Origin: Rhodobacteraceae bacterium MED-G08
GTDB lineage: Bacteria; Pseudomonadota; Alphaproteobacteria; Rhodobacterales; Rhodobacteraceae
Direction of reading: 5' to 3'
DNA: 64,000 bases
NCBI GenBank assembly: GCA_002457055.1
Contig: NTKT01000010.1
Location: forward strand, 1-64,000
Positions 1 to 64,000 of the stretch are shown here, piece after piece. Position 1 is the first letter of the stretch; every line of letters starts with the position of its first letter. Under the pieces are notes generated by a model. The model was not told the DNA's origin. It saw only the letters and a program-made list of their open reading frames with translations, and made no database searches. A program made the position numbers and the translations under genes.

Positions 1-170
1 CCACCTGATAAAATAATGGCTTCAGCTTTAAACTCTTGTAGAAATTTTTTAGTAACATTTTGGAATGGGTGTATTTCACAATATATTGACAGTTCTCTTA
101 AACGCCTGGCGATTAGTTGAGTAACTTGGCTACCGAAATCTATAATAAGTAAGCGTTGGTGATTTTGCAT
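1..170 (-). CDS. guaA: GMP synthase (glutamine-hydrolysing), N-terminal fragment
   Basis: This gene runs off the left edge; only the first 56 codons are present. The product makes GMP from XMP with glutamine as ammonia donor. The visible part is the start of the class I glutamine amidotransferase domain: [20 protein letters not shown] is the characteristic GuaA N-terminus, and the fragment ends in ILSGG, just before the region that carries the catalytic Cys in the full protein. The start is the ATG complementary to 168-170. It is divergent from the mttB-like gene. The call is firm on motif grounds although the synthetase domain is outside the window. Confidence 0.9.
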
Positions 171-199
171 GTTGAGGCTAATAAGCTTAACGTTCGATT

Positions 200-214
200 G
201 ACGCAAGTAGCGTC
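200..214. promoter_or_regulatory. Small dyad in the guaA/mttB divergent intergenic region
   Basis: GACGC-aagta-GCGTC is a perfect 5-base inverted repeat with a 5-base loop, lying 30 bases upstream of the guaA start. The 218-base region 171-388 must hold promoters for both divergent genes, but I see no convincing -35/-10 pair. The dyad may be a weak hairpin in the guaA leader or an operator half. Low confidence. Confidence 0.2.
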
Positions 215-388
215 GCGTTATTATGATAACAAACTTTCAAAACAGGATTTTTTGCAGTCATTTTGATCAACTTAATCAAGTTTCGTTAAAATGTCGCTTT
301 CACGTCTGATTAGCCGTAAATTTCATATGGGATTTTAACATTGGATTATAGAACCTTAACGCATACAAAAATTGAAAGGCGCTAGGTA

Positions 389-1936
389 ATGTCTGACTCT
401 AAGGCAGTGAAAAGACGCTCTCGTGGTGGTGGTGGAGCAGCACGGAGAGCGGAGCGTACATCCGTAAATTTTGAGACTGCCAAGTATATTGAGCGCAACA
501 TTCCATTGTTTAATGTTTTAAATGATGAAGCGTTGGAGATAATTGAGACGAATGCAGAAGCAATACTAGAAGATGTTGGAGTTAATTTTGTAAATAATCC
601 TGCAGCGCTTAAACGTTGGCAGGATGCTGGTGCTGAAGTTGATGGAGAAAGAGTGAGGCTGCCAAAGGGGTTAGCCAAAAGTCTAATGAGCACCGCTCCA
701 AGCAAATATGTTCAGTATGCGAGAAATCCCTCAAAGAATGTCGCGATTGGGGGTAACAGCTTAGTATGCGCTCCTGTTTACGGTCCTCCCTTTGTGAGGG
801 ATCTTCAGGGTGGACGTCGCTATGCGACAATGGATGATTTCAAAAAATTTGTTAAACTAGGATACATGTCGAAGTGGCTGCATCATTCTGGGGGAACAGT
901 ATGTGAACCGACCGACATCCCGGTAAACAAAAGACATTTAGATATGCTCCATGCTCATATGACTTTATCAGATAAGCCGTTTATGGGGTCGGTTACCGAG
1001 CCAAGCCGTGCACAAGATAGCGTTGAGATGTGTGAAATATTATTTGGTAAAGACTTTGTTCAAGAGAACGCAGTAATGACTTCGTTGATAAATATCAACT
1101 CACCCATGACCTTTGATGATGTTATGATGGGCGCATTAGAAATTTACTCCAAGAACAATCAAGCCTGTATAGTCTCGCCCTTTATTGTTGGGGGAGCTAT
1201 GGCGCCAGTTTCTGTTGCTGGAACTTTGACGCAGGTACTGGCGGAAGTAATGGCCGGGATTAGCTATTCTCAGTTAGTAAGACCAGGTGCGCCAGTTATT
1301 TTTGGCGCTTTTGTGTCTTCGATCGATATGAATTCTGGTGCCCCAACTTTTGGAACTCCAGAAGCATCTCAAATTTTATACGGAGCGGGGCAGCTAGCTA
1401 GGCGCTTCAATTTGCCGTTTCGCTCTGGTGGAAGTCTTTGTGGATCTAAACTGCCAGACGCTCAGGCAGCATACGAAACGACGCACACCTTGAACGCAGC
1501 GCTTCTTGGTGGCGTGAATTTTATGTTGCACGCGTGTGGCTGGTTAGAAGGTGGTTTGGTCTCATCTTTTGAAAAATTTGTTTTAGATGCAGATCAGTTA
1601 GGTATTTTACACCATCTCGCAAGAGGTGTGAGTATAACTGAAAATGATCAGGCGTTAGACGCGATACACGAGGTTGGCCCTGGGGGACACTATCTCGGTT
1701 GCGCGCATACTCAAGCGAATTTTAAAGAAGCATTCTGGCGTACTGAGGTGCTCGATTATAAACCTTTTGAAACTTGGGAAGAGGAAGGCGCAAAAGATAG
1801 CATGAATTTGGCTGCATTAAGAGTAGAGCAAATGCTAGCAAACTACCAAAAGCCTACTTTAAGCCCTGATATTTCAGAAGCTTTGGATACATACATTGCA
1901 AATAAAAAATCATCTATGCCTGATAGTTTTCTTTAA
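389..1936 (+). CDS. MttB-family (COG5598) methylamine/betaine:corrinoid methyltransferase
   Basis: The 515-residue protein belongs to the trimethylamine methyltransferase superfamily, whose members move a methyl group from a quaternary or tertiary amine to a corrinoid protein. The reading frame has no internal amber codon, so it is the non-pyrrolysine branch, which includes glycine betaine, proline betaine and carnitine demethylases. The substrate cannot be told from sequence. Residues 8-23 form an Arg/Gly-rich basic tail (RRSRGGGGAARR). No corrinoid-binding protein lies beside it, but a matching methyl-THF:corrinoid methyltransferase and a MetF-like reductase are encoded at 25263-27253. The gene is divergent from guaA and followed by lipA on the same strand. 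Confidence 0.85.
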   Translation: MSDSKAVKRRSRGGGGAARRAERTSVNFETAKYIERNIPLFNVLNDEALEIIETNAEAILEDVGVNFVNNPAALKRWQDAGAEVDGERVRLPKGLAKSLMSTAPSKYVQYARNPSKNVAIGGNSLVCAPVYGPPFVRDLQGGRRYATMDDFKKFVKLGYMSKWLHHSGGTVCEPTDIPVNKRHLDMLHAHMTLSDKPFMGSVTEPSRAQDSVEMCEILFGKDFVQENAVMTSLININSPMTFDDVMMGALEIYSKNNQACIVSPFIVGGAMAPVSVAGTLTQVLAEVMAGISYSQLVRPGAPVIFGAFVSSIDMNSGAPTFGTPEASQILYGAGQLARRFNLPFRSGGSLCGSKLPDAQAAYETTHTLNAALLGGVNFMLHACGWLEGGLVSSFEKFVLDADQLGILHHLARGVSITENDQALDAIHEVGPGGHYLGCAHTQANFKEAFWRTEVLDYKPFETWEEEGAKDSMNLAALRVEQMLANYQKPTLSPDISEALDTYIANKKSSMPDSFL

Positions 1937-2043
1937 ATTGACTGATATATGTGCTTTTTCCAGGATGCATAGCTGGTATGTAATATAATATTTTCACTTT
2001 ATGAAAATATTTGATAAAATTTGGTTGGAGTACAGGAGTTAAA

Positions 2044-2997
2044 ATGCGCAATTTAAAAATTCCAGCTGAGCGCCATCCGGAAAAAGCACATCGGTCGGAT
2101 AATAAGCAACCTAAAAAACCGAGTTGGATACGGGTTAAAGCACCAACGAGTAAAGAGTATTTAAAAACAAAGAATTTGATCCGAGAGAATGGATTAGTCA
2201 CTGTCTGTGAAGAGGCGGGGTGTCCCAATGTTGGTGAGTGTTGGAGCCAAGGGCACGCAACTATGATGATAATGGGTGACATTTGCACACGCGGTTGTAC
2301 TTTTTGTAATATTGCCACAGGACGGCCAGAAGGACTTGATGTTTTTGAACCTGTTAAAGTAGCGGATACGGTTCAAAAGCTTGGGTTAAGTCATGTAGTT
2401 ATTACGTCAGTTGATAGAGATGATTTGGAGGATGGTGGTGCGCAGCATTTTGCAAAGACAATAAAAGCTATTCGAAATAAATGTCCCAATACGACGATCG
2501 AAATACTGACACCAGATTTTCTGAAGTGTGACGAGACTGTTTTAGAAATTGTTGTTAACGCATCTCCAGACGTTTTTAACCATAATTTGGAGACAGTTCC
2601 TGGTCTGTATCCTGAAGTTAGGCCAGGGGCTCGATATTTTCATTCTCTACGTCTACTTCAGCGGGTAAAGGAAATAGCCCCAACGATGTTCACTAAGTCA
2701 GGGATAATGGTCGGCTTGGGTGAAGACAGACAGGCAGTGCTTCAGGTTATGGATGATATGAGGGCGGCAGACATAGATTTTTTAACTATAGGCCAATACT
2801 TGCAGCCCACTCCTAAACACCACAAAGTTGATCGATTTGTAAATCCAGATGAATTTTTATCTTATGAAAAAGCAGCTTTAGGTAAAGGGTTTTTAATGGT
2901 ATCTGCAACTCCTTTAACGCGTTCATCCTATCATGCTGGAGAAGATTTTAAAAAACTACAACAAGCACGTAATAAGTTGTTTTCTGTGGAGCTTTAG
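2044..2997 (+). CDS. lipA: Lipoyl synthase
   Basis: LipA inserts two sulfurs into octanoyl groups on carrier proteins such as the E2 subunits of 2-oxoacid dehydrogenases. From the chosen start the auxiliary-cluster cysteines are C55, C60 and C66, and the radical-SAM triad is C81, C85, C88 (CTRGCTFC). The C-terminal RSSYHAGE motif supplies the serine ligand of the auxiliary cluster. An in-frame start at 2011 exists, but ATG 2044 has an AGGAG sequence 5 bases upstream and gives the usual 317-residue length. Dihydrolipoyl dehydrogenase, which reoxidises lipoyl groups, is encoded at 23816. Confidence 0.95.
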
Positions 2998-3046
2998 GTT
3001 TTTAGTATTGGTCAAAAGAAATTACAGACAAAATTTATTTTGCTAA

Positions 3047-4033
3047 ATGCCAGGCATTTCAAAAATAGGAACACATAATCAAGGCTTTGATGTCTTTTCG
3101 ATTAGTTTAGAGAGCGACATATTGCAGGCCGAAATACTTAATTTTGGCGCAACTCTCAAAGATCTTAGGTTCAGTGGTTTTGAAAATTCTATAGTTCTAG
3201 GATATGCTTCGCTCCAAGATTATTTTTCTGATAAGAACTACTTAGGCGTAATAATTGGACGATATGCTAATCGTATTTCCAATGGTCAATATTTTTTTGA
3301 ATCTAAGAAATTCGAACTAGATAAAAACGAATTTTCGACAACCCTGCACGGTGGCTCTCAATCCTGCCATAATGGGCCTTGGAAAATAGAGAACTATGAT
3401 GATGATTTTGTTGAACTGTCATATCAATTCAATGATGGGGACATGGGGTTTGGCGGAAGTTTGTCTGTAAAGGTGAGATACGAGTTAGATGGCGCTAAAT
3501 TAAAAATAATTATCGAAGCCAGAACTCCTCAAATAAGCCTGTGTAACTTTACCAATCATAGTTACTTCAATTTAGATTACTCCGGTAACTTAAAAAACCA
3601 TTACCTTTTGGTTAAATCTGATGAAATTGTTGAGATCGATAATAATAAATTACCCACTGGAAGATTAATAAACGTTGGTGGGTCAAAGTTTGATTTTCGA
3701 AGAGAGACCAAACTTTCAGATCAGCGCGGGGCTGTAGCTTCGTTAGATAACAATTTTTGTTTTTCTTCCAGCGTGACTGAGCTGCGTGAGGTTGCAGAGT
3801 TGGTAGCTTCTGGATGCAAAATGGTTCTATCTACAACAGAGCCGGGTTTACAAGTTTATACTGGCTCGTCTCTTAATCCTCCTTTGAAGCCATTTCAAGG
3901 AATCGCCTTAGAACCACAACTTTGGCCAGATAGCCCAAATAACGAGGGGTTCCCGAATGCATTCTTAAGGGCCGGAGAAATATACAAACAAATGACAGAG
4001 TACACTTTTACCAATACTCGCAGCTTTAAGTGA
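3047..4033 (+). CDS. galM: Aldose 1-epimerase (mutarotase) family protein
   Basis: The 328-residue protein matches galactose mutarotase, which interconverts alpha and beta anomers of hexoses. Visible signatures are GRYANRIS near residue 85, the catalytic histidine context NHSYFNL near residue 169, and the catalytic glutamate in ALEPQLWPDSPN near residue 290. Length is normal for the family. It follows lipA by 49 bases and is convergent with mnmA, with 8 bases between them. No sugar-utilisation genes are nearby, so the physiological sugar is unknown. No clear ribosome binding site precedes the ATG. Confidence 0.88.
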   Translation: MPGISKIGTHNQGFDVFSISLESDILQAEILNFGATLKDLRFSGFENSIVLGYASLQDYFSDKNYLGVIIGRYANRISNGQYFFESKKFELDKNEFSTTLHGGSQSCHNGPWKIENYDDDFVELSYQFNDGDMGFGGSLSVKVRYELDGAKLKIIIEARTPQISLCNFTNHSYFNLDYSGNLKNHYLLVKSDEIVEIDNNKLPTGRLINVGGSKFDFRRETKLSDQRGAVASLDNNFCFSSSVTELREVAELVASGCKMVLSTTEPGLQVYTGSSLNPPLKPFQGIALEPQLWPDSPNNEGFPNAFLRAGEIYKQMTEYTFTNTRSFK

Positions 4034-4041
4034 TCTTCAAA

Positions 4042-5181
4042 TCAATTTTTTGATCGAGTAATCCAACCGCCGCCAAGTACCCGAGTTCCGCTTCGCTCGT
4101 AAAATACGCAGGCCTGTCCAGGTGAAACGCCTTCTTCTGGAGTAATTAGTTCAACAGAGGCAGAATAGTCGTTAATTGGTCTTAAAATTGCCTCACTAGG
4201 TGGTCTAGTTGAGCGAACTTTCACTGATAAATACCACTCTTTTTTGCTCTGAAGGGACCCATCTCCCAACCAGTTTATCTGCTCAATAGGTACATGAGTA
4301 GTTTTTAAAAGAGCTTTAGGTCCTACAATCACCTTTTTTTCTTCTACGTCTAATTTGATAACATATAGTGGTTTTTCTAAACCTCCAATGCCCAAGCCAC
4401 GTCTTTGTCCTACGGTGTAATGAATTACGCCCTGGTGGGTTCCCACAAAATTTCCCTCATGATCCACAATCTCACCAGGATCCATAGCTTCTGGACGCAG
4501 TTTTTCGATGACAGACGCATAATTTCCATTGGGCACGAAACAAATATCTTGGCTATCTGGTTTATCGGACACACTTAGATTAAATTTTTTGGCAAGCATC
4601 CGAGTTTCTTTTTTTGAACCAAGACTTCCCAATGGAAATCTTAGGAATTCAAGTTGCTCATTTGTGGTGGAGAATAAAAAGTAACTTTGGTCTCTAGAAT
4701 AATCCGCAGCGCAATGTAATTCCGCCTTATTAATGCCTTGAGTGCGGCGTATGTAATGGCCGGTTGCCATACAATCTGCGTTTAAATCTCTTGCAGTTTC
4801 TAAAAGGTCTTTAAATTTTATGCGTTCATTGCATCTTATACACGGTACCGGCGTAGCTCCGGCCAGGTAACTTTCAGCGAATTCATCAATTACCTGTTCC
4901 TTGAATACATTCTCATAGTTTAAAACGTAATGAGGGAAATTTAATTTTTCCGCGATGCGTCGTGCGTCGTGAATATCAATACCAGCACAACAGGCTCCTT
5001 TTTTTGATAATGCAGCGCCATGATCGTAAAGTTGCAGTGTTACACCAATAACATCATAACCCTCTGATTTAAGCATTGCTGCTACCACTGAGCTATCAAC
5101 GCCTCCCGACATTGCAACAACTACTCTTGTTTCAGCCTCTGGTTTTTTAAAACCTAAAGAATTTAATTTCTGTAATCCCAT
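4042..5181 (-). CDS. mnmA: tRNA-specific 2-thiouridylase MnmA
   Basis: MnmA thiolates U34 of Lys, Glu and Gln tRNAs using ATP and a relayed persulfide sulfur. The PP-loop is SGGVDSS at residues 25-31. The two catalytic cysteines are visible in the contexts [10 protein letters not shown] and [11 protein letters not shown], so the active form is intact. Length (379) is normal with a short N-terminal extension before the PP-loop. AGGAAC lies about 10 bases upstream of the ATG. The 5' region carries a perfect FNR-type box 92 bases upstream (5273-5286). A TusA-like protein that could act in the sulfur relay is encoded at 58526. Confidence 0.95.
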
Positions 5182-5272
5182 AAGGTAGCTGTTCCTAAGA
5201 CTATTTGGCCCTACTATGTGATAAATATAGTGTAATTAACTAATTTAACAGCCAAGAAATATACAAAATTTA

Positions 5273-5286
5273 TTGATCCTCATCAA
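5273..5286. promoter_or_regulatory. FNR/FnrL-type box, perfect consensus
   Basis: TTGATCCTCATCAA matches the FNR consensus TTGAT-N4-ATCAA at all ten defined positions. It lies in the 293-base region between divergent mnmA and ligA, 92 bases upstream of mnmA and 189 bases upstream of ligA. A class II promoter centred 41.5 bases away would start near 5238 (toward mnmA) or 5321 (toward ligA). TTAAAT around 5243-5248 is a possible -10 on the mnmA side. Other CRP/FNR-family regulators recognise similar sites, so the regulator is inferred. Confidence 0.55.
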
Positions 5287-5287
5287 T

Positions 5288-5310
5288 TTTAGTTGGCATA
5301 AACAACTAAA
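5288..5310. promoter_or_regulatory. Inverted repeat next to the FNR-type box
   Basis: TTTAGTTG-gcataaa-CAACTAAA is a perfect 8-base inverted repeat beginning two bases after the FNR-type box. It is not followed by a T-run on either strand, so it does not look like an intrinsic terminator. It may be a second operator or a hairpin in a transcript running toward ligA. The rest of 5182-5474 is AT-rich and holds no credible ORF. Confidence 0.35.
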
Positions 5311-5462
5311 GAAAATAATCAGTGACTGTAGGTTTCATTAATGTTCTAGTAATCTACCTTTCGATGGTAATTGTTCACTTAAGTTAATACTATTAAAGGA
5401 TAATGAAGTTTTTTTTATCTTTGAGATAGATAGGATTTAAAGTAAAAATTATTTTTGAATAA

Positions 5463-9691
<4,229 letters not shown>

Positions 9692-9713
9692 ATTATTTAA
9701 ATATTCCCCAAAT

Positions 9714-9728
9714 GTTCTTAAAAAGTTC
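9714..9728. promoter_or_regulatory. LexA-type SOS box (GTTC-N7-GTTC)
   Basis: GTTC-TTAAAAA-GTTC is an exact match to the direct-repeat LexA box of Alphaproteobacteria. It ends 56 bases upstream of the 40-residue ORF at 9785, in a 93-base AT-rich gap after recG. A degenerate relative, GAAC-N7-AAAC, occurs at 9757-9771. The exact spacing and the position just ahead of a small gene support a real operator. LexA itself is not encoded in the window. Confidence 0.6.
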
Positions 9729-9784
9729 TTTACATTTGAAACCTTTTGTGAAAAAAGAACAAAACATAAACAAAGGGTCTAATT

Positions 9785-9907
9785 ATGCGCACTGAACTTA
9801 AGAATATTTTATCAGGTAACGGGATTGGTTTTGTAAAAGACGCTATCGGTTGTGTTTCTTTGATTTTAATATTGTTTGCCGGGCTTCACTTACCATCATT
9901 CTATTAA
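9785..9907 (+). CDS. Small single-pass membrane protein (40 aa), probably SOS-controlled
   Basis: I do not recognise a named family. The ORF starts at ATG with AAGGG 8 bases upstream and ends at TAA. The N-terminal 19 residues are polar with basic residues (R2, K6, K18). Residues 21-36 are hydrophobic (CVSLILILFAGLHL in the middle), and the last four are PSFY. This is the shape of a small bitopic inner-membrane protein. The LexA-type box upstream suggests DNA-damage induction. SOS-induced division inhibitors such as Caulobacter SidA (29 residues, membrane) are similar in size and control, but homology is not claimed. It may be missed by length-limited gene callers. Confidence 0.6.
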   Translation: MRTELKNILSGNGIGFVKDAIGCVSLILILFAGLHLPSFY

Positions 9908-9935
9908 ATTAGGATCATGAAATCTTATTTGAGAT

Positions 9936-10397
9936 TTAGGATGTTTTTATAGGCTCCGGTTTATTTATTTCATCAATTGCATCTGCTATTGCATCAAAGG
10001 TTAAGAGAATAGATGAGTGTCTATTTTTAAAATCTTTCGCAGGTTGTAGCACTTCGAGCTCTTCAAAAGGTTTATTAGGGGAAGAACCATTTTTAGTTAG
10101 CATATCAATCAATTCTTCACGAGCAGTAAGTATTTGATCCACATCACTCCCAATAATTGATTTTGATATTACGCTTGCGGCTGCTTGGCCAAGTGCACAG
10201 GCTTTTACCTCATGTCCATAATCAACTACTTTGTTTTCATTTAGACATATATCTACTGTCACCATTGATCCACACATAGGAGATCGTTTTTTTACGGTGC
10301 TCTGAGGGTTATCCAACCTTTTTGTATGCTCAATGTCGGCTGCTAAGGCTAATATTCGCTTAGAATATAAATCGATTAGGTCGTTATTATTCGTCAT
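9936..10397 (-). CDS. IscU/NifU-N-like iron-sulfur scaffold family protein with altered cluster ligands
   Basis: The 153-residue protein has the IscU/NifU N-terminal fold, a family that assembles Fe-S clusters. Cys42 (PMCGSM) and Cys67 (KACALGQA) match two of the three ligand cysteines. The third, which is HCSIL in E. coli IscU, reads HSSIL here, so position 128 is Ser. The Asp that follows the first Cys in IscU (CGD) is Ser here (CGS). The protein may therefore not be a classical scaffold. It is divergent from hisI. No other isc or suf gene is in the window. Confidence 0.75.
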   Translation of the reverse strand: MTNNNDLIDLYSKRILALAADIEHTKRLDNPQSTVKKRSPMCGSMVTVDICLNENKVVDYGHEVKACALGQAAASVISKSIIGSDVDQILTAREELIDMLTKNGSSPNKPFEELEVLQPAKDFKNRHSSILLTFDAIADAIDEINKPEPIKTS

Positions 10398-10470
10398 TGT
10401 CCAAATATACTCTTTTACCCCGGCTGTCAGTTATATAAATAATACAATAATTATAAAAACAATATAGTGA

Positions 10471-10830
10471 ATGAAAATGAAATTTGAATTAAGCCAGCTA
10501 AAATTTAATGAAAAGGGGTTGATGCCTGCGATCACTCAAGATTTTGAATCTGGAACAGTTTTAATGCTGGCTTGGATGAATGTGGACTCCATCCGGCAGA
10601 CCCTAGAGACCAAGCGTGTTACTTATTGGTCTCGCTCTCGTAGTGCCCTGTGGGAGAAAGGGGCTACCTCTGGGCATACCCAAGAGTTAATAGAGCTTCG
10701 CTTTGATTGTGATAATGATGCAATTTTACTCCTGGTTAGGCAAAAAGGACCGGCATGTCACACAAACAGAACAAGCTGTTTTTTCAATAAATTAATTAAT
10801 GAAAATGAGACTGTTATATTAGAGCACTAG
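10471..10830 (+). CDS. hisI: Phosphoribosyl-AMP cyclohydrolase
   Basis: HisI opens the purine ring of phosphoribosyl-AMP in histidine biosynthesis. The 119-residue protein shows VLMLAWMN, the TYWSRSRSALWEKGATSGH signature and the zinc-binding DCDNDAILLLV and GPACHTNR motifs. This is the stand-alone HisI form without the HisE domain. ATG 10477 is an alternative start two codons in; neither has a strong ribosome binding site. It is convergent with gluQ. Confidence 0.93.
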   Translation: MKMKFELSQLKFNEKGLMPAITQDFESGTVLMLAWMNVDSIRQTLETKRVTYWSRSRSALWEKGATSGHTQELIELRFDCDNDAILLLVRQKGPACHTNRTSCFFNKLINENETVILEH

Positions 10831-10861
10831 TCATCGATTAGTTTTACTTGTTTGTTATTTT

Positions 10862-11701
10862 CTAGACTAACCCTAGTAATTCCCTAATATCTTCAGGGGT
10901 ATACCCAAGTGCTCTGTACGTTTTTATTGATTGCGCATCACTTCTCTTTGCCAGTCGATGGCCTGCCTCATCAAGGATTAACCTATGATGATGATATTTA
11001 GGTGTCGGCAACTCTAGTACATTCTGAATGACGACGTGAATTTTTGTTGCCTCGAATAAATCTTCTCCTCTTATGACGTCCGTTACACCTTGATGTGCAT
11101 CGTCTATAACGCTAGCTAAATGGTAGGCTGCATAACCCCGTCTCCATAAAACAACGTCTCCGATACTTTTTTTAAATTCAGAAAATGTGAAAGCTGGTTC
11201 GCTCTTCCGAAATATATTTTCTTGAAAATTGAAAGATGTTTTATCGAGCATTGGGTGCATGCGAATATTGCTTTGCAATAAATCTGGATTTTTTCGCATT
11301 TCCGTTGAGAAGCTATGTTTGCCATTTCGGCATGTGCCCGGATAAACTAGCCCATCCGCCCCATGTGGTGCTGACGTAATTGAGGCAATATCACCGCGAG
11401 AACATCTGCATATGAAAAGACCAAAATTTTCAGCTTTCTTTAACATTTCAGTGAAATAAAGTTCTAATCTTTCAGATTGTCTTAAAACAGTCTTATTCCA
11501 TTTTATGCCGAGCCAGCTAAGATCTTCATATATTTGTTCTTCCCATTGAATTTTTGCTCTCGATTGGTCTAAATCTTCAATCCTTAAATAAAAATCGCCG
11601 TCGTTTTCCTGTGAAATATAATAAGCCAGCATTGCAGAGTAAGCATGTCCAAGATGCATAGGCCCCGTTGGTGATGGTGCAAATCGAGTTATAAAAGTCA
11701 T
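10862..11701 (-). CDS. gluQ: Glutamyl-Q tRNA(Asp) synthetase
   Basis: GluQRS is a truncated glutamyl-tRNA synthetase that attaches glutamate to queuosine at position 34 of tRNA-Asp. At 279 residues it lacks the anticodon-binding domain. The HIGH-like motif is HLGHA at residues 17-21, a zinc site is formed by CRC and the later YPGTC, and the KMSKS equivalent is LAKRSD near residue 255. It overlaps the upstream methyltransferase ORF by 4 bases. queA, which makes the queuosine precursor, is at 20708. Confidence 0.93.
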   Translation of the reverse strand: MTFITRFAPSPTGPMHLGHAYSAMLAYYISQENDGDFYLRIEDLDQSRAKIQWEEQIYEDLSWLGIKWNKTVLRQSERLELYFTEMLKKAENFGLFICRCSRGDIASITSAPHGADGLVYPGTCRNGKHSFSTEMRKNPDLLQSNIRMHPMLDKTSFNFQENIFRKSEPAFTFSEFKKSIGDVVLWRRGYAAYHLASVIDDAHQGVTDVIRGEDLFEATKIHVVIQNVLELPTPKYHHHRLILDEAGHRLAKRSDAQSIKTYRALGYTPEDIRELLGLV

Positions 11702-12309
11702 AACTTTTTGATAATATATACCATTGACTTTAAATCTCGTTTTAAAATGTGCGGTCCTAGTTCGCAGAATAGTTGCACTGCTTTTTTTTCATTAACTGTT
11801 TGTTCAACTTTCAAAGAGTATTCTGGGACCATTAAAGAATGTTCATTGAACGAAAAAGCAAATAATCCATCTTTAGGAAGCAAATTGAAGACTTCATCAA
11901 ATATTGAAATTGGGGCTGCGCCGACGCTTATTACGCCGATGGCAGTAATTATGGAATACTCATTTTTTTTAACTGGGATACCTTTGTCTGGATTAAAGCA
12001 CTCTAAGTTTCTATAGATCCGTTTTTCACGGGCGATTTCAATCATTTCATTTGAAATATCAATGCCATCAATATTTGAAAATCCGCATGAAATGAGAGCT
12101 TCTGCAGACAGACCTGTGCCGCAGCCAAAATCTAATATCGATATAGACTTATTAGAAGCAAATTTTGTTAATGCTTTGGCTGTTCTAATGGGCGTGGTAT
12201 ATTCGTTTTGAGCTAGCTCGTTGTCGTAGGTATCGGCCCAGTCCCGATATAAATCTCTAGGGTCTTTGTATTCGGCCTTATACACCTTATCCAAAAAATC
12301 CGCACACAT
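11698..12309 (-). CDS. Class I SAM-dependent methyltransferase, substrate unknown
   Basis: The 203-residue protein has a Rossmann methyltransferase core: motif I ILDFGCGTGLSAE near residue 57, the acidic motif II IDGIDISNEMIEIAR near residue 80, and an AIGVIS motif IV. It belongs to the broad methyltransferase-11/25 type, and sequence alone does not give the substrate. It ends inside the start of gluQ (4-base overlap), so the two are translated together; a tRNA or small-molecule substrate is possible but not shown. Confidence 0.8.
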   Translation of the reverse strand: MCADFLDKVYKAEYKDPRDLYRDWADTYDNELAQNEYTTPIRTAKALTKFASNKSISILDFGCGTGLSAEALISCGFSNIDGIDISNEMIEIAREKRIYRNLECFNPDKGIPVKKNEYSIITAIGVISVGAAPISIFDEVFNLLPKDGLFAFSFNEHSLMVPEYSLKVEQTVNEKKAVQLFCELGPHILKRDLKSMVYIIKKL

Positions 12310-12342
12310 ACATAAGATTTAGCTCTTTTTCCTCCTTAATGT

Positions 12343-13689
12343 CTAGTGCCAGCTAGCTTCCCACTCTTTCCACAAGGACTTCGCCCGATCAGTATATGCT
12401 TTGTATCTAGTTTTTCTTGCTTTTCTGCCAGATTTCAAACTGTCAATCGGATCAAACAGGCCAAAATTCACATTCATTGGTTGAAAAGAGTTATGGTCTG
12501 CCCCACCTGAGATGTGGTTTAAAAGTGCGCCAGTGGCTGTATTTGATGGGACTTCATCTTTCTGTAGGCCCAGAATCTCAGCTGCTGCAAAGCGACCTGC
12601 AATCAATCCCATTGCGGCACTTTCCACATAGCCTTCAACTCCTGTTATTTGTCCGGCAAATCTAATGTTTGGTGATGATTTTAAGCGCATTTCTCTATCT
12701 AATAATTGGGGTGAGTTTAGAAATGTATTTCGGTGAATCCCGCCCAATCGCGCAAAATTTGCATTTTCTAACCCGGGTATCATAGAAAAAACGCTTTTTT
12801 GAGCTCCGTATTTCATCTTTGTTTGAAAACCAACGATATTATACAGTGTGCCTATAGCATTGTCTTTCCTCAATTGAACGACAGCATATGGTTTTTCTTT
12901 GCTATTTGGGTTTGTTAAGCCAACTGGTTTCATTGGTCCAAACCTCAAGGTTTCCCGTCCACGCTCTGCCATAACTTCAATTGGTAAGCAGCCATTAAAG
13001 TATTCAATGTGTTCTTCGTCGCGAAATTCAGTTTTTTCGGCCTCCAATAAGGCATCTATAAAATTTTCATACTGAATTTTTGTCATTGGGCAGTTTAAAT
13101 ATGCTTTTTTTTCTTGCTCTGTTTCGCCCTTATCGTATCGCGATTGCATCCATGCTTTGGACATATCAATGGAGTCTTTGTATACGATTGGGGCGATCGC
13201 ATCATAAAATGATAAGGCATCATTGCCTGTTAGTTTTCTTATACGATCTGCTAGTCTTTTCGAGGTTAATGGACCTGTCGCAACGATTACCTTATCAAAA
13301 TGTTCTAATTCGACATTTTCATCGTTAATTACCCTTATATTAGGGTGTTGGTTTATTTTATTTGTGATGCATTTTGCAAAATTATCTCTATCAACTGCCA
13401 AAGCACCTCCGGCTGGAAGTCTATTATCAAGTGCAGATTTAATAATTAAGCCATTCCCTTCGTACATTTCCCATTGCAGAAGGCCAACGGCATTGTATTC
13501 GTTATCGTCTGACCTAAAGGAGTTCGAACAAACCATTTCACCCAAATAATCTGTATTATGTGCAAATGTTTTTACTTTCGGCCTCATTTCATACAAATTG
13601 ACCCTAACTCCCATATTAGCAGCTTGCCATGCAGCCTCACACCCTGCCATTCCGCCACCAATAATTGTAAGGATTTTTGAGGTCTTCAT
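12343..13689 (-). CDS. trmFO: Methylenetetrahydrofolate-tRNA uracil-54 methyltransferase TrmFO
   Basis: TrmFO makes 5-methyluridine at tRNA position 54 using methylene-THF as carbon source and FADH2 as reductant. The N-terminal FAD-binding motif is [17 protein letters not shown] at residues 9-25. Later motifs [19 protein letters not shown], the [12 protein letters not shown] segment and [16 protein letters not shown] are typical of the family (formerly Gid). Length is 448 residues, as expected. It has no overlap with the neighbouring genes. It links folate one-carbon units to tRNA modification. Confidence 0.95.
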
Positions 13690-13720
13690 ATTTTACCTGC
13701 AATGTAATTGATTAATGAGA

Positions 13721-14506
13721 TCATTGGTCCCATTCTGGTATTTTCTTATTTAAGAAAAGGTTAATTCCCTTCTTTGTTTGCTCGAACATCATATTTTCGG
13801 CCATCACAGCACCAGTATAACAGTAGGCATCATTTATGCCCATTTCACCTTGTTTGTAGAATGCCTCTTTCCCTATTTTAACTGCATCACCCAGTTTACT
13901 AGCTATTTGCAACGCTAATTCATCTGCTGTCTCTTCCAGTTTACCAATTTTAGAAACCTTGTTGATTAAACCAATTTCCTTTGCTTCTTTCGCTTCAATA
14001 AATTGCCCCGTCACAAGCATCTCGAAAGCTTTTTTGCGTCCAACGGCTCGTGTTAGAGCTACCATTGGTGTGGAACAAAACAGTCCAATATTAACGCCGT
14101 TTACGCCAAAGCGCGCACTTTCATCTGCAACTGCTAAATCACAACTTGCTACAAGTTGACAACCAGCAGCTGTTGCAATGCCATGCACTTGTGCAATTAC
14201 AGGTTGTGGTAAAGATTGAATAGTAGTCATCATTTTTGAGCATCTTACAAACAGATCCTGAAAATAACCGACTCCGCCATCAGGATTTTGCCTTTGCTTA
14301 GTCATTTCCTTAAGATCATGACCAGCGCAGAAACCATTCCCAGCTCCTGAAATAATAACACAACGTATGTTATTACTTTTATTTATGCTATCAAGTTCCT
14401 TTTGTAGAGCATTCAGTAAATTATCTGAAAGTACATTTAATCTACTGGGCTGGTTAAGTAATAACCTACAGATTGCACCGCGATCAATTCTCTCTACCAG
14501 ACTCAT
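13721..14506 (-). CDS. Crotonase-fold protein (ECHDC3-like) lacking both catalytic glutamates
   Basis: The 261-residue protein has the enoyl-CoA hydratase fold: oxyanion-hole GAGNGFCAGHDLKEM and IATAAGCQLVASCDLAVAD. The positions that hold the two catalytic glutamates in true hydratases are GCQLVA (Gln for Glu) and NGVNIG (Asn replacing Glu of the PE motif). This pattern is seen in the ECHDC3-type branch, whose function is unsettled. It is divergent from a hotdog thioesterase. Do not assign it to beta-oxidation without evidence. Confidence 0.8.
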   Translation of the reverse strand: MSLVERIDRGAICRLLLNQPSRLNVLSDNLLNALQKELDSINKSNNIRCVIISGAGNGFCAGHDLKEMTKQRQNPDGGVGYFQDLFVRCSKMMTTIQSLPQPVIAQVHGIATAAGCQLVASCDLAVADESARFGVNGVNIGLFCSTPMVALTRAVGRKKAFEMLVTGQFIEAKEAKEIGLINKVSKIGKLEETADELALQIASKLGDAVKIGKEAFYKQGEMGINDAYCYTGAVMAENMMFEQTKKGINLFLNKKIPEWDQ

Positions 14507-14564
14507 CTTGTTCTCTTTCTAGATTTAATTCATATGTAATTAGAGTTTTTGTACCGAGGTATCA

Positions 14565-14990
14565 ATGAAATTACAATTTTCAATTTCAGAATTATCAAGT
14601 TACCTAGACGAAGTTTTTCCACAGGTAGTTAATAGGTATAGAATTGTTGATCTGCAGCAGGGATATGCAAGAGTTACTCAAAATATCACACAAGAAAATT
14701 TGCGACCAGGAGGAACAGTTTCCGGTCCAACGATTTTTAGTCTTGTTGATATCGGAATGTATATTTTGCTTCTGGCACATATTGGCAAGGAGCCTCTGGC
14801 CGTGACCACAAATTGTTCTATAGATTTTCTAAAAAAACCTACAATGGATGAGGAGCTATTTGCCGACTGTAATCTTTTAAAATTAGGTAAAACTTTAGTT
14901 GTTGGAGAGGTGCTAGTTAAATCATCTGAAAAGGAAGCCCTTTTAGCAAGGTCTTCAATCACATATTACAGGCCAAAAGCTCAAACCTAA
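14565..14990 (+). CDS. PaaI-type hotdog thioesterase
   Basis: The 141-residue hotdog protein resembles PaaI/DUF4442 acyl-CoA thioesterases. The helix following NLRPGGTVSGPTIFSLVDIGMY is the usual active-site helix, and TTNCSIDFLKKP is the conserved central strand. The acyl substrate is unknown. It is transcribed away from the ECHDC3-like gene; the shared 58-base intergenic region suggests joint control and a role in acyl-CoA housekeeping. It is convergent with the bactofilin gene. Confidence 0.8.
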   Translation: MKLQFSISELSSYLDEVFPQVVNRYRIVDLQQGYARVTQNITQENLRPGGTVSGPTIFSLVDIGMYILLLAHIGKEPLAVTTNCSIDFLKKPTMDEELFADCNLLKLGKTLVVGEVLVKSSEKEALLARSSITYYRPKAQT

Positions 14991-14993
14991 ATT

Positions 14994-15548
14994 TTATGAA
15001 ATGATTTTTGGTGAGGAGGGATTTGAGCCAGACCCATTTGCCGAAATTTGCTTCATCTTAGAAGGGTCGGGTGAGGCTGCCTCATTTTTATTATTTTTTG
15101 CATTTTGGTTAATGGGATCATCCTGTCTTTGCACTGAACCTTCGAAGTGCGCTCCAGACTCAATTGCGATCGTTTTATGGATTATGTCTCCCTCTACGCG
15201 TGCGGTAGATGTGAGCCTTACTTTTAAACCTCTTACACGGCCAGCAATTCGACCATTTATAACGACATCGTCTGCAACTACTTCCCCTTTGATCGTGGCG
15301 CTTTCACCAATGGTTAATAGATGAGCTCTAATATCTCCTTCTACCAGGCCTTCCACTTGAATATCACCAAGGGTTTTAATGTTGCCAATCACTTTTAAGT
15401 CTTCCGACAGTACAGATGCCGCAGGCTTAGATCGAGAAAAAGGAGCTGAAAAAGTTAGCTCTTTTTCTTCACTTGATGCGTCTGATACTAATGGTGTTGC
15501 AGCATCGCTACTTTTTTTCTGGTCTGTAATTTTGGTTTTAGAAAACAT
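14994..15548 (-). CDS. Bactofilin
   Basis: Bactofilins polymerise through a right-handed beta-helix and act as cytoskeletal scaffolds for cell-wall enzymes. The 184-residue protein has a disordered charged N-terminus (about 1-45), a bactofilin core (about 46-145) of short repeats such as VIGNIKTLGDIQVEG and VVADDVVINGRIAGRVRG, and a disordered tail. The start lies 11 bases inside the end of the upstream M23 peptidase gene, so the two are coupled. Such a pair fits a scaffold that positions a peptidoglycan hydrolase. Confidence 0.9.
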   Translation of the reverse strand: MFSKTKITDQKKSSDAATPLVSDASSEEKELTFSAPFSRSKPAASVLSEDLKVIGNIKTLGDIQVEGLVEGDIRAHLLTIGESATIKGEVVADDVVINGRIAGRVRGLKVRLTSTARVEGDIIHKTIAIESGAHFEGSVQRQDDPINQNAKNNKNEAASPDPSKMKQISANGSGSNPSSPKIIS

Positions 15549-16839
15549 TTTGTCTAGCCCTGATGTATTTCATTGGATTTATCGGTTTACCATTTCTTCG
15601 AATTTCATAGTGCAAATGCGTTCCGGTTGATCTGCCAGTATTACCCATTTTGCCAATCCGATCGCCTTGAGAAATTCTTTGACCCACGTTTACACTAATT
15701 TTTGACAAGTGAGCATACCGCGTTTCATAACCGAAGTCATGTTTTATTTTTATTAATTTTCCATAACCTTTTTCCCACCCGGCGAAATTAATAACACCGT
15801 CCGCTGTGGCCAGGATTGCACTCCCTTGTTTTGCAGCCATATCAGTACCATAGTGCATTGTACCCCAACGCGGTCCAAAACCGGATGTGTATTTGAAAGT
15901 TTCATTTAAGGGATGCGCAAATGGTATTTTTTGCACTGCTATTCGCCAAGCGCCGAGCTCTAAGATTTGGTCTACCAACTCGGCCGCTAATTTTTCATCA
16001 TCAGTCAAGCTGTCTATTGGGAGTTTTGAAATTGGTAGATTTGGCCCCCCATATCCAGAATAAGTATTTCTTATAACATTTAGTATACTGTTTAAATCAA
16101 GGCCGACAGATTTAAACATTTTTTCCAATGGTTTGACTGATATTACTAATGCTTCTTCAATTTGTCTGAATATTTGTTCGTTGTTTTGTTGAGACAAGTC
16201 TGCTTTATATGACAGTTGATCAACTTTTCTTAATGCTTTTACTAATTTTGCTTTAATGTCATCGCGCTCTTTGACAGTCTCCTCCAATAGTGACAGTAGA
16301 ATGGAAATTCGTGGTAGTGTGTTGATAGTATTCTCTTGTTGCAGACCAGTCACGTTATTGCGGCGGTTCTTTTGTTCTTCTAACCCCGCAAGGTTATTAC
16401 TTTTTGTTTGTTTTATAAGGTCTTGTAGTATCAGAATGCCTGATTGCAATTCTTCTTCTCGTATTTGTGCTCTTGTTATCTCAACCTGGAAGTCTTCAAT
16501 GGCTTCCAATGCTTCTCTCAGTTTCGCTTCCGCATCTTTAACTCTTTGGAAATATGAATATTTTTCATCTGATATTTGTTCAATTCGATCTTCGTAATTC
16601 ACGTTTGATCTGGCGAAATAGTCTTCTTTAACCCCTAAATTCAGCGCTTTGAAAGTAAATATTAGCGAAGAGAAAAGTGACCAACCTACAAAAATAAATA
16701 CTGCAAAGATAATTATAGCTTGAGTTGATGAACTGAGAGTAAAAAATTTAGTGTCTGATCCCGTTTTTAGTAATAGTTGCCTACTGGGAAAATAATTGCT
16801 CCAGAAATTTTCGATAAATATAGGAATTTTACGTAACAT
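15538..16839 (-). CDS. Membrane-anchored coiled-coil M23 metallopeptidase
   Basis: The 433-residue protein has a short cytoplasmic N-terminus, one transmembrane helix at about residues 38-65, a long coiled coil (about 75-250), and a C-terminal LytM/M23 endopeptidase domain. The zinc ligands are visible: H329 and D333 (HYGTD) and H408/H410 (THLHYE). The active site is complete, so it is probably a real peptidoglycan endopeptidase rather than an EnvC-type regulator. It is the first gene of an overlapping pair with the bactofilin. Confidence 0.9.
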   Translation of the reverse strand: MLRKIPIFIENFWSNYFPSRQLLLKTGSDTKFFTLSSSTQAIIIFAVFIFVGWSLFSSLIFTFKALNLGVKEDYFARSNVNYEDRIEQISDEKYSYFQRVKDAEAKLREALEAIEDFQVEITRAQIREEELQSGILILQDLIKQTKSNNLAGLEEQKNRRNNVTGLQQENTINTLPRISILLSLLEETVKERDDIKAKLVKALRKVDQLSYKADLSQQNNEQIFRQIEEALVISVKPLEKMFKSVGLDLNSILNVIRNTYSGYGGPNLPISKLPIDSLTDDEKLAAELVDQILELGAWRIAVQKIPFAHPLNETFKYTSGFGPRWGTMHYGTDMAAKQGSAILATADGVINFAGWEKGYGKLIKIKHDFGYETRYAHLSKISVNVGQRISQGDRIGKMGNTGRSTGTHLHYEIRRNGKPINPMKYIRARQNVF

Positions 16840-16922
16840 AGACTTTGGTGATATATTTTACTTAATAAGCTTTATGTAAACTAAAATGATTAGAAACAAA
16901 AGTTACGAGTAAACACAAAATT

Positions 16923-17384
16923 TTACAAGTTCTTCACTGCATTGAGCACATCTGTAACATGATTATCAATTCTTACTTTTCGCCATTCTTTTACCACAGT
17001 GCCGTTCCCATCTATTAAAAAGGTGGAGCGTTCAATTCCCATGTAAGTCTTACCGTACATAGATTTTTCTTTCCAAACGTCGAAAGCCTCGCAAATTTCA
17101 GCTCTATCATCGGAAAGTAGAGGTATTTTAAGATCATTTTTTAAAATAAACTTCTCATGGCTTTTTATATTATCTTTTGAAATTCCAATTATGACGGTAT
17201 TGAGTTTTTCGAAATCTTCTTTTGCTTGAGAAAAGGCAATTGCCTGTTTAGTACATGTTGCTGTTGCGTCCCTTGGATAAAAAAATAATACCACATTTTT
17301 TGGTCGTAATTTGTTTAAGTTTAACATTTCGCCACCATCTCGAGGAAGTGATACGTCTGGTGAGCTGTAAGGAACATTCATCAT
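16923..17384 (-). CDS. bcp: Thiol peroxidase of the Bcp/PrxQ family
   Basis: The 153-residue peroxiredoxin reduces hydroperoxides. The peroxidatic cysteine lies in YPRDATATCTKQ (about C44). The second cysteine of the common CxxxxC Bcp motif is absent, so resolution must use another cysteine, possibly the one in AEICEAFDVW, or an external thiol. Typical Bcp C-terminal sequence follows (MYGKTYMGIERSTFLID). It is divergent from the large AsmA-like gene. Confidence 0.9.
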   Translation of the reverse strand: MMNVPYSSPDVSLPRDGGEMLNLNKLRPKNVVLFFYPRDATATCTKQAIAFSQAKEDFEKLNTVIIGISKDNIKSHEKFILKNDLKIPLLSDDRAEICEAFDVWKEKSMYGKTYMGIERSTFLIDGNGTVVKEWRKVRIDNHVTDVLNAVKNL

Positions 17385-17462
17385 ATTTTTACTTTCTAAA
17401 CTAGTCGCAAATAGATACAGAAGTTAGTGTGGGTAATCTAGAGTTAAAGGAAAGAATAGATA

Positions 17463-20400
17463 TTGCAAACGCTACTTAAAATATTTTTTAGAACGTTTTT
17501 TGATAATTCTATAATTCGGACTTTTCTCACAGTTTTTTCTATTACTATTAGTTCTGCTGCAGTGGCAGTTTTAATGATGCTTTTTACTTTATCAGTTAGA
17601 GCTGTGGATGCACCGAAATTCCTGAAAAATTATATAATTGAAGAGATTGAAAATTTACATTTTAATAGTCAGCTTGAATTTGGACGCGTTCAGATTGCGT
17701 TAAGTGAAAATTTTAATCCAAAAATTATCGTCTCTGATGTTACGATTTATGATAATGTAGATAGTCTTCCATTTCTAGAGATATCTAAAGTTGAATTGGG
17801 GGCATCTCTGCGACAGATAACTACTGGAAACTTTAATTTAAGCACCATTTTGCTTGATGGCCTAACAATTGGGATACGCAGAGATGCCGCCGGGTATTTT
17901 TCAATAAAATTTGGACAAAATATCCTTATCACCAGTGAAAGTGATGATATTTTTTCCCCAGAATCGATGGGTTTAAGGAAATTTTTTGAAAGAGAAGCTT
18001 TTTTGGATTTAGAGAATTTTACAGTCACTTCCATGACTGTGCAGTATGATGATCAAAAAGAGTCGAAACTTTGGGTTATCGACGGTGCTAGGATAGAATT
18101 AAATAGACAGCTTGACGATGTAGTTGTGCGTGGAGACGCTGCATTTTTACTGGGTGGAGCTGACATTTCAATGCTTCAAGTTAACTATGAAACAAATCTG
18201 AAGTCAGGAGATGGAAGCGTTGGAATATTATTTGAGGGTTTCCCATCTAAAGAAATTGCCGCACAAGCCCCAGCTCTGTCTTGGTTGAATGTTGTTGAAG
18301 CACCAATTTCAGGTGCCTTTAGAACAAAGGTCGGTTCTGAGATGGAAGTCGATGAAATTAATGCTTCACTAAAGATTGGTTCAGGGGTTATACGCGCCGA
18401 TGATAAAAGTAAACCTTTGGGTTTCGATAATGCAAATGTCTATTTTTCATACAACAGAAAAATTAATCTTCTTAATTTTGAGGAAATAACCATAAACAGT
18501 ACTGACCTACAGACAATCTTAGCAGGATCAGTCCAGCTAAAGATTGATGAGAATGAAAGGACTTATTACACCGGCACTCTTAAGGCAACTGAACTAAAAG
18601 CCAACCCGCTTGAAGTATATAGGCGCCCACTCGAATTAGAAGATGTAGTGATTGACTTTATGCTGGAGCCTAAGCCTTTCAATTTAGAAATCTTGAAATT
18701 ATCCGCACGGGATCCATTGAGAGAGTTGGTTATCCTCGCAAAGGGACAAATTATTTCAGGAAAAGGGGGTTGGGAGGTTTCGTCAGATCTAGAAAGTAGT
18801 CAAGCAACAAAAGACGATATCATAGCTTACTGGCCTCCTGAATATAAAAAGAATGGGCGCATTTGGCTGGAGAAAAATGTTTTTGGTGCAAACTTAAATA
18901 ATCTCTACGCTTCGGTAACTTTTGGAAGCAACATTAAACCAAGAGTTGTAATGGGTTATTCTTTTTCTAATGCAACAATAAATCTAATGAATGGCTTTCC
19001 TCAATTGGAGAATGCAGCTGGAAATTACTCATTCTATGACAAAAGATTTTCTGTGAGTTTAACAAATGGCTATGTTGGTGATCAAGCTAACCGGTTAGAT
19101 CTTTCTGGATCAAATTTGGTTGTAAATAATACAGATATTAAACCATATCCTGCCCAAATTAATTTAAAATCAGTCGGTCCTCTATCCGCTCTGATTACAT
19201 TGTCTAATTTGGAAAAAAATAATGGTTTTGAGGTGCCAAATAGTATTCAAGGAGGTTCTAAACTAAAGGGAATTCTAAATCTACCACTTAAAAGTGAGAT
19301 AAAGCCTCAAGAAATTATATATAAATTGTTTGGAGCTCTTGAGGATATCAAGATTAGTGAGAAAACATTTCCTTATGATCTTGAAGCAGCAAGGCTTTCA
19401 TTAGAAATAAACGAGGGTCGCTTACAATTAAATGGACCAATACTCGTTGGGGATATTCCAGTTGATTTGAAATATATTTCTGGATTTGGAAAAGAAGGTC
19501 TCAATATCGCTCCCCGTATTGATGGAAAAATATTAATATCAGAGCCTATATTACACAACTTTGTAATGGGTACTGGAAAGGAGTGGTTTTCTGGCAGTTC
19601 CGAAGCATTTTTCACTTTAGACTTTCCGAGAAATAAAGACGCAACATTCCGATTAACGTCAAACCTAAAAGGCCTTGAAATAAGAATTCCGGAACTTGGA
19701 TGGATGAAAAATGAGACTTCCTTGGCTAATTTGGAAGTGCTTGGACATATCGGGGATCGAATACAATATGACAAACTAACTATGTCAGGAGAGGGTTTAG
19801 GGGTAGATTTGAGGATCAACAATAATGAGAAATTTGTTGTAGAGCGGTTGGTCAGAGAAGATATCTTGGATATTTCTGGTGTTATATCCCAAAATGGATT
19901 GGAAATCACAGGTGGTGAAGTTAACATTGCAAACTATCTTAAAACTATTGATTCAAATGGGAAAAGTAAATTTAGCACTCCGATTTTTGTAAATTTGGAT
20001 AGGCTTGATATCACAGACTCTTTTTATATTGATAATTTTTCAACAAGCTTTGTATCAGACCAGATTAACGGAAATTTTAATGGTTTATTTATGGGCATTG
20101 ATCCTGTCACTGGTACGTTTGATTCCAAACTTGAAAATAGCTCTACTGAAATATTATCCAATAATGCCGGGGCTTTCTTACAAGCAGCTGGAATTATAAA
20201 GAGGGGTGCTGAAGGTTCTCTTAAGTTAAAAATTGATCGTAATAACGACAAAATTGAAGGAAGGTTATTAACAGAAGATCTGAAGATTTATGATTTGCCA
20301 GCTCTAGCTAAATTACTACAAGCACTTTCGATTATTGGATTGCTTGAGCAAATGCTAGGACAAGGGCTTTTTCTGACTGAAAGTGATATAAATTTTAGAC

Positions 20401-20711
20401 TTGATGATGATCAATACATCATTGATCGTGCGAGCTTCTTCGGTCCGTCACTCGGTATTTCACTCGATGGGTATTTGGATAGAGATGATCGATTATTGGA
20501 TTTTCAGGGTGTTTTTTCTCCTGTTTATGCGATTAATGCGATTGGTTCCGTTTTAACTCGAAAAGGAGAGGGCCTAATCGGTTTCAATTTTGACCTTTGG
20601 GGTGATCCAGATTCACCAAAGGTTCTCGTAAATCCATTTTCTGTACTGACACCTGGAATGTTTCGAGAAATTTTCAGAAGGCCGCCACCAAAGGTTGAGG
20701 TAGATAAATGA
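17463..20711 (+). CDS. Large AsmA-like/DUF3971 envelope protein (YhdP-type)
   Basis: The 1082-residue protein has one N-terminal membrane anchor (about residues 15-45) and a very long, beta-rich periplasmic region with the DUF3971 and AsmA C-terminal patterns, including AYWPPEYKKNGRIWLEKN and the LDFQGVFSPVYAINAI region near the end. Relatives such as YhdP are thought to bridge the envelope and move phospholipids; that role is inferred here. The start is TTG, supported by AAGGAAAG 8 bases upstream. Its last 4 bases overlap queA. Confidence 0.8.
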   Translation: MQTLLKIFFRTFFDNSIIRTFLTVFSITISSAAVAVLMMLFTLSVRAVDAPKFLKNYIIEEIENLHFNSQLEFGRVQIALSENFNPKIIVSDVTIYDNVDSLPFLEISKVELGASLRQITTGNFNLSTILLDGLTIGIRRDAAGYFSIKFGQNILITSESDDIFSPESMGLRKFFEREAFLDLENFTVTSMTVQYDDQKESKLWVIDGARIELNRQLDDVVVRGDAAFLLGGADISMLQVNYETNLKSGDGSVGILFEGFPSKEIAAQAPALSWLNVVEAPISGAFRTKVGSEMEVDEINASLKIGSGVIRADDKSKPLGFDNANVYFSYNRKINLLNFEEITINSTDLQTILAGSVQLKIDENERTYYTGTLKATELKANPLEVYRRPLELEDVVIDFMLEPKPFNLEILKLSARDPLRELVILAKGQIISGKGGWEVSSDLESSQATKDDIIAYWPPEYKKNGRIWLEKNVFGANLNNLYASVTFGSNIKPRVVMGYSFSNATINLMNGFPQLENAAGNYSFYDKRFSVSLTNGYVGDQANRLDLSGSNLVVNNTDIKPYPAQINLKSVGPLSALITLSNLEKNNGFEVPNSIQGGSKLKGILNLPLKSEIKPQEIIYKLFGALEDIKISEKTFPYDLEAARLSLEINEGRLQLNGPILVGDIPVDLKYISGFGKEGLNIAPRIDGKILISEPILHNFVMGTGKEWFSGSSEAFFTLDFPRNKDATFRLTSNLKGLEIRIPELGWMKNETSLANLEVLGHIGDRIQYDKLTMSGEGLGVDLRINNNEKFVVERLVREDILDISGVISQNGLEITGGEVNIANYLKTIDSNGKSKFSTPIFVNLDRLDITDSFYIDNFSTSFVSDQINGNFNGLFMGIDPVTGTFDSKLENSSTEILSNNAGAFLQAAGIIKRGAEGSLKLKIDRNNDKIEGRLLTEDLKIYDLPALAKLLQALSIIGLLEQMLGQGLFLTESDINFRLDDDQYIIDRASFFGPSLGISLDGYLDRDDRLLDFQGVFSPVYAINAIGSVLTRKGEGLIGFNFDLWGDPDSPKVLVNPFSVLTPGMFREIFRRPPPKVEVDK

Positions 20712-21766
20712 AGCTTGAAGATTTTGACTTTGAACTTCCAACAGATTTAATTGCACTTAGGCCCAAAACCCCTAGGGTGTCCGCACGACTACTTGTAGCA
20801 ACAGATAATACTATTGATGATTTAATAGTTAGTGACTTGGTAAACTTGCTGCGACCGGGAGATAGGTTAGTTCTGAATAATACCAAGGTCATACCAGCGC
20901 GTCTGTCTGGAACACGTACCAGAACCATAAGTCCAAAAAAAATTGTAACAGCCAAAATAGCAATAAATTTGATCGAACGTGTCGCAAAAGATACATGGGT
21001 CGCTCTTGTAAAACCTTTACGAAAACTAGATCTTGGCGAAATCATAGATCTTGGGTTAGGTTTGAATGCAAAAATTACTCATAAATCTAACGGTACTGCT
21101 ACTCTTTGTTTTAACAAATGTGGCCAAGAATTAGATGAAAGTCTATATGCTATTGGCTCAATGCCATTACCTCCTTACATCGAAAAAAAAAGATCGGCGG
21201 ACTCAAGGGACGTAGTAGACTATCAAACGATATGGGCAAAAGAACCTGGGTCGGTAGCAGCACCAACCGCTTCACTGCATTTTGATAAAGAATTATTAAC
21301 TAAGCTCAAAAGGTTAGGCGTTACCACCACTTTTGTCACGTTGCATGTTGGTGCAGGGACTTTTTTGCCTGTAAAGGCTAATTATATTAGCGAACACCAA
21401 ATGCATCCAGAGATTGGCTATATTTCGGAAACTGCAGCTACAGAAATAAACGAAACCAAATCAAGCGGGAATCGCGTGATACCAGTAGGAACGACGGCTC
21501 TAAGATTGATTGAGTCAGCAGCTCAAGATGATGGCTTAGTTAATGCGTGGAGCGGTCAAACAGATATATTCATTTATCCAGGATTTAACTTCAAAGTAGC
21601 TGACGGTCTTATGACGAATTTTCATCTGCCAAAATCTACTTTACTAATGCTAGTGTCGGCGTTAATGGGAGCTGACCGTATAAAGAAAATCTATGCACAT
21701 GCTCTACAGAAAAAATATAGATTTTTTTCATACGGTGATGCGTCGCTTTTGTTGAAGAAACTTTAG
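20708..21766 (+). CDS. queA: S-adenosylmethionine:tRNA ribosyltransferase-isomerase
   Basis: QueA transfers and rearranges the ribosyl group of SAM onto 7-aminomethyl-7-deazaguanine in tRNA, giving epoxyqueuosine. The family start MKLEDFDFELPTDLIALRP, the core YQTIWAKEPGSVAAPTASLHF, the segment VTLHVGAGTFLPVK and the C-terminal TNFHLPKSTLLMLVSA are all present. Length (352) is normal. It overlaps the AsmA-like gene by 4 bases. It belongs functionally with gluQ, which modifies queuosine in tRNA-Asp. Confidence 0.95.
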   Translation: MKLEDFDFELPTDLIALRPKTPRVSARLLVATDNTIDDLIVSDLVNLLRPGDRLVLNNTKVIPARLSGTRTRTISPKKIVTAKIAINLIERVAKDTWVALVKPLRKLDLGEIIDLGLGLNAKITHKSNGTATLCFNKCGQELDESLYAIGSMPLPPYIEKKRSADSRDVVDYQTIWAKEPGSVAAPTASLHFDKELLTKLKRLGVTTTFVTLHVGAGTFLPVKANYISEHQMHPEIGYISETAATEINETKSSGNRVIPVGTTALRLIESAAQDDGLVNAWSGQTDIFIYPGFNFKVADGLMTNFHLPKSTLLMLVSALMGADRIKKIYAHALQKKYRFFSYGDASLLLKKL

Positions 21767-21809
21767 TAAAACACGCTTTAAAATTGCTTGAATTTTAGAG
21801 GTCTGATTC

Positions 21810-23066
21810 ATGTTTGTCGTCTTAGGAAATACATGGGCGCTCATGCTCGGCATGATGTTGTTGATGGTCGGAAATGGTTTGCAAGGAACCTTGATTGGGA
21901 TCAGAGGTGAATTAGAGGGCTTTAGTACTATTGAATTGTCAGTCGTGATGTCTGCTTATTTTGTAGGTTTTTTAGGAGCCAGCCGTCTTGTTCCAGAATT
22001 AATCCGACGTGTCGGCCACGTTCGCGTTTTTGCAGCGCTTGCATCATTTATTTCTGCAGTTTTGATAGCGTATCCGCTTCTGGCAAATCCTATTTTTTGG
22101 TCATTCGGTCGGATCGTTATCGGTTTCTGTTATTGTGGCGTCTACATTACTGCAGAAAGTTGGTTAAATAACTCCGTTAATAACGATAAGCGGGGACAAG
22201 CTTTATCTCTTTATATGATAGTGCAAATGATCGGAATTGTTTCTGCACAGGGTGTGTTGGCAATTGGAAATCCAAATGGGTACAGTTTGTTCATTATTAT
22301 TTCTATACTTGTATCTATCTCTTTTGCACCAATTTTGTTATCCGTAAGTCCCACTCCTGCTTTTGAGCGCACAAAACCTATGAGCCTTGCGCAGCTATTC
22401 AGAAGCTCGCCATTGGGCTGCGTAGGTATGTTCTTACTAGGAGGTGTATTTTCGGCTCAATTTGGCATGTCTGCTGTATTTGGTTCCCAAATAGGCTTAT
22501 CTTTACCTAAAATCTCTTTATTTGTTGCAGCTTTTTACATTGGAGCGATGATCTTCCAATATCCGATCGGATGGATGTCGGATAGAATGGATAGAAGATT
22601 GTTGATCTTTCTAATCTCTGCTTCGTCCGCAGGCGGATCTGTGTTTGCTTATTTTGCGGGAGATTATTTTTTTGCATTGGTATTTGCGGCATTTTTAGTT
22701 GGTGGGCTATCAAATCCGCTTTATTCTTTAATTATTGCCCATGCAAATGATTTTATTGAGTATGAAGATATGGCTTCTGCTGCCGCTGGTTTATTGTTTG
22801 TTAATGGGATTGGAGCAATTTCTGGGCCTCTTATAATAGGTTACGCTATGAACGCCTTTGGGCCTGAAATCTTTTTTGTTATTATATTTTTGTTAATGAG
22901 CACTTTGGCTGCATATGCGGGTTATAGAATGACGCAACGGGCGACTGTTAGTGATACCTCCGTTTATGCAGCAGTTTTGCCGAACTCAACAGGTGTTGCA
23001 GTGGAAATAGCTCAAGAATATGCTTTCGAGATTGCTAATGAAGACGATGAAAAAAGTGATGCATAA
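21810..23066 (+). CDS. MFS transporter, substrate unknown
   Basis: The 418-residue protein has about twelve hydrophobic segments and MFS signatures such as GWMSDRMDRR after helix 8 and RIVIGFCYCGVYITAESWLN in the N-terminal half. It resembles the YcaD-like MFS subgroup seen in Rhodobacteraceae. The C-terminal 35 residues are cytoplasmic and acidic (EDDEKSDA). It lies 43 bases after queA and may be cotranscribed, but no substrate can be inferred. Confidence 0.85.
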   Translation: MFVVLGNTWALMLGMMLLMVGNGLQGTLIGIRGELEGFSTIELSVVMSAYFVGFLGASRLVPELIRRVGHVRVFAALASFISAVLIAYPLLANPIFWSFGRIVIGFCYCGVYITAESWLNNSVNNDKRGQALSLYMIVQMIGIVSAQGVLAIGNPNGYSLFIIISILVSISFAPILLSVSPTPAFERTKPMSLAQLFRSSPLGCVGMFLLGGVFSAQFGMSAVFGSQIGLSLPKISLFVAAFYIGAMIFQYPIGWMSDRMDRRLLIFLISASSAGGSVFAYFAGDYFFALVFAAFLVGGLSNPLYSLIIAHANDFIEYEDMASAAAGLLFVNGIGAISGPLIIGYAMNAFGPEIFFVIIFLLMSTLAAYAGYRMTQRATVSDTSVYAAVLPNSTGVAVEIAQEYAFEIANEDDEKSDA

Positions 23067-23171
23067 ATCACACTGAGTTTTAACATTTGTTTCTTGTCCG
23101 TATTGCTATAATAACGCATCGCTTTAACAATAAAAAAGGGCAGTATAATAAAATATGGGAGGATCTTTAAA

Positions 23172-23747
23172 ATGACCCCCGAGAAGATTTTAAGTTTTTG
23201 GTTAGATGAAACCAATCCCAAGCAATGGTACGCTGCGTCAAAAGAATTAGACGGTATAATTTTACGGGAATTTTACTCTACATGGGTATCCATAATGGAT
23301 GGAAAGTTTGGAATGTGGTTAACCTATCCATCAGGTTCACTTGCGTATATTTTGGTTTTAGACCAATTTTCAAGAAATATGTTTAGAGGTTCCTCAAAAG
23401 CGTTTTCATCTGATAGTATTGCTCTCGCAGCTGCAAAACAGGCGATAACGCATAAATTTGATCTTGCTATTAGCGAGCCAGCTCGTCAATTTTTCTACCT
23501 TCCCCTTATGCATTCGGAAAGCTTGCAAGACCAAGAGCGATGTATCAGGTTAATGAATGAAAGAATGCCAGCCGATGGGATTAATAATCTCTTGCATGCC
23601 AAAACGCATCGTGAAGTTATTCGAAAATTTGGTCGTTTTCCAACCAGGAATGAAGCTTTAAATCGAAAGAATTCTGCTCTTGAGACCGATTTTATGAAAA
23701 ATGGCGGGTACGGTATGACCTATACACAACTCGCAAATTCCGCTTAA
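23172..23747 (+). CDS. DUF924 family protein
   Basis: The 191-residue protein matches DUF924, a conserved all-helical TPR-like family of unknown function. Typical sequence includes ILSFWLDETNPKQWYAASKELD at the N-terminus and VLDQFSRNMFRGSSKAF, PLMHSESLQDQ and GRFPTRNEALNR later. GGGAGGA precedes the ATG by 8 bases. It is transcribed alone between an MFS gene and lpdA. No function is proposed. Confidence 0.88.
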   Translation: MTPEKILSFWLDETNPKQWYAASKELDGIILREFYSTWVSIMDGKFGMWLTYPSGSLAYILVLDQFSRNMFRGSSKAFSSDSIALAAAKQAITHKFDLAISEPARQFFYLPLMHSESLQDQERCIRLMNERMPADGINNLLHAKTHREVIRKFGRFPTRNEALNRKNSALETDFMKNGGYGMTYTQLANSA

Positions 23748-23815
23748 GCATAGCTCCTGCATTGAGTTGATTTAAAAATTAGTTTAATACTAAACTTATT
23801 TGGAAGGTGGTGTTT

Positions 23816-25210
23816 ATGGCTTCTACTTTATTTGATTTGATCGTGTTGGGTGCTGGGCCTGGAGGGTACGTGGCCGCCATTAGAGCTTCCCAGTTAGGTC
23901 TTAATGTGGCCGTGGTTGAGCGCGAACATCTTGGTGGTATTTGTCTTAATTGGGGATGCATTCCAACAAAAGCAATGTTGCGGAGTGCTGAAGTTTATCA
24001 CTTGGCAGAACGTGCAAAAGAATTTGGGTTATCTGCAGAAAAAATAAGCTTTGATTTAAATAAGATAGTAGAAAGATCGAGAAAGATCTCAGGTCAATTA
24101 AATCAGGGTGTTGGGCATCTTTTGAAAAAAAATAAAGTAACTGTGTTCTCTGGTGAAGCTAAATTGTTGGATAGGTCCAATGTTAGTATTACTAGTGACG
24201 GGAAATACGAAAAAATCACAGGAAAAAATATTGTTCTAGCGACCGGTGCTAGAGCGCGAGAGCTTCCGGGCATGGAAGCAGATGGAGATCTTGTTTGGAC
24301 CTATAAGCACGCTTTAACTCCGTCAAGAATGCCCAAAAAGCTTTTGGTTATTGGGTCGGGCGCAATAGGTGTAGAGTTTGCTAGTTTTTATAACACATTT
24401 GGTGCCAACACGACTATTGTGGAGGTTCTTGATAGAATACTGCCAGTTGAAGACGAGGAGGTTTCTTCGTTAGCTGCAGAACAATTTGCAAAGCAAGGAA
24501 TGACCATCAAAACAGGCGCGAAAGTACAAAAATTAGAAAAGAAAAAGAACCAAGTAGTAGCGTCAATTGACTGTAACGGTGTTACTGAAGTGTTGGAATT
24601 TGATACAGTAATCTCTGCAGTCGGAATAATCGGTAATATAGAAGGGCTAGGATTAGAAGAAGTTGGTGTGGAAACGAAGGCCAATCACGTGGTTACCGAT
24701 GAGTACTGTGAAACAACTACGTCAGGTATCTATGCAATAGGTGATCTAACAGGCGCTCCTTGGTTAGCGCATAAAGCTAGCCATGAGGGTGTGCTCGTGG
24801 CAGAAAAAATAGCGGGGCAGAGCGTAAAGCCAATAAATCCAATTGCTATTCCGGGTTGTACTTACTCTTACCCTCAAATTGCATCGGTTGGTTTAACCGA
24901 GGCTCAAGCTCAAAAAGCGGGTTATAAAATAAATGTTGGAAAGTTTCCTTTTATAGGAAATGGAAAGGCTATCGCTTTAGGGGAAAAAGAGGGTTTTATC
25001 AAAACAATATTTGACACAAGTTCTGGTGAGTTGTTAGGTGCGCATATGATTGGCGCTGAGGTAACAGAGCTAATTCAAGGGTATGTAATTGGTCAAGCGC
25101 TGGAAACTACTGAAGATGATCTGATCCACGTCGTGTTTCCACATCCAACTCTTTCTGAAATGATGCACGAGTCGGTTTTAGATGCACATAGTCGGGTAAT
25201 ACATTATTAG
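23816..25210 (+). CDS. lpdA: Dihydrolipoyl dehydrogenase
   Basis: The flavoprotein reoxidises dihydrolipoamide in 2-oxoacid dehydrogenase or glycine cleavage complexes. FAD motif VLGAGPGGYVAA is near residue 9, the redox disulfide is in GGICLNWGCIPTK near residue 38, the NAD motif is VIGSGAIGVEFASF near residue 176, and the His-Glu pair lies in HPTLSEMMHE near the C-terminus. An in-frame GTG at 23807 exists, but ATG 23816 has GGAAGG 8 bases upstream. No E1/E2 genes are adjacent, so the parent complex is not known. Confidence 0.93.
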   Translation: MASTLFDLIVLGAGPGGYVAAIRASQLGLNVAVVEREHLGGICLNWGCIPTKAMLRSAEVYHLAERAKEFGLSAEKISFDLNKIVERSRKISGQLNQGVGHLLKKNKVTVFSGEAKLLDRSNVSITSDGKYEKITGKNIVLATGARARELPGMEADGDLVWTYKHALTPSRMPKKLLVIGSGAIGVEFASFYNTFGANTTIVEVLDRILPVEDEEVSSLAAEQFAKQGMTIKTGAKVQKLEKKKNQVVASIDCNGVTEVLEFDTVISAVGIIGNIEGLGLEEVGVETKANHVVTDEYCETTTSGIYAIGDLTGAPWLAHKASHEGVLVAEKIAGQSVKPINPIAIPGCTYSYPQIASVGLTEAQAQKAGYKINVGKFPFIGNGKAIALGEKEGFIKTIFDTSSGELLGAHMIGAEVTELIQGYVIGQALETTEDDLIHVVFPHPTLSEMMHESVLDAHSRVIHY

Positions 25211-25262
25211 TATTAGTATCTTATACAAGTAAAGTTATGTAAAAATGATTTTTAATTTTCTA

Positions 25263-26321
25263 CTATGCAGTTCGCCTACGTCCGCCACGTCTTCCACCTC
25301 GACCGGAGACTTGACTGCCTGAAGATGAAGGTTTGTTAAATTGTATCCAAGAGGAGCCATGAGAATCATTATCTGTTAATAAATTAGCAGCACGTATAGC
25401 TTCCATTTCTTTACCAGCGCTGCTCTTAGTTGATCCTAGACCGAAAATTTTAACAAAAGTTTCTTGGTCTAAGTCTACAGGAAGAACAATCCCAGCTTTT
25501 TGAATTTCTTCCTTTTTTTCTTCAATCTTTTTCGTAGAAACGGGTAATGCTACTGGGTTCATAATTGCAGACGTCATTCCTGCTCCCATTGCCATTGGCA
25601 GAAAGGCGTTATTAATTCCATGCCTGTTTGGCAAACCAAAAGATATGTTTGAAGCGCCGCATGTGGTATTAACCCCAAGTTCTTCCCTTAACTTTCGAAC
25701 TAAGGTAAACACCTGGTTTCCTGCAGTCGCCATTGCGCCAATTGGCATCACCAAAGGGTCAACTACAATATCGTGCGCTGGTATATTAAAATCTGCTGCT
25801 CTTTCAACTATTTTTTTTGCAACCATAAATCGTACATCGGGGTCTTCTGAAATTCCTGTGTCGTCATTGGATATTGCTACAACAGGAACATTATATTTTT
25901 TAACGAGAGGCAGAACGAATTCTAATCGGTCCTCTTCCCCAGTAACAGAATTTAACAACGGTCTACCTTCTGCGGCCACCAATCCAGCTTCCAATGCTGC
26001 AGGCACGGAGCTATCTATACAGAGCGGTACGTCTGTTAAATTTTGAACTAAATTTATAAGATCAACCATAAGTGGTGGTTCAGTCTCGTTTGGATTTGGG
26101 TTCGAGTTGTATACAACACCTGCATTTATGTCTAAAATGTTGGCGCCGGCTTCCACTTGAGCTAATGCATCACTTTGCACCGTAGTAAAGTTTCCGGCTT
26201 CGAGTTCTGATGCTAATTTTTTTCGACCTGTTGGATTTATACGTTCTCCAATAACACAAAATGGTTCATCAAAACCTATTATTGCAGTCTTTGACTTTGA
26301 TTCAATTATGGTTCGCGCCAT
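25263..26321 (-). CDS. Methyltetrahydrofolate:corrinoid methyltransferase (pterin-binding, MtgA-like)
   Basis: The 352-residue protein has a pterin-binding TIM barrel like MtgA or AcsE and would move a methyl group between a corrinoid protein and THF. Visible features are GERINPTGRKKL near residue 26, the barrel sequence ANILDINAG, NSVTGEE and DPLVMPIG. An unusual tail rich in Gly and Arg ends the protein. It is the last gene of a minus-strand set after the MetF-like and virulence-factor genes, 17 bases from metF. It is a plausible partner of the MttB-like protein at 389, although no corrinoid protein is visible. Confidence 0.85.
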   Translation of the reverse strand: MARTIIESKSKTAIIGFDEPFCVIGERINPTGRKKLASELEAGNFTTVQSDALAQVEAGANILDINAGVVYNSNPNPNETEPPLMVDLINLVQNLTDVPLCIDSSVPAALEAGLVAAEGRPLLNSVTGEEDRLEFVLPLVKKYNVPVVAISNDDTGISEDPDVRFMVAKKIVERAADFNIPAHDIVVDPLVMPIGAMATAGNQVFTLVRKLREELGVNTTCGASNISFGLPNRHGINNAFLPMAMGAGMTSAIMNPVALPVSTKKIEEKKEEIQKAGIVLPVDLDQETFVKIFGLGSTKSSAGKEMEAIRAANLLTDNDSHGSSWIQFNKPSSSGSQVSGRGGRRGGRRRTA

Positions 26322-26338
26322 TTTTTACCTCGCAAGTA

Positions 26339-27253
26339 TTAAGCAGACTTAATATTTTTCTTTAAGTTATTTGAAATCCACTCGGCGTTAGTCTTAATGC
26401 CGCCTAGTGGAAAAAAATGAATACTGGATATATTTGCATTAGGGTTTTTGCCTACACCTGTCGCCAATGCATCCAAAACTTCTGTCGGCTCATAAGGAAG
26501 TAAAAGCTTTGTAAGATCCAAGGCCCTTTTCTGAAGAACTTTCAGTGATGGACCTACTCCACATGCTATCGCGAATTTAATTAACGTTTGTAACTTAGCA
26601 GGTCCCGCTACGCCCACGTTTATGGGTAAAGTGATCCCCGCTGCATTAATTCTGTTTGCCCATTCAAAAATTGGGACTGAGTCAAAAGCGAACTGGGTCG
26701 TGATACCCATATTAGCGTCAGTTCGTTCTGAAAACTTTTGCTTCCATTCAAGAGCCATATCAACATTTTTATTGGTATTGTCCGAGTCGATATCCTTATT
26801 TCCCTCTGGATGGCCTGCGACATTTAAATCCGTGAAACCATATTTATCGAACATTTCAGTTTCAAGTAACTGCATCGAAGAGTCAAAGCTGCCCTTTGGT
26901 GTATCGATCCCGCCGGCCAGTAGAAGAGCTTGCTTAACGCCAGCTTCTGATACGTAACGGTCTATCCAGTCCGATAAAGTGGGCTTGTCTTTAATTATGC
27001 GCGCCGGAAAATGTGGCATTACTTTAAATCCTTCATTTCCTAGCCTTACTGCGGTTCTAACCATATCATCAATTGAAGTTCCATCGATATGAGCGATGTA
27101 AATTAAAGTATTCTTGGGTAATATACTGGCAAAACTTTCAACTTTTGCAGCAGTTCGAGGCATTATTTCCATAGAAAACCCGTTAAGAAGACCATTGAAG
27201 TCTTTGATAGGCGCAGGTTGGTCTTTAGATTTTTTAAAGTTTAAAAGTGCCAT
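26339..27253 (-). CDS. metF: Methylenetetrahydrofolate reductase (MetF-like)
   Basis: The 304-residue protein fits the MetF fold, which interconverts methylene-THF and 5-methyl-THF with FAD. Visible cues are the N-terminal SMEIMPRTAAK (catalytic Glu), LLLAGGIDTPKGSF and NVAGHPEGNKD, corresponding to the conserved VAGYPE region of MetF. It is somewhat diverged, as expected for the catabolic MetF of corrinoid demethylation clusters, where it would oxidise methyl-THF. It lies between the virulence-factor gene (19 bases upstream) and the MtgA-like gene. Confidence 0.85.
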   Translation of the reverse strand: MALLNFKKSKDQPAPIKDFNGLLNGFSMEIMPRTAAKVESFASILPKNTLIYIAHIDGTSIDDMVRTAVRLGNEGFKVMPHFPARIIKDKPTLSDWIDRYVSEAGVKQALLLAGGIDTPKGSFDSSMQLLETEMFDKYGFTDLNVAGHPEGNKDIDSDNTNKNVDMALEWKQKFSERTDANMGITTQFAFDSVPIFEWANRINAAGITLPINVGVAGPAKLQTLIKFAIACGVGPSLKVLQKRALDLTKLLLPYEPTEVLDALATGVGKNPNANISSIHFFPLGGIKTNAEWISNNLKKNIKSA

Positions 27254-27272
27254 TTTAACTCCTAGAAAAGTA

Positions 27273-27569
27273 TCACTTCCAGCCTTCGTTTTCGATAAGA
27301 TATTTCAGTTTTTCTTGACTGTATTCTGACTCAATTCGTTCTGCCTCACTTCTGGCAACTGTATCGGGATCACCCTCGATGAGGTAAGGCTCTGCCTTGT
27401 GCCATTCAGCCAAATAATCGTCGGAACCTCTTAGATTACACTTCATGGCTGCTCTATCGATTGCTTGTTCAAACCGTTCACTCAACTGAATTTTTGAGCC
27501 ACGTCTACCCTTGCCAACGATCACTTGGGCTGGGATGTCGCGCCAGTACACAACTGTTACTTCAGGCAT
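27273..27569 (-). CDS. Small virulence-factor-domain protein (PF13769-like)
   Basis: The 98-residue protein begins MPEVTVVYWRDIPAQVIVG and resembles the so-called virulence factor family common in Rhodobacteraceae next to metF and methyl-THF methyltransferase genes. No catalytic motif is visible; the C-terminal half is acidic and helical. It is the first gene of a three-gene minus-strand operon. The family name is historical; a role in corrinoid methyl transfer is inferred only from the recurring neighbourhood. Confidence 0.7.
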   Translation of the reverse strand: MPEVTVVYWRDIPAQVIVGKGRRGSKIQLSERFEQAIDRAAMKCNLRGSDDYLAEWHKAEPYLIEGDPDTVARSEAERIESEYSQEKLKYLIENEGWK

Positions 27570-27759
27570 TCCTATTCCTTCTCATCGAGTCTCACATGTA
27601 GGGCAGCTGCACTTTTATGCCACGTCGGTTTTCGACTAGCTTTTGTCAAAGAGCGACTAAAATTTTTTGTAAAATTATAAATCCTCATTAAATTGCCTTG
27701 CGAAATGCAGCCGTCACATCTATCGTCTACTTAAGTTATTTAATAGGGGGCGTAATGCT

Positions 27760-28887
27760 ATGGCGCCCAAGCGTCCAAAAGGTGTGGATGTTTTCCCGAA
27801 AGTGGTTGAGGACGCCTCACCAATGTCGCCAAGTCCGACCGACTTATATGCCGCTTTGGACTTGGGGACAAATAGTTGTAGAATGTTGATTGCCCAGTCC
27901 AAGGGTAGTCAATTTCATGTCGTGGATAGTTTTTCCAGGACTGTTCAGCTCGGGGCTGGTCTTGAGCGTAGCGGACGTATGAGCCGAACTTCCATGTATC
28001 GTACAATCCAAGCTCTTCGAGTGTGCAAACAAAAATTGAAAAAACACAAAGTCCGGCGGATGCGATTAGTAGCAACTGAGGCGTGTAGAAGAGCTTTGAA
28101 CGCAAGTGATTTTATCGCTGCCGTCAAGAGAGAAACTGGTCTCAGATTAGAAATTATAAAGCCGGAAGAAGAGGCGCGTTTGGCTGTAATTTCGTGTGCG
28201 CCTCTTGTTAGCGCAAAAACGGAGCAGCTATTGGTGGTTGATATTGGAGGTGGGTCAACCGAGTTAGTTTGGATTGATCTGAGCTCGGTGCCAAGCTGGG
28301 ATAGACCAAGATCAATAATGAGACTTCACGCTGGTTTCCATCATTTTGATGGTCCATTTCCAGCGGCCAAGGTGATTGATTGGATTTCAGTGCCGCTTGG
28401 AGTGGCAACTTTACGTGATCAATTCAGAGATGTTCAAGACGACCCTGCTCGCTACGCACTAATGAGCTGTTATTTTGAAGAAAAATTGGCTGATTTTGCT
28501 CCTTATGATTTTGCTCCGCTAAAAAATGCGGAGGAGCGACAAGCATTTCAGATTATTGGAACTTCCGGTACAGTCACGACAGTTGCATCCAGTCATCTTG
28601 GGCTTAAACGATATGACCGCACAAAGGTGGACGGACTTAGGATGAGTTCAGAGCAAATTGATAAAGTTATAAATTCATATTTAGAGCTTGGTCCAGATGG
28701 TCGTAGACATGATCCAAGAATAGGAAATGATCGACACGCTTTAATTATGTCGGGATCGGCTATACTTCAGGCGCTTTTACGCTGCTGGCCAACAGACCGA
28801 CTATCGGTTGCCGATCGTGGATTACGAGAAGGACTTTTATACGCTCAAATGTGCGCAGACGGTTTGATAGAAGGTACTGCTTTATAG
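27760..28887 (+). CDS. Ppx/GppA exopolyphosphatase/pppGpp phosphatase family protein
   Basis: The 375-residue protein has the sugar kinase/Hsp70-type phosphatase fold of Ppx/GppA. Motif [13 protein letters not shown] is near residue 32 and the second phosphate motif [13 protein letters not shown] near residue 160. It lacks the C-terminal HD-like extension of long Ppx enzymes and fits the short GppA-like alphaproteobacterial form. AGGGGG lies 9 bases before the ATG. The next gene is rlmE, the usual neighbour in Rhodobacteraceae. Confidence 0.88.
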
Positions 28888-28928
28888 CAGGTCTGATAGA
28901 GACAATAAGGATTGCAGGATCTGAAATT

Positions 28929-29648
28929 TTGGCTGGTAAACAAAAAAACTCTGGCAGAGGGCAGAGAGAATTAAAAGCAAGTGTAAAAAGTGCTCGTGGA
29001 AGAACTGTTTCTCAAGTTAAATGGTTGCAAAGGCAACTTAATGATCCTTATGTGAAAAGGGCAAAAGCGGAGGGTTATAGAGGTAGAGCGGCTTATAAAA
29101 TTATGGAGCTTGATGATAAATTTAAGTTCCTCGAACCCGGATCTCGGGTGGTTGATCTGGGATGTGCTCCGGGCGGTTGGTGTCAGGTTGTATCCGAAAG
29201 AGTAAATGCACAAGGAAATTTCAAAGGAGAACATACTGGGCAAGTTATTGGAGTAGACTTGCAGGAAGTAGAGCCCATCCCCGGTGTAGAGCTGTATCAA
29301 TTAGACTTCTTATCGCATGATGCTGATGCACAAATAAAAAATTTTTTAGGTGGTAAGGCTTCAGTTGTTTTATCGGACATGGCGGCGCCATCTTCGGGGC
29401 ATAAAAAAACGGATCATCTGAGAATCATGGCTCTTTGTGAAGCGGCTGCATTTTTTGCGTTTGATGTTCTGGAATTAGAAGGTACTTTCGTAGCAAAAGT
29501 TCTGGCTGGTGGAGCAGAGGGCGAGTTGCAGAAAATTCTTAAAAACCGTTTTAGAAAAGTTTTCAACTTTAAACCCCCAAGCAGTCGCTCAGATAGTTCT
29601 GAAAAATTTGTTGTAGCATTGGGGTATAGAGCTGTTGAAAAAGAGTAG
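28929..29648 (+). CDS. rlmE: 23S rRNA uridine-2552 2'-O-methyltransferase
   Basis: RlmE (FtsJ) methylates U2552 of 23S rRNA late in large-subunit assembly. The SAM motif is [11 protein letters not shown], and the K-D-K catalytic residues are in [21 protein letters not shown] and FVAKVLAGG. An upstream in-frame start at 28851 would overlap the Ppx gene and add unrelated residues. TTG 28929, with GCAGGA about 9 bases upstream, gives the usual N-terminus ([15 protein letters not shown]). It follows the Ppx/GppA gene by 41 bases. Confidence 0.9.
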
Positions 29649-29751
29649 TCAGCAATAATTGCAGATATACATAACCGCAGATATGTTTTGAGCTAAAAAA
29701 GTTCAGCAACTTACATGTGTCAAATTATAAGACTATGTCGGTAATTTGTTA

Positions 29752-29757
29752 TATAAT
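29752..29757 (+). promoter_or_regulatory. Possible -10 element for the carnitine operon
   Basis: TATAAT matches the -10 consensus exactly and lies 78 bases upstream of the first operon gene. No good -35 is seen 17 bases upstream (AAGACT), so activation by a regulator would be needed. CGGTA and TACCG flank the element as an inverted repeat, which could form an operator. No regulator gene is adjacent. Low confidence. Confidence 0.3.
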
Positions 29758-29835
29758 ACCGTAAATTCTTCTTAATAATTAATCGGTTTTTAGTTACATT
29801 AGTAATATAGATCATATAATTTTAGAAAGTTAAAA

Positions 29836-30747
29836 ATGCCCCTAAATTTTAGCAAAAAGGTATTTATCACATGCGCGGTAACGGGATCGGGCAGTACACA
29901 AGATAGAAGTAAATTTGTGCCCCGAAGCCCCAAAGACATTGCTGACAGTGCTATTCTCGCCGCAAAAGCAGGGGCTGCAATAGTTCATTGCCATGTTAGA
30001 GATCCTGATACTGGTGAGCCAAGTCGTGATTTATCCTATTATCGTGAAGTGACTGACAGAATACGCTCCTCGGAAGTTGATGTCGTGTTAAACCTAACTG
30101 CTGGAATGGGGGGTGATTTAGTTTTGGGAGGACCAAAATCTCCGTTACCTTTGGCAAAAGGAACTGATATGATAAGCGCTGAAGAGCGAGTTGCTCATAT
30201 AGTGGAATGTTTACCTGAAATTTGTACCCTGGATTGTGGGACGATGAATTTTGCCGAAGCTGATTACGTGATGACCAATACGCCTGGAATGTTGCGTTCT
30301 ATGGGGGGCATGATGACTGAATTAGGCGTTAAGCCAGAAATAGAAGCCTTTGATACAGGGCATCTATGGTTTGCACAACAGCTTGTATCAGAAAAAGCTA
30401 TCGCTCCGGATGCTTTGGTTCAACTTTGTATGGGAGTGCCTTGGGGGGCCCCTGACGATTTAAATACTTTTATGGCAATGGTTAATAATGTGCCAAAAGA
30501 TTGGACTTTTTCAGCCTTTTCCCTGGGACGAAATCAAATGGCTTACGTCGCAGCAGCAGTTTTGGCGGGAGGAAATGTACGTGTTGGACTTGAAGATAAC
30601 CTTTGGTTAAGAAAAGGAGTTCTGGCAACCAATGAGCAATTGGTTGAGAGAGCGAAAGTTATAATTGAGGGGATGGGGGCCGAACTTATGGATGCTAAAG
30701 AAGTTAGAAATAAATTAAATTTAAAAAAGCTTGCACCGAGTTCATAA
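29836..30747 (+). CDS. BKACE family beta-keto acid cleavage enzyme (dehydrocarnitine cleavage)
   Basis: The 303-residue protein is of the DUF849/BKACE family, zinc enzymes that split beta-keto acids with acetyl-CoA. The metal site is visible in VHCHVRDPDTGEPS near residue 54, with FITCAVTGSG at the N-terminus and MGVPWGAPDD near residue 199. In carnitine degraders the orthologue converts 3-dehydrocarnitine plus acetyl-CoA to acetoacetate and glycine-betainyl-CoA. The neighbouring carnitine dehydrogenase-thioesterase fusion supports that assignment. It is the first gene of the operon. Confidence 0.88.
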   Translation: MPLNFSKKVFITCAVTGSGSTQDRSKFVPRSPKDIADSAILAAKAGAAIVHCHVRDPDTGEPSRDLSYYREVTDRIRSSEVDVVLNLTAGMGGDLVLGGPKSPLPLAKGTDMISAEERVAHIVECLPEICTLDCGTMNFAEADYVMTNTPGMLRSMGGMMTELGVKPEIEAFDTGHLWFAQQLVSEKAIAPDALVQLCMGVPWGAPDDLNTFMAMVNNVPKDWTFSAFSLGRNQMAYVAAAVLAGGNVRVGLEDNLWLRKGVLATNEQLVERAKVIIEGMGAELMDAKEVRNKLNLKKLAPSS

Positions 30748-30748
30748 G

Positions 30749-31510
30749 ATGTCTCGTCGTATTGTTATTACTGGTGGTGGAAGTGGTATTGGGCTAGCCA
30801 TTGCTAAGCGTCATCTTGCAGAGGGCGCGAGGGTGGCAATTTGTGATGAAGATATTGCGCTGGTGAAGAGGGCGTCTGAAAATTACGAAATAGCCATTTC
30901 GTTTTGCGCTGATGTTTCTGACAGCAATCAAATGAAAAATTTCCATAATAATATTATTGATGAGTTTGGCGGGGTCGACGTGATGTACGCAAATGCAGGA
31001 GTGGGAGGCCCGGCAGGTCCCATTGACGAAATTGATCACAATGAATGGAAGAGATGTGTAGAAGTCAACCTGTTTGGTGCATTCTATAGTGCTTCGTGGG
31101 CATCTGGAATAATGAAGGTACAAAAAAATGGATGCATAATTTTTACCTCATCTACTTCCGGATTATTCGGTGTTCCAAATAGATCTCCTTATGTTGCAGC
31201 AAAGTGGGGTATTGTTGGCCTAACAAAATCAATGGCTATGGAATTAGGTGATTATGGCGTGCGTGTGAATGCCATTTGCCCAGGTGCTGTGAGTGGAGAT
31301 AGAATGAAACGCGTTTTGTCGATGGAAAGTAAGGCTTCAGGAATTTCGGAAGATGATCTCAGAACGGTTTATTCTGAGGGTACTTCTATGAGAAGTTTTG
31401 TTAGCGAAGAAAATGTTGCTGATATGGCTCTATTTTTGGCTAGTGATCAAGCCTCCATGATAACAGGACAAGCTATGGCTGTTGATGGATACACAGAGCG
31501 GACCGCGTAA
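30749..31510 (+). CDS. Short-chain dehydrogenase/reductase in the carnitine operon
   Basis: The 253-residue classical SDR has the cofactor motif GGGSGIG near residue 10, the NAG motif YANAGVGG and catalytic Ser...Tyr-x3-Lys in TSSTSGLFGVPNRSPYVAAK. A longer reading from 30731 overlaps the BKACE gene; ATG 30749, one base after that gene's stop, gives the normal SDR N-terminus. Its substrate is unknown. One possibility is oxidation of D-carnitine to 3-dehydrocarnitine, since D-carnitine dehydrogenases are SDRs; this is inference from context. Confidence 0.85.
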   Translation: MSRRIVITGGGSGIGLAIAKRHLAEGARVAICDEDIALVKRASENYEIAISFCADVSDSNQMKNFHNNIIDEFGGVDVMYANAGVGGPAGPIDEIDHNEWKRCVEVNLFGAFYSASWASGIMKVQKNGCIIFTSSTSGLFGVPNRSPYVAAKWGIVGLTKSMAMELGDYGVRVNAICPGAVSGDRMKRVLSMESKASGISEDDLRTVYSEGTSMRSFVSEENVADMALFLASDQASMITGQAMAVDGYTERTA

Positions 31511-31541
31511 ATTTGGTGTAAGGGCATGAAGCGTTAGAAAT

Positions 31542-32939
31542 ATGATAAAGAAAGTCGCAATTATAGGGGGTGGAGTAATCGGTGGTGGTTGGGCTGCCAG
31601 GGTTTTGTTAAACGGTTTAGATGTTTACGTTTATGATTCAGATCCAAATGCAGAGCAAACTCTATTGGAAGTTATCGATAATGCGAGATTTTCCCTCCCT
31701 ATGCTTTACGAGTCTAAGTTACCTAATGAGGGAAAAATTAAGTTTTGCGAGAGCGTTGCTGAAGCTGTTGTTGATGCGGATTGGATTCAAGAAAGTGTTC
31801 CCGAAAGATTAAATGTCAAACATGATGTATATGACGAAATTCAAACATTTTGTAAGACCTCAGCAATAATTGCGTCTTCAACGTCCGGGTTCAAGCCTTC
31901 GGAATTGCAAGAAAATTCCAAAGCACCAGAAAAAATTATAGTTTGTCACCCATTTAATCCGGTTTATTTGCTGCCCCTTATCGAAGTTGTCGGAAGCGAT
32001 AAAACGTCCGCGCGGGATATAAAAAAAGCGATGGATGTTTTAAAAAAGTTAGGGTTCTTTCCATTGCATGTTCGAAAAGAGATTGATGCTCATTTAGCTG
32101 ATAGATTTCTTGAGGCAGTTTGGCGAGAAGCTCTGTGGTTAATAAATGATGATATTGCTACTACTTCAGAAATTGACAATGCAATTCGATATGGTTTTGG
32201 TCTTCGTTGGGCTCAAATGGGCTTATTTGAGACATATCGCATTGCGGGCGGTAAAGCAGGCATGCAACATTTTTTATCTCAATTTGGTCCATGCTTACAA
32301 TGGCCGTGGACAAAGTTGATGGATGTACCCGAACTGACGGATGAGCTTGTAAAAAAAATAGCATCCCAATCTGATAGCCAGTCCGGCGATAAATCAATCC
32401 GTGAACTTGAGCGTACTAGGGACAAAAACTTAGTAGCAATTTTACGTAGTCTGAAACAGCAAAACTTTGCCGCTGGCAATTTGATTTCTAATCACGAGGA
32501 AATGATATCTGAGAAGAAAACTTTAAAAAATAAAATGATTGTTAGCGTGGAGAGGGTTATTCCCGTTGATTGGACAGATTATAATGGTCACATGAACGAA
32601 GGTCGATATGGTCAAGTATTTTCAGATGCGGCTGATGGCTTTTTATCTTCAGTAGGTGTTGACTCTGTGTATATTGATTCTGGGAATAGTTATTTTACAG
32701 TTGAAAATCATATAAAATATTTAAATGAAACTTTAGCCGGTGAGCATATTTATGTGGATACATCTGTTCTGCTTGTCGATGGAAAAAAGCTTAAGCTTTT
32801 TCATACAATGAGACGCAAAACAGATAAGATCGAGCTAGCGACTTGCGAACAATTTCTACTTCATGTCGATCTAAATACGCGAAAATCAAGTGAGCCAGTG
32901 GGTGAAGTTGCTTCAAAATTACAAGAAATATTCAAATAG
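31542..32939 (+). CDS. L-carnitine dehydrogenase fused to betainyl-CoA thioesterase
   Basis: Residues 1 to about 325 form a 3-hydroxyacyl-CoA-dehydrogenase-like enzyme: NAD motif IIGGGVIGGGWAAR and catalytic His context VCHPFNPVYLLPLIEVV, typical of L-carnitine 3-dehydrogenase. Residues 331-465 are a hotdog thioesterase with VDWTDYNGHMNEGRY. The fusion would oxidise L-carnitine to 3-dehydrocarnitine and hydrolyse glycine-betainyl-CoA released by the BKACE enzyme. Such fusions are known in Rhizobiales and Rhodobacterales. The fourth gene of the operon begins 7 bases after its stop. Confidence 0.9.
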   Translation: MIKKVAIIGGGVIGGGWAARVLLNGLDVYVYDSDPNAEQTLLEVIDNARFSLPMLYESKLPNEGKIKFCESVAEAVVDADWIQESVPERLNVKHDVYDEIQTFCKTSAIIASSTSGFKPSELQENSKAPEKIIVCHPFNPVYLLPLIEVVGSDKTSARDIKKAMDVLKKLGFFPLHVRKEIDAHLADRFLEAVWREALWLINDDIATTSEIDNAIRYGFGLRWAQMGLFETYRIAGGKAGMQHFLSQFGPCLQWPWTKLMDVPELTDELVKKIASQSDSQSGDKSIRELERTRDKNLVAILRSLKQQNFAAGNLISNHEEMISEKKTLKNKMIVSVERVIPVDWTDYNGHMNEGRYGQVFSDAADGFLSSVGVDSVYIDSGNSYFTVENHIKYLNETLAGEHIYVDTSVLLVDGKKLKLFHTMRRKTDKIELATCEQFLLHVDLNTRKSSEPVGEVASKLQEIFK

Positions 32940-32946
32940 GTGAGTT

Positions 32947-34107
32947 ATGGATTTTGGATTGTCTGACGAACAGAAGATGATAGTAGATACTGTCAGAAAC
33001 TTTGTCGAAAAAGAAATTTATCCATTTGAGAGTGAGGTGGAGGCTACCGGGGTAGTTCGTAAAGAAGTTTCTGATGAAATTAAAAAGAAGACTATCGATC
33101 TTGGATTTTACGCGTGTAATTTTCCAAGCGAAGTCGGTGGTGCCGGCCTTAACCATCTAGAGTTTGCATTGGTCGAACGAGAGTTAGGTCGTGCTTCGAT
33201 GGCGCTAAATCACTTTTTTGGACGTCCTCAAAATATTTTGATGGCGTGCACCGATGATCAAAGAGAGAGATATTTATTTCCAGCTGTAAGAGGCGAAAAA
33301 ATGGATGCGCTGGCTATGACGGAACCAGATGCTGGATCCGATGTGAGAGGTATGAAATGCTCGGCTTATCGTGATGGGGGCGATTGGCTATTAAATGGTG
33401 TCAAACATTTTATTTCAGGAGCTGATCATGCAGATTTTGTGATTGTATTTGTTGCTACTGGTGAGGATCAAACCCTCAAAGGGCCTAAGAAGCGGATTAC
33501 TGCATTTTTAGTTGATAGAGGAACGCAAGGTTTTACCATACGAGATGGCTATAAGTCAGTCAGTCATCGAGGTTATAATAATATGATCCTTGAATTCGAT
33601 AATTGCCGATTATCGAACGAGCAAGTTCTTGGCGAAGTAGACGGTGGTTTTGAAGTCATGAACACCTGGTTATATGCCACTCGTATTACGGTTGCCACTA
33701 TGTCAGTCGGCCGAGCAAGGCGATGCTTTGAATATGCATTGAATTATAGTGCAGAGCGGAAGCAATTTGGAAAAAGTATTGGAAAATTTCAAGGTGTTAG
33801 TTTTCAGTTAGCAGATATGATCACTGAAATCGATGCTGCAGATCTGCTTACATTAAGTTCTGCATGGAAATTAGACCAAGGTATGAACGCTAATAGAGAA
33901 ATTGCTTCTGCGAAACTTTATGCATCCGAGATGCTTGCACGTGTAACTGATGCGACCTTGCAAATTCATGGTGGTATGGGACTAATGAACGACTATCCTA
34001 TTGAAAGATTCTGGCGTGATGCGAGAGTAGAACGTATTTGGGATGGCACTTCAGAAATCCAAAAACACATAATCAGCAGAGAGCTGTTAAGGCCTCTTGG
34101 CTCATAG
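32947..34107 (+). CDS. Acyl-CoA dehydrogenase, probably for gamma-butyrobetainyl-CoA
   Basis: The 386-residue flavoprotein has the acyl-CoA dehydrogenase signatures ALAMTEPDAGSDVRG near residue 122 and IHGGMGLMNDYPIERFWRDAR near residue 341. The catalytic base, Glu in the YEGT motif of MCAD, is Asp366 here (IWDGTSEIQ). No glutamate appears at the alternative isovaleryl-CoA dehydrogenase position. Between the carnitine dehydrogenase fusion and CaiD, it most plausibly oxidises gamma-butyrobetainyl-CoA to crotonobetainyl-CoA. The substrate is inferred; the family is certain. Confidence 0.88.
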   Translation: MDFGLSDEQKMIVDTVRNFVEKEIYPFESEVEATGVVRKEVSDEIKKKTIDLGFYACNFPSEVGGAGLNHLEFALVERELGRASMALNHFFGRPQNILMACTDDQRERYLFPAVRGEKMDALAMTEPDAGSDVRGMKCSAYRDGGDWLLNGVKHFISGADHADFVIVFVATGEDQTLKGPKKRITAFLVDRGTQGFTIRDGYKSVSHRGYNNMILEFDNCRLSNEQVLGEVDGGFEVMNTWLYATRITVATMSVGRARRCFEYALNYSAERKQFGKSIGKFQGVSFQLADMITEIDAADLLTLSSAWKLDQGMNANREIASAKLYASEMLARVTDATLQIHGGMGLMNDYPIERFWRDARVERIWDGTSEIQKHIISRELLRPLGS

Positions 34108-34123
34108 TACTGTGAAATTATAA

Positions 34124-36169
34124 GTGGTAAAAACAATCAAAATCAATAGTTTAGATAGGTTTCTTAAACCTAGAAATGTATTAGTTATTGGGGGAGGGGT
34201 TTGGGGCAAATCTATTGTTTTCCAATTAAAAAAAATTGGGTTTAATGGAAAGATATTTGCAGTGCATCCATCTGAAAACATGTTTTGTGGTTGTAAAACA
34301 TACAGAAATATTGATGAGTTGCCTGTTCTGATTGATGCTGCTTTTGTTGGGGTTAACAGAGTTGCTACAATCGATATCATTTCGCAACTTTCGAAGGCCA
34401 ACTGTGGCGGCGCAGTTTGTTTTGCGTCTGGGTTTTCAGAAGCTGTAAGTGAGCTAAATGATGGTCGCGAATTACAAGAAACATTGATTAATATGGCTGG
34501 AAAGATGCCCATTCTGGGACCTAATTGTTACGGCATAATAAATTATTTTGACAATTTTTGTTTGTGGCCGGACCAGCACGGGGGCCAAAAGGTAGATAGT
34601 GGCGTTGCCGTTATTACACAGAGCTCAAATATAATGATCAATCTAACGATGCAAAAAAGAGGTTTGCCCATAGGTTACGCAGTAACTGCTGGAAATCAAG
34701 CGCAGCTTGGACTGGCTGAACTGGCTATGAATATCGTAAAAGATAAAAGAGTTTCCGCTTTGGGATTGTATGTGGAGGGCCTAGGGTCGATAAGGAATTT
34801 TGAAAAGTTAGTGAGTTTATGTGATCGGCTGGGCAAAGCCATCGTTATTATAAAAATTGGTAAGTCAGAACACGCAAAAGTATCCGCGGTATCTCATACG
34901 GCCTCACTCGCGGGCAGTGACAAAGGGGCGGCAGCCCTAATGAAAAGGCTTGGAGTTGCAAGGGTGGATTCCTTAGCCGAATTTATCGAAACTCTAAAAA
35001 TTTTTCACTGTCATGGTAGATTATCAGGTCCATCTGTAGCGTCTGTATCCTGTTCTGGTGGAGAGGCAAGTTTAATTGCAGATATTTCCAATGGTAAGCA
35101 GATTTCGTTTCCAAAGTTAACAAAAACACAAATAGAGGACCTTAAGATTGCATTAGGAGCCAAAGTGGCGCTAGCAAATCCATTGGATTATCATACCTAC
35201 ATTTGGGGGAATGCAGATAAAATGGCGCAAACATTTATATCAATAATGCAAGGTACAAATATAGATATTGGAATAATTATTGTGGACTTTCCCAGACCAG
35301 ATTTGTGCGACCCTGCTGCTTGGGACTGCGTTGTGGAAGCCGCAATGGTTACAAAAAAAGCAATCAAAAAACCGGTTGCTTTGCTGTCCACGCTTGCTGA
35401 AAATATTGAAGAAAGTTTAGCAAAAGAATTAATGCAAAAAGATCTAATTCCCCTTTGCGGAATAGACGAAGGTTTAGCAGCAATAGTTGCAGCGTCTACT
35501 CAAAAAACTGATTTCGATATATTTAAAAATCCGGTAATTTTGCCTAATAATAATAAGAACTCCCGCCTGCTAGACGAAGCGTATTCAAAATCATTATTAT
35601 CTGAAATTGGAGTCGATACGCCGCGAAATGTTGTGGTTAAAAATAACGAACTATTGGACAGTCTGCCCTTTGAGTTTCCTGTAGTTATCAAAGCGCTTGG
35701 ATTATCTCACAAAACTGAAAATAGGGGAGTTCGATTAGGTCTAACTAGCGCTGAAGAATTAAAAATAGCTTTTGGTGAAATGGCTTTTTCTGAATATTTG
35801 ATTGAAGAGATGATAAGTGATGTACTACTTGAGTTATTAGTTGGTATTATCAATGATCCCGCCCATGGTTTTGTTCTAACGATTGCGGCTGGAGGGATTT
35901 TTACTGAAATTTTATCTGATAGCCAAAGTTTAGTCATGCCATTTAATAGAAATGAATTAAATGCCGCGATTAAAAATTTGAGAATATCAAAAGTAATTGA
36001 TGGCTATAGAGGCTCGGATGCAATAAATATGGATCCATTTATAAAGAATATTTTTAAGCTTCAGGAATTTGTAATCAAGAATAGTCATTGCTTGTCTGAG
36101 TTAGAAATAAATCCATTCTTAATCACAGCTTCTAGAGCCATTGCTGTTGATGCTTTAATAAAAATGTAG
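34124..36169 (+). CDS. ADP-forming acyl-CoA synthetase (ACD superfamily), probable betaine-CoA ligase
   Basis: The 681-residue protein has a CoA-binding domain (VLVIGGGVWGKSIV near residue 15), a ligase domain with the phosphohistidine context SHTASLAGSD (H258), and a C-terminal ATP-grasp domain (from about residue 475, FPVVIKALGLSHKTENRGVR). This is the fused acetate-CoA ligase (ADP-forming) type. In this operon it probably activates gamma-butyrobetaine, crotonobetaine or carnitine, taking the place of CaiC or CaiB. The DMSP lyase DddX belongs to the same superfamily, so another onium substrate is possible. The start is GTG without a clear ribosome binding site. Confidence 0.85.
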   Translation: MVKTIKINSLDRFLKPRNVLVIGGGVWGKSIVFQLKKIGFNGKIFAVHPSENMFCGCKTYRNIDELPVLIDAAFVGVNRVATIDIISQLSKANCGGAVCFASGFSEAVSELNDGRELQETLINMAGKMPILGPNCYGIINYFDNFCLWPDQHGGQKVDSGVAVITQSSNIMINLTMQKRGLPIGYAVTAGNQAQLGLAELAMNIVKDKRVSALGLYVEGLGSIRNFEKLVSLCDRLGKAIVIIKIGKSEHAKVSAVSHTASLAGSDKGAAALMKRLGVARVDSLAEFIETLKIFHCHGRLSGPSVASVSCSGGEASLIADISNGKQISFPKLTKTQIEDLKIALGAKVALANPLDYHTYIWGNADKMAQTFISIMQGTNIDIGIIIVDFPRPDLCDPAAWDCVVEAAMVTKKAIKKPVALLSTLAENIEESLAKELMQKDLIPLCGIDEGLAAIVAASTQKTDFDIFKNPVILPNNNKNSRLLDEAYSKSLLSEIGVDTPRNVVVKNNELLDSLPFEFPVVIKALGLSHKTENRGVRLGLTSAEELKIAFGEMAFSEYLIEEMISDVLLELLVGIINDPAHGFVLTIAAGGIFTEILSDSQSLVMPFNRNELNAAIKNLRISKVIDGYRGSDAINMDPFIKNIFKLQEFVIKNSHCLSELEINPFLITASRAIAVDALIKM

Positions 36170-36182
36170 TTAGGGTTAGTGT

Positions 36183-36968
36183 ATGTCTACTGAATCTGTA
36201 AAGACAAATATCGACGGACACGTTCTTGAAGTTACTTTGGATCGGCCAAAAGCAAATGCCATAGATTTAAAGACAAGCAAGATTATGGGTGATGTATTTT
36301 GTGATTTTAGAGATAACCCTAATTTGAGAGTTGCAATTATTACCGGGTCTGGAGAAAAATTTTTTTGTGCGGGCTGGGACTTAAAAGCTGCGGCAGATGG
36401 CGACGCGGTAGACGGCGATTACGGCGTTGGTGGTTTTGGTGGTCTGCAAGAGTTACCCCACATGAATAAACCAGTTATTGCGGCCGTTAATGGTATCTGT
36501 TGCGGCGGCGGTCTTGAATTAGCTCTTTCTGCAGATATTATATTGGCGGCAGAACATGCCTCATTTGCCTTGCCGGAAATACGTTCTGGTACTGTTGCAG
36601 ATGCTGCATCATTAAAGTTACCAAAACGCATCCCATATCACATAGCAATGGAAATGTTATTTACTGGGAGATGGCTTGATTCGGAGGAAGCGGCGAGATG
36701 GGGTTTGATAAACCAGGTTCACAAGTCAAATGATTTACTTTCAAAAGCCAGAGAGCTAGCTGAACTTTTAGCTTCAGGTCCTCCTTTGGTATATGCTGCA
36801 ATAAAGGAAGTTGTTCGAGAAGCAGAAAATATGAAGTTTAACGATGCCTTAAATATGATTACAAAAAGTCAGTTTCGAACGGTTGAAACCTTGTATCGTT
36901 CAGAAGACCAATTAGAGGGAGCACGTGCCTTTTCTGAGAAACGTGATCCAGTATGGAGAGGGAAATAA
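36183..36968 (+). CDS. caiD: Carnitinyl-CoA dehydratase (crotonobetainyl-CoA hydratase)
   Basis: The 261-residue crotonase resembles E. coli CaiD along its whole length, including LDRPKANAIDLKTS, RVAIITGSGEKFF, AGWDLKAAADGD and the final EKRDPVWRGK. The catalytic glutamates are present in CGGGLELALSADI and ALPEIRSGTV. It hydrates crotonobetainyl-CoA to L-carnitinyl-CoA. It is the last gene of the operon and is convergent with hpt, 18 bases apart. The glycines after the second catalytic motif are changed (VADAAS). Confidence 0.88.
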   Translation: MSTESVKTNIDGHVLEVTLDRPKANAIDLKTSKIMGDVFCDFRDNPNLRVAIITGSGEKFFCAGWDLKAAADGDAVDGDYGVGGFGGLQELPHMNKPVIAAVNGICCGGGLELALSADIILAAEHASFALPEIRSGTVADAASLKLPKRIPYHIAMEMLFTGRWLDSEEAARWGLINQVHKSNDLLSKARELAELLASGPPLVYAAIKEVVREAENMKFNDALNMITKSQFRTVETLYRSEDQLEGARAFSEKRDPVWRGK

Positions 36969-36986
36969 AACTTGACTAGGTATATT

Positions 36987-37526
36987 CTAGCCAGTAAATC
37001 GAACTTTTCCAATGTGGTCCAAATTTCTGTTGCGTTGAGCATAGTCAATTCCATAACCAACAACAAACTCATCTGGTATCTCAAAACCTGTCCAGTCTGC
37101 TTTAACATCAATCTCTCGTCTGCTTGGCTTATCAAGTAAAGCAATTGATTTTAACCGAGCGGGCCCCCTCGATTTCAGTAATGCTATTACATGGCTCAAA
37201 GTATAGCCAGTATCGACTATATCTTCTACGACCAGTACGTCTCTTCCTTCAATTGCTCCCCTTAGGTCTTTTAATATGCGCACTTCTCTTGAGCTTTCCA
37301 TCCCATCGCCGTAAGATGATGCTTCTAAGAAATCAACTTCTACCGGCAGATCTAACTCACGCACCAAGTCTGCAATAAATACGAATGAACCTCGCAGCAA
37401 ACCTACTACAATGAGTTTATCTGTACCTACGAATTCATTCTGAATATTTTTGCAGAGCTCCTCTACTCTGGCCGCAATTGCTTTTGCAGAAATCATTTCA
37501 TCAATGACATATGGTCGCTCTGACAT
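36987..37526 (-). CDS. hpt: Hypoxanthine phosphoribosyltransferase
   Basis: Hpt salvages hypoxanthine (and often guanine) to nucleotides with PRPP. The PRPP-binding motif is [14 protein letters not shown], and [15 protein letters not shown] and [12 protein letters not shown] are further family signatures. A TTG start at 37571 would add 15 residues, but ATG 37526, preceded by AAGGG at a spacing of 8, gives the usual N-terminus ([11 protein letters not shown]). The product is 179 residues. It is divergent from the RatA-like gene and convergent with caiD. Confidence 0.93.
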
Positions 37527-37594
37527 TAAATCACCCTTTATTTTTTCAACAACATTACGTATCTCTGACAAACTGTCACTACAAAAAAATATTA

Positions 37595-38041
37595 ATGCCT
37601 ACTCACTCTGAAACAAAAATTTTAAAATATCAGCCGGAACAGATGTTTGAATTGGTGGCGGATGTAGATAGTTACCCCCAATTTCTCCCTTGGTGTTCGG
37701 CTTCGAGAATACACTCTAGAAGTTTTATTGAAAATAATGAAGTTCTAGAAGCTGATCTGGTTATTAGTTTTAAAGTATTCCGTGAAAAGTTTGGGAGTAA
37801 GGTTACCTTGATGCGATCTGAAAACCAGATAATCACCGAATATATAGACGGACCTTTCAAACGAATGTACTCCAAATGGAGGTTTAAAAGTGTCAATAAC
37901 GGTAGTGAGGTTTCTTTTTACGTAGATTTTGAAATGAAGAATGCTGTATTGCAAAAAATAGTAGGTGTTGTCTTTAATGAAGCAATGCATCGTGTTTTAA
38001 ATGCATTTGAAAAGCAGGCAGAGGCTCTTTATCCTGATTAG
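37595..38041 (+). CDS. RatA/COQ10 family START-like protein
   Basis: The 148-residue protein begins [18 protein letters not shown] and has the SRPBCC/START-like fold of the RatA and COQ10 family ([14 protein letters not shown]). Members either bind coenzyme Q or, as E. coli RatA, block 70S assembly; in Alphaproteobacteria a ubiquinone-related role is more likely. The reading frame is open from 37511, but ATG 37595 begins the usual N-terminus. Its end overlaps the pncC end by 4 bases, convergently. Confidence 0.85.
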
Positions 38042-38514
38042 GTTACCGAAAGCTCCTCATGCAATAGTTCTATTGCTTTTATGACTGCTGAAGATCTAAT
38101 ATTATTTCTTACTAAAGGGCCATATTCCACAGTTTCAACTCTAATTTTACCATTTTTTTTAGCAATTGCAAAGCAAACTAAACCTTCGGGTTTGTAATCG
38201 CTCCCACCGGGACCAGCAATACCTGTGATTGAAATAGCTATGGTACCCATTGATCTATTCAAAGCTCCTTCTGCCATCTGCTTTGCTACTTCCTCACTGA
38301 CGGCTCCATGTTTTTCTAGAGTCTTCTTATCTACTCCTAAGACACTAATTTTAGAACGGTTTGAATATGTAATATAACCTTGCTCAAAAAAAGCTGACGA
38401 GCCAGGCATTTCAGTTAGGCAAGCCGCTAGCAAACCGGCAGTACAGCTTTCGGCGGAAACAATTTTACTCCCGCGTTTTTTTGCGATAGCATATAAGTCC
38501 TTGAGATCAGTCAT
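38038..38514 (-). CDS. pncC: Nicotinamide-nucleotide amidohydrolase (CinA C-terminal domain)
   Basis: The 158-residue protein is the stand-alone CinA C-terminal domain, which deamidates nicotinamide mononucleotide in NAD recycling. Signatures are VSAESCTAGLLAACLTEMPGSS and ISITGIAGPGGSDYKPEGLVCFA. The frame is open to 38559, but ATG 38514 (MTDLKDLYAIAKK), two bases after the pgpA stop, is the natural start. It closes a minus-strand run ispD-ispF-pgpA-pncC. Confidence 0.92.
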   Translation of the reverse strand: MTDLKDLYAIAKKRGSKIVSAESCTAGLLAACLTEMPGSSAFFEQGYITYSNRSKISVLGVDKKTLEKHGAVSEEVAKQMAEGALNRSMGTIAISITGIAGPGGSDYKPEGLVCFAIAKKNGKIRVETVEYGPLVRNNIRSSAVIKAIELLHEELSVT

Positions 38515-38516
38515 AT

Positions 38517-39002
38517 TCAAGAAATACCATGATAAAAAACTGCTAAAATAATTGTACAAATTGCTGCAGTGATTCCGGCAAAAATATCATCTAACATGAC
38601 TCCTAATGCCCCGTTTTTCTCATCCGCCCAACCGATTAACGACGGTTTATAAATATCAAATATGCGAAAAAAGAAAAATGAAGATATCCACCCTGGCCAT
38701 AAGTCTAACGAGGGTAGGTTGTAAAAAAAAACTGCCCAAGCAATCGGTAAGACTGCAATCCACAGTCCTATAAGTTCATCAATAACAACTTCGGAGGGGT
38801 CTTTATTTGCCGTTCTTTTTAAGTACTCGCTTGTAGCCCACCACCCAAATACACAAACAGATAAGAGTGCAATTGCAAACCCTATTATTCCAAAAGACTC
38901 TAACAATAATATTGCTAGAACGAGAGCAAATAAAGAGCCCCAGGTTCCCGGAGCAGGCCGAAGGTAACCAATTCCAAATATTGTGGCAATTGCTGCGCTC
39001 AT
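38517..39002 (-). CDS. pgpA: Phosphatidylglycerophosphatase A
   Basis: PgpA removes phosphate from phosphatidylglycerol phosphate at the inner membrane. The 161-residue protein has about four hydrophobic helices and the family signatures [11 protein letters not shown] near residue 17, [11 protein letters not shown] near residue 74, and [19 protein letters not shown] near residue 126. It overlaps ispF by 4 bases and lies 2 bases before pncC, so all are probably cotranscribed. Confidence 0.93.
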
Positions 39003-39478
39003 GGGGTGATAAGAGTTGCTGTGGCTAAAGCAGCAATTCCCTCCTCGCGCCCGGTAAAGCCCAACCTTTCGGTGGTTGTGGCCTTTACAGAAATTCTATC
39101 CTTTTTTAGATTAATAATATTTTGAATGTTTATCTTTATTAATTCAGAATGATGTTTAATTTTTGGTTTTTCACAAATTATGGTACAGTCAACATTACCT
39201 ATTTCAAAGTTTTTACTTTTTGCCAGCTTCACTGCATATTTGAGAAAAATCTCGCTCGGGGCATCCTTCCATTTTTTGTCATCTGGTGGAAAATGAGTGC
39301 CGATGTCTCCCTGTGCTAGTGCTCCGAAAATGGCGTCTGTTATGGCATGCAGTACCACATCTGCGTCTGAGTGTCCGCTAAGTTTAGAGGTGTGAGGAAT
39401 TTTAACTCCACCTAAGATTACAAAGTTTCCTTCCTCAAAAGCGTGTACATCAAAGCCGTTACCAATTCTTATATCCAT
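38999..39478 (-). CDS. ispF: 2-C-methyl-D-erythritol 2,4-cyclodiphosphate synthase
   Basis: IspF cyclises the CDP-methylerythritol phosphate intermediate in the MEP isoprenoid pathway. The metal-binding start [12 protein letters not shown], the [18 protein letters not shown] motif and the [19 protein letters not shown]-terminus are intact. Length (159) is normal. It is a separate gene from ispD, 2 bases downstream of it, whereas many Alphaproteobacteria carry the two as an IspDF fusion. Confidence 0.95.
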
Positions 39479-39480
39479 AA

Positions 39481-40131
39481 TTAATATCCTAAAACAGCCG
39501 TAACGCGATCAAAATCTTCGGCTGTTGTTATTTTAATATTTTTTTCGCTACCGCGTATTACTTTAACTTTTATTCCCGCTGAAGTGGCAACTTCAACATC
39601 ATCAGTCGCAGTCGATGAACTGGCTACGTGAGCATCAAATATCTTTGTGAAGTTAAAGCCTTGTGGCGTTTGAGCCCGCCAGATATTCTTCCTACTTTTG
39701 GTTTGCATCACCTCTTCGTCGATGACTTCCCAGAGCGTGTCTGTAACAGGTAACCCAGGCGATACGGCATCGGCCGTATCTAAATTATCAAGAACATTAT
39801 TAATAACATTTAGTGGAGTTGATGGCCGCGCTGCATCGTGAATTAGCACGTAATCTGGCATTTCATTTTGTTTCAAAGCCTCTAGGCCAAATTTAACAGA
39901 CTCGGATCTTGTATGCCCACCTTTCGTAAACAAAACATCGCTTCTATTTAAAAGATGAAGATCATCTGGGTGAAGGACTACCATTACATTATTAATTCTG
40001 GAGATATTCTTAAATAAATCTATTGAGTGGTCGATAATTCTTTTATTACCCAGTTTCTGCCATTGTTTTGGCATTGCACTCCCAGCTCGCGTTCCTCTAC
40101 CAGCGGCAAGTATTAAGGCAATAATCTTCAT
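39481..40131 (-). CDS. ispD: 2-C-methyl-D-erythritol 4-phosphate cytidylyltransferase
   Basis: IspD couples CTP to methylerythritol phosphate in the MEP pathway. The nucleotide-binding motif [17 protein letters not shown], the VLIHDAARP motif and the [13 protein letters not shown]-terminal motif are present. The 216-residue length is that of the single-domain enzyme. It is divergent from dusB across 178 bases that must hold both promoters; no clear element is seen there. Confidence 0.95.
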
Positions 40132-40309
40132 CGAATGTCACACTTTTTATTATTAGTCGTTAAGAATGGTCTAAGTGTTCTTCTCAAAATATTCAATATA
40201 AGCATTTATTGCCTAAAATTTAATCATTTAATGTAGAGTGATGAAAAAAAAAGCATAAATTATTGTTCAAGTTTAATTGCCATACTAATTTCAAGTGAAT
40301 GGAGTTATC

Positions 40310-41281
40310 ATGACGCTAAATTCAAACATAAATACTGGTAAGGTTCCTGTTCTTCTGGCTCCTATGGCAGGAGTTACGGATTTACCATTTAGAAATGTGG
40401 TTTCTAAATTTGGTGTGGATATGGTTTTTAGTGAAATGATAGCGGATAATAGCTTACTTTCGAGACCTGTAAAAAACCAAAAGATTGAATTGGGCACCAG
40501 TTTCTCCAATACAGCGGTGCAGCTCGCAGGGTGTGAGCCAGCAACAATGGGCGAGGCCGCAAAAATAGTTTCGGATCTTGGCGCCGGAGCAATAGACATT
40601 AACATGGGCTGTCCTGCGAAAAAAGTCGTTGGAGGTTATTCTGGCTCGGCCCTTATGCGCGATTTGAAAAAAGCTTCAGCGATTGTAGAGAGAGTTGTAA
40701 ACGCTGTTAACGTGCCTGTATCCTTGAAGGCGCGTCTTGGATGGGATGATGGCTCGAAAAATGCAAAAGACCTTGCCCTATTAGCTGAACAGTGTGGTGT
40801 ACAGTTAATTACAATCCATGCACGAACTCGCAATCAATTTTATAAAGGCTTTGCGGATTGGAATGCCATTCTGGAAGTTAAAAAAGCGGTTAAGATTCCA
40901 GTTATAGCCAATGGGGACATTGTAGATATAAGCTCGGCTAGCCAAGCCTTAAAGGTGTCCGAGACTGATGGATTAATGATGGGGCGGGGTGTAATCGGAA
41001 AGCCTTGGGTAATCTCTCAAATATCAGCATTTGTGAATGGAGAGCCTCAGCCGTCAAGTCCTGCTGGATTGGGCCTTATTGAAGTAATCGCCGGACACTA
41101 CGATGAAACTTTATCATTTTATGGCGAATTTCTCGGAGTAAGGATAGCTCGAAAGCATCTAAAACGTTATTTGGATATTTTCGGTTTATCAAAACAATTA
41201 ACAACTGAGTTTTTAAGAGAGAACTCCGCAAAAGAGGTAATTAGAAAGCTTTTTGAAATACCAGAGCGGGTTAACCCATGA
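40310..41281 (+). CDS. dusB: tRNA-dihydrouridine synthase DusB
   Basis: DusB reduces uridines in the tRNA D-loop with FMN. Signatures are LAPMAGVTDLPFR at the N-terminus, the catalytic Cys in NMGCPAKKVVGGYSGSALM, and ITIHARTRNQFYKGFADW. GTG 40295 is in frame, but ATG 40310 with GGAG 5 bases upstream is preferred and gives 323 residues. It overlaps ntrB by 4 bases, in the usual alphaproteobacterial dusB-ntrBC order. Confidence 0.95.
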   Translation: MTLNSNINTGKVPVLLAPMAGVTDLPFRNVVSKFGVDMVFSEMIADNSLLSRPVKNQKIELGTSFSNTAVQLAGCEPATMGEAAKIVSDLGAGAIDINMGCPAKKVVGGYSGSALMRDLKKASAIVERVVNAVNVPVSLKARLGWDDGSKNAKDLALLAEQCGVQLITIHARTRNQFYKGFADWNAILEVKKAVKIPVIANGDIVDISSASQALKVSETDGLMMGRGVIGKPWVISQISAFVNGEPQPSSPAGLGLIEVIAGHYDETLSFYGEFLGVRIARKHLKRYLDIFGLSKQLTTEFLRENSAKEVIRKLFEIPERVNP

Positions 41282-42342
41282 AAGTGGATTATGAGAAGGT
41301 TTGGATGTCTATTCCGCTTCCTTCTGTCGTTTTAAACGGCGACGACATTGTTGTTCAAGTTAATCCGCCAGGTGAGGGGTTTTTAAATGCATCAAGCAAA
41401 TCCGTGAAAAATAAACGTATTTGGGACCTTATAGAAATCGATGCATCTCTAGAGGATAGCTACAAGAAAGTAAAAAAATTCCATTCTCCTTTGTTCATTA
41501 CAGATGTTAAAGTTGGAGCTAACGGACGAGATCCAGTCCGTTGTAATATACAAATTGCCCCAGTCATTGGCCTTGAAGATAGTACTATCATATTGATTGC
41601 CCCAAGAGAGATTGCTGGTCGAATTTCCCAATCAAAGTCCGTAAAAGCAGCCGCAAAGTCTGCCATAGGAATGGCTGAGATGCTGGCCCATGAAATAAAA
41701 AACCCTCTCGCAGGTATTACAGGTGCTGCGCAGTTATTGTCGATGGGACTTTCGGCAACTGATCTGGAAATTACAGATTTGATTGTTGCCGAAACTAAAA
41801 GAATATTAAGTTTATTAGAGCAGGTAGAGCAGTTTGGGAATTTGAAACCTATTGATCCTAAACCACTAAATATTCATGATGTAATTGATAGGGCGAGGCG
41901 TTCTGCGCAGTTAGGTTTTAGTGCACATATAATTTTCAAAGAGGAATACGATCCTTCTTTGCCGTTAGTTTACGGAGATCCAGACCAATTACTTCAAGTA
42001 TTTTTAAATTTAATCAAAAATGCCTCTGAAGTACAGCCAAATAATGGTAATATTAAATTACGTACATTTTTTGAACACAGCTTTAAACTACGAAGAGCCG
42101 ATGGCTCGGGTCACTCTATGCCGATCCAAGTCGAGGTCATAGATAATGGGCCTGGTGTTTCTGAGGACATAAGAGATGAAATTTTTGATCCTTTTGTTTC
42201 AGGGCGAGATAATGGAACTGGCCTTGGTCTAGCTTTAACAAGTAAAATCATATCGGATCACAATGGTCTAATCTCTCTCGAATCTAAGCCTGGAAATACT
42301 GTGTTTCGTATTTCTTTACCTTTTGTGACAAAACTTAATTAA
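41278..42342 (+). CDS. ntrB: Nitrogen regulation sensor histidine kinase NtrB
   Basis: NtrB phosphorylates or dephosphorylates NtrC according to nitrogen status signalled by PII. The 354-residue soluble protein has an N-terminal PAS domain (about 10-110), the phosphoacceptor H138 (LAHEIKNPLAG), an HATPase with NGPGVSEDIRDEIFDPF and GTGLGLALTSKI. No membrane segment is present, as expected for NtrB. Its start overlaps dusB; ntrC follows after 12 bases. Confidence 0.93.
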   Translation: MKVDYEKVWMSIPLPSVVLNGDDIVVQVNPPGEGFLNASSKSVKNKRIWDLIEIDASLEDSYKKVKKFHSPLFITDVKVGANGRDPVRCNIQIAPVIGLEDSTIILIAPREIAGRISQSKSVKAAAKSAIGMAEMLAHEIKNPLAGITGAAQLLSMGLSATDLEITDLIVAETKRILSLLEQVEQFGNLKPIDPKPLNIHDVIDRARRSAQLGFSAHIIFKEEYDPSLPLVYGDPDQLLQVFLNLIKNASEVQPNNGNIKLRTFFEHSFKLRRADGSGHSMPIQVEVIDNGPGVSEDIRDEIFDPFVSGRDNGTGLGLALTSKIISDHNGLISLESKPGNTVFRISLPFVTKLN

Positions 42343-42354
42343 GGGGAATTTAGC

Positions 42355-43740
42355 ATGGATGGCACTGTTTTAGTTGCGGATGACGATAGGACAATTCGAA
42401 CAGTTCTTACTCAGGCGCTTACTCGCGCGGGTGTAAAAGTTCATGCAACTTCAAGCTTAACTACGCTAATGCGATGGGTTTCGGAAGGAAAAGGCGATGC
42501 AGTAATTACTGATGTCATGATGCCGGATGGGAATGGGTTAGAGATGTTGCCAAAAATTTCTCAAGATCGTCCAGATTTACCAGTTATCGTTATTTCCGCC
42601 CAAAATACTATCATGACCGCGATACAAGCAGCAGAAGCGGATGCATACGATTATTTGCCTAAACCTTTCGATTTGCCAGATTTAATGAAGAGATGCGCAA
42701 AAGCATTATCAAAAAAAGGAAAAGGTCTTTCGGCTTCATCTAGTGCTTCTATCAGAACTACCAACATGGATGCAGCTGATGAAGGCTTACCAATAGTTGG
42801 CAAAACTGCTTTAATGCAAAGTCTCTACCGTTTTGTGGCCAGGCTGATGAATTCTGAATTACCAGTACTAATATCTGGCGAGTCAGGAACTGGTAAAACT
42901 TTAGTCGCACAAGTATTACACGACTTTTCGGATAGAAGGAATATGCCTTTAGTTAGAATGAGGGTGGATGATTTAGTCGAATTGGATGGACCGTCTAAAA
43001 TTCTTGCGCGGGCAAAGGACGGCACAATTCTTATCGAAGAGATATCGGATTTGGGGCCAGCCGAGCAAGGAAGATTGGTCAGTATGATTGACTCACCTGG
43101 AGAACATTCTCCACGTTTTCTGGCTACCTTAGTCGGAGAAATGACTGGGGCTGTAGATGACCAGAAAGTCAGACGTGATCTCTTTTATCGTTTAGGAGGA
43201 GCCCCCATAACAGTTCCTCCACTCAGGGAGCGGTTTGAGGATATTCCGTTATTAGCAAGCTTCTTTCTGGAAAAAGTTGACAAAGAAACGGGCATATCAA
43301 GAAATTTTGATCCGTCTGCAATGAAATTAATACAGACCTATACTTGGCCAGGAAATGTTAGGCAGCTAGAGAATATGGTTAAAAGGCTTGGTTTGACGGC
43401 AAAAGAGGCAGTCATTTCACTTAGTGAAGTCGAGCAAGCATTGTCTAACCAACCTGAAGTAGCTGCAATCTTGTCCATCGGAAAAAGCGATAGACTTGCA
43501 TCCGATGTCGACAAGCATCTCAGGAGATATTTTGACCTACATGGCTCGCAACTTCCACCAAATGGTGTTTATCAGAGAATATTAAAAGAAGTTGAATTTC
43601 CGCTTATAACGATTGCCTTGGATGCTACAGGTGGTAATCAGGCTAAGTGTGCAAATTTGCTTGGAATAAATCGGAATACGCTCCGCAAAAAGATATCTGA
43701 ATTAGATATTCAAGTAACAAGGAGAAGAAAACTGATGTAA
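42355..43740 (+). CDS. ntrC: Nitrogen regulator NtrC lacking the GAFTGA loop
   Basis: The 461-residue response regulator has receiver Asp53 ([10 protein letters not shown]), AAA+ Walker A GESGTGKT at 175-182, arginine-finger region RRDLFYRL and a C-terminal Fis-type helix-turn-helix. Between Walker A and the DLGPAEQGR region the sigma-54-binding GAFTGA motif is absent and this segment is short. R. capsulatus NtrC is likewise GAFTGA-less and activates the RpoD holoenzyme, so this protein probably also acts independently of sigma-54. It is followed by a 22-base palindrome and ntrY. Confidence 0.93.
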
Positions 43741-43757
43741 TGCGGCAACAATAGTGT

Positions 43758-43779
43758 TACATATTGTCAACAATATGTA
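43758..43779. promoter_or_regulatory. Perfect 22-base palindrome between ntrC and ntrY
   Basis: TACATATTGT-ca-ACAATATGTA has 10-base arms with no mismatch and a 2-base spacer. It lies 17 bases after the ntrC stop and ends 13 bases before the ntrY GTG. A 2-base loop and lack of a T-run make it a poor terminator, so an operator for a dimeric regulator controlling ntrYX is more likely. It does not match the NtrC consensus TGCACC-N5-GGTGCA. Confidence 0.5.
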
Positions 43780-43792
43780 TAAGTGAGTCTTT

Positions 43793-46024
43793 GTGTCAGT
43801 AAGTACAATGCGGTTTTCACTAACCAGGTTTTTAAATACTAGGGCTTTCGATCGTTTAAGGGCTTCTTCAACTATTTATCTAGTTTTTCTAGGTCCGTTT
43901 TTGGCTTTTGTTACATATGTTGTTCTGGGCCCTTTTGATTTGCGAGCGCAGTCTAGGCTGCTCCAGCTAGTTTTATTGGCAGATCTTATATATGTAATCA
44001 CAATAGTTGCGTTCGTAATATTGAGAATATTGCGGATTATTTCACAAAGAAGACAAAGGTCGGCTGGCTCGCAACTACATTTGCGTTTAACTGGATTTTT
44101 TACTGTAATGGCGTTGTTGCCCACAATTGGGGTAGCTATCTTTGCTACTTTCACGGTCAACATGGGGCTTGAGGCTTGGTTTTCTGACAGAGTTCAAAGT
44201 GTCATAGGTGCGTCAAGGTCTGCTGCTGAGGCCTATGAGACTGAACAGCGGCAAGCAATGGTAGAAGACATTACCGATTTAGCTAATGAGTTAGGGAATT
44301 TTAGAAAGAGTCGATTCGGCGTAGATTCATCTGAGTTTAGAACTCATTTGGCAAAGCTCCAACAAGAGATGCAAAGGGGAATGAAAGAGGCCTTCGTTAT
44401 TGATGATAAAGGAAAAATAAAACTTAGGGGTTTTCGTAATTATGCATTTGATTACGATGAGCCAGAACCTTCACTTTTTGATGCTGCATTGAATCAAGTT
44501 CAGATTATTGAAGACTGGGACAATAATGAAATCCGTGCTTTGGTTTATATTGATGGTTTCCCTGGACATTACTTGTACGTAACCCGCTTGGTGGATGGGA
44601 ATTTACTAAACTTACTTGATGACACACAGGAGACAGCATCTTTATACCAGCAACTGGAGAATGAAAAAGGCAAAGTGTTATTTAACTTTGCACTTGTCTA
44701 TCTTGCATTTGCTATTCTCATGATTGTTAGCTCAGTTTTATTGGGCTTGTGGTTTGCAGAAAGACTATCTAGACCCATTGGTCGTTTGACTGGTGCTGCA
44801 CAAAAAATTGCTGAAGGTGAACTTAATGTTAGGGTGCGAGAGGAATCCGGTGATGATGAAATAGCTCAGCTTTCTAAGCTGTTTAATCGTATGACAGTTC
44901 AGTTAAAGATACAACGTGATAAACTGTTACAAAATACCTCTCAAATTGATGAGAGACGGAGGCTCTTTGATAGTGTTTTGGCTTCTGTTACTTCTGGAGT
45001 AATCGGCTTAAATCCGAGTGGTAAAATATCCTTTATTAATCGTTCTGCTATCAGTTTGCTAAGCTGTGATCATAAAAATTTAGAAAATACTAAGCTCGAT
45101 ATATTAGTTCCAGAATTTGCACCAGTGTACACCGCGCTATTTGCTAACAATTTGAAGAGCTTTCAGCAAGAAATTAAGCTGTTGAGGGCAGGTAGATTGG
45201 AGAACCTTTTAGTCAGAATGGCGCCCATGAAAGATGAAGATGATAATATCGATGGTTTTGTCGTTGCTTTTGACGACGTTACGCAACTTGTGTCTGCTCA
45301 GAGAGCGGCTGCTTGGGGAGATGTAGCGCAGCGAATAGCTCATGAAATTAAAAACCCACTTACTCCAATTAGATTGTCAGCTGAGAGAATAAAGCGGAAG
45401 TTCATGCCTCTAGTGGACAGAGAGGGTGATACGCTAGCTAATATGACAGAAGTAATTGTTAGACAGACAAATGACCTTAGCCGAATTGTAGATGAGTTTT
45501 CAAAATTTGCAAGGATGCCTGAACCGGAAAAGCAGTCTGAGGATATCATTAAAGTTGTAAATTCTGCTATTTCACTACAAGAATCCGGCTTTCCAGAAAT
45601 TTTATTTAAGAGAAACATTGTCAAAGGACCGATTATGTTTGAATTGGATGCAACCATGATTTCACAAGTTCTTATCAATCTCTTGAAAAATGCAGGGGAG
45701 TCGATTGAAAGTAGACAGAGTAAGGAAGAGTCTTCAGAAGTTAAGGGTCAAATAGACATTATTGTTGCGCGCCACGATACGTTTCTTGAAGTCTCAGTTG
45801 TTGATAATGGCATTGGTTTGCCTGCTGACAGAGCGCGATTGTTTGAGCCATATGTTACAACACGTGAAAACGGCACTGGCTTGGGTTTAGCTATAGTTAA
45901 GAAAATAATTGAAGAGCATGGTGGAACATTCCGACTGGAAGATGCCCCTAACTACAAAAATAGTAGGAAAGTTGGTGCTGCTGCCATAATAGAGCTACCG
46001 TATTTTGCAATGAGTGAGAATTGA
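43793..46024 (+). CDS. ntrY: Membrane sensor histidine kinase NtrY
   Basis: NtrY is the membrane partner of NtrX and is linked to nitrogen metabolism, redox and envelope signals. The 743-residue protein has N-terminal helices (about 25-130), a periplasmic sensor, a further helix near residue 300, then HAMP (RPIGRLTGAAQKIAEGELNV), PAS, phosphoacceptor H517 (AHEIKNPLTPIRLSAERIK) and HATPase (VDNGIGLPADR, GTGLGLAIVKK). GTG 43793 is used; ATG 43808 is an alternative. The ntrX gene follows after 22 bases. Confidence 0.93.
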   Translation: MSVSTMRFSLTRFLNTRAFDRLRASSTIYLVFLGPFLAFVTYVVLGPFDLRAQSRLLQLVLLADLIYVITIVAFVILRILRIISQRRQRSAGSQLHLRLTGFFTVMALLPTIGVAIFATFTVNMGLEAWFSDRVQSVIGASRSAAEAYETEQRQAMVEDITDLANELGNFRKSRFGVDSSEFRTHLAKLQQEMQRGMKEAFVIDDKGKIKLRGFRNYAFDYDEPEPSLFDAALNQVQIIEDWDNNEIRALVYIDGFPGHYLYVTRLVDGNLLNLLDDTQETASLYQQLENEKGKVLFNFALVYLAFAILMIVSSVLLGLWFAERLSRPIGRLTGAAQKIAEGELNVRVREESGDDEIAQLSKLFNRMTVQLKIQRDKLLQNTSQIDERRRLFDSVLASVTSGVIGLNPSGKISFINRSAISLLSCDHKNLENTKLDILVPEFAPVYTALFANNLKSFQQEIKLLRAGRLENLLVRMAPMKDEDDNIDGFVVAFDDVTQLVSAQRAAAWGDVAQRIAHEIKNPLTPIRLSAERIKRKFMPLVDREGDTLANMTEVIVRQTNDLSRIVDEFSKFARMPEPEKQSEDIIKVVNSAISLQESGFPEILFKRNIVKGPIMFELDATMISQVLINLLKNAGESIESRQSKEESSEVKGQIDIIVARHDTFLEVSVVDNGIGLPADRARLFEPYVTTRENGTGLGLAIVKKIIEEHGGTFRLEDAPNYKNSRKVGAAAIIELPYFAMSEN

Positions 46025-46046
46025 GACTAAAACTTGGAGAAGAGCT

Positions 46047-47429
46047 ATGAAAGATATCCTGATAGTTGATGATGAACGTGATATTCGCGAGCTCATTTCG
46101 GAGATATTAATAGACGAGGGATACCAAACAAGACTTTGTGGTAGTGCCGATGAGTGTCTTCAAGAATTAAAAAAATCTGTGCCTGGGCTATTAATACTAG
46201 ATATTTGGTTAAAAGATAATGAAATGGATGGCATTGACATATTAGTAAAAACAAAACGGGAATTCCCTCAAGTTCCGGTTGTTATAATTTCAGGGCATGG
46301 AAACATTGAAATTGCAGTTGCTGCAATAAAGCAGGGTGCCTACGACTTTATTGAAAAACCCTTTAATATAGAACAGCTGCTTGTTGTTGTAAGGCGCGCT
46401 ATGGAAACGTCTCGGTTGCGTCAGGAGAATTTTGAATTGAAACGCAAAGATACTCCTCTATCGGTTATGGTTGGTGAGTCAAATGTATTCAAAAATTTCG
46501 TAGCTAATTTGGACAAAGTTACAAAGACTAATGGGAGGGTCTTACTAACTGGTGGTTCAGGAAGTGGTAAAGAAATGGCAGCAAGATATATTCATGCAAA
46601 TTCTGAACGGGCATCTAAACCATTTATAATTGTGAATTGTGCCTCAATTGCTCCGGATAGGATGGAAGATGTGCTGTTTGGCAGAGATGTTGGAAATAGT
46701 TTGCCATCTGATGGTTTGCTCTCGCAAGCCGATGGAGGCGTGATCTACTTTGATGAGATAGCAGATATGCCATTAGAGACGCAGTCAAAAATTTTAAGAG
46801 TACTCGTTGATCAGAAATTTCAAAGAGTAAACGGAAAGTCTGAGGTTAAAGTTGATCTTCGCGTAATTTCTTCAACATCTCAAGACTTAAGGGAAGCAAT
46901 TAAGCAGCGATCTTTCCGAGAAGAGCTCTACCACCGACTTAATGTGGTCCCGATAAACGTACCGTCACTCTCACAAAGACTTGAAGATATTCCATTATTG
47001 TTTGAGCATTTTGCTAAAACTTTTCATGAAACGCAGGGTTTAAATTTTAGGCAGCTTTCACTCGAAGCATCAACGATGCTTCAGACTATGGCGTGGCCTG
47101 GTAATATAAGACAGTTAAAAAACATGGTTGAAAGAGTTCTTATTCTGGGCGACGGACAGGGAGACGTATCAATCGAGGATTTGCCCTCAGAAACAAAGTC
47201 AACAAATGAAAATTTGAATAATGTTGCCTCTGGTCCAATTGCAACGATGCCACTTAGAGAGGCAAGAGAGGCTTTTGAGAGAGAATATTTAGTAACTCAA
47301 ATTAATAGGTTTAATGGAAATATTTCAAAGACCGCAAAGTTTGTGGGAATGGAGCGCAGTGCATTGCATCGGAAGTTGAAGTCACTAGGTGTGGTTTCGA
47401 TTTCAAGGACTCAAAAAGAGGATGACTGA
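46047..47429 (+). CDS. ntrX: Response regulator NtrX without GAFTGA
   Basis: The 460-residue regulator has receiver Asp52 (LILDIWLKD), AAA+ Walker A GGSGSGKE at 169-176, Walker B VIYFDEIADM and a C-terminal Fis helix-turn-helix (NISKTAKFVGMERSALHRKL). In place of the usual ExGAFTGA segment it reads GRDVGNSLPSDG, so sigma-54 remodelling is unlikely. The frame is open from 46014, but ATG 46047 with GGAGAAGA upstream is the start. Confidence 0.93.
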   Translation: MKDILIVDDERDIRELISEILIDEGYQTRLCGSADECLQELKKSVPGLLILDIWLKDNEMDGIDILVKTKREFPQVPVVIISGHGNIEIAVAAIKQGAYDFIEKPFNIEQLLVVVRRAMETSRLRQENFELKRKDTPLSVMVGESNVFKNFVANLDKVTKTNGRVLLTGGSGSGKEMAARYIHANSERASKPFIIVNCASIAPDRMEDVLFGRDVGNSLPSDGLLSQADGGVIYFDEIADMPLETQSKILRVLVDQKFQRVNGKSEVKVDLRVISSTSQDLREAIKQRSFREELYHRLNVVPINVPSLSQRLEDIPLLFEHFAKTFHETQGLNFRQLSLEASTMLQTMAWPGNIRQLKNMVERVLILGDGQGDVSIEDLPSETKSTNENLNNVASGPIATMPLREAREAFEREYLVTQINRFNGNISKTAKFVGMERSALHRKLKSLGVVSISRTQKEDD

Positions 47430-47495
47430 TGATTTCAATGAATATTTAAAAAATAAAATTAATTCATCCATTTCTGATTATAACAGGAGCTAAGT

Positions 47496-48872
47496 ATGAA
47501 AGTAATAATTTGTGGTGCTGGCCAAGTTGGGTGGCAAATAGCCCGTCATTTGTCGGGAGAACGCAACGATGTAACGGTAGTAGATAATGATCCAGAACTA
47601 ATCCGCCGCGCTACAAATACTCTAGACGTTCAAGGTATCTCTGGATTTGCTTCTTATCCAGATATCTTGGATAGGGCGGGCGCGCGAGATGCTGATATGA
47701 TTATTGCTGCAACTTATTCTGACGAAGTGAACATGGTTACCTGCCAAGTTGCACACTCAATTTTTTCGATCCCACGCAAAATAGCTCGGCTTAGAAGTCA
47801 GTCGTATCTAAATGCGATTTATTCTGATCTATACAGGCGAGACCATTTACCAATTGATGTAGTAATAAGTCCTGAAAGGGAAGTTGCCGACGCAGCATTG
47901 AAGCGAATGGCAGCACCCGCTGCATTTGACACTGAAATGTTTTTGAATGAAAAAGCACAACTTATCGCATTGAGGCTAGATGACGATTGCCCGGTTTTAA
48001 ATACGCCACTAAAGCAGTTAACTGATTTGTTTTCGACACTTAGAACTATTGTTGTAGCCGTAAGACGTGAAGGCACTCTCTTTTCACCCGAGTCAGGCGA
48101 CCAATTGTTTTCAGGCGATGAATGTTATCTTATGTGTCACGTGGATGATGCTTACAGATCTGTTGAGGTTTTTGGTAAGCCAAATTTGGAACAAAATCGG
48201 ATAATTATAATTGGTGGTGGTAACGTAGGACAGAGAGTAGCCTCTAAACTCGAGGCAAACCAAAAAAAGATTTCCACAAAAATAATAGAAAAAAATATCA
48301 CAATTGCTGAGGCAGCCGCCGAAAATCTTGAGAGAACTATCGTTTTAAACGGTGATGGATTAGACGTTAGTATTTTGTCGGAGGCTAATGTTTCTAGAGC
48401 CGATACAGTTTTAGCCATTACTGATGATGATAAAACAAATATGCTTGCTGCTGTTCGAGCTAAGGCTCAAGGATGTAAAATGGCCGTCGCGTTGATCAAT
48501 GATCCTACATTAGTTCCATTAATGCAACCGCTTGGGATTGATGCCTACATTAATCCAAGAGCAACAACAGTTAGTTCGATTTTAAGACATATTCGACATG
48601 GTCGCGTTAAAGGTGTTTATGCAATAGGTGATGCTGAAGCTGAAATAATGGAAGCAGAGGTTCTGTCAACATCCCCAATTGCTGGACAAAAAATTCGTGA
48701 TATTGAGTTTCCAGAAAGCGTGTTAATTGGCGGGCTAATTAAAAACGGAGAATTTGTTAAGCCTTCTGGAGGAACGTTGATCGAAGAGGGTGATACAATA
48801 GCCCTTTTCACAATGGCTGAGGACATTCCCGAAGTAGAACGGCTTCTGCAAGTTTCTATAGACTTTTTTTAA
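47496..48872 (+). CDS. trkA: Trk potassium uptake regulatory protein TrkA
   Basis: TrkA is the cytoplasmic NAD(H)/nucleotide-binding ring that gates TrkH. The 458-residue protein has two RCK Rossmann domains (IICGAGQVGWQIARHL at the N-terminus and IIIGGGNVGQRVASKL near residue 240) and two TrkA-C domains. AGGAG precedes the ATG by 8 bases. One base separates it from trkH. Confidence 0.95.
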   Translation: MKVIICGAGQVGWQIARHLSGERNDVTVVDNDPELIRRATNTLDVQGISGFASYPDILDRAGARDADMIIAATYSDEVNMVTCQVAHSIFSIPRKIARLRSQSYLNAIYSDLYRRDHLPIDVVISPEREVADAALKRMAAPAAFDTEMFLNEKAQLIALRLDDDCPVLNTPLKQLTDLFSTLRTIVVAVRREGTLFSPESGDQLFSGDECYLMCHVDDAYRSVEVFGKPNLEQNRIIIIGGGNVGQRVASKLEANQKKISTKIIEKNITIAEAAAENLERTIVLNGDGLDVSILSEANVSRADTVLAITDDDKTNMLAAVRAKAQGCKMAVALINDPTLVPLMQPLGIDAYINPRATTVSSILRHIRHGRVKGVYAIGDAEAEIMEAEVLSTSPIAGQKIRDIEFPESVLIGGLIKNGEFVKPSGGTLIEEGDTIALFTMAEDIPEVERLLQVSIDFF

Positions 48873-48873
48873 G

Positions 48874-50370
48874 ATGAGGCTCTCATTTATAGATAGGGCA
48901 ATTTTTTTACAATTATTTGTAATAATTTCCTTATTAATGATTATACCTTCTATAATTGCATTTGCAGAAAAAGATTATTTTGTTGGTAGAACGTTTTTGT
49001 ACAGCAGCTTTGCTGGTGTATTTGTCTTTCTGTTAATCTCTATTGCATTGAGTAATATTCCTAAAACGCAAAATAATTTTGATCAGCTAGTTTCATTTAT
49101 TCTTTCATATCTATTTTTACCAGTATTTATGGCTATGCCGATGGTTCTTTGTTTTGATTATGTTAGTTTTTTGGACGGTTGGCTTGAAATGGTGAGCGCT
49201 TTTTCAACTACGGGTTTAAATATCACTCCTGTTGGGACATCAGATGGAAGTGCTTTTCAGTTATGGCTAGCGATGGTTTCGTGGATCGGTGGTATATTTT
49301 TTTGGATAGGTGCAGTAAGTATTTTGTTGCCTTTAAATATTAGTAAATTTGAAATTGGTGTTACTGATTTTCCAAGTGGACTGTCAAATGAGGCTCATAC
49401 AAGTAGTAATTCAGTAATAAATTATGCACGGCAATTAATTCCAATTTACATCGCAATTACAATTTCTTTATGGCTTTTCTTAACTCTCGCAGGCGTTCCG
49501 GCTTTCAAAGCTGTTTTAATGTCCATGTCTGTAATATCGACTTCTGGCTTTGAGGCAACGAGCTATAATGCAACTAATATTTTCATTGTAGAGGGGATTA
49601 TTTTGTTATTTTTTGTCTTTGCATTGTCAAAATCATTATTCATACGTGATATCAATGAAATACAGAAGTTTAGAATTTTTAAAGATCCTGAAATTCGCTT
49701 AGCTTTAATCATTATTTTGACTGTAACGGTTCTTATTTTTGCTAATTCTTTTATTGTAATGATTTCAGAAAATGCCAAAATAAGCATAATATTCCTTTTT
49801 AAACATTTATGGGGGATATTTTTCACTGTTACGTCATATTTAGTCACCATGGGTAATGAAAGTAACGTATGGTTTAAAGATCTGCATTCCCCCACAGCAG
49901 AGATGACAGTAGTTGCACTTATGGGCCTAACTATAATTGGGGGGGGCGTTGCCACTACGGCTGGGGGAGTAAAATTATTAAGGGTCTATATTCTTTACAG
50001 GAATGCTGCTCAGGAAGTTGATATGATGCTGCACCCAAATTCAATTCCTTCAAAAAAAGGTAAAGGATTAATTTCAGATAACAAAAGTAATCGTCTCATG
50101 GCATGGATATTTTTTATGCTTTTTATGGCCGCATTGGCTTTTTTTACTTTTACATTTTCAATGCTTTTTGATGATATTGGACCAGGCCTTGCTCTCTCGG
50201 TTTCTGCACTTACTACCACAGGACCTCTATTTGTTAATGTCGGATATGAATTATTAATTAATGACCTAAACCAAATATTTAAATTTTTGCTTGGAGTAGC
50301 AATGATATTAGGTCGCCTTGAAATATTGGTTATAGTTGCTCTAATATCTCCTTCAGTTTGGAGTAAATAA
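48874..50370 (+). CDS. trkH: Trk-type potassium transporter membrane subunit TrkH
   Basis: The 498-residue membrane protein has about ten helices and the four selectivity-filter-like repeats of the TrkH/KtrB family, e.g. SAFSTTGLNITP, SVISTSGFEATS, VTMGNES and SALTTTGPLFVN. It forms the potassium-conducting pore in the inner membrane and works with TrkA, encoded one base upstream. TrkH closes the ntr-trk gene run; a 100-base gap with a stem-loop and promoter leads to hfq. Confidence 0.93.
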   Translation: MRLSFIDRAIFLQLFVIISLLMIIPSIIAFAEKDYFVGRTFLYSSFAGVFVFLLISIALSNIPKTQNNFDQLVSFILSYLFLPVFMAMPMVLCFDYVSFLDGWLEMVSAFSTTGLNITPVGTSDGSAFQLWLAMVSWIGGIFFWIGAVSILLPLNISKFEIGVTDFPSGLSNEAHTSSNSVINYARQLIPIYIAITISLWLFLTLAGVPAFKAVLMSMSVISTSGFEATSYNATNIFIVEGIILLFFVFALSKSLFIRDINEIQKFRIFKDPEIRLALIIILTVTVLIFANSFIVMISENAKISIIFLFKHLWGIFFTVTSYLVTMGNESNVWFKDLHSPTAEMTVVALMGLTIIGGGVATTAGGVKLLRVYILYRNAAQEVDMMLHPNSIPSKKGKGLISDNKSNRLMAWIFFMLFMAALAFFTFTFSMLFDDIGPGLALSVSALTTTGPLFVNVGYELLINDLNQIFKFLLGVAMILGRLEILVIVALISPSVWSK

Positions 50371-50378
50371 TTTAAGGG

Positions 50379-50401
50379 ATCAATATCTCCCTGAGATTGA
50401 T
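50379..50401 (+). terminator. Weak stem-loop after trkH
   Basis: ATCAA-ta-TCTC-cct-GAGA-TTGAT forms a 9-pair stem with a 2-base bulge, 9 bases after the trkH stop. It is followed only by TTCTAAATT rather than a full T-run, so it would be a poor terminator. It may separate trkH from hfq transcription. Confidence 0.3.
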
Positions 50402-50415
50402 TTCTAAATTAGCTG

Positions 50416-50445
50416 TTGTTATTTACATTTTTATGCCAATATAAT
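50416..50445 (+). promoter_or_regulatory. Probable promoter of hfq
   Basis: TTGTTA (-35, 50416-50421) and TATAAT (-10, 50440-50445) are separated by 18 bases. A transcript would begin near 50452, about 20 bases before the hfq ATG. The -10 is an exact consensus match. This would allow hfq-hflX to be expressed independently of the ntr-trk genes. Confidence 0.5.
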
Positions 50446-50470
50446 CTAAAACAATAAATGAGGCTAATAA

Positions 50471-50710
50471 ATGGCATCCGATCGTCAGAATTTACAAGAC
50501 GCATTTTTAAATCAGGTTCGCAAAGAAAAAAACTCGGTAACGGTTTTTCTTATAAATGGTGTTAAATTACAGGGTGTAATCACCTGGTTTGATAACTTTT
50601 GCATACTTTTACGTCGCGATGGACAGTCCCAGCTTGTCTATAAACATGCTATTTCTACGATAATGCCTTCTCAAAACGTTTCGTTGTATGATGGAGAAGA
50701 GCCTAGTTGA
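50471..50710 (+). CDS. hfq: RNA chaperone Hfq
   Basis: Hfq forms hexameric Sm-like rings that pair small RNAs with mRNAs. The 79-residue protein has [20 protein letters not shown], the Sm1 motif ending [13 protein letters not shown] and the Sm2 motif [12 protein letters not shown]. It lacks the long C-terminal tail of enterobacterial Hfq, as is usual in Alphaproteobacteria. Its stop overlaps the hflX TTG start by 4 bases. Confidence 0.96.
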
Positions 50711-51981
50711 ATCAGGTAGATCGTGCAAAGACTCGGATTTGGGTCCTTCAGGTTGAATTACGGTCTAATTTTAATGAAACAGAAGCTAATTTTAAGCTTG
50801 AGGAAGCGGTTTCACTTTCAACTGCGTTACCTGAGCTAGAGTTGGCAGGCTCTCAGGTAGTAAAAATTTCTTCGTTTAACCCTTCAGCGATTTTTACAAA
50901 GCAAAAGCAAAACGATCTACATCGTTTATTTGCATTTAATAATGTGAATATTGTTTTCATTAATTGCAATGTATCTCCTGTTCAGCAAAAAAATCTTGAA
51001 AAAGCTTGGAATGTAAAACTGCTCGATCGTACAAGTTTAATATTGGAGATTTTCTCAAATAGGGCCGCAACAAGAGAAGGTGTATTGCAAGTTGAAATGG
51101 CAGCTCTTTCGTATCAGCGCACGAGACTTGTCAGGGCTTGGACGCATTTGGAAAGACAGCGTGGTGGATTAGGTTTTGTTGGAGGTCCTGGAGAAACACA
51201 GATTGAATCTGATAAAAGAGCAATTGACTCTCAATTGAAGAGCCTTGGAGGTCAACTGCGAAAAGTGGTCAAAACTAGAGAATTGCACCGGAAAAGAAGA
51301 TCTAAAACAGCCACGCCAATTGTTTCGCTTGTTGGATATACTAATGCTGGAAAATCAACACTTTTTAACAAACTAACAAATGAAGACGTTTTGTGCAAAG
51401 ATATGCTATTTGCAACTCTTGATCCTACACTTCGTATTTCTAAATTACGTTCTGGGGTTTCTGTAATAATTTCCGATACTGTAGGTTTTATATCGGATTT
51501 GCCTACTGAGCTTATTGCTTCGTTCCGTTCAACTCTAGAAGAAGTCTTAAATTCTGATGTAATTTTACATGTCCGAGATATTAGTCATCCTAATTCTGAT
51601 AACCAATCTCAAGATGTGTTAGGCATTTTAGAAAAGATTGGGTTAGATGAGAATATTCCGGTTTTGGAGGTCTGGAACAAAATAGATTTACATCCAGAAT
51701 GTCAAAAAATGCAACAACCCGATATAAGTTTAAATAAAAGAAAAATTTATCCAGTTTGTGCCGCTTCTGGACTGGGTTTGGAAAATCTTAAGACAGGTAT
51801 TATCAATGTGATGTCGTCAAGATATAGTAAGGACATTAGGAGCGTATCTACGACTGATGGTAAAAAAAGGGCTTGGCTATACAGAAATGGGGTGGTTGAG
51901 TCTGAGCGCTTAGTAGATGAAAACTATAGAATGGTCTTAAGGTGGAGCGAAAAACAAAGGAAGCAGTTCGATCTATTGTAA
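50707..51981 (+). CDS. hflX: Ribosome-associated GTPase HflX
   Basis: HflX splits or rescues stalled ribosomes, notably under heat stress. The 424-residue protein has the HflX signature [16 protein letters not shown] near residue 158, G1 [14 protein letters not shown] near residue 212, DTVGFI and NKID. The start is TTG within the hfq stop codon (TTGA), giving translational coupling. The end overlaps the penicillin-acylase gene by 9 bases, convergently. Confidence 0.94.
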
Positions 51982-54450
51982 TTTTGATGCAGGAATAATT
52001 TTTGTAGTCCCAGTTGATGCAGCCCTGGCCAGATCTAGGTCAAGAGACATTGTAATATATTCACCACGACGCCACAATTGCCCAAGATCATCATAATGTC
52101 TTGAGAATAAATGACCAGATTGTCCTGTAGAAATTACATAGAGTGAGCTGTCTGGATCGGAAAAATCATAAACCCCTCGGTAAACGGCTGCATGAACGTT
52201 TTCAAATGGGTTATAAGGATCTCCAGAACTTAACCCTCTTTGTAGTGTGAAATCACCGCCAGATACGGATTGCCTTAAGTTAATTAATAGATTTAATACC
52301 GGAATATGTCCCAATGTTAAATGGTCGTGCATCGCTATGTGAGCATCTCCCCATCTAAGAGAGGTAATGTCAATTTTATACATGTCCTTGAGCTCAGATA
52401 CTGCGTCATAAAGTGCAAGTTCTGCCACTTTTTCACAATTTTCCAAAGGAACACTTTGCACAATATCACACCACTCTGATGCGCCTTCTATATTTCTGAA
52501 CACACGTTCCAGAAAGATAGGGTCAAAATTTCTGAATTCTTGCGAAAGCACTCCTAATTCATCCTGGATCAGTCTTTTTTGCAAGTTTTGCATCCATGAA
52601 TAAAAAATTAAGGGTTCTGGTAGATGTTCATTCATTTCGCCATTCCACTCTGCAAGTAGCTTAAGTGCTACTTTCACATCTTGATCCAAGTCTGAATTTA
52701 AATTTGTTATTGGCTTGTACCACAGATTGGCTCCAATAATTGGGAGTAATGATTTTGCAGGAAAGCTTACTGTATCTAATTGTGCCTCTATAAAGCTTTC
52801 TCTTGTGTGAACTTTTCGAGATCCGAGTAGACGGGATAATCGTTCAATTCTCTGAGTATCGCCCCAATCAAATGAAATATGATTAGGAAATTTGTCATCT
52901 GAAATTTTATTGTTTGTATTTGTAATTAATCCATTTTTGGGATTAACAAATCGTGGATTATTATCGTAAGGTTCATATCCTAACCATCTATTTTCTTTTA
53001 CATATCCGAGACTTGGCAAACGACCTTTAGTAGCGTGATTAGCGTTTCTAATTGGAAGTCTTCCAGCCAGCTGAAGAGCTATATTTTGATTATCGGTTAT
53101 AGTGTAATTCAATGAGGGTGCTACATGTTTCTCAAGAGCTTTTAAAGCAGTGGAAAGATCTTTGGAATGGGTTAGGTTGATTAGGGCAGAAATTGACGTA
53201 TCCTTAGGAGAAAGCATAGTCCAACTTAACGCCATTTCATGATCTTCAGGAGTAATATCAAAAATTTGTGAGGTTTTTTTATTCAAAATGGGTCCGTTTT
53301 CACTCCATTTTAATATAATTTTTTTTGATTTATCCCCTTTTATTTTTATGTAAGTCTCTTCTGTTCTAAACTTCTTCCACCCATTTAGAGATCTATACAT
53401 AGAGCTATCACTCTCCCTTACTTCTTCTGCATATAGATCTTGATCATCAGCATATGAGGCAGATATACCCCAACCTATATAAGGAGTTCGCCCAGCAACT
53501 ATTGTGGGTATTCCTGGTATCGTTCCACCTATGACCCCACCACTCGATAAATCTAAATGAGCCAAATAAAATTGGCTAGGTACACTTAATTTAAAATGGG
53601 GGTCATTTGCCAGTAACGTGCCATCAGCTGCTGTTCTATCGTTTCTCGCTGCGAAAGAGTTTGAGGCGCCAGCAAATCGATTATTGGAGAAACTGGTAAA
53701 GAAGTTTGAGTTAACCTTCATTTTTGGGGGAGATATAGAAACGTTTCTATCCAGTTTTCGTAGAACCTCCATAGTGGCTTCTCCAGTCGGTACTGGAGAG
53801 TCTGGTAAAATGTCTTTTACCCTTTTCGGGTCGGGAAGAGTTATTAGAGTTCTTGCTCTTAGGATTTCTTTTGCATAGTGGCTAGTTGAATTCACAGCGA
53901 ACAATTTCAGAAGTGCAATACTGTCCGCAGGATGCCATGACGCTAATGGTATGTTGTACAAGAGTAATTCTGGAGCTCCACGCCCGAGTGATTCACGATT
54001 AATTTCCATAAATCTAGCATTCACACCTGCCGCGTAAGCCTCTAAAAACCTTTTTGTCCTGTCATCCTGCGCAACCACCGAGTCCTGAGCAAGGGAGTAT
54101 ATATTTATGCGTCTCATAAATTCATCTAAGGGGAGCGCTTGCTTTCCGAAAATCTCAGAGAGTCTGCCCTGTGCCGTCAAGCGGTCCACCACTAATTGCC
54201 AAAGCCTATCTTGTGCATGTGCATACCCTAGGCCAAAGTACAGATCAGTATCATTTTTGCCGTATATATGAGGTATATTAAAGGTGTCACGCACGATCTC
54301 AATAGGAGCTGTTACTCCGGGTAATTCAACACTTTTATCGTAGTCGGGAATTGATCTGAGTACGATGTAAAAAATAAAAGCTAATATAATTAAGGATAAA
54401 ATTAGGGATCCACCAATTATTCTAAATATCCAGTGTAGAACTCTTGCCAT
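51973..54450 (-). CDS. Penicillin acylase/N-acyl-homoserine-lactone acylase family Ntn hydrolase
   Basis: The 825-residue protein has a signal or anchor helix at about 10-32 and the penicillin amidase layout: alpha chain, spacer, then a beta chain that begins at the nucleophile. The expected nucleophile is Ser263 in AGASNSFAARN. Other landmarks are GLGYAHAQDRLWQL near residue 73 and LLANDPHFKLSVPSQFY after the nucleophile. Self-cleavage and a periplasmic location are expected. Relatives hydrolyse beta-lactams, AHLs or N-acyl amino acids; the substrate is unknown, and no luxI or luxR gene is in the window. Confidence 0.88.
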   Translation of the reverse strand: MARVLHWIFRIIGGSLILSLIILAFIFYIVLRSIPDYDKSVELPGVTAPIEIVRDTFNIPHIYGKNDTDLYFGLGYAHAQDRLWQLVVDRLTAQGRLSEIFGKQALPLDEFMRRINIYSLAQDSVVAQDDRTKRFLEAYAAGVNARFMEINRESLGRGAPELLLYNIPLASWHPADSIALLKLFAVNSTSHYAKEILRARTLITLPDPKRVKDILPDSPVPTGEATMEVLRKLDRNVSISPPKMKVNSNFFTSFSNNRFAGASNSFAARNDRTAADGTLLANDPHFKLSVPSQFYLAHLDLSSGGVIGGTIPGIPTIVAGRTPYIGWGISASYADDQDLYAEEVRESDSSMYRSLNGWKKFRTEETYIKIKGDKSKKIILKWSENGPILNKKTSQIFDITPEDHEMALSWTMLSPKDTSISALINLTHSKDLSTALKALEKHVAPSLNYTITDNQNIALQLAGRLPIRNANHATKGRLPSLGYVKENRWLGYEPYDNNPRFVNPKNGLITNTNNKISDDKFPNHISFDWGDTQRIERLSRLLGSRKVHTRESFIEAQLDTVSFPAKSLLPIIGANLWYKPITNLNSDLDQDVKVALKLLAEWNGEMNEHLPEPLIFYSWMQNLQKRLIQDELGVLSQEFRNFDPIFLERVFRNIEGASEWCDIVQSVPLENCEKVAELALYDAVSELKDMYKIDITSLRWGDAHIAMHDHLTLGHIPVLNLLINLRQSVSGGDFTLQRGLSSGDPYNPFENVHAAVYRGVYDFSDPDSSLYVISTGQSGHLFSRHYDDLGQLWRRGEYITMSLDLDLARAASTGTTKIIPASKLQ

Positions 54451-54536
54451 TTTTTCCTCTTGATGACCGAATGGCTATTGAAACTTCATAGATTGTAAAC
54501 CAAAATTAGCAAAATCAGAAATTGAGGGGAAATGCT

Positions 54537-55418
54537 ATGGCAAAAATTGCTTTTTTAGGTTTAGGAGTAATGGGGTACCCTATGGCTGGACATCTTGCCA
54601 CTGCAGGGCACAAAATCACTGTTTACAATAGAACTCTTTCAAAGGCTAAAAAGTGGAATTCAGAATTCAAGGGAAGTATTGCTGAAACTCCATACAAAGC
54701 TGTCAAGGATGTAGATTTTGTTATGTCATGTGTGGGAAATGACAACGATCTTCTAGATATAACAATCGGTGAACACGGTGCTTTTCCCAATATGAAAAAG
54801 GGAGCACTTTTTATTGATCATACAACAGTATCAGCCCAAGTAACTGAAAAGCTTTATAAAAAATCACAAGAGCTTGGTATTAGGTTTATTGATGCTCCTA
54901 TTTCCGGTGGGCAAGCAGGAGCAGAAAACGGCGTATTGTCAATAATGTGTGGTGGGGATGAAGGAGATTATAAACTGGCTGAGCCGATTTTAGAGATATA
55001 TTCGAAGATTTGTCGTCGAATTGGAGACACCGGCGCCGGGCAGAAAACAAAAATGTGCAATCAAATAGCTATAGCAGGGTTGGTGCAGGGGCTCTCAGAA
55101 GCACTTCATTTTGCAGAAAAATCTGGATTGGATGGAAATGCGGTTATTGAGGTGATTTCTCAGGGTGCTGCTGGGAGTTGGCAGATGTCTAATCGTTACG
55201 AAACCATGCTCAAAAACGAGTTTGAGCATGGTTTTGCAGTCGATTGGATGCGTAAAGATTTAAAGATTTGTTTGGATGCTGGAGATAGTAACGGCGCATC
55301 CTTACCCGTAACCTCTCTTGTTGATCAATTTTATAAAGATATTCAAAAAATGGGTGGCGGTCGCTGGGATACATCAAGTCTTTTTAAGCGACTTAGAGCA
55401 ATTGATGGTCTTAACTAA
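54537..55418 (+). CDS. 3-hydroxyisobutyrate/tartronate-semialdehyde-type dehydrogenase
   Basis: The 293-residue NAD(P)-dependent dehydrogenase has the Rossmann motif FLGLGVMGYPMAGHLA, the substrate motif FIDAPISGGQAGAENG and catalytic Lys region TGAGQKTKMCNQIAIAG. It belongs to the 3-hydroxyisobutyrate dehydrogenase superfamily; the exact beta-hydroxy acid is unknown. TTG 54522 is in frame, but ATG 54537 has GAGGGG 8 bases upstream. It is transcribed toward rne and followed by the long rne leader. Confidence 0.88.
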   Translation: MAKIAFLGLGVMGYPMAGHLATAGHKITVYNRTLSKAKKWNSEFKGSIAETPYKAVKDVDFVMSCVGNDNDLLDITIGEHGAFPNMKKGALFIDHTTVSAQVTEKLYKKSQELGIRFIDAPISGGQAGAENGVLSIMCGGDEGDYKLAEPILEIYSKICRRIGDTGAGQKTKMCNQIAIAGLVQGLSEALHFAEKSGLDGNAVIEVISQGAAGSWQMSNRYETMLKNEFEHGFAVDWMRKDLKICLDAGDSNGASLPVTSLVDQFYKDIQKMGGGRWDTSSLFKRLRAIDGLN

Positions 55419-55821
55419 GTCAGTAAGATTAGCTGAAAATAACATAATCGTGTAATTTTCGATTGTGTTTTGGTAGATTTTTCAATTAATAACAAATCAG
55501 TACTATTGAAAAATATAGTGTTTAAAGAGTTTTAGGGTTTGATGCAGCGCGAGCTTAGCGAGTTTAACTGCGCAAGACCTTCTGGTCTAAAACAGATCAA
55601 TCGTCCTATTCTAAGAGGATGGTAGTTTATAATTGGTGAACAAAGTTTGCCGGAGATGTTAACGCGATGAAACGTACTGATTGCACTTCTTTTATAACAG
55701 TGGCATCTGGCCCCGTACATGAGGGCCCTTGTACAAATTTTATCGCCCAAATGGGATGCGGCAGGAAAGAAGCTAATTTTTTCAAAGAAATTGTTTCCAT
55801 ACCTGCATGTATATATATTTT
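55419..55821 (+). promoter_or_regulatory. Long structured leader/intergenic region upstream of rne
   Basis: This 403-base stretch holds no credible protein gene. Visible structures are a 9-base inverted repeat TTTTTCAAT...ATTGAAAAA (55478-55513, AT-rich), AGACC-ttc-tGGTCT around 55570-55585, and GTACA-tgagggccct-TGTAC at 55715-55734. GCGC-rich halves also pair around 55545-55570. RNase E commonly autoregulates through its 5' UTR, so this may be a feedback element. I see no strong promoter or known Rfam fold. Confidence 0.45.
55715..55734 (+). promoter_or_regulatory. Hairpin in the rne leader
   Basis: GTACA-tgagggccct-TGTAC forms a 5-base stem around a 10-base loop that contains the self-complementary AGGGCCCT, so the RNA could also dimerise. 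It lies 88 bases upstream of the rne ATG. It is one of several local structures in the leader. Confidence 0.35.
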
Positions 55822-58509
55822 ATGCCTAAAAAAATGCTTATTGATGCCGCACATGCTGAGGAAACTCGCGTCGTTGTGGTTGACGGAAACCGCGTCGAAG
55901 AATTTGATTTTGAATCTGAGACAAGGAGACAGCTAGCAGGTAATATTTATCTTGCTAAAGTAACACGAGTTGAGCCAAGTCTGCAGGCTGCTTTTGTTGA
56001 CTATGGTGGAAATCGCCACGGATTTTTGGCCTTCTCCGAGATTCATCCTGACTATTATCAGATTCCAATAGCCGATAGAGAGGCTCTGATGGAAGAAGAG
56101 CGTGCTTATGCTGACGCACTGCGCGAACAGGAGGAAAATGCTCAAGCTGAGAAAAAACGTAGTAGGGTAAAAACTAGATCAAAAGATACTAAATCTGCCG
56201 ACTTTATTGAAAAACAGGATTTAAATGAGGGGGATGCGAGCCAGCTCTTAGAGAGTGATGTACCAGGTTCTGAGGAGGATCAGAACGGATCGTTCGGTAA
56301 ACTAGACAAGGACGCTTTAGAAAATACTCGTGAGATTAATCCTGGCTTAGAAGCTGGTCCAGATAATAAACCTGCTGCTGAGGAAACTACGGATATAGAT
56401 CAAGACGATTCATCTGAAGATAGCTTAGATGAAATTGAATCTGTTTCTGAAACTGATGATCCATTAGATTTAGTGATCGCAAGTAAGCCAAGACCCCGCC
56501 GCTATAAAATCCAAGAAGTAATTAAAGTGCGGCAAATTTTATTAGTTCAAGTAGTGAAAGAGGAGCGTGGAAATAAGGGAGCGGCATTAACAACTTACTT
56601 ATCTCTTGCGGGTCGTTATTGTGTTCTAATGCCAAACACAGCCAGGGGAGGAGGGATAAGTAGGAAGATAACTAATGCCGTAGATAGAAAAAAATTAAAA
56701 GAGATTGCCGGTGGTATAGAGGTTCCCTCAGGTGCTGGTTTGATAGTACGTACCGCAGGTGCAAAGAGAACTAAGACTGAGATCAAAAGAGATTATGAAT
56801 ATTTGCAGAGGTTATGGGAGCAAATAAGAGAGTTAACTTTAAAATCTATCGCTCCAACAAAAATTTATGAAGAGGGTGATCTTGTAAAACGTTCAATACG
56901 CGATTTGTACAATAGAGATTTAGATGAAGTATTAGTTGAAGGAGAGGCAGGCTACAAAATCGCAAAAGATTTTATGCGCATGATTATGCCTAGTCACTCG
57001 AAAAACGTTAAACATTACAATGATCCCCTTCCTCTATTCTCCAGGTATCAAGTGGAAACTTATCTTACGTCGATGTTTAACCCAGTAGTGCAGTTAAAGT
57101 CAGGCGGATATCTAGTAATTGGAGTTACGGAAGCTCTTGTAGCGATAGATGTAAACTCTGGACGTGCTACAAAAGAGGGTTCGATTGAAGACACTGCTTT
57201 AAAGACTAATCTAGAAGCCGCTGAGGAAGTGTCCCGTCAATTGCGCTTACGTGATCTTGCAGGTTTAATTGTTATTGACTTTATAGATATGGAGGACCGC
57301 AGAAATAACTCTGCTGTTGAACGTAAATTAAAGGATAAGCTGAAGACAGATCGGGCTAGAATTCAGGTTGGACGAATTTCCGGTTTTGGACTTCTTGAAA
57401 TGAGTAGACAGAGACTCAGGCCGGGAATGATAGAAGCAACAACTCAGAATTGTCCTCATTGTCATGGAACTGGATTGATTAGATCTGAAGAGAATTTAGC
57501 TTTGACCATAATACGTCAAATAGAAGATGAAGGTGTACGTGGCCGTTCTAGAGAAGTTGTGGTTAATTGCCCAGTTTCAGTTGCAAATTTCATAGTTAAC
57601 CAGAAACGCGACCATATCGCAAATATCGAGGCTCGGTTCTCACTATTTGTAAGAATAAATGCTGACACTGCTTTAGTCAGTCCAGAATATTCAATTGAAA
57701 AGTTAAAAACTTCATCACGACCTCTAAGCGAGAAACAAGTAAGTTCTGAGCCATCAACAGCGATCAGTGCATCAGACGTAGAAATGTTAGATGAAAATGA
57801 TAGCGAGCCGTTATCTTCAATATCTGAGAAATCAAAGCAAGATGATGATAGTAAACCTAAAAAACGTAGAAGAAGGCGAAGACGAAAGCCCCGTACTGGT
57901 GGCGATGAGCAAGATGTCACAGCTAATGAAAGTACCGAGAAAGAGAGTGAAGCTGCTTCTGCGAACTTAGAAATTAGTTCTGAAATAAATAGTAGTGTTT
58001 CTGCTGAACCGGATGCGGCGGAAACAAATCTGTCTAAAGACGACGAACTAAAATCGCCTGAATCAAAACGAAAACGTACAACAAGAAAAGTTCGAACAAG
58101 TGATGCGAAGCAAGACAGCTCTGATAACGCTAATGTTAAGAATGGTATGGGCGTAACTGCCACTGAGCTACCAAAAAATGAAAATGATGTTAAAATATCA
58201 AAGGCAAAGACTAATCCACGAGGTCGAAAAAAAGCTACTAAAGATGACGCTATTATTGACGATCAAGATATATTAGCTGAAAGTGCTTCAGTTCTTAAAA
58301 GTGATGTTTCCGAGAAAAAAGAAGGGAAAAATGACACGAAAGTAACTAAGCCTAAATCAAGTAGAACCAAGAAAGTTACACCATCCACTGATAAATCAAA
58401 AAATTTGGATAGGGAGGTAAAACCATCTGATTTAGATGATCAGTCAGAGCCAGTAAAAGAAGAAACAAAGAAGACGCGGAGACGAGGATGGTGGTCTAAA
58501 AATAGTTAA
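55822..58509 (+). CDS. rne: Ribonuclease E
   Basis: RNase E is the main mRNA-decay and rRNA-processing endonuclease and the degradosome scaffold. The frame opens at 55807, but the family start is MPKKMLIDAAHAEETRV at 55822, giving 895 residues. The S1 domain (about 30-260) carries the acidic insertion of the alphaproteobacterial form. The catalytic metal site is in VAIDVNSGRATKEGS, and the Zn-link cysteines are C544 and C547 (CPHCHGTG). Residues from about 645 to 895 are disordered, with an Arg-rich block (KKRRRRRRRKPRTGG) that likely binds RNA, and end in GWWSKNS. Confidence 0.95.
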   Translation: MPKKMLIDAAHAEETRVVVVDGNRVEEFDFESETRRQLAGNIYLAKVTRVEPSLQAAFVDYGGNRHGFLAFSEIHPDYYQIPIADREALMEEERAYADALREQEENAQAEKKRSRVKTRSKDTKSADFIEKQDLNEGDASQLLESDVPGSEEDQNGSFGKLDKDALENTREINPGLEAGPDNKPAAEETTDIDQDDSSEDSLDEIESVSETDDPLDLVIASKPRPRRYKIQEVIKVRQILLVQVVKEERGNKGAALTTYLSLAGRYCVLMPNTARGGGISRKITNAVDRKKLKEIAGGIEVPSGAGLIVRTAGAKRTKTEIKRDYEYLQRLWEQIRELTLKSIAPTKIYEEGDLVKRSIRDLYNRDLDEVLVEGEAGYKIAKDFMRMIMPSHSKNVKHYNDPLPLFSRYQVETYLTSMFNPVVQLKSGGYLVIGVTEALVAIDVNSGRATKEGSIEDTALKTNLEAAEEVSRQLRLRDLAGLIVIDFIDMEDRRNNSAVERKLKDKLKTDRARIQVGRISGFGLLEMSRQRLRPGMIEATTQNCPHCHGTGLIRSEENLALTIIRQIEDEGVRGRSREVVVNCPVSVANFIVNQKRDHIANIEARFSLFVRINADTALVSPEYSIEKLKTSSRPLSEKQVSSEPSTAISASDVEMLDENDSEPLSSISEKSKQDDDSKPKKRRRRRRRKPRTGGDEQDVTANESTEKESEAASANLEISSEINSSVSAEPDAAETNLSKDDELKSPESKRKRTTRKVRTSDAKQDSSDNANVKNGMGVTATELPKNENDVKISKAKTNPRGRKKATKDDAIIDDQDILAESASVLKSDVSEKKEGKNDTKVTKPKSSRTKKVTPSTDKSKNLDREVKPSDLDDQSEPVKEETKKTRRRGWWSKNS

Positions 58510-58525
58510 ATATTAAATATACTAT

Positions 58526-58750
58526 CTATTTTTTGACCTTGTATCTTGTTGAACCTTTCTCGCCAGGCTCTTTTGAAATCAATGTGTGACCTGTTTCGTT
58601 GCAAAAATGTGGAATGTCTATGGCTGCAGCTGGATCGTCCGCAAGAACCAGAACTATATCTCCAAGCTCCATGGATTTAAGATGCTTTCTGAGTTTTAGC
58701 ACCGGTAGTGGGCAAAGAAGACCTGTAGCGTCTAAAATTTTTTCTCTCAT
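58526..58750 (-). CDS. TusA-like sulfur carrier/sulfurtransferase
   Basis: The 74-residue SirA/TusA-family protein keeps the persulfide cysteine C13 in DATGLLCPLPVLKLRKHL. Family members pass sulfur to MnmA or to other acceptors. Whether this copy serves tRNA thiolation (mnmA, 4042-5181) or another sulfur route is unknown. It is convergent with rne and divergent from ccdA. Confidence 0.88.
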   Translation of the reverse strand: MREKILDATGLLCPLPVLKLRKHLKSMELGDIVLVLADDPAAAIDIPHFCNETGHTLISKEPGEKGSTRYKVKK

Positions 58751-58837
58751 GTTACGTTTGTAGCTTTTTTCTATAATACGTCTATTTAAAAGTCTTAGTG
58801 TATCTGGTTAATTAAGATAAGTTAATAAGGATAATCG

Positions 58838-59584
58838 ATGCTTGGAATTGATATTTTTGACGCTTCTATATTGCCTGCAGCTTTAGTTTCAGTTCTGGCT
58901 GGCCTTATTTCTTTTCTAAGTCCATGCGTTTTACCGATAGTGCCACCCTACTTAGCTTATATGAGTGGAATTTCGTTAGATACTTCCAGCCAAAAAAGGA
59001 ATGTAAAAGTTGTTCTGGTAGCAACTTCGTTCGTACTTGGGCTTTCTACTGTTTTTCTCATTCTTGGTCTTGCTGCTTCATCATTTGGCATTCTTTTACT
59101 GGGGCACAAGGATTTTTTAACTACTCTTGCTGGGCTGTTAATTATGGGCTTCGGATTACATTTTTTAGGTATAGTCCAAATTCCATTACTAAACAGAGAA
59201 GTTAGATTTGACACAGGCAAAATCGGAGGTTCATTTTTTGGAGCTTATCTTCTAGGTCTTGCATTTGCCTTTGGTTGGACGCCTTGTATTGGCCCTCAAC
59301 TTGGTGCAATTCTAAGTTTGGCGGCCAGCGAAGCTTCGTTACATAAAGGATTGATTTTACTTGGTTTTTATGCACTTGGTTTAGGGGTTCCATTTATCGT
59401 AGTGGCGGCATTTTTGTCAAAAATGGGGAATACATTAAACTATTTTAAGCGCAATTTCGCAATTATTGAGCGTATTATGGGGCTTCTACTTTGGACGGTC
59501 GGTCTCTTGATGCTGTCTGGTGGATTTACCGATTTATCTTTTTGGTTGCTCGAGACTTTTCCTGTTTTAGGAACTCTAGGTTAG
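58838..59584 (+). CDS. ccdA: Cytochrome c biogenesis protein CcdA
   Basis: CcdA moves reducing equivalents across the inner membrane for cytochrome c maturation and disulfide reduction. The 248-residue protein has six hydrophobic helices and the two functional cysteines: C30 in FLSPCVLPIVPP and C150 in FGWTPCIGPQLG. TAAGGAT lies before the ATG. No other ccm gene is present in the window. Confidence 0.93.
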   Translation: MLGIDIFDASILPAALVSVLAGLISFLSPCVLPIVPPYLAYMSGISLDTSSQKRNVKVVLVATSFVLGLSTVFLILGLAASSFGILLLGHKDFLTTLAGLLIMGFGLHFLGIVQIPLLNREVRFDTGKIGGSFFGAYLLGLAFAFGWTPCIGPQLGAILSLAASEASLHKGLILLGFYALGLGVPFIVVAAFLSKMGNTLNYFKRNFAIIERIMGLLLWTVGLLMLSGGFTDLSFWLLETFPVLGTLG

Positions 59585-59617
59585 TCTTTATTTGGACAAA
59601 AAAATTAAAGTTAAAGT

Positions 59618-59836
59618 CTACTTTTTCTTGAGATGGTGTTTTAAAACAAATTCTCTTAACTCTGTCGCAAGACCACTTTTCTCGAAATTTCTACTTTCAT
59701 CTATTTTGGCAACAAGTTGGTTTATTGATAGCTCTTCCTCTTTAGCAATATTTTTAAGTTCCTCCCAAAAAAGGTCCTCTAGGGAGACCGAGGTATTGTG
59801 TCCGTTAAGAATAAGAGATCTTTTTCGGGGTCGCAT
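59618..59836 (-). CDS. Ribbon-helix-helix domain protein (RHH_4-like)
   Basis: The small protein (72 residues from ATG 59836) matches the ribbon-helix-helix family: KRSLILNGHNTSVSLEDLFW is the family start and LSINQLVAKID the second helix. It may bind DNA; no target is known. The frame is open to TTG 59866 inside the fumC end, but the extra residues are not typical of the family. It follows fumC on the same strand and is convergent with ccdA. Confidence 0.8.
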   Translation of the reverse strand: MRPRKRSLILNGHNTSVSLEDLFWEELKNIAKEEELSINQLVAKIDESRNFEKSGLATELREFVLKHHLKKK

Positions 59837-59852
59837 TTTCTGAAGATTAATT

Positions 59853-61244
59853 TTAGGTAGGTCCAACCATATTTTCTGGTTTTACAATTTCATCGAAGGT
59901 TTCATCGTCAACAAAACCTAGTTTTACTGCTTCTTCTTTTAGAGTTGTTCCATTTTTATGGGCAGTTTTTGCGACTGTTGTGGCGTTGTCATAACCTATC
60001 TTAGGTGCGAGCGCAGTGACTAACATTAAACTTTCTCGCATTAATTTTTCAATTCGATGTTTATCTGCCTTTAAATTTTTTATCAGGTTATCAGTAAAGG
60101 CAGAACAAGCATCTCCTAACAGCTGCATTGACTGTATGACATTATAAGAAATCATCGGTTTGAATACATTCAATTCAAAATGTCCCTGGGAGCCTGCAAG
60201 ACCAACGGCAGCATCATTGCCAATGACTTGAGCACAAACTTGCGTAAGGGCTTCACACTGTGTTGGGTTTACCTTTCCGGGCATTATTGATGAACCCGGT
60301 TCGTTTTCTGGCAAAATAAGCTCACCTAAACCACAACGGGGCCCGGACCCCAAAAACCTTATGTCGTTAGCAATCTTAAAAAGACCTGCTGCTAAAGTTT
60401 TTAAACTTCCTGACATTTCTACCATAGCATCGTGTGATGCTAGCGCTTCAAACTTATTTGGGGCGGAGACAAATGGAAGCTTAGTCTCCTCAGCGATGTA
60501 TTTTGCCACTGTATTATCCCATCCAACGGATGTATTTAAGCCAGTACCAACCGCCGTGCCTCCTTGGGCTAACTCGTAAATATCTTCTAGAGATTTTTCA
60601 ATTCGGTCAATTCCCTTTTGAACCTGATGCCTGTAGCCTGAAAATTCCTGAGATAAAGTCAAAGGGGTTGCATCCTGCGTATGGGTGCGACCAATTTTAA
60701 TTATTCCCTCAAATTCAACTATTTTTACATCTATAGCGTCCACAAGTTTTCTTAAAGTGGGTATGAGTGTATTGTGGGCCGTACTTGCAGTAGCTATGTG
60801 CATTGCGGTGGGGAATGTATCATTTGATGATTGACCCATATTGCAATGATCATTTGGATGAATAGGGTCTTTTGAACCAATAGTTCCACCTAATAATTCA
60901 ATGGCACGGTTTGCAATGACTTCATTTGCGTTCATATTAGATTGTGTTCCCGAACCTGTTTGCCAAACGACTAACGGAAAGTGATCATCTAGTTTACCTG
61001 CAATAACCTCTGAGGCGGCCTCCACAATCGCCATTCCATGAGGTTTATTTAATTTTCCGGCTTCCACATTGGCTAAGGCGCAAGCCTTTTTTATTACACC
61101 GAGTGCTCGAATTATCGCGGCTGGTTGTTTTTCCCATCCAATTGGAAAATTCAAAATTGAGCGTTGGGTTTGAGCGCCCCAATATTTTGAATTTGGCACT
61201 TGTAATGGGCCAAAGCTATCAGTTTCGGTACGAGTTTCTGTCAT
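59853..61244 (-). CDS. fumC: Fumarate hydratase class II
   Basis: FumC hydrates fumarate to malate in the TCA cycle and is the iron-free, oxygen-stable class. The 463-residue protein shows [42 protein letters not shown] and the signature [20 protein letters not shown]. Length is normal. It lies between sspB (47 bases upstream) and the RHH gene on the minus strand. Confidence 0.96.
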
Positions 61245-61291
61245 CTATTTTATTTCTTCAATAATTTATATTCTAATCTAATTTCGGGAAT

Positions 61292-61753
61292 TCATTTTCT
61301 GAAGCTGTCTAAACTTACAACATCACCTTTTTTCTTTGAACTTTCTTTTTCTTTCACAGTTGTTTGATCCATATCAGAAACTTGAGGTAATTCGTCATCC
61401 TCATTTTGCTCAAATCGAAGTCCAAATTCTACTGATGGATCTACAAATGTTAAGATTGAAAGGAATGGAATGACCAAAGGCTCGGGTTGATCACCAAAAT
61501 TTAATGTGATGCTAAAACCGTCCTTTTTTACATCAAGTCCATCAAACCAATGCTGAATAACGATAGTCATTTCTTCAGGGTATCTTTGGCGAAGCCATTC
61601 AGAAATTTCAACACCTTCCACTGTAGTGTCGAAGGTTATAAAAAAATGATGCTCTCCTGGAAGGCCATTTTTTTCAACATCTTTTAGAACATCAAAAATT
61701 AGAGTACGCATTGCTTTGTGCATCAATGTTCCGTAGTCGATGTTTTTACTCAT
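61292..61753 (-). CDS. sspB: SspB-family ClpXP adaptor (alpha type)
   Basis: SspB tethers ssrA-tagged proteins to the ClpXP protease. The 153-residue protein begins MSKNIDYGTLMHKAMRTL and has the alpha-type SspB core (HHFFITFDTTVEGVEISEWLRQRYP and VIQHWFDGL) and a flexible C-terminal tail ending VVSLDSFRK, which should carry the ClpX-binding segment. The frame is open to 61909, but ATG 61753 with AGAGG upstream is the family start. It lies 118 bases downstream of the tmRNA gene on the same strand. Confidence 0.9.
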   Translation of the reverse strand: MSKNIDYGTLMHKAMRTLIFDVLKDVEKNGLPGEHHFFITFDTTVEGVEISEWLRQRYPEEMTIVIQHWFDGLDVKKDGFSITLNFGDQPEPLVIPFLSILTFVDPSVEFGLRFEQNEDDELPQVSDMDQTTVKEKESSKKKGDVVSLDSFRK

Positions 61754-61871
61754 GTTTAAGGCCTCTAAATAATTATGAGCACAATAGAAATAATTCAAAA
61801 AAAACAAAAGGATTAAATTGATTACATACCGAACGGCTGACGTATATTTAACATAAGAGCATAAATTTAGT

Positions 61872-62180
61872 GAGCGGTATTCTGTTGCGAGGAACCGCTC
61901 TAACCCCACCTAGTGATGCTAGTCACTAGGGATTAAAGTTCAGTATCTCCGACTGCTTAAGCAGCCATTGCTACTGGAGCACGATTGTCATTTGCAATTG
62001 TACTTTTTGCGCCGATAACGGTGGCATCCCGCCGAGACAAAGCCTTCCCCTTTACACGTTCGTCTATCCTATTTCGACCCCATATAACCGTACTGGTAAA
62101 TAATGGTGGAGCCGCTCGGTACCGCCCCGAGGTCCGATCCGCTTATTACGAGCGCGTTTATGTCCATAGCTCAAAGAGCA
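61872..62180 (-). ncRNA. ssrA: Circularly permuted two-piece tmRNA (alphaproteobacterial type)
   Basis: Reading the minus strand, the acceptor piece ends CGGCTCCACCA at 62104, so CCA is encoded. A 22-base intervening segment (62103-62082) follows, then the coding piece starts GGGGTCG at 62081. GGGGTCG pairs with CGGCTCC over 7 positions and has the G3-U pair that alanyl-tRNA synthetase recognises. The tag frame at 61995-61957 encodes ANDNRAPVAMAA then TAA. A final GAGCGGT...ACCGCTC stem ends at 61872. Acceptor T-arm stem CTCGG/CCGAG is at 62131-62115. The 5' end near 62180 is inferred from the promoter. Mature ends need mapping. Confidence 0.93.
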
Positions 62181-62185
62181 CTTAG

Positions 62186-62214
62186 ACCATACAAGCAGCA
62201 TGAAAGTACTGCAA
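62186..62214 (-). promoter_or_regulatory. Probable promoter of ssrA
   Basis: On the minus strand TTGCAG (-35, 62214-62209) and TATGGT (-10, 62191-62186) are separated by exactly 17 bases. Transcription would begin near 62180, consistent with the tmRNA acceptor piece. The region 62181-62315 also has to hold the promoter of the divergent DUF2182 gene. Confidence 0.55.
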
Positions 62215-62315
62215 TAGAAAATGCAAAATACACTGACGCTACGTTTATTAATATTTGAATTGTCAAAAACTGCTGCATCATGCATTAGTCCCGTCTGTAA
62301 CGCGTTGAGGTCTAC

Positions 62316-63068
62316 ATGATTTCTGAACAAGTACGAAAAATGACACAGGTCCATTGGATCGTGCTTTTTCTTTCGATTTCTATAGCATGGTTGTTCTTAT
62401 ATTTACTATCAGTACCAAATGAACTTCGCCTACTATCAAAAATCTACGGCGCTAATTTCTTTAATGAGTTTTGTATAATCACTCCTGATGTTAGTGGTTT
62501 TTTTCAAATTTTTTCGATGTGGATACTAATGTCAGCAGCAATGATGGCACCTACGGCTTTGCCAGCTTTTGCTGTTTATGAAGAGTTAGGCGATAATGTA
62601 GAGATAAATCTATTGCGCCTACTACTTGGATATTTAACCGTCTGGATAGTTTTTTCTTTTTTTGCAGCAGTTTCACAAATGGCCTTATTCATTTATGGGT
62701 ATTTGGATAATTTGGGTCAGGTTACGTCCTCTAAATTGTCTGGCCTTATTTTGTTTTTTGCAGGCCTCTACCAATTTACGAGTTTAAAACAAGCATGTTT
62801 GGCAAAATGTAGAAGGCCTCTGACCTTTTTTATGCAGTACTTTGAACAGGGCCCTTTGGCTAATGGTTTGCGGCTGGGAGCTGTATGTCTTGGATGCTGT
62901 TGGGCCTTAATGCTCATTTCATTTGTTGGTGGTGTGATGAATTTAGCATTCATGGGATTAGCTACATTTTTAATGATAATTGAAAAATTGCCACAATATG
63001 GTCGTTTTTTAACAATGCCACTCGGATTAATTTTGATTTTATCTGGCTTAAATTTATTTATTTTTTAA
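62316..63068 (+). CDS. DUF2182 integral membrane protein
   Basis: The 250-residue protein has about six helices and the DUF2182 signatures MWILMSAAMMAPTALPAF near residue 70 and VCLGCCWALMLISFVGGVMN near residue 190. The methionine-rich motif and the paired cysteines suggest metal binding, which is how the family is usually annotated, but no function is established. It precedes a DUF1326 gene by 17 bases and, after that, the DmdA-like gene. Confidence 0.85.
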   Translation: MISEQVRKMTQVHWIVLFLSISIAWLFLYLLSVPNELRLLSKIYGANFFNEFCIITPDVSGFFQIFSMWILMSAAMMAPTALPAFAVYEELGDNVEINLLRLLLGYLTVWIVFSFFAAVSQMALFIYGYLDNLGQVTSSKLSGLILFFAGLYQFTSLKQACLAKCRRPLTFFMQYFEQGPLANGLRLGAVCLGCCWALMLISFVGGVMNLAFMGLATFLMIIEKLPQYGRFLTMPLGLILILSGLNLFIF

Positions 63069-63085
63069 TTGGAAAGGATTGGCTT

Positions 63086-63769
63086 ATGGTCGATGAGAAA
63101 ATTGAAGCGCCTGCAAAAATATCAAGCAGACACCCGGCAGCTGGTCCTAAAGAGGACGGGCTGACGCCTTGGGCTGTTAAAGGCGAATTAATTTTAAATT
63201 GTAATTGCACCATTTTTTGTCCTTGCGTTGTCTCTCTTGGCAAGCATGCTCCAACAGAGGGCTACTGTCAGGCTTGGGCTGGGGTGAGAATTGATGATGG
63301 TTTTTATGGGGATGAGAACCTCAGTGGGTTAAATGTCGGTTTGGTTCTTGAAATCCCTGGTCTTATGGCAAGGGGAAACTGGAAAGCTGCTGCTTACATT
63401 GATGATAGGGCTAGTCATGCAGCTTATGAGGCACTGATAAATATCTTTAGTGGCAAAGCTAAGGGCACTACTGGTCTGTTTAAGGTTTTAGTGAGTGAGT
63501 TTTTGGGTGCAGAACGAGCGCCAGTTGAATTCACAACCGAGGGTAATGCACGAAGGCTAATTGTAGGAAAAAAAATCCAAGGTGAGATCGTACCTGTTGT
63601 TGGCAATGGTGGTAAGGATATTGTCGTAACAAATACTGAATATTGGATGGGTCCAGATATAACTGTAGCAACGGCTACTAAAGGACGGGTTCGTGCACAC
63701 GGTCGAGTTTGGGATTTTGATGGGCGTTCCGCAGAAATTTGCCAGATCGACTGGAGAGGCCCTAGGTAA
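63086..63769 (+). CDS. DUF1326 cysteine-cluster protein
   Basis: The 227-residue protein has the DUF1326 signature ELILNCNCTIFCPCVVSLG with C39, C41, C45 and C47, plus C61, a likely metal site. The rest is a beta-rich domain with VLEIPGLMARGNWKAAAYID. The function is not known. The gene lies 17 bases after DUF2182 and 20 bases before the DmdA-like gene, which suggests a single transcript. Confidence 0.87.
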   Translation: MVDEKIEAPAKISSRHPAAGPKEDGLTPWAVKGELILNCNCTIFCPCVVSLGKHAPTEGYCQAWAGVRIDDGFYGDENLSGLNVGLVLEIPGLMARGNWKAAAYIDDRASHAAYEALINIFSGKAKGTTGLFKVLVSEFLGAERAPVEFTTEGNARRLIVGKKIQGEIVPVVGNGGKDIVVTNTEYWMGPDITVATATKGRVRAHGRVWDFDGRSAEICQIDWRGPR

Positions 63770-63789
63770 TTACTAAAAGGATTTCAGAT

Positions 63790-64000
63790 ATGGCACTTCT
63801 GTCTCCGTCTAGAAGACTTCGTAGAACAGTATTTTCTGAAGGCGTAGAAGCCGCTGGTGTCAAGGCATATACGGTTTATAACCATATGCTACTCCCAACA
63901 GTCTTTCGAAGTGTTCAGGAAGATTATCATCACTTAAAATCAGAAGTGCAAGTTTGGGATGTAGCTGTTGAACGCCAAATCGAACTTAAGGGCCCAGATG
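63790..64000 (+). CDS. dmdA: DmdA-like DMSP demethylase/aminomethyltransferase-fold protein, 5' fragment
   Basis: Only the first 70 codons are present; the gene runs off the right edge. The sequence resembles roseobacter DmdA, with YTVYNHMLLPTVF near residue 28 and VWDVAVERQIELKGPD at the end of the fragment. DmdA transfers a methyl group from DMSP to THF. Related GcvT-fold demethylases share this start less closely, so the call is probable, not certain. AAAGGA lies 9 bases before the ATG. Confidence 0.75.
   Translation, partial: MALLSPSRRLRRTVFSEGVEAAGVKAYTVYNHMLLPTVFRSVQEDYHHLKSEVQVWDVAVERQIELKGPD

Follow-up and report, generated by a model that had tools for sequence, protein, structure and literature searches.

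A conserved small gene behind recG under a LexA-type operator in Rhodobacteraceae: a putative membrane peptide and candidate SOS-induced division inhibitor

Small membrane proteins of the SOS response

The closest described counterpart of the small gene reported here is SidA of Caulobacter crescentus, which has been reported as an SOS inhibitor of the inner membrane, 29 aa long, that acts on FtsW (PMC4211646), in a bacterium with GTTCN7GTTC as the consensus of its LexA sites (PMC4211646, PMC12700426). From other phyla YneA, ChiZ, and SosA have been described as SOS or damage-induced membrane division inhibitors (PMC13396833). According to that report YneA acts on FtsW, binding of FtsW by ChiZ and SosA is predicted by low-confidence models, and inhibition of FtsW is suggested to be a common theme. 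Short hydrophobic peptides under LexA/SOS control have also been described in E. coli, namely, TisB and DinQ, and both come with antisense RNAs (PMC8145889, PMC3567139). In Rhodobacter sphaeroides, UdsC has been reported as a small RNA that is cut from the 3'UTR of the mRNA of a hypothetical protein (PMC9779115), and the LexA sites predicted in a study of D. shibae include those of lexA, recA, dprA, and others (PMC6473078). In the literature that we searched, the small gene behind recG is not described and nothing names a factor that halts cell division in Rhodobacteraceae once DNA is damaged.

Like SidA, the product of this gene is predicted to be a very small inner-membrane protein of an alphaproteobacterium, and it is found with a LexA-type site of the form GTTCN7GTTC (PMC4211646, PMC12700426). 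The two are likened by description only and not by sequence, SidA being reported with 29 aa (PMC4211646) and the Rhodobacteraceae peptide having 40 aa, and the place behind recG is particular to the family to which this locus belongs. YneA is described with an extracellular LysM domain (PMC13396833) whereas the Rhodobacteraceae peptide is predicted to have a short N-terminal helix and one membrane helix. TisB and DinQ are described with antisense RNAs (PMC8145889, PMC3567139) whereas what stands out here is the tight conservation of the peptide sequence from genus to genus. We considered whether UdsC might come from the locus described below and put the idea aside; it probably does not, and its host gene, RSP_7527, is reported to be RpoHII-dependent (PMC9779115).

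The LexA-type operator and its promoter

In the window, by which we mean the whole stretch of 64 kb (64,000 nucleotides) that was analysed, an exact GTTC-N7-GTTC, GTTCTTAAAAAGTTC, lies on the + strand at 9714..9728, where the preliminary description had placed it. An ATG at 9785, 56 bases past this box, opens a 40-codon ORF on the same strand whose stop ends at 9907 (9785..9907). A good ribosome binding site had also been claimed for this ATG; the start and the 40-codon frame hold, but the likely site, AAAGGG at 9772..9777 (+), is only moderately Shine-Dalgarno-like. An exact box alone is found at chance level both in the window and in the genome. The window has two against 1.56 expected, the other one (894-908) being within a 515-codon ORF, and the whole genome has 37 (16 + 21) compared to 71 (34 + 37) for the pattern read backwards. 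The box at 9714..9728 stands above chance because of the specificity of a matrix in the 64 kb and because both the box and the ORF are conserved in relatives.

The 21-bp matrix was made from the 38 lexA and recA boxes of Rhodobacteraceae, exact boxes only; such a box is in 25 of 25 lexA and 13 of 15 recA promoters examined from this family (38 of 40 in total). Its threshold of 16.6 bits is the 10th percentile of the leave-one-out scores. In the window this matrix reaches 12 bits or more at two sites only, 9711 (+, 19.3 bits) and 9754 (-, 15.1 bits), and both fall in the promoter of the small ORF, which with the site at 9711 holds an operator like those of lexA and recA of the same lineage. For comparison across genomes, 107 relatives that had been found by protein similarity alone were used, which are 30 loci from the first protein search, 2 from the class sample, 17 from the family sample (in which 213 genomes matched), and 58 of 60 further family rows, 2 of these rows being duplicates that were dropped. 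An exact GTTCN7GTTC is present within 220 bases upstream in 98 of the 107, while mononucleotide shuffles of the 107 promoters gave a mean of 0.6 and a maximum of 3. Scores of at least 16.6 bits were obtained with 85 of the 107 small-ORF promoters compared to none of 535 shuffles and none of 141 other stretches of the loci; 22 of the promoters score under the threshold. The operator is conserved beyond chance across relatives, as is expected of a member of a LexA regulon.

Eight of the nine relatives without the exact box are similar genomes of the window's genus (L015, L016, L017, L019, L021, L022, L025, and L026), and the ninth is L401, in whose promoter the lexA/recA matrix finds no LexA-like site. 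With the same matrix the site in the promoter of L406 is weak. At shifted sites seven of the eight same-genus genomes reach 12 bits and five reach 16.6 bits, and in most of the eight the shifted LexA-like site is between -35 and -10, as it is in lexA itself. Because of these shifted sites it appears that in the eight genomes the operator has turned over and control has been kept.

A logo of 96 promoters, from which 2 of the 98 box-bearing promoters were left out, gives the order GTTC-N7-GTTC, then TTTAC(A), then GAACA. The bases of TTTACA are each 70-98% conserved in it, and the eight same-genus genomes that lack the exact operator 1 have TTGACA in the same place. GAACA is at the expected distance in 96 of the 98 box-bearing promoters, the spacing from the second GTTC being 23 bases in 81 of the 96 and 28 in the window, and an additional, third GTTC further upstream is common among the 96. 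In the window TTTACA (9729..9734, +) abuts operator 1 and is probably the -35 element. Since a generic sigma-70 scan does not call TTTACA, and calls no + strand sigma-70 promoter at this locus, we infer its role from the logo of the relatives. Operator-like element 2 (9757..9771, - strand, 15.1 bits) reads GAACAAAACATAAAC on the + strand, that is, GAAC-N7-AAAC, and probably lies near the -10 region. Its second half is CAAC in 75 of the 96 promoters and GAAC in 4 of the 96; an exact GAACN7GAAC occurs in the loci of some relatives, and recA of the relative L082 has a similar GAAC-N7-AAAC. Since none of 106 element-2 sites reaches 16.6 bits with the lexA/recA matrix, we take element 2 only as a putative, weak second operator near the -10 region.

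The genome has one match to LexA (LexA_DNA_bind, E=5.2e-16) and one to RecA (E=3.1e-147), and exact boxes lie ahead of its own lexA and recA and of its genes for the Y-family (IMS) polymerase, an error-prone DNA polymerase, and a UvrD/PcrA helicase. Thirty-five exact boxes of this genome are outside the window; 6 of them avoid every open frame of at least 90 codons, and the remaining 29, among them the box of recA itself within a spurious frame, do not. Three other boxes are recorded here as side observations. The exact box of L293 (G000:C1:75576), GAACAAAACAAGAAC, is identical in its letters to the box of the IMS polymerase; it has a divergent aldo/keto reductase gene on one side and, on the other, a 203-aa ORF without a family match. 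That of L297 (G000:C4:15290) is 190 bases ahead of a 52-codon ORF that looks by eye like a small lipoprotein, and that of L303 (G000:C8:3768), about 100 bases ahead of a 2Fe-2S ferredoxin gene, may be there by chance.

Conservation of the gene, its neighbours, and its product

The protein search matched the ORF in 50 of 101 genomes, the genome itself included, at E<=1. A profile built from 28 rows (alignment A1, 28 of the 30 relatives, two near-identical ones being left out) matched, at E<=0.01, 213 of 248 family genomes and 212 of 247 genera, with one copy in nearly every genome. In the class-wide sample 26 of 385 genomes matched the profile at E<=0.1. Five of these belong to the window's family and have E<=4.5e-11; the other 21 belong to other families, have E>=0.0047, and are mostly short stretches in longer open frames, and we have taken them as noise. 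Strong matches in the 385 class genomes are confined to the family. The ORF had been assigned to roseobacters in the preliminary description and the gene is indeed present there, but it extends also to Rhodobacter and Paracoccus. A search of phages and plasmids with one family member (from L213) gave no match, and the promoter pattern given below had none in viral_contigs.

The promoter was also used alone as a query. Scanning the species genome contigs with GTTCN7GTTCTTTAC-N14-16-TGAGAACAA gave at least 118 loci, and among the matches listed the profile finds the ORF at E<=1e-3 within the 300 bases that follow in 114 of 118. The other four are L166 and L241, whose stretches end 72 and 33 bases past the pattern, and the Paracoccus loci L203 and L226, which have a diverged ORF (profile E=0.009 and 0.83). 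We take 113 of the 118 listed loci to be from Rhodobacteraceae/Rhodobacterales and 5 to be from unspecific Alphaproteobacteria or Pseudomonadota bins. In Paracoccus (L149, L203, L226) the whole promoter is kept, and the diverged ORF, which the profile hardly detects, ends in LWLPAILQA. The promoter-fetched and protein-fetched loci partly overlap (for example, L193 and L029) and are therefore not independent samples. The first 80 promoter-fetched loci, 79 after L166 was dropped, were used for the synteny, pN/pS, residue, and 3'UTR analyses, and the other 38 (L224-L261) entered only the test for the ORF.

The neighbour upstream of the box in the window is recG (7598..9691, +), named by eye and in the preliminary description, and recG is upstream in all 79 promoter-fetched loci analysed, as judged by a match to its C-terminal 230 residues. 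Downstream in the window are a convergent gene with a NifU_N domain, IscU-like (9936..10397, -; PF01592, E=7.8e-08), and then a hisI-like gene named by eye (10471..10830, +). A relative of the NifU_N gene is downstream on the opposite strand in 67 of the 79 loci, and a relative of hisI is present in 62 of the 79. The preliminary description had stated that lack of conservation of the ORF or box in relatives would speak against it; instead, both the ORF and the box are conserved. Its LexA/SOS half is strongly supported by the sequence, since the exact box is in 98 of 107 relatives and recG is upstream in 79 of 79 loci, and we consider it highly probable that the small ORF is repressed by LexA and induced in the SOS response. 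Its other half, a division inhibitor, is a conjecture that our computations leave as the best guess.

Twenty-three family genomes that had scored as lacking the ORF were queried for recG, and 15 further genomes without a match were left out of this check. The 23 gave 15 recG loci, the other 8 giving none or only helicase matches that were weaker. By eye, 10 of the 15 have a short hydrophobic ORF directly after recG and 5 have none; with the profile, 8 of these 10 ORFs give E<0.01, and at 8 of the 10 loci there is an exact box in one orientation or the other. Behind recG in L262, L266, L274, L275, and L276 there is an exact GAACN7GAAC with very diverged short hydrophobic ORFs. At such divergent recG loci regulation appears to outlast the protein sequence. 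Outside the family, 30 of 40 recG loci were used, two of them with less than 300 bases past recG. None of the 30 has an exact box after recG in the up to 450 bases searched, and 4 have short hydrophobic ORFs, none of them by eye like that of the window.

Among the 107 relatives the ORF is 40 aa long in 92, 38-42 aa in 14, and 60 aa in one. Over 144 sequences of 40 aa, 139 of them distinct, D19 and G22 are each conserved in 99%, L34 in 98%, P37 in 95%, and L26 in 93%. AlphaFold2 gives helices at residues 2-11 and 13-39 with a mean pLDDT of 79.5, and of 95 in residues 21-30; codons 13-39 (9821..9901, +), which include the conserved D19 and G22, would thus form the transmembrane helix. The hydrophobic segment that had been claimed earlier is real, since the best 19-residue Kyte-Doolittle window, which starts at residue 14, has a mean of 2.13 and the AlphaFold2 helix covers it. 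The product looks like a single-pass membrane peptide and by prediction it is, like SidA, a short single-pass protein of the inner membrane. Segments that flank a membrane helix and are rich in positive charge tend to stay inside, which is the positive-inside rule. The 144 sequences have a mean of 2.5 Lys and Arg in residues 1-18 compared to 0.0 in residues 20-40, and because these are confined to the N-terminal part the peptide is probably oriented with its N-terminus in and its C-terminus out. Over residues 19-37, conservation has a moment at 100 degrees that 69 of 5000 shuffles matched or exceeded. The result weakens when the end residues are taken away (20-36, 340 of 5000), and it is at most suggestive of a conserved helix face for binding.

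Close pairs show that the frame is under purifying selection, synonymous differences against non-synonymous ones being 16 against 5 in L208/L210 and 7 against 1 in L015/L016. The pooled pN/pS of 67 independent pairs, most of them near saturation and the distant ones saturated, is 0.78; pN is lower than pS in 49 of the 67 and equal or higher in 18. When 28 members were scanned against known families at E<=0.1, Pfam and PHROGs gave no match and NCBIfam gave three families with one member each (E 0.064-0.071), which is noise. The conserved ATGAGAAC might offer a second start codon, but we rejected this because the frame from it hits a stop or is out of phase in several relatives.

Proposed function and alternatives

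Based on the above we propose the following model. LexA would be bound at operator 1, where it would cover or adjoin the -35 region, and may occupy element 2 as well. Once RecA has triggered the self-cleavage of LexA the peptide would be made and would insert into the inner membrane with its N-terminus inside, where the helix positions D19, G22, A/S25, L26, L30, L34, and P37 would bind a membrane partner. The likeliest partner would be the FtsW/FtsI/FtsN septal cell-wall complex, and division would pause until repair is complete, as with SidA in Caulobacter. Division arrest is favoured because of the analogy with SidA and YneA as reported (PMC4211646, PMC13396833), and, exerted through the septal cell-wall complex, it is the most probable function, with about an even chance of being the right one. 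For the model as a whole, that is, a LexA-repressed SOS gene whose single-pass inner-membrane peptide has its partner in the septal complex and causes a SidA-like pause, we likewise see the chances as equally balanced.

In many relatives the stop codon is followed by the conserved, C-rich CTGCCTGCG, CCTGTCCC, and CTGCCTGTCCC and by a strong Rho-independent terminator; in L144-L222 this element is about 100-190 bases past the stop of the ORF (for example, L168:7147-7337). Of 105 relatives, 57 have TGCCTGC no further than about 57 bases past the stop, compared to 1.2 on average and 3 at most in shuffles. None of 13 genomes of the window's genus has it there, nor has the window, and the ORF is kept in all of these. 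In 39 selected loci the motifs are unpaired to 0.71 compared to 0.39 for the rest. These loci (alignment A2) were chosen, because the element is clearer in them, from 73 that have a terminator-like T run; conservation in the 39 is therefore biased upward, and the count of 57 of 105 is the less biased one. Consensus folding of the 3'UTR gave covariation at the terminator stem only, and Rfam gave, on 12 loci, six sub-threshold matches to Ysr141 only, none of which was accepted. The C-rich 3'UTR is a possible 3'UTR-derived small RNA and the main finding stands without need of it. If it is one, a single damage-induced transcript would have two products in many lineages, the septum-arresting peptide and a small RNA that pairs with the G-rich start regions of mRNAs and thereby silences them, and the AT-rich genus of the window would have retained the peptide alone; we hold this extended reading to be doubtful. 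That the transcript matters mainly as RNA, with the 3'UTR processed to a small RNA and the ORF secondary, is very unlikely. The conserved motifs and terminator after the stop and the more unpaired state of the motifs fit it, but the window and 13 of 13 genomes of its genus keep the ORF without TGCCTGC, and 92 of 107 ORFs are exactly 40 aa.

The remaining alternatives concern the peptide and its box. A chance box ahead of a chance ORF would agree with the number of exact boxes in the window and the genome, which is that expected by chance, but ORF, box, spacing, and synteny are all conserved, and we give this explanation next to no weight. The peptide could be an SOS toxin like TisB or DinQ that depolarises the inner membrane and slows growth with no specific partner. 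TisB is described as a 29-aa hydrophobic, LexA-controlled membrane peptide (PMC8145889) and DinQ as an SOS-regulated toxic peptide with a single transmembrane segment (PMC3567139), and in these respects they would resemble the product of this gene. However, the near-invariant D19, G22, L34, and P37 and the nearly fixed length suggest a partner and not an unspecific pore, and because of these features we favour a partner and regard a toxin of this kind as unlikely. If there is a partner it might lie outside the divisome, for example, an envelope protease, a transporter, a respiratory complex, or cell-envelope or gene-transfer-agent machinery. The regulatory and conservation evidence fits such a partner equally, the conserved residues suggest a specific partner without naming one, and R. 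capsulatus is reported to need LexA to make its gene transfer agent (PMC9638019). On the other hand, where the reports cited give the partner of a small membrane protein induced by SOS, that partner is FtsW or FtsN (PMC4211646, PMC13396833). Our computations link the peptide to no other system and likewise not to the divisome, and a partner outside the divisome is a possible but rather unlikely explanation.

The gene offers a candidate, usually in single copy, under a LexA-type box in most of the genera sampled, by which the question of how division is stopped after DNA damage in Rhodobacteraceae becomes directly testable. The small-protein family is new to Pfam, NCBIfam, and PHROGs as searched, and the D-x-x-G motif that opens its predicted membrane helix could point to a general target site.
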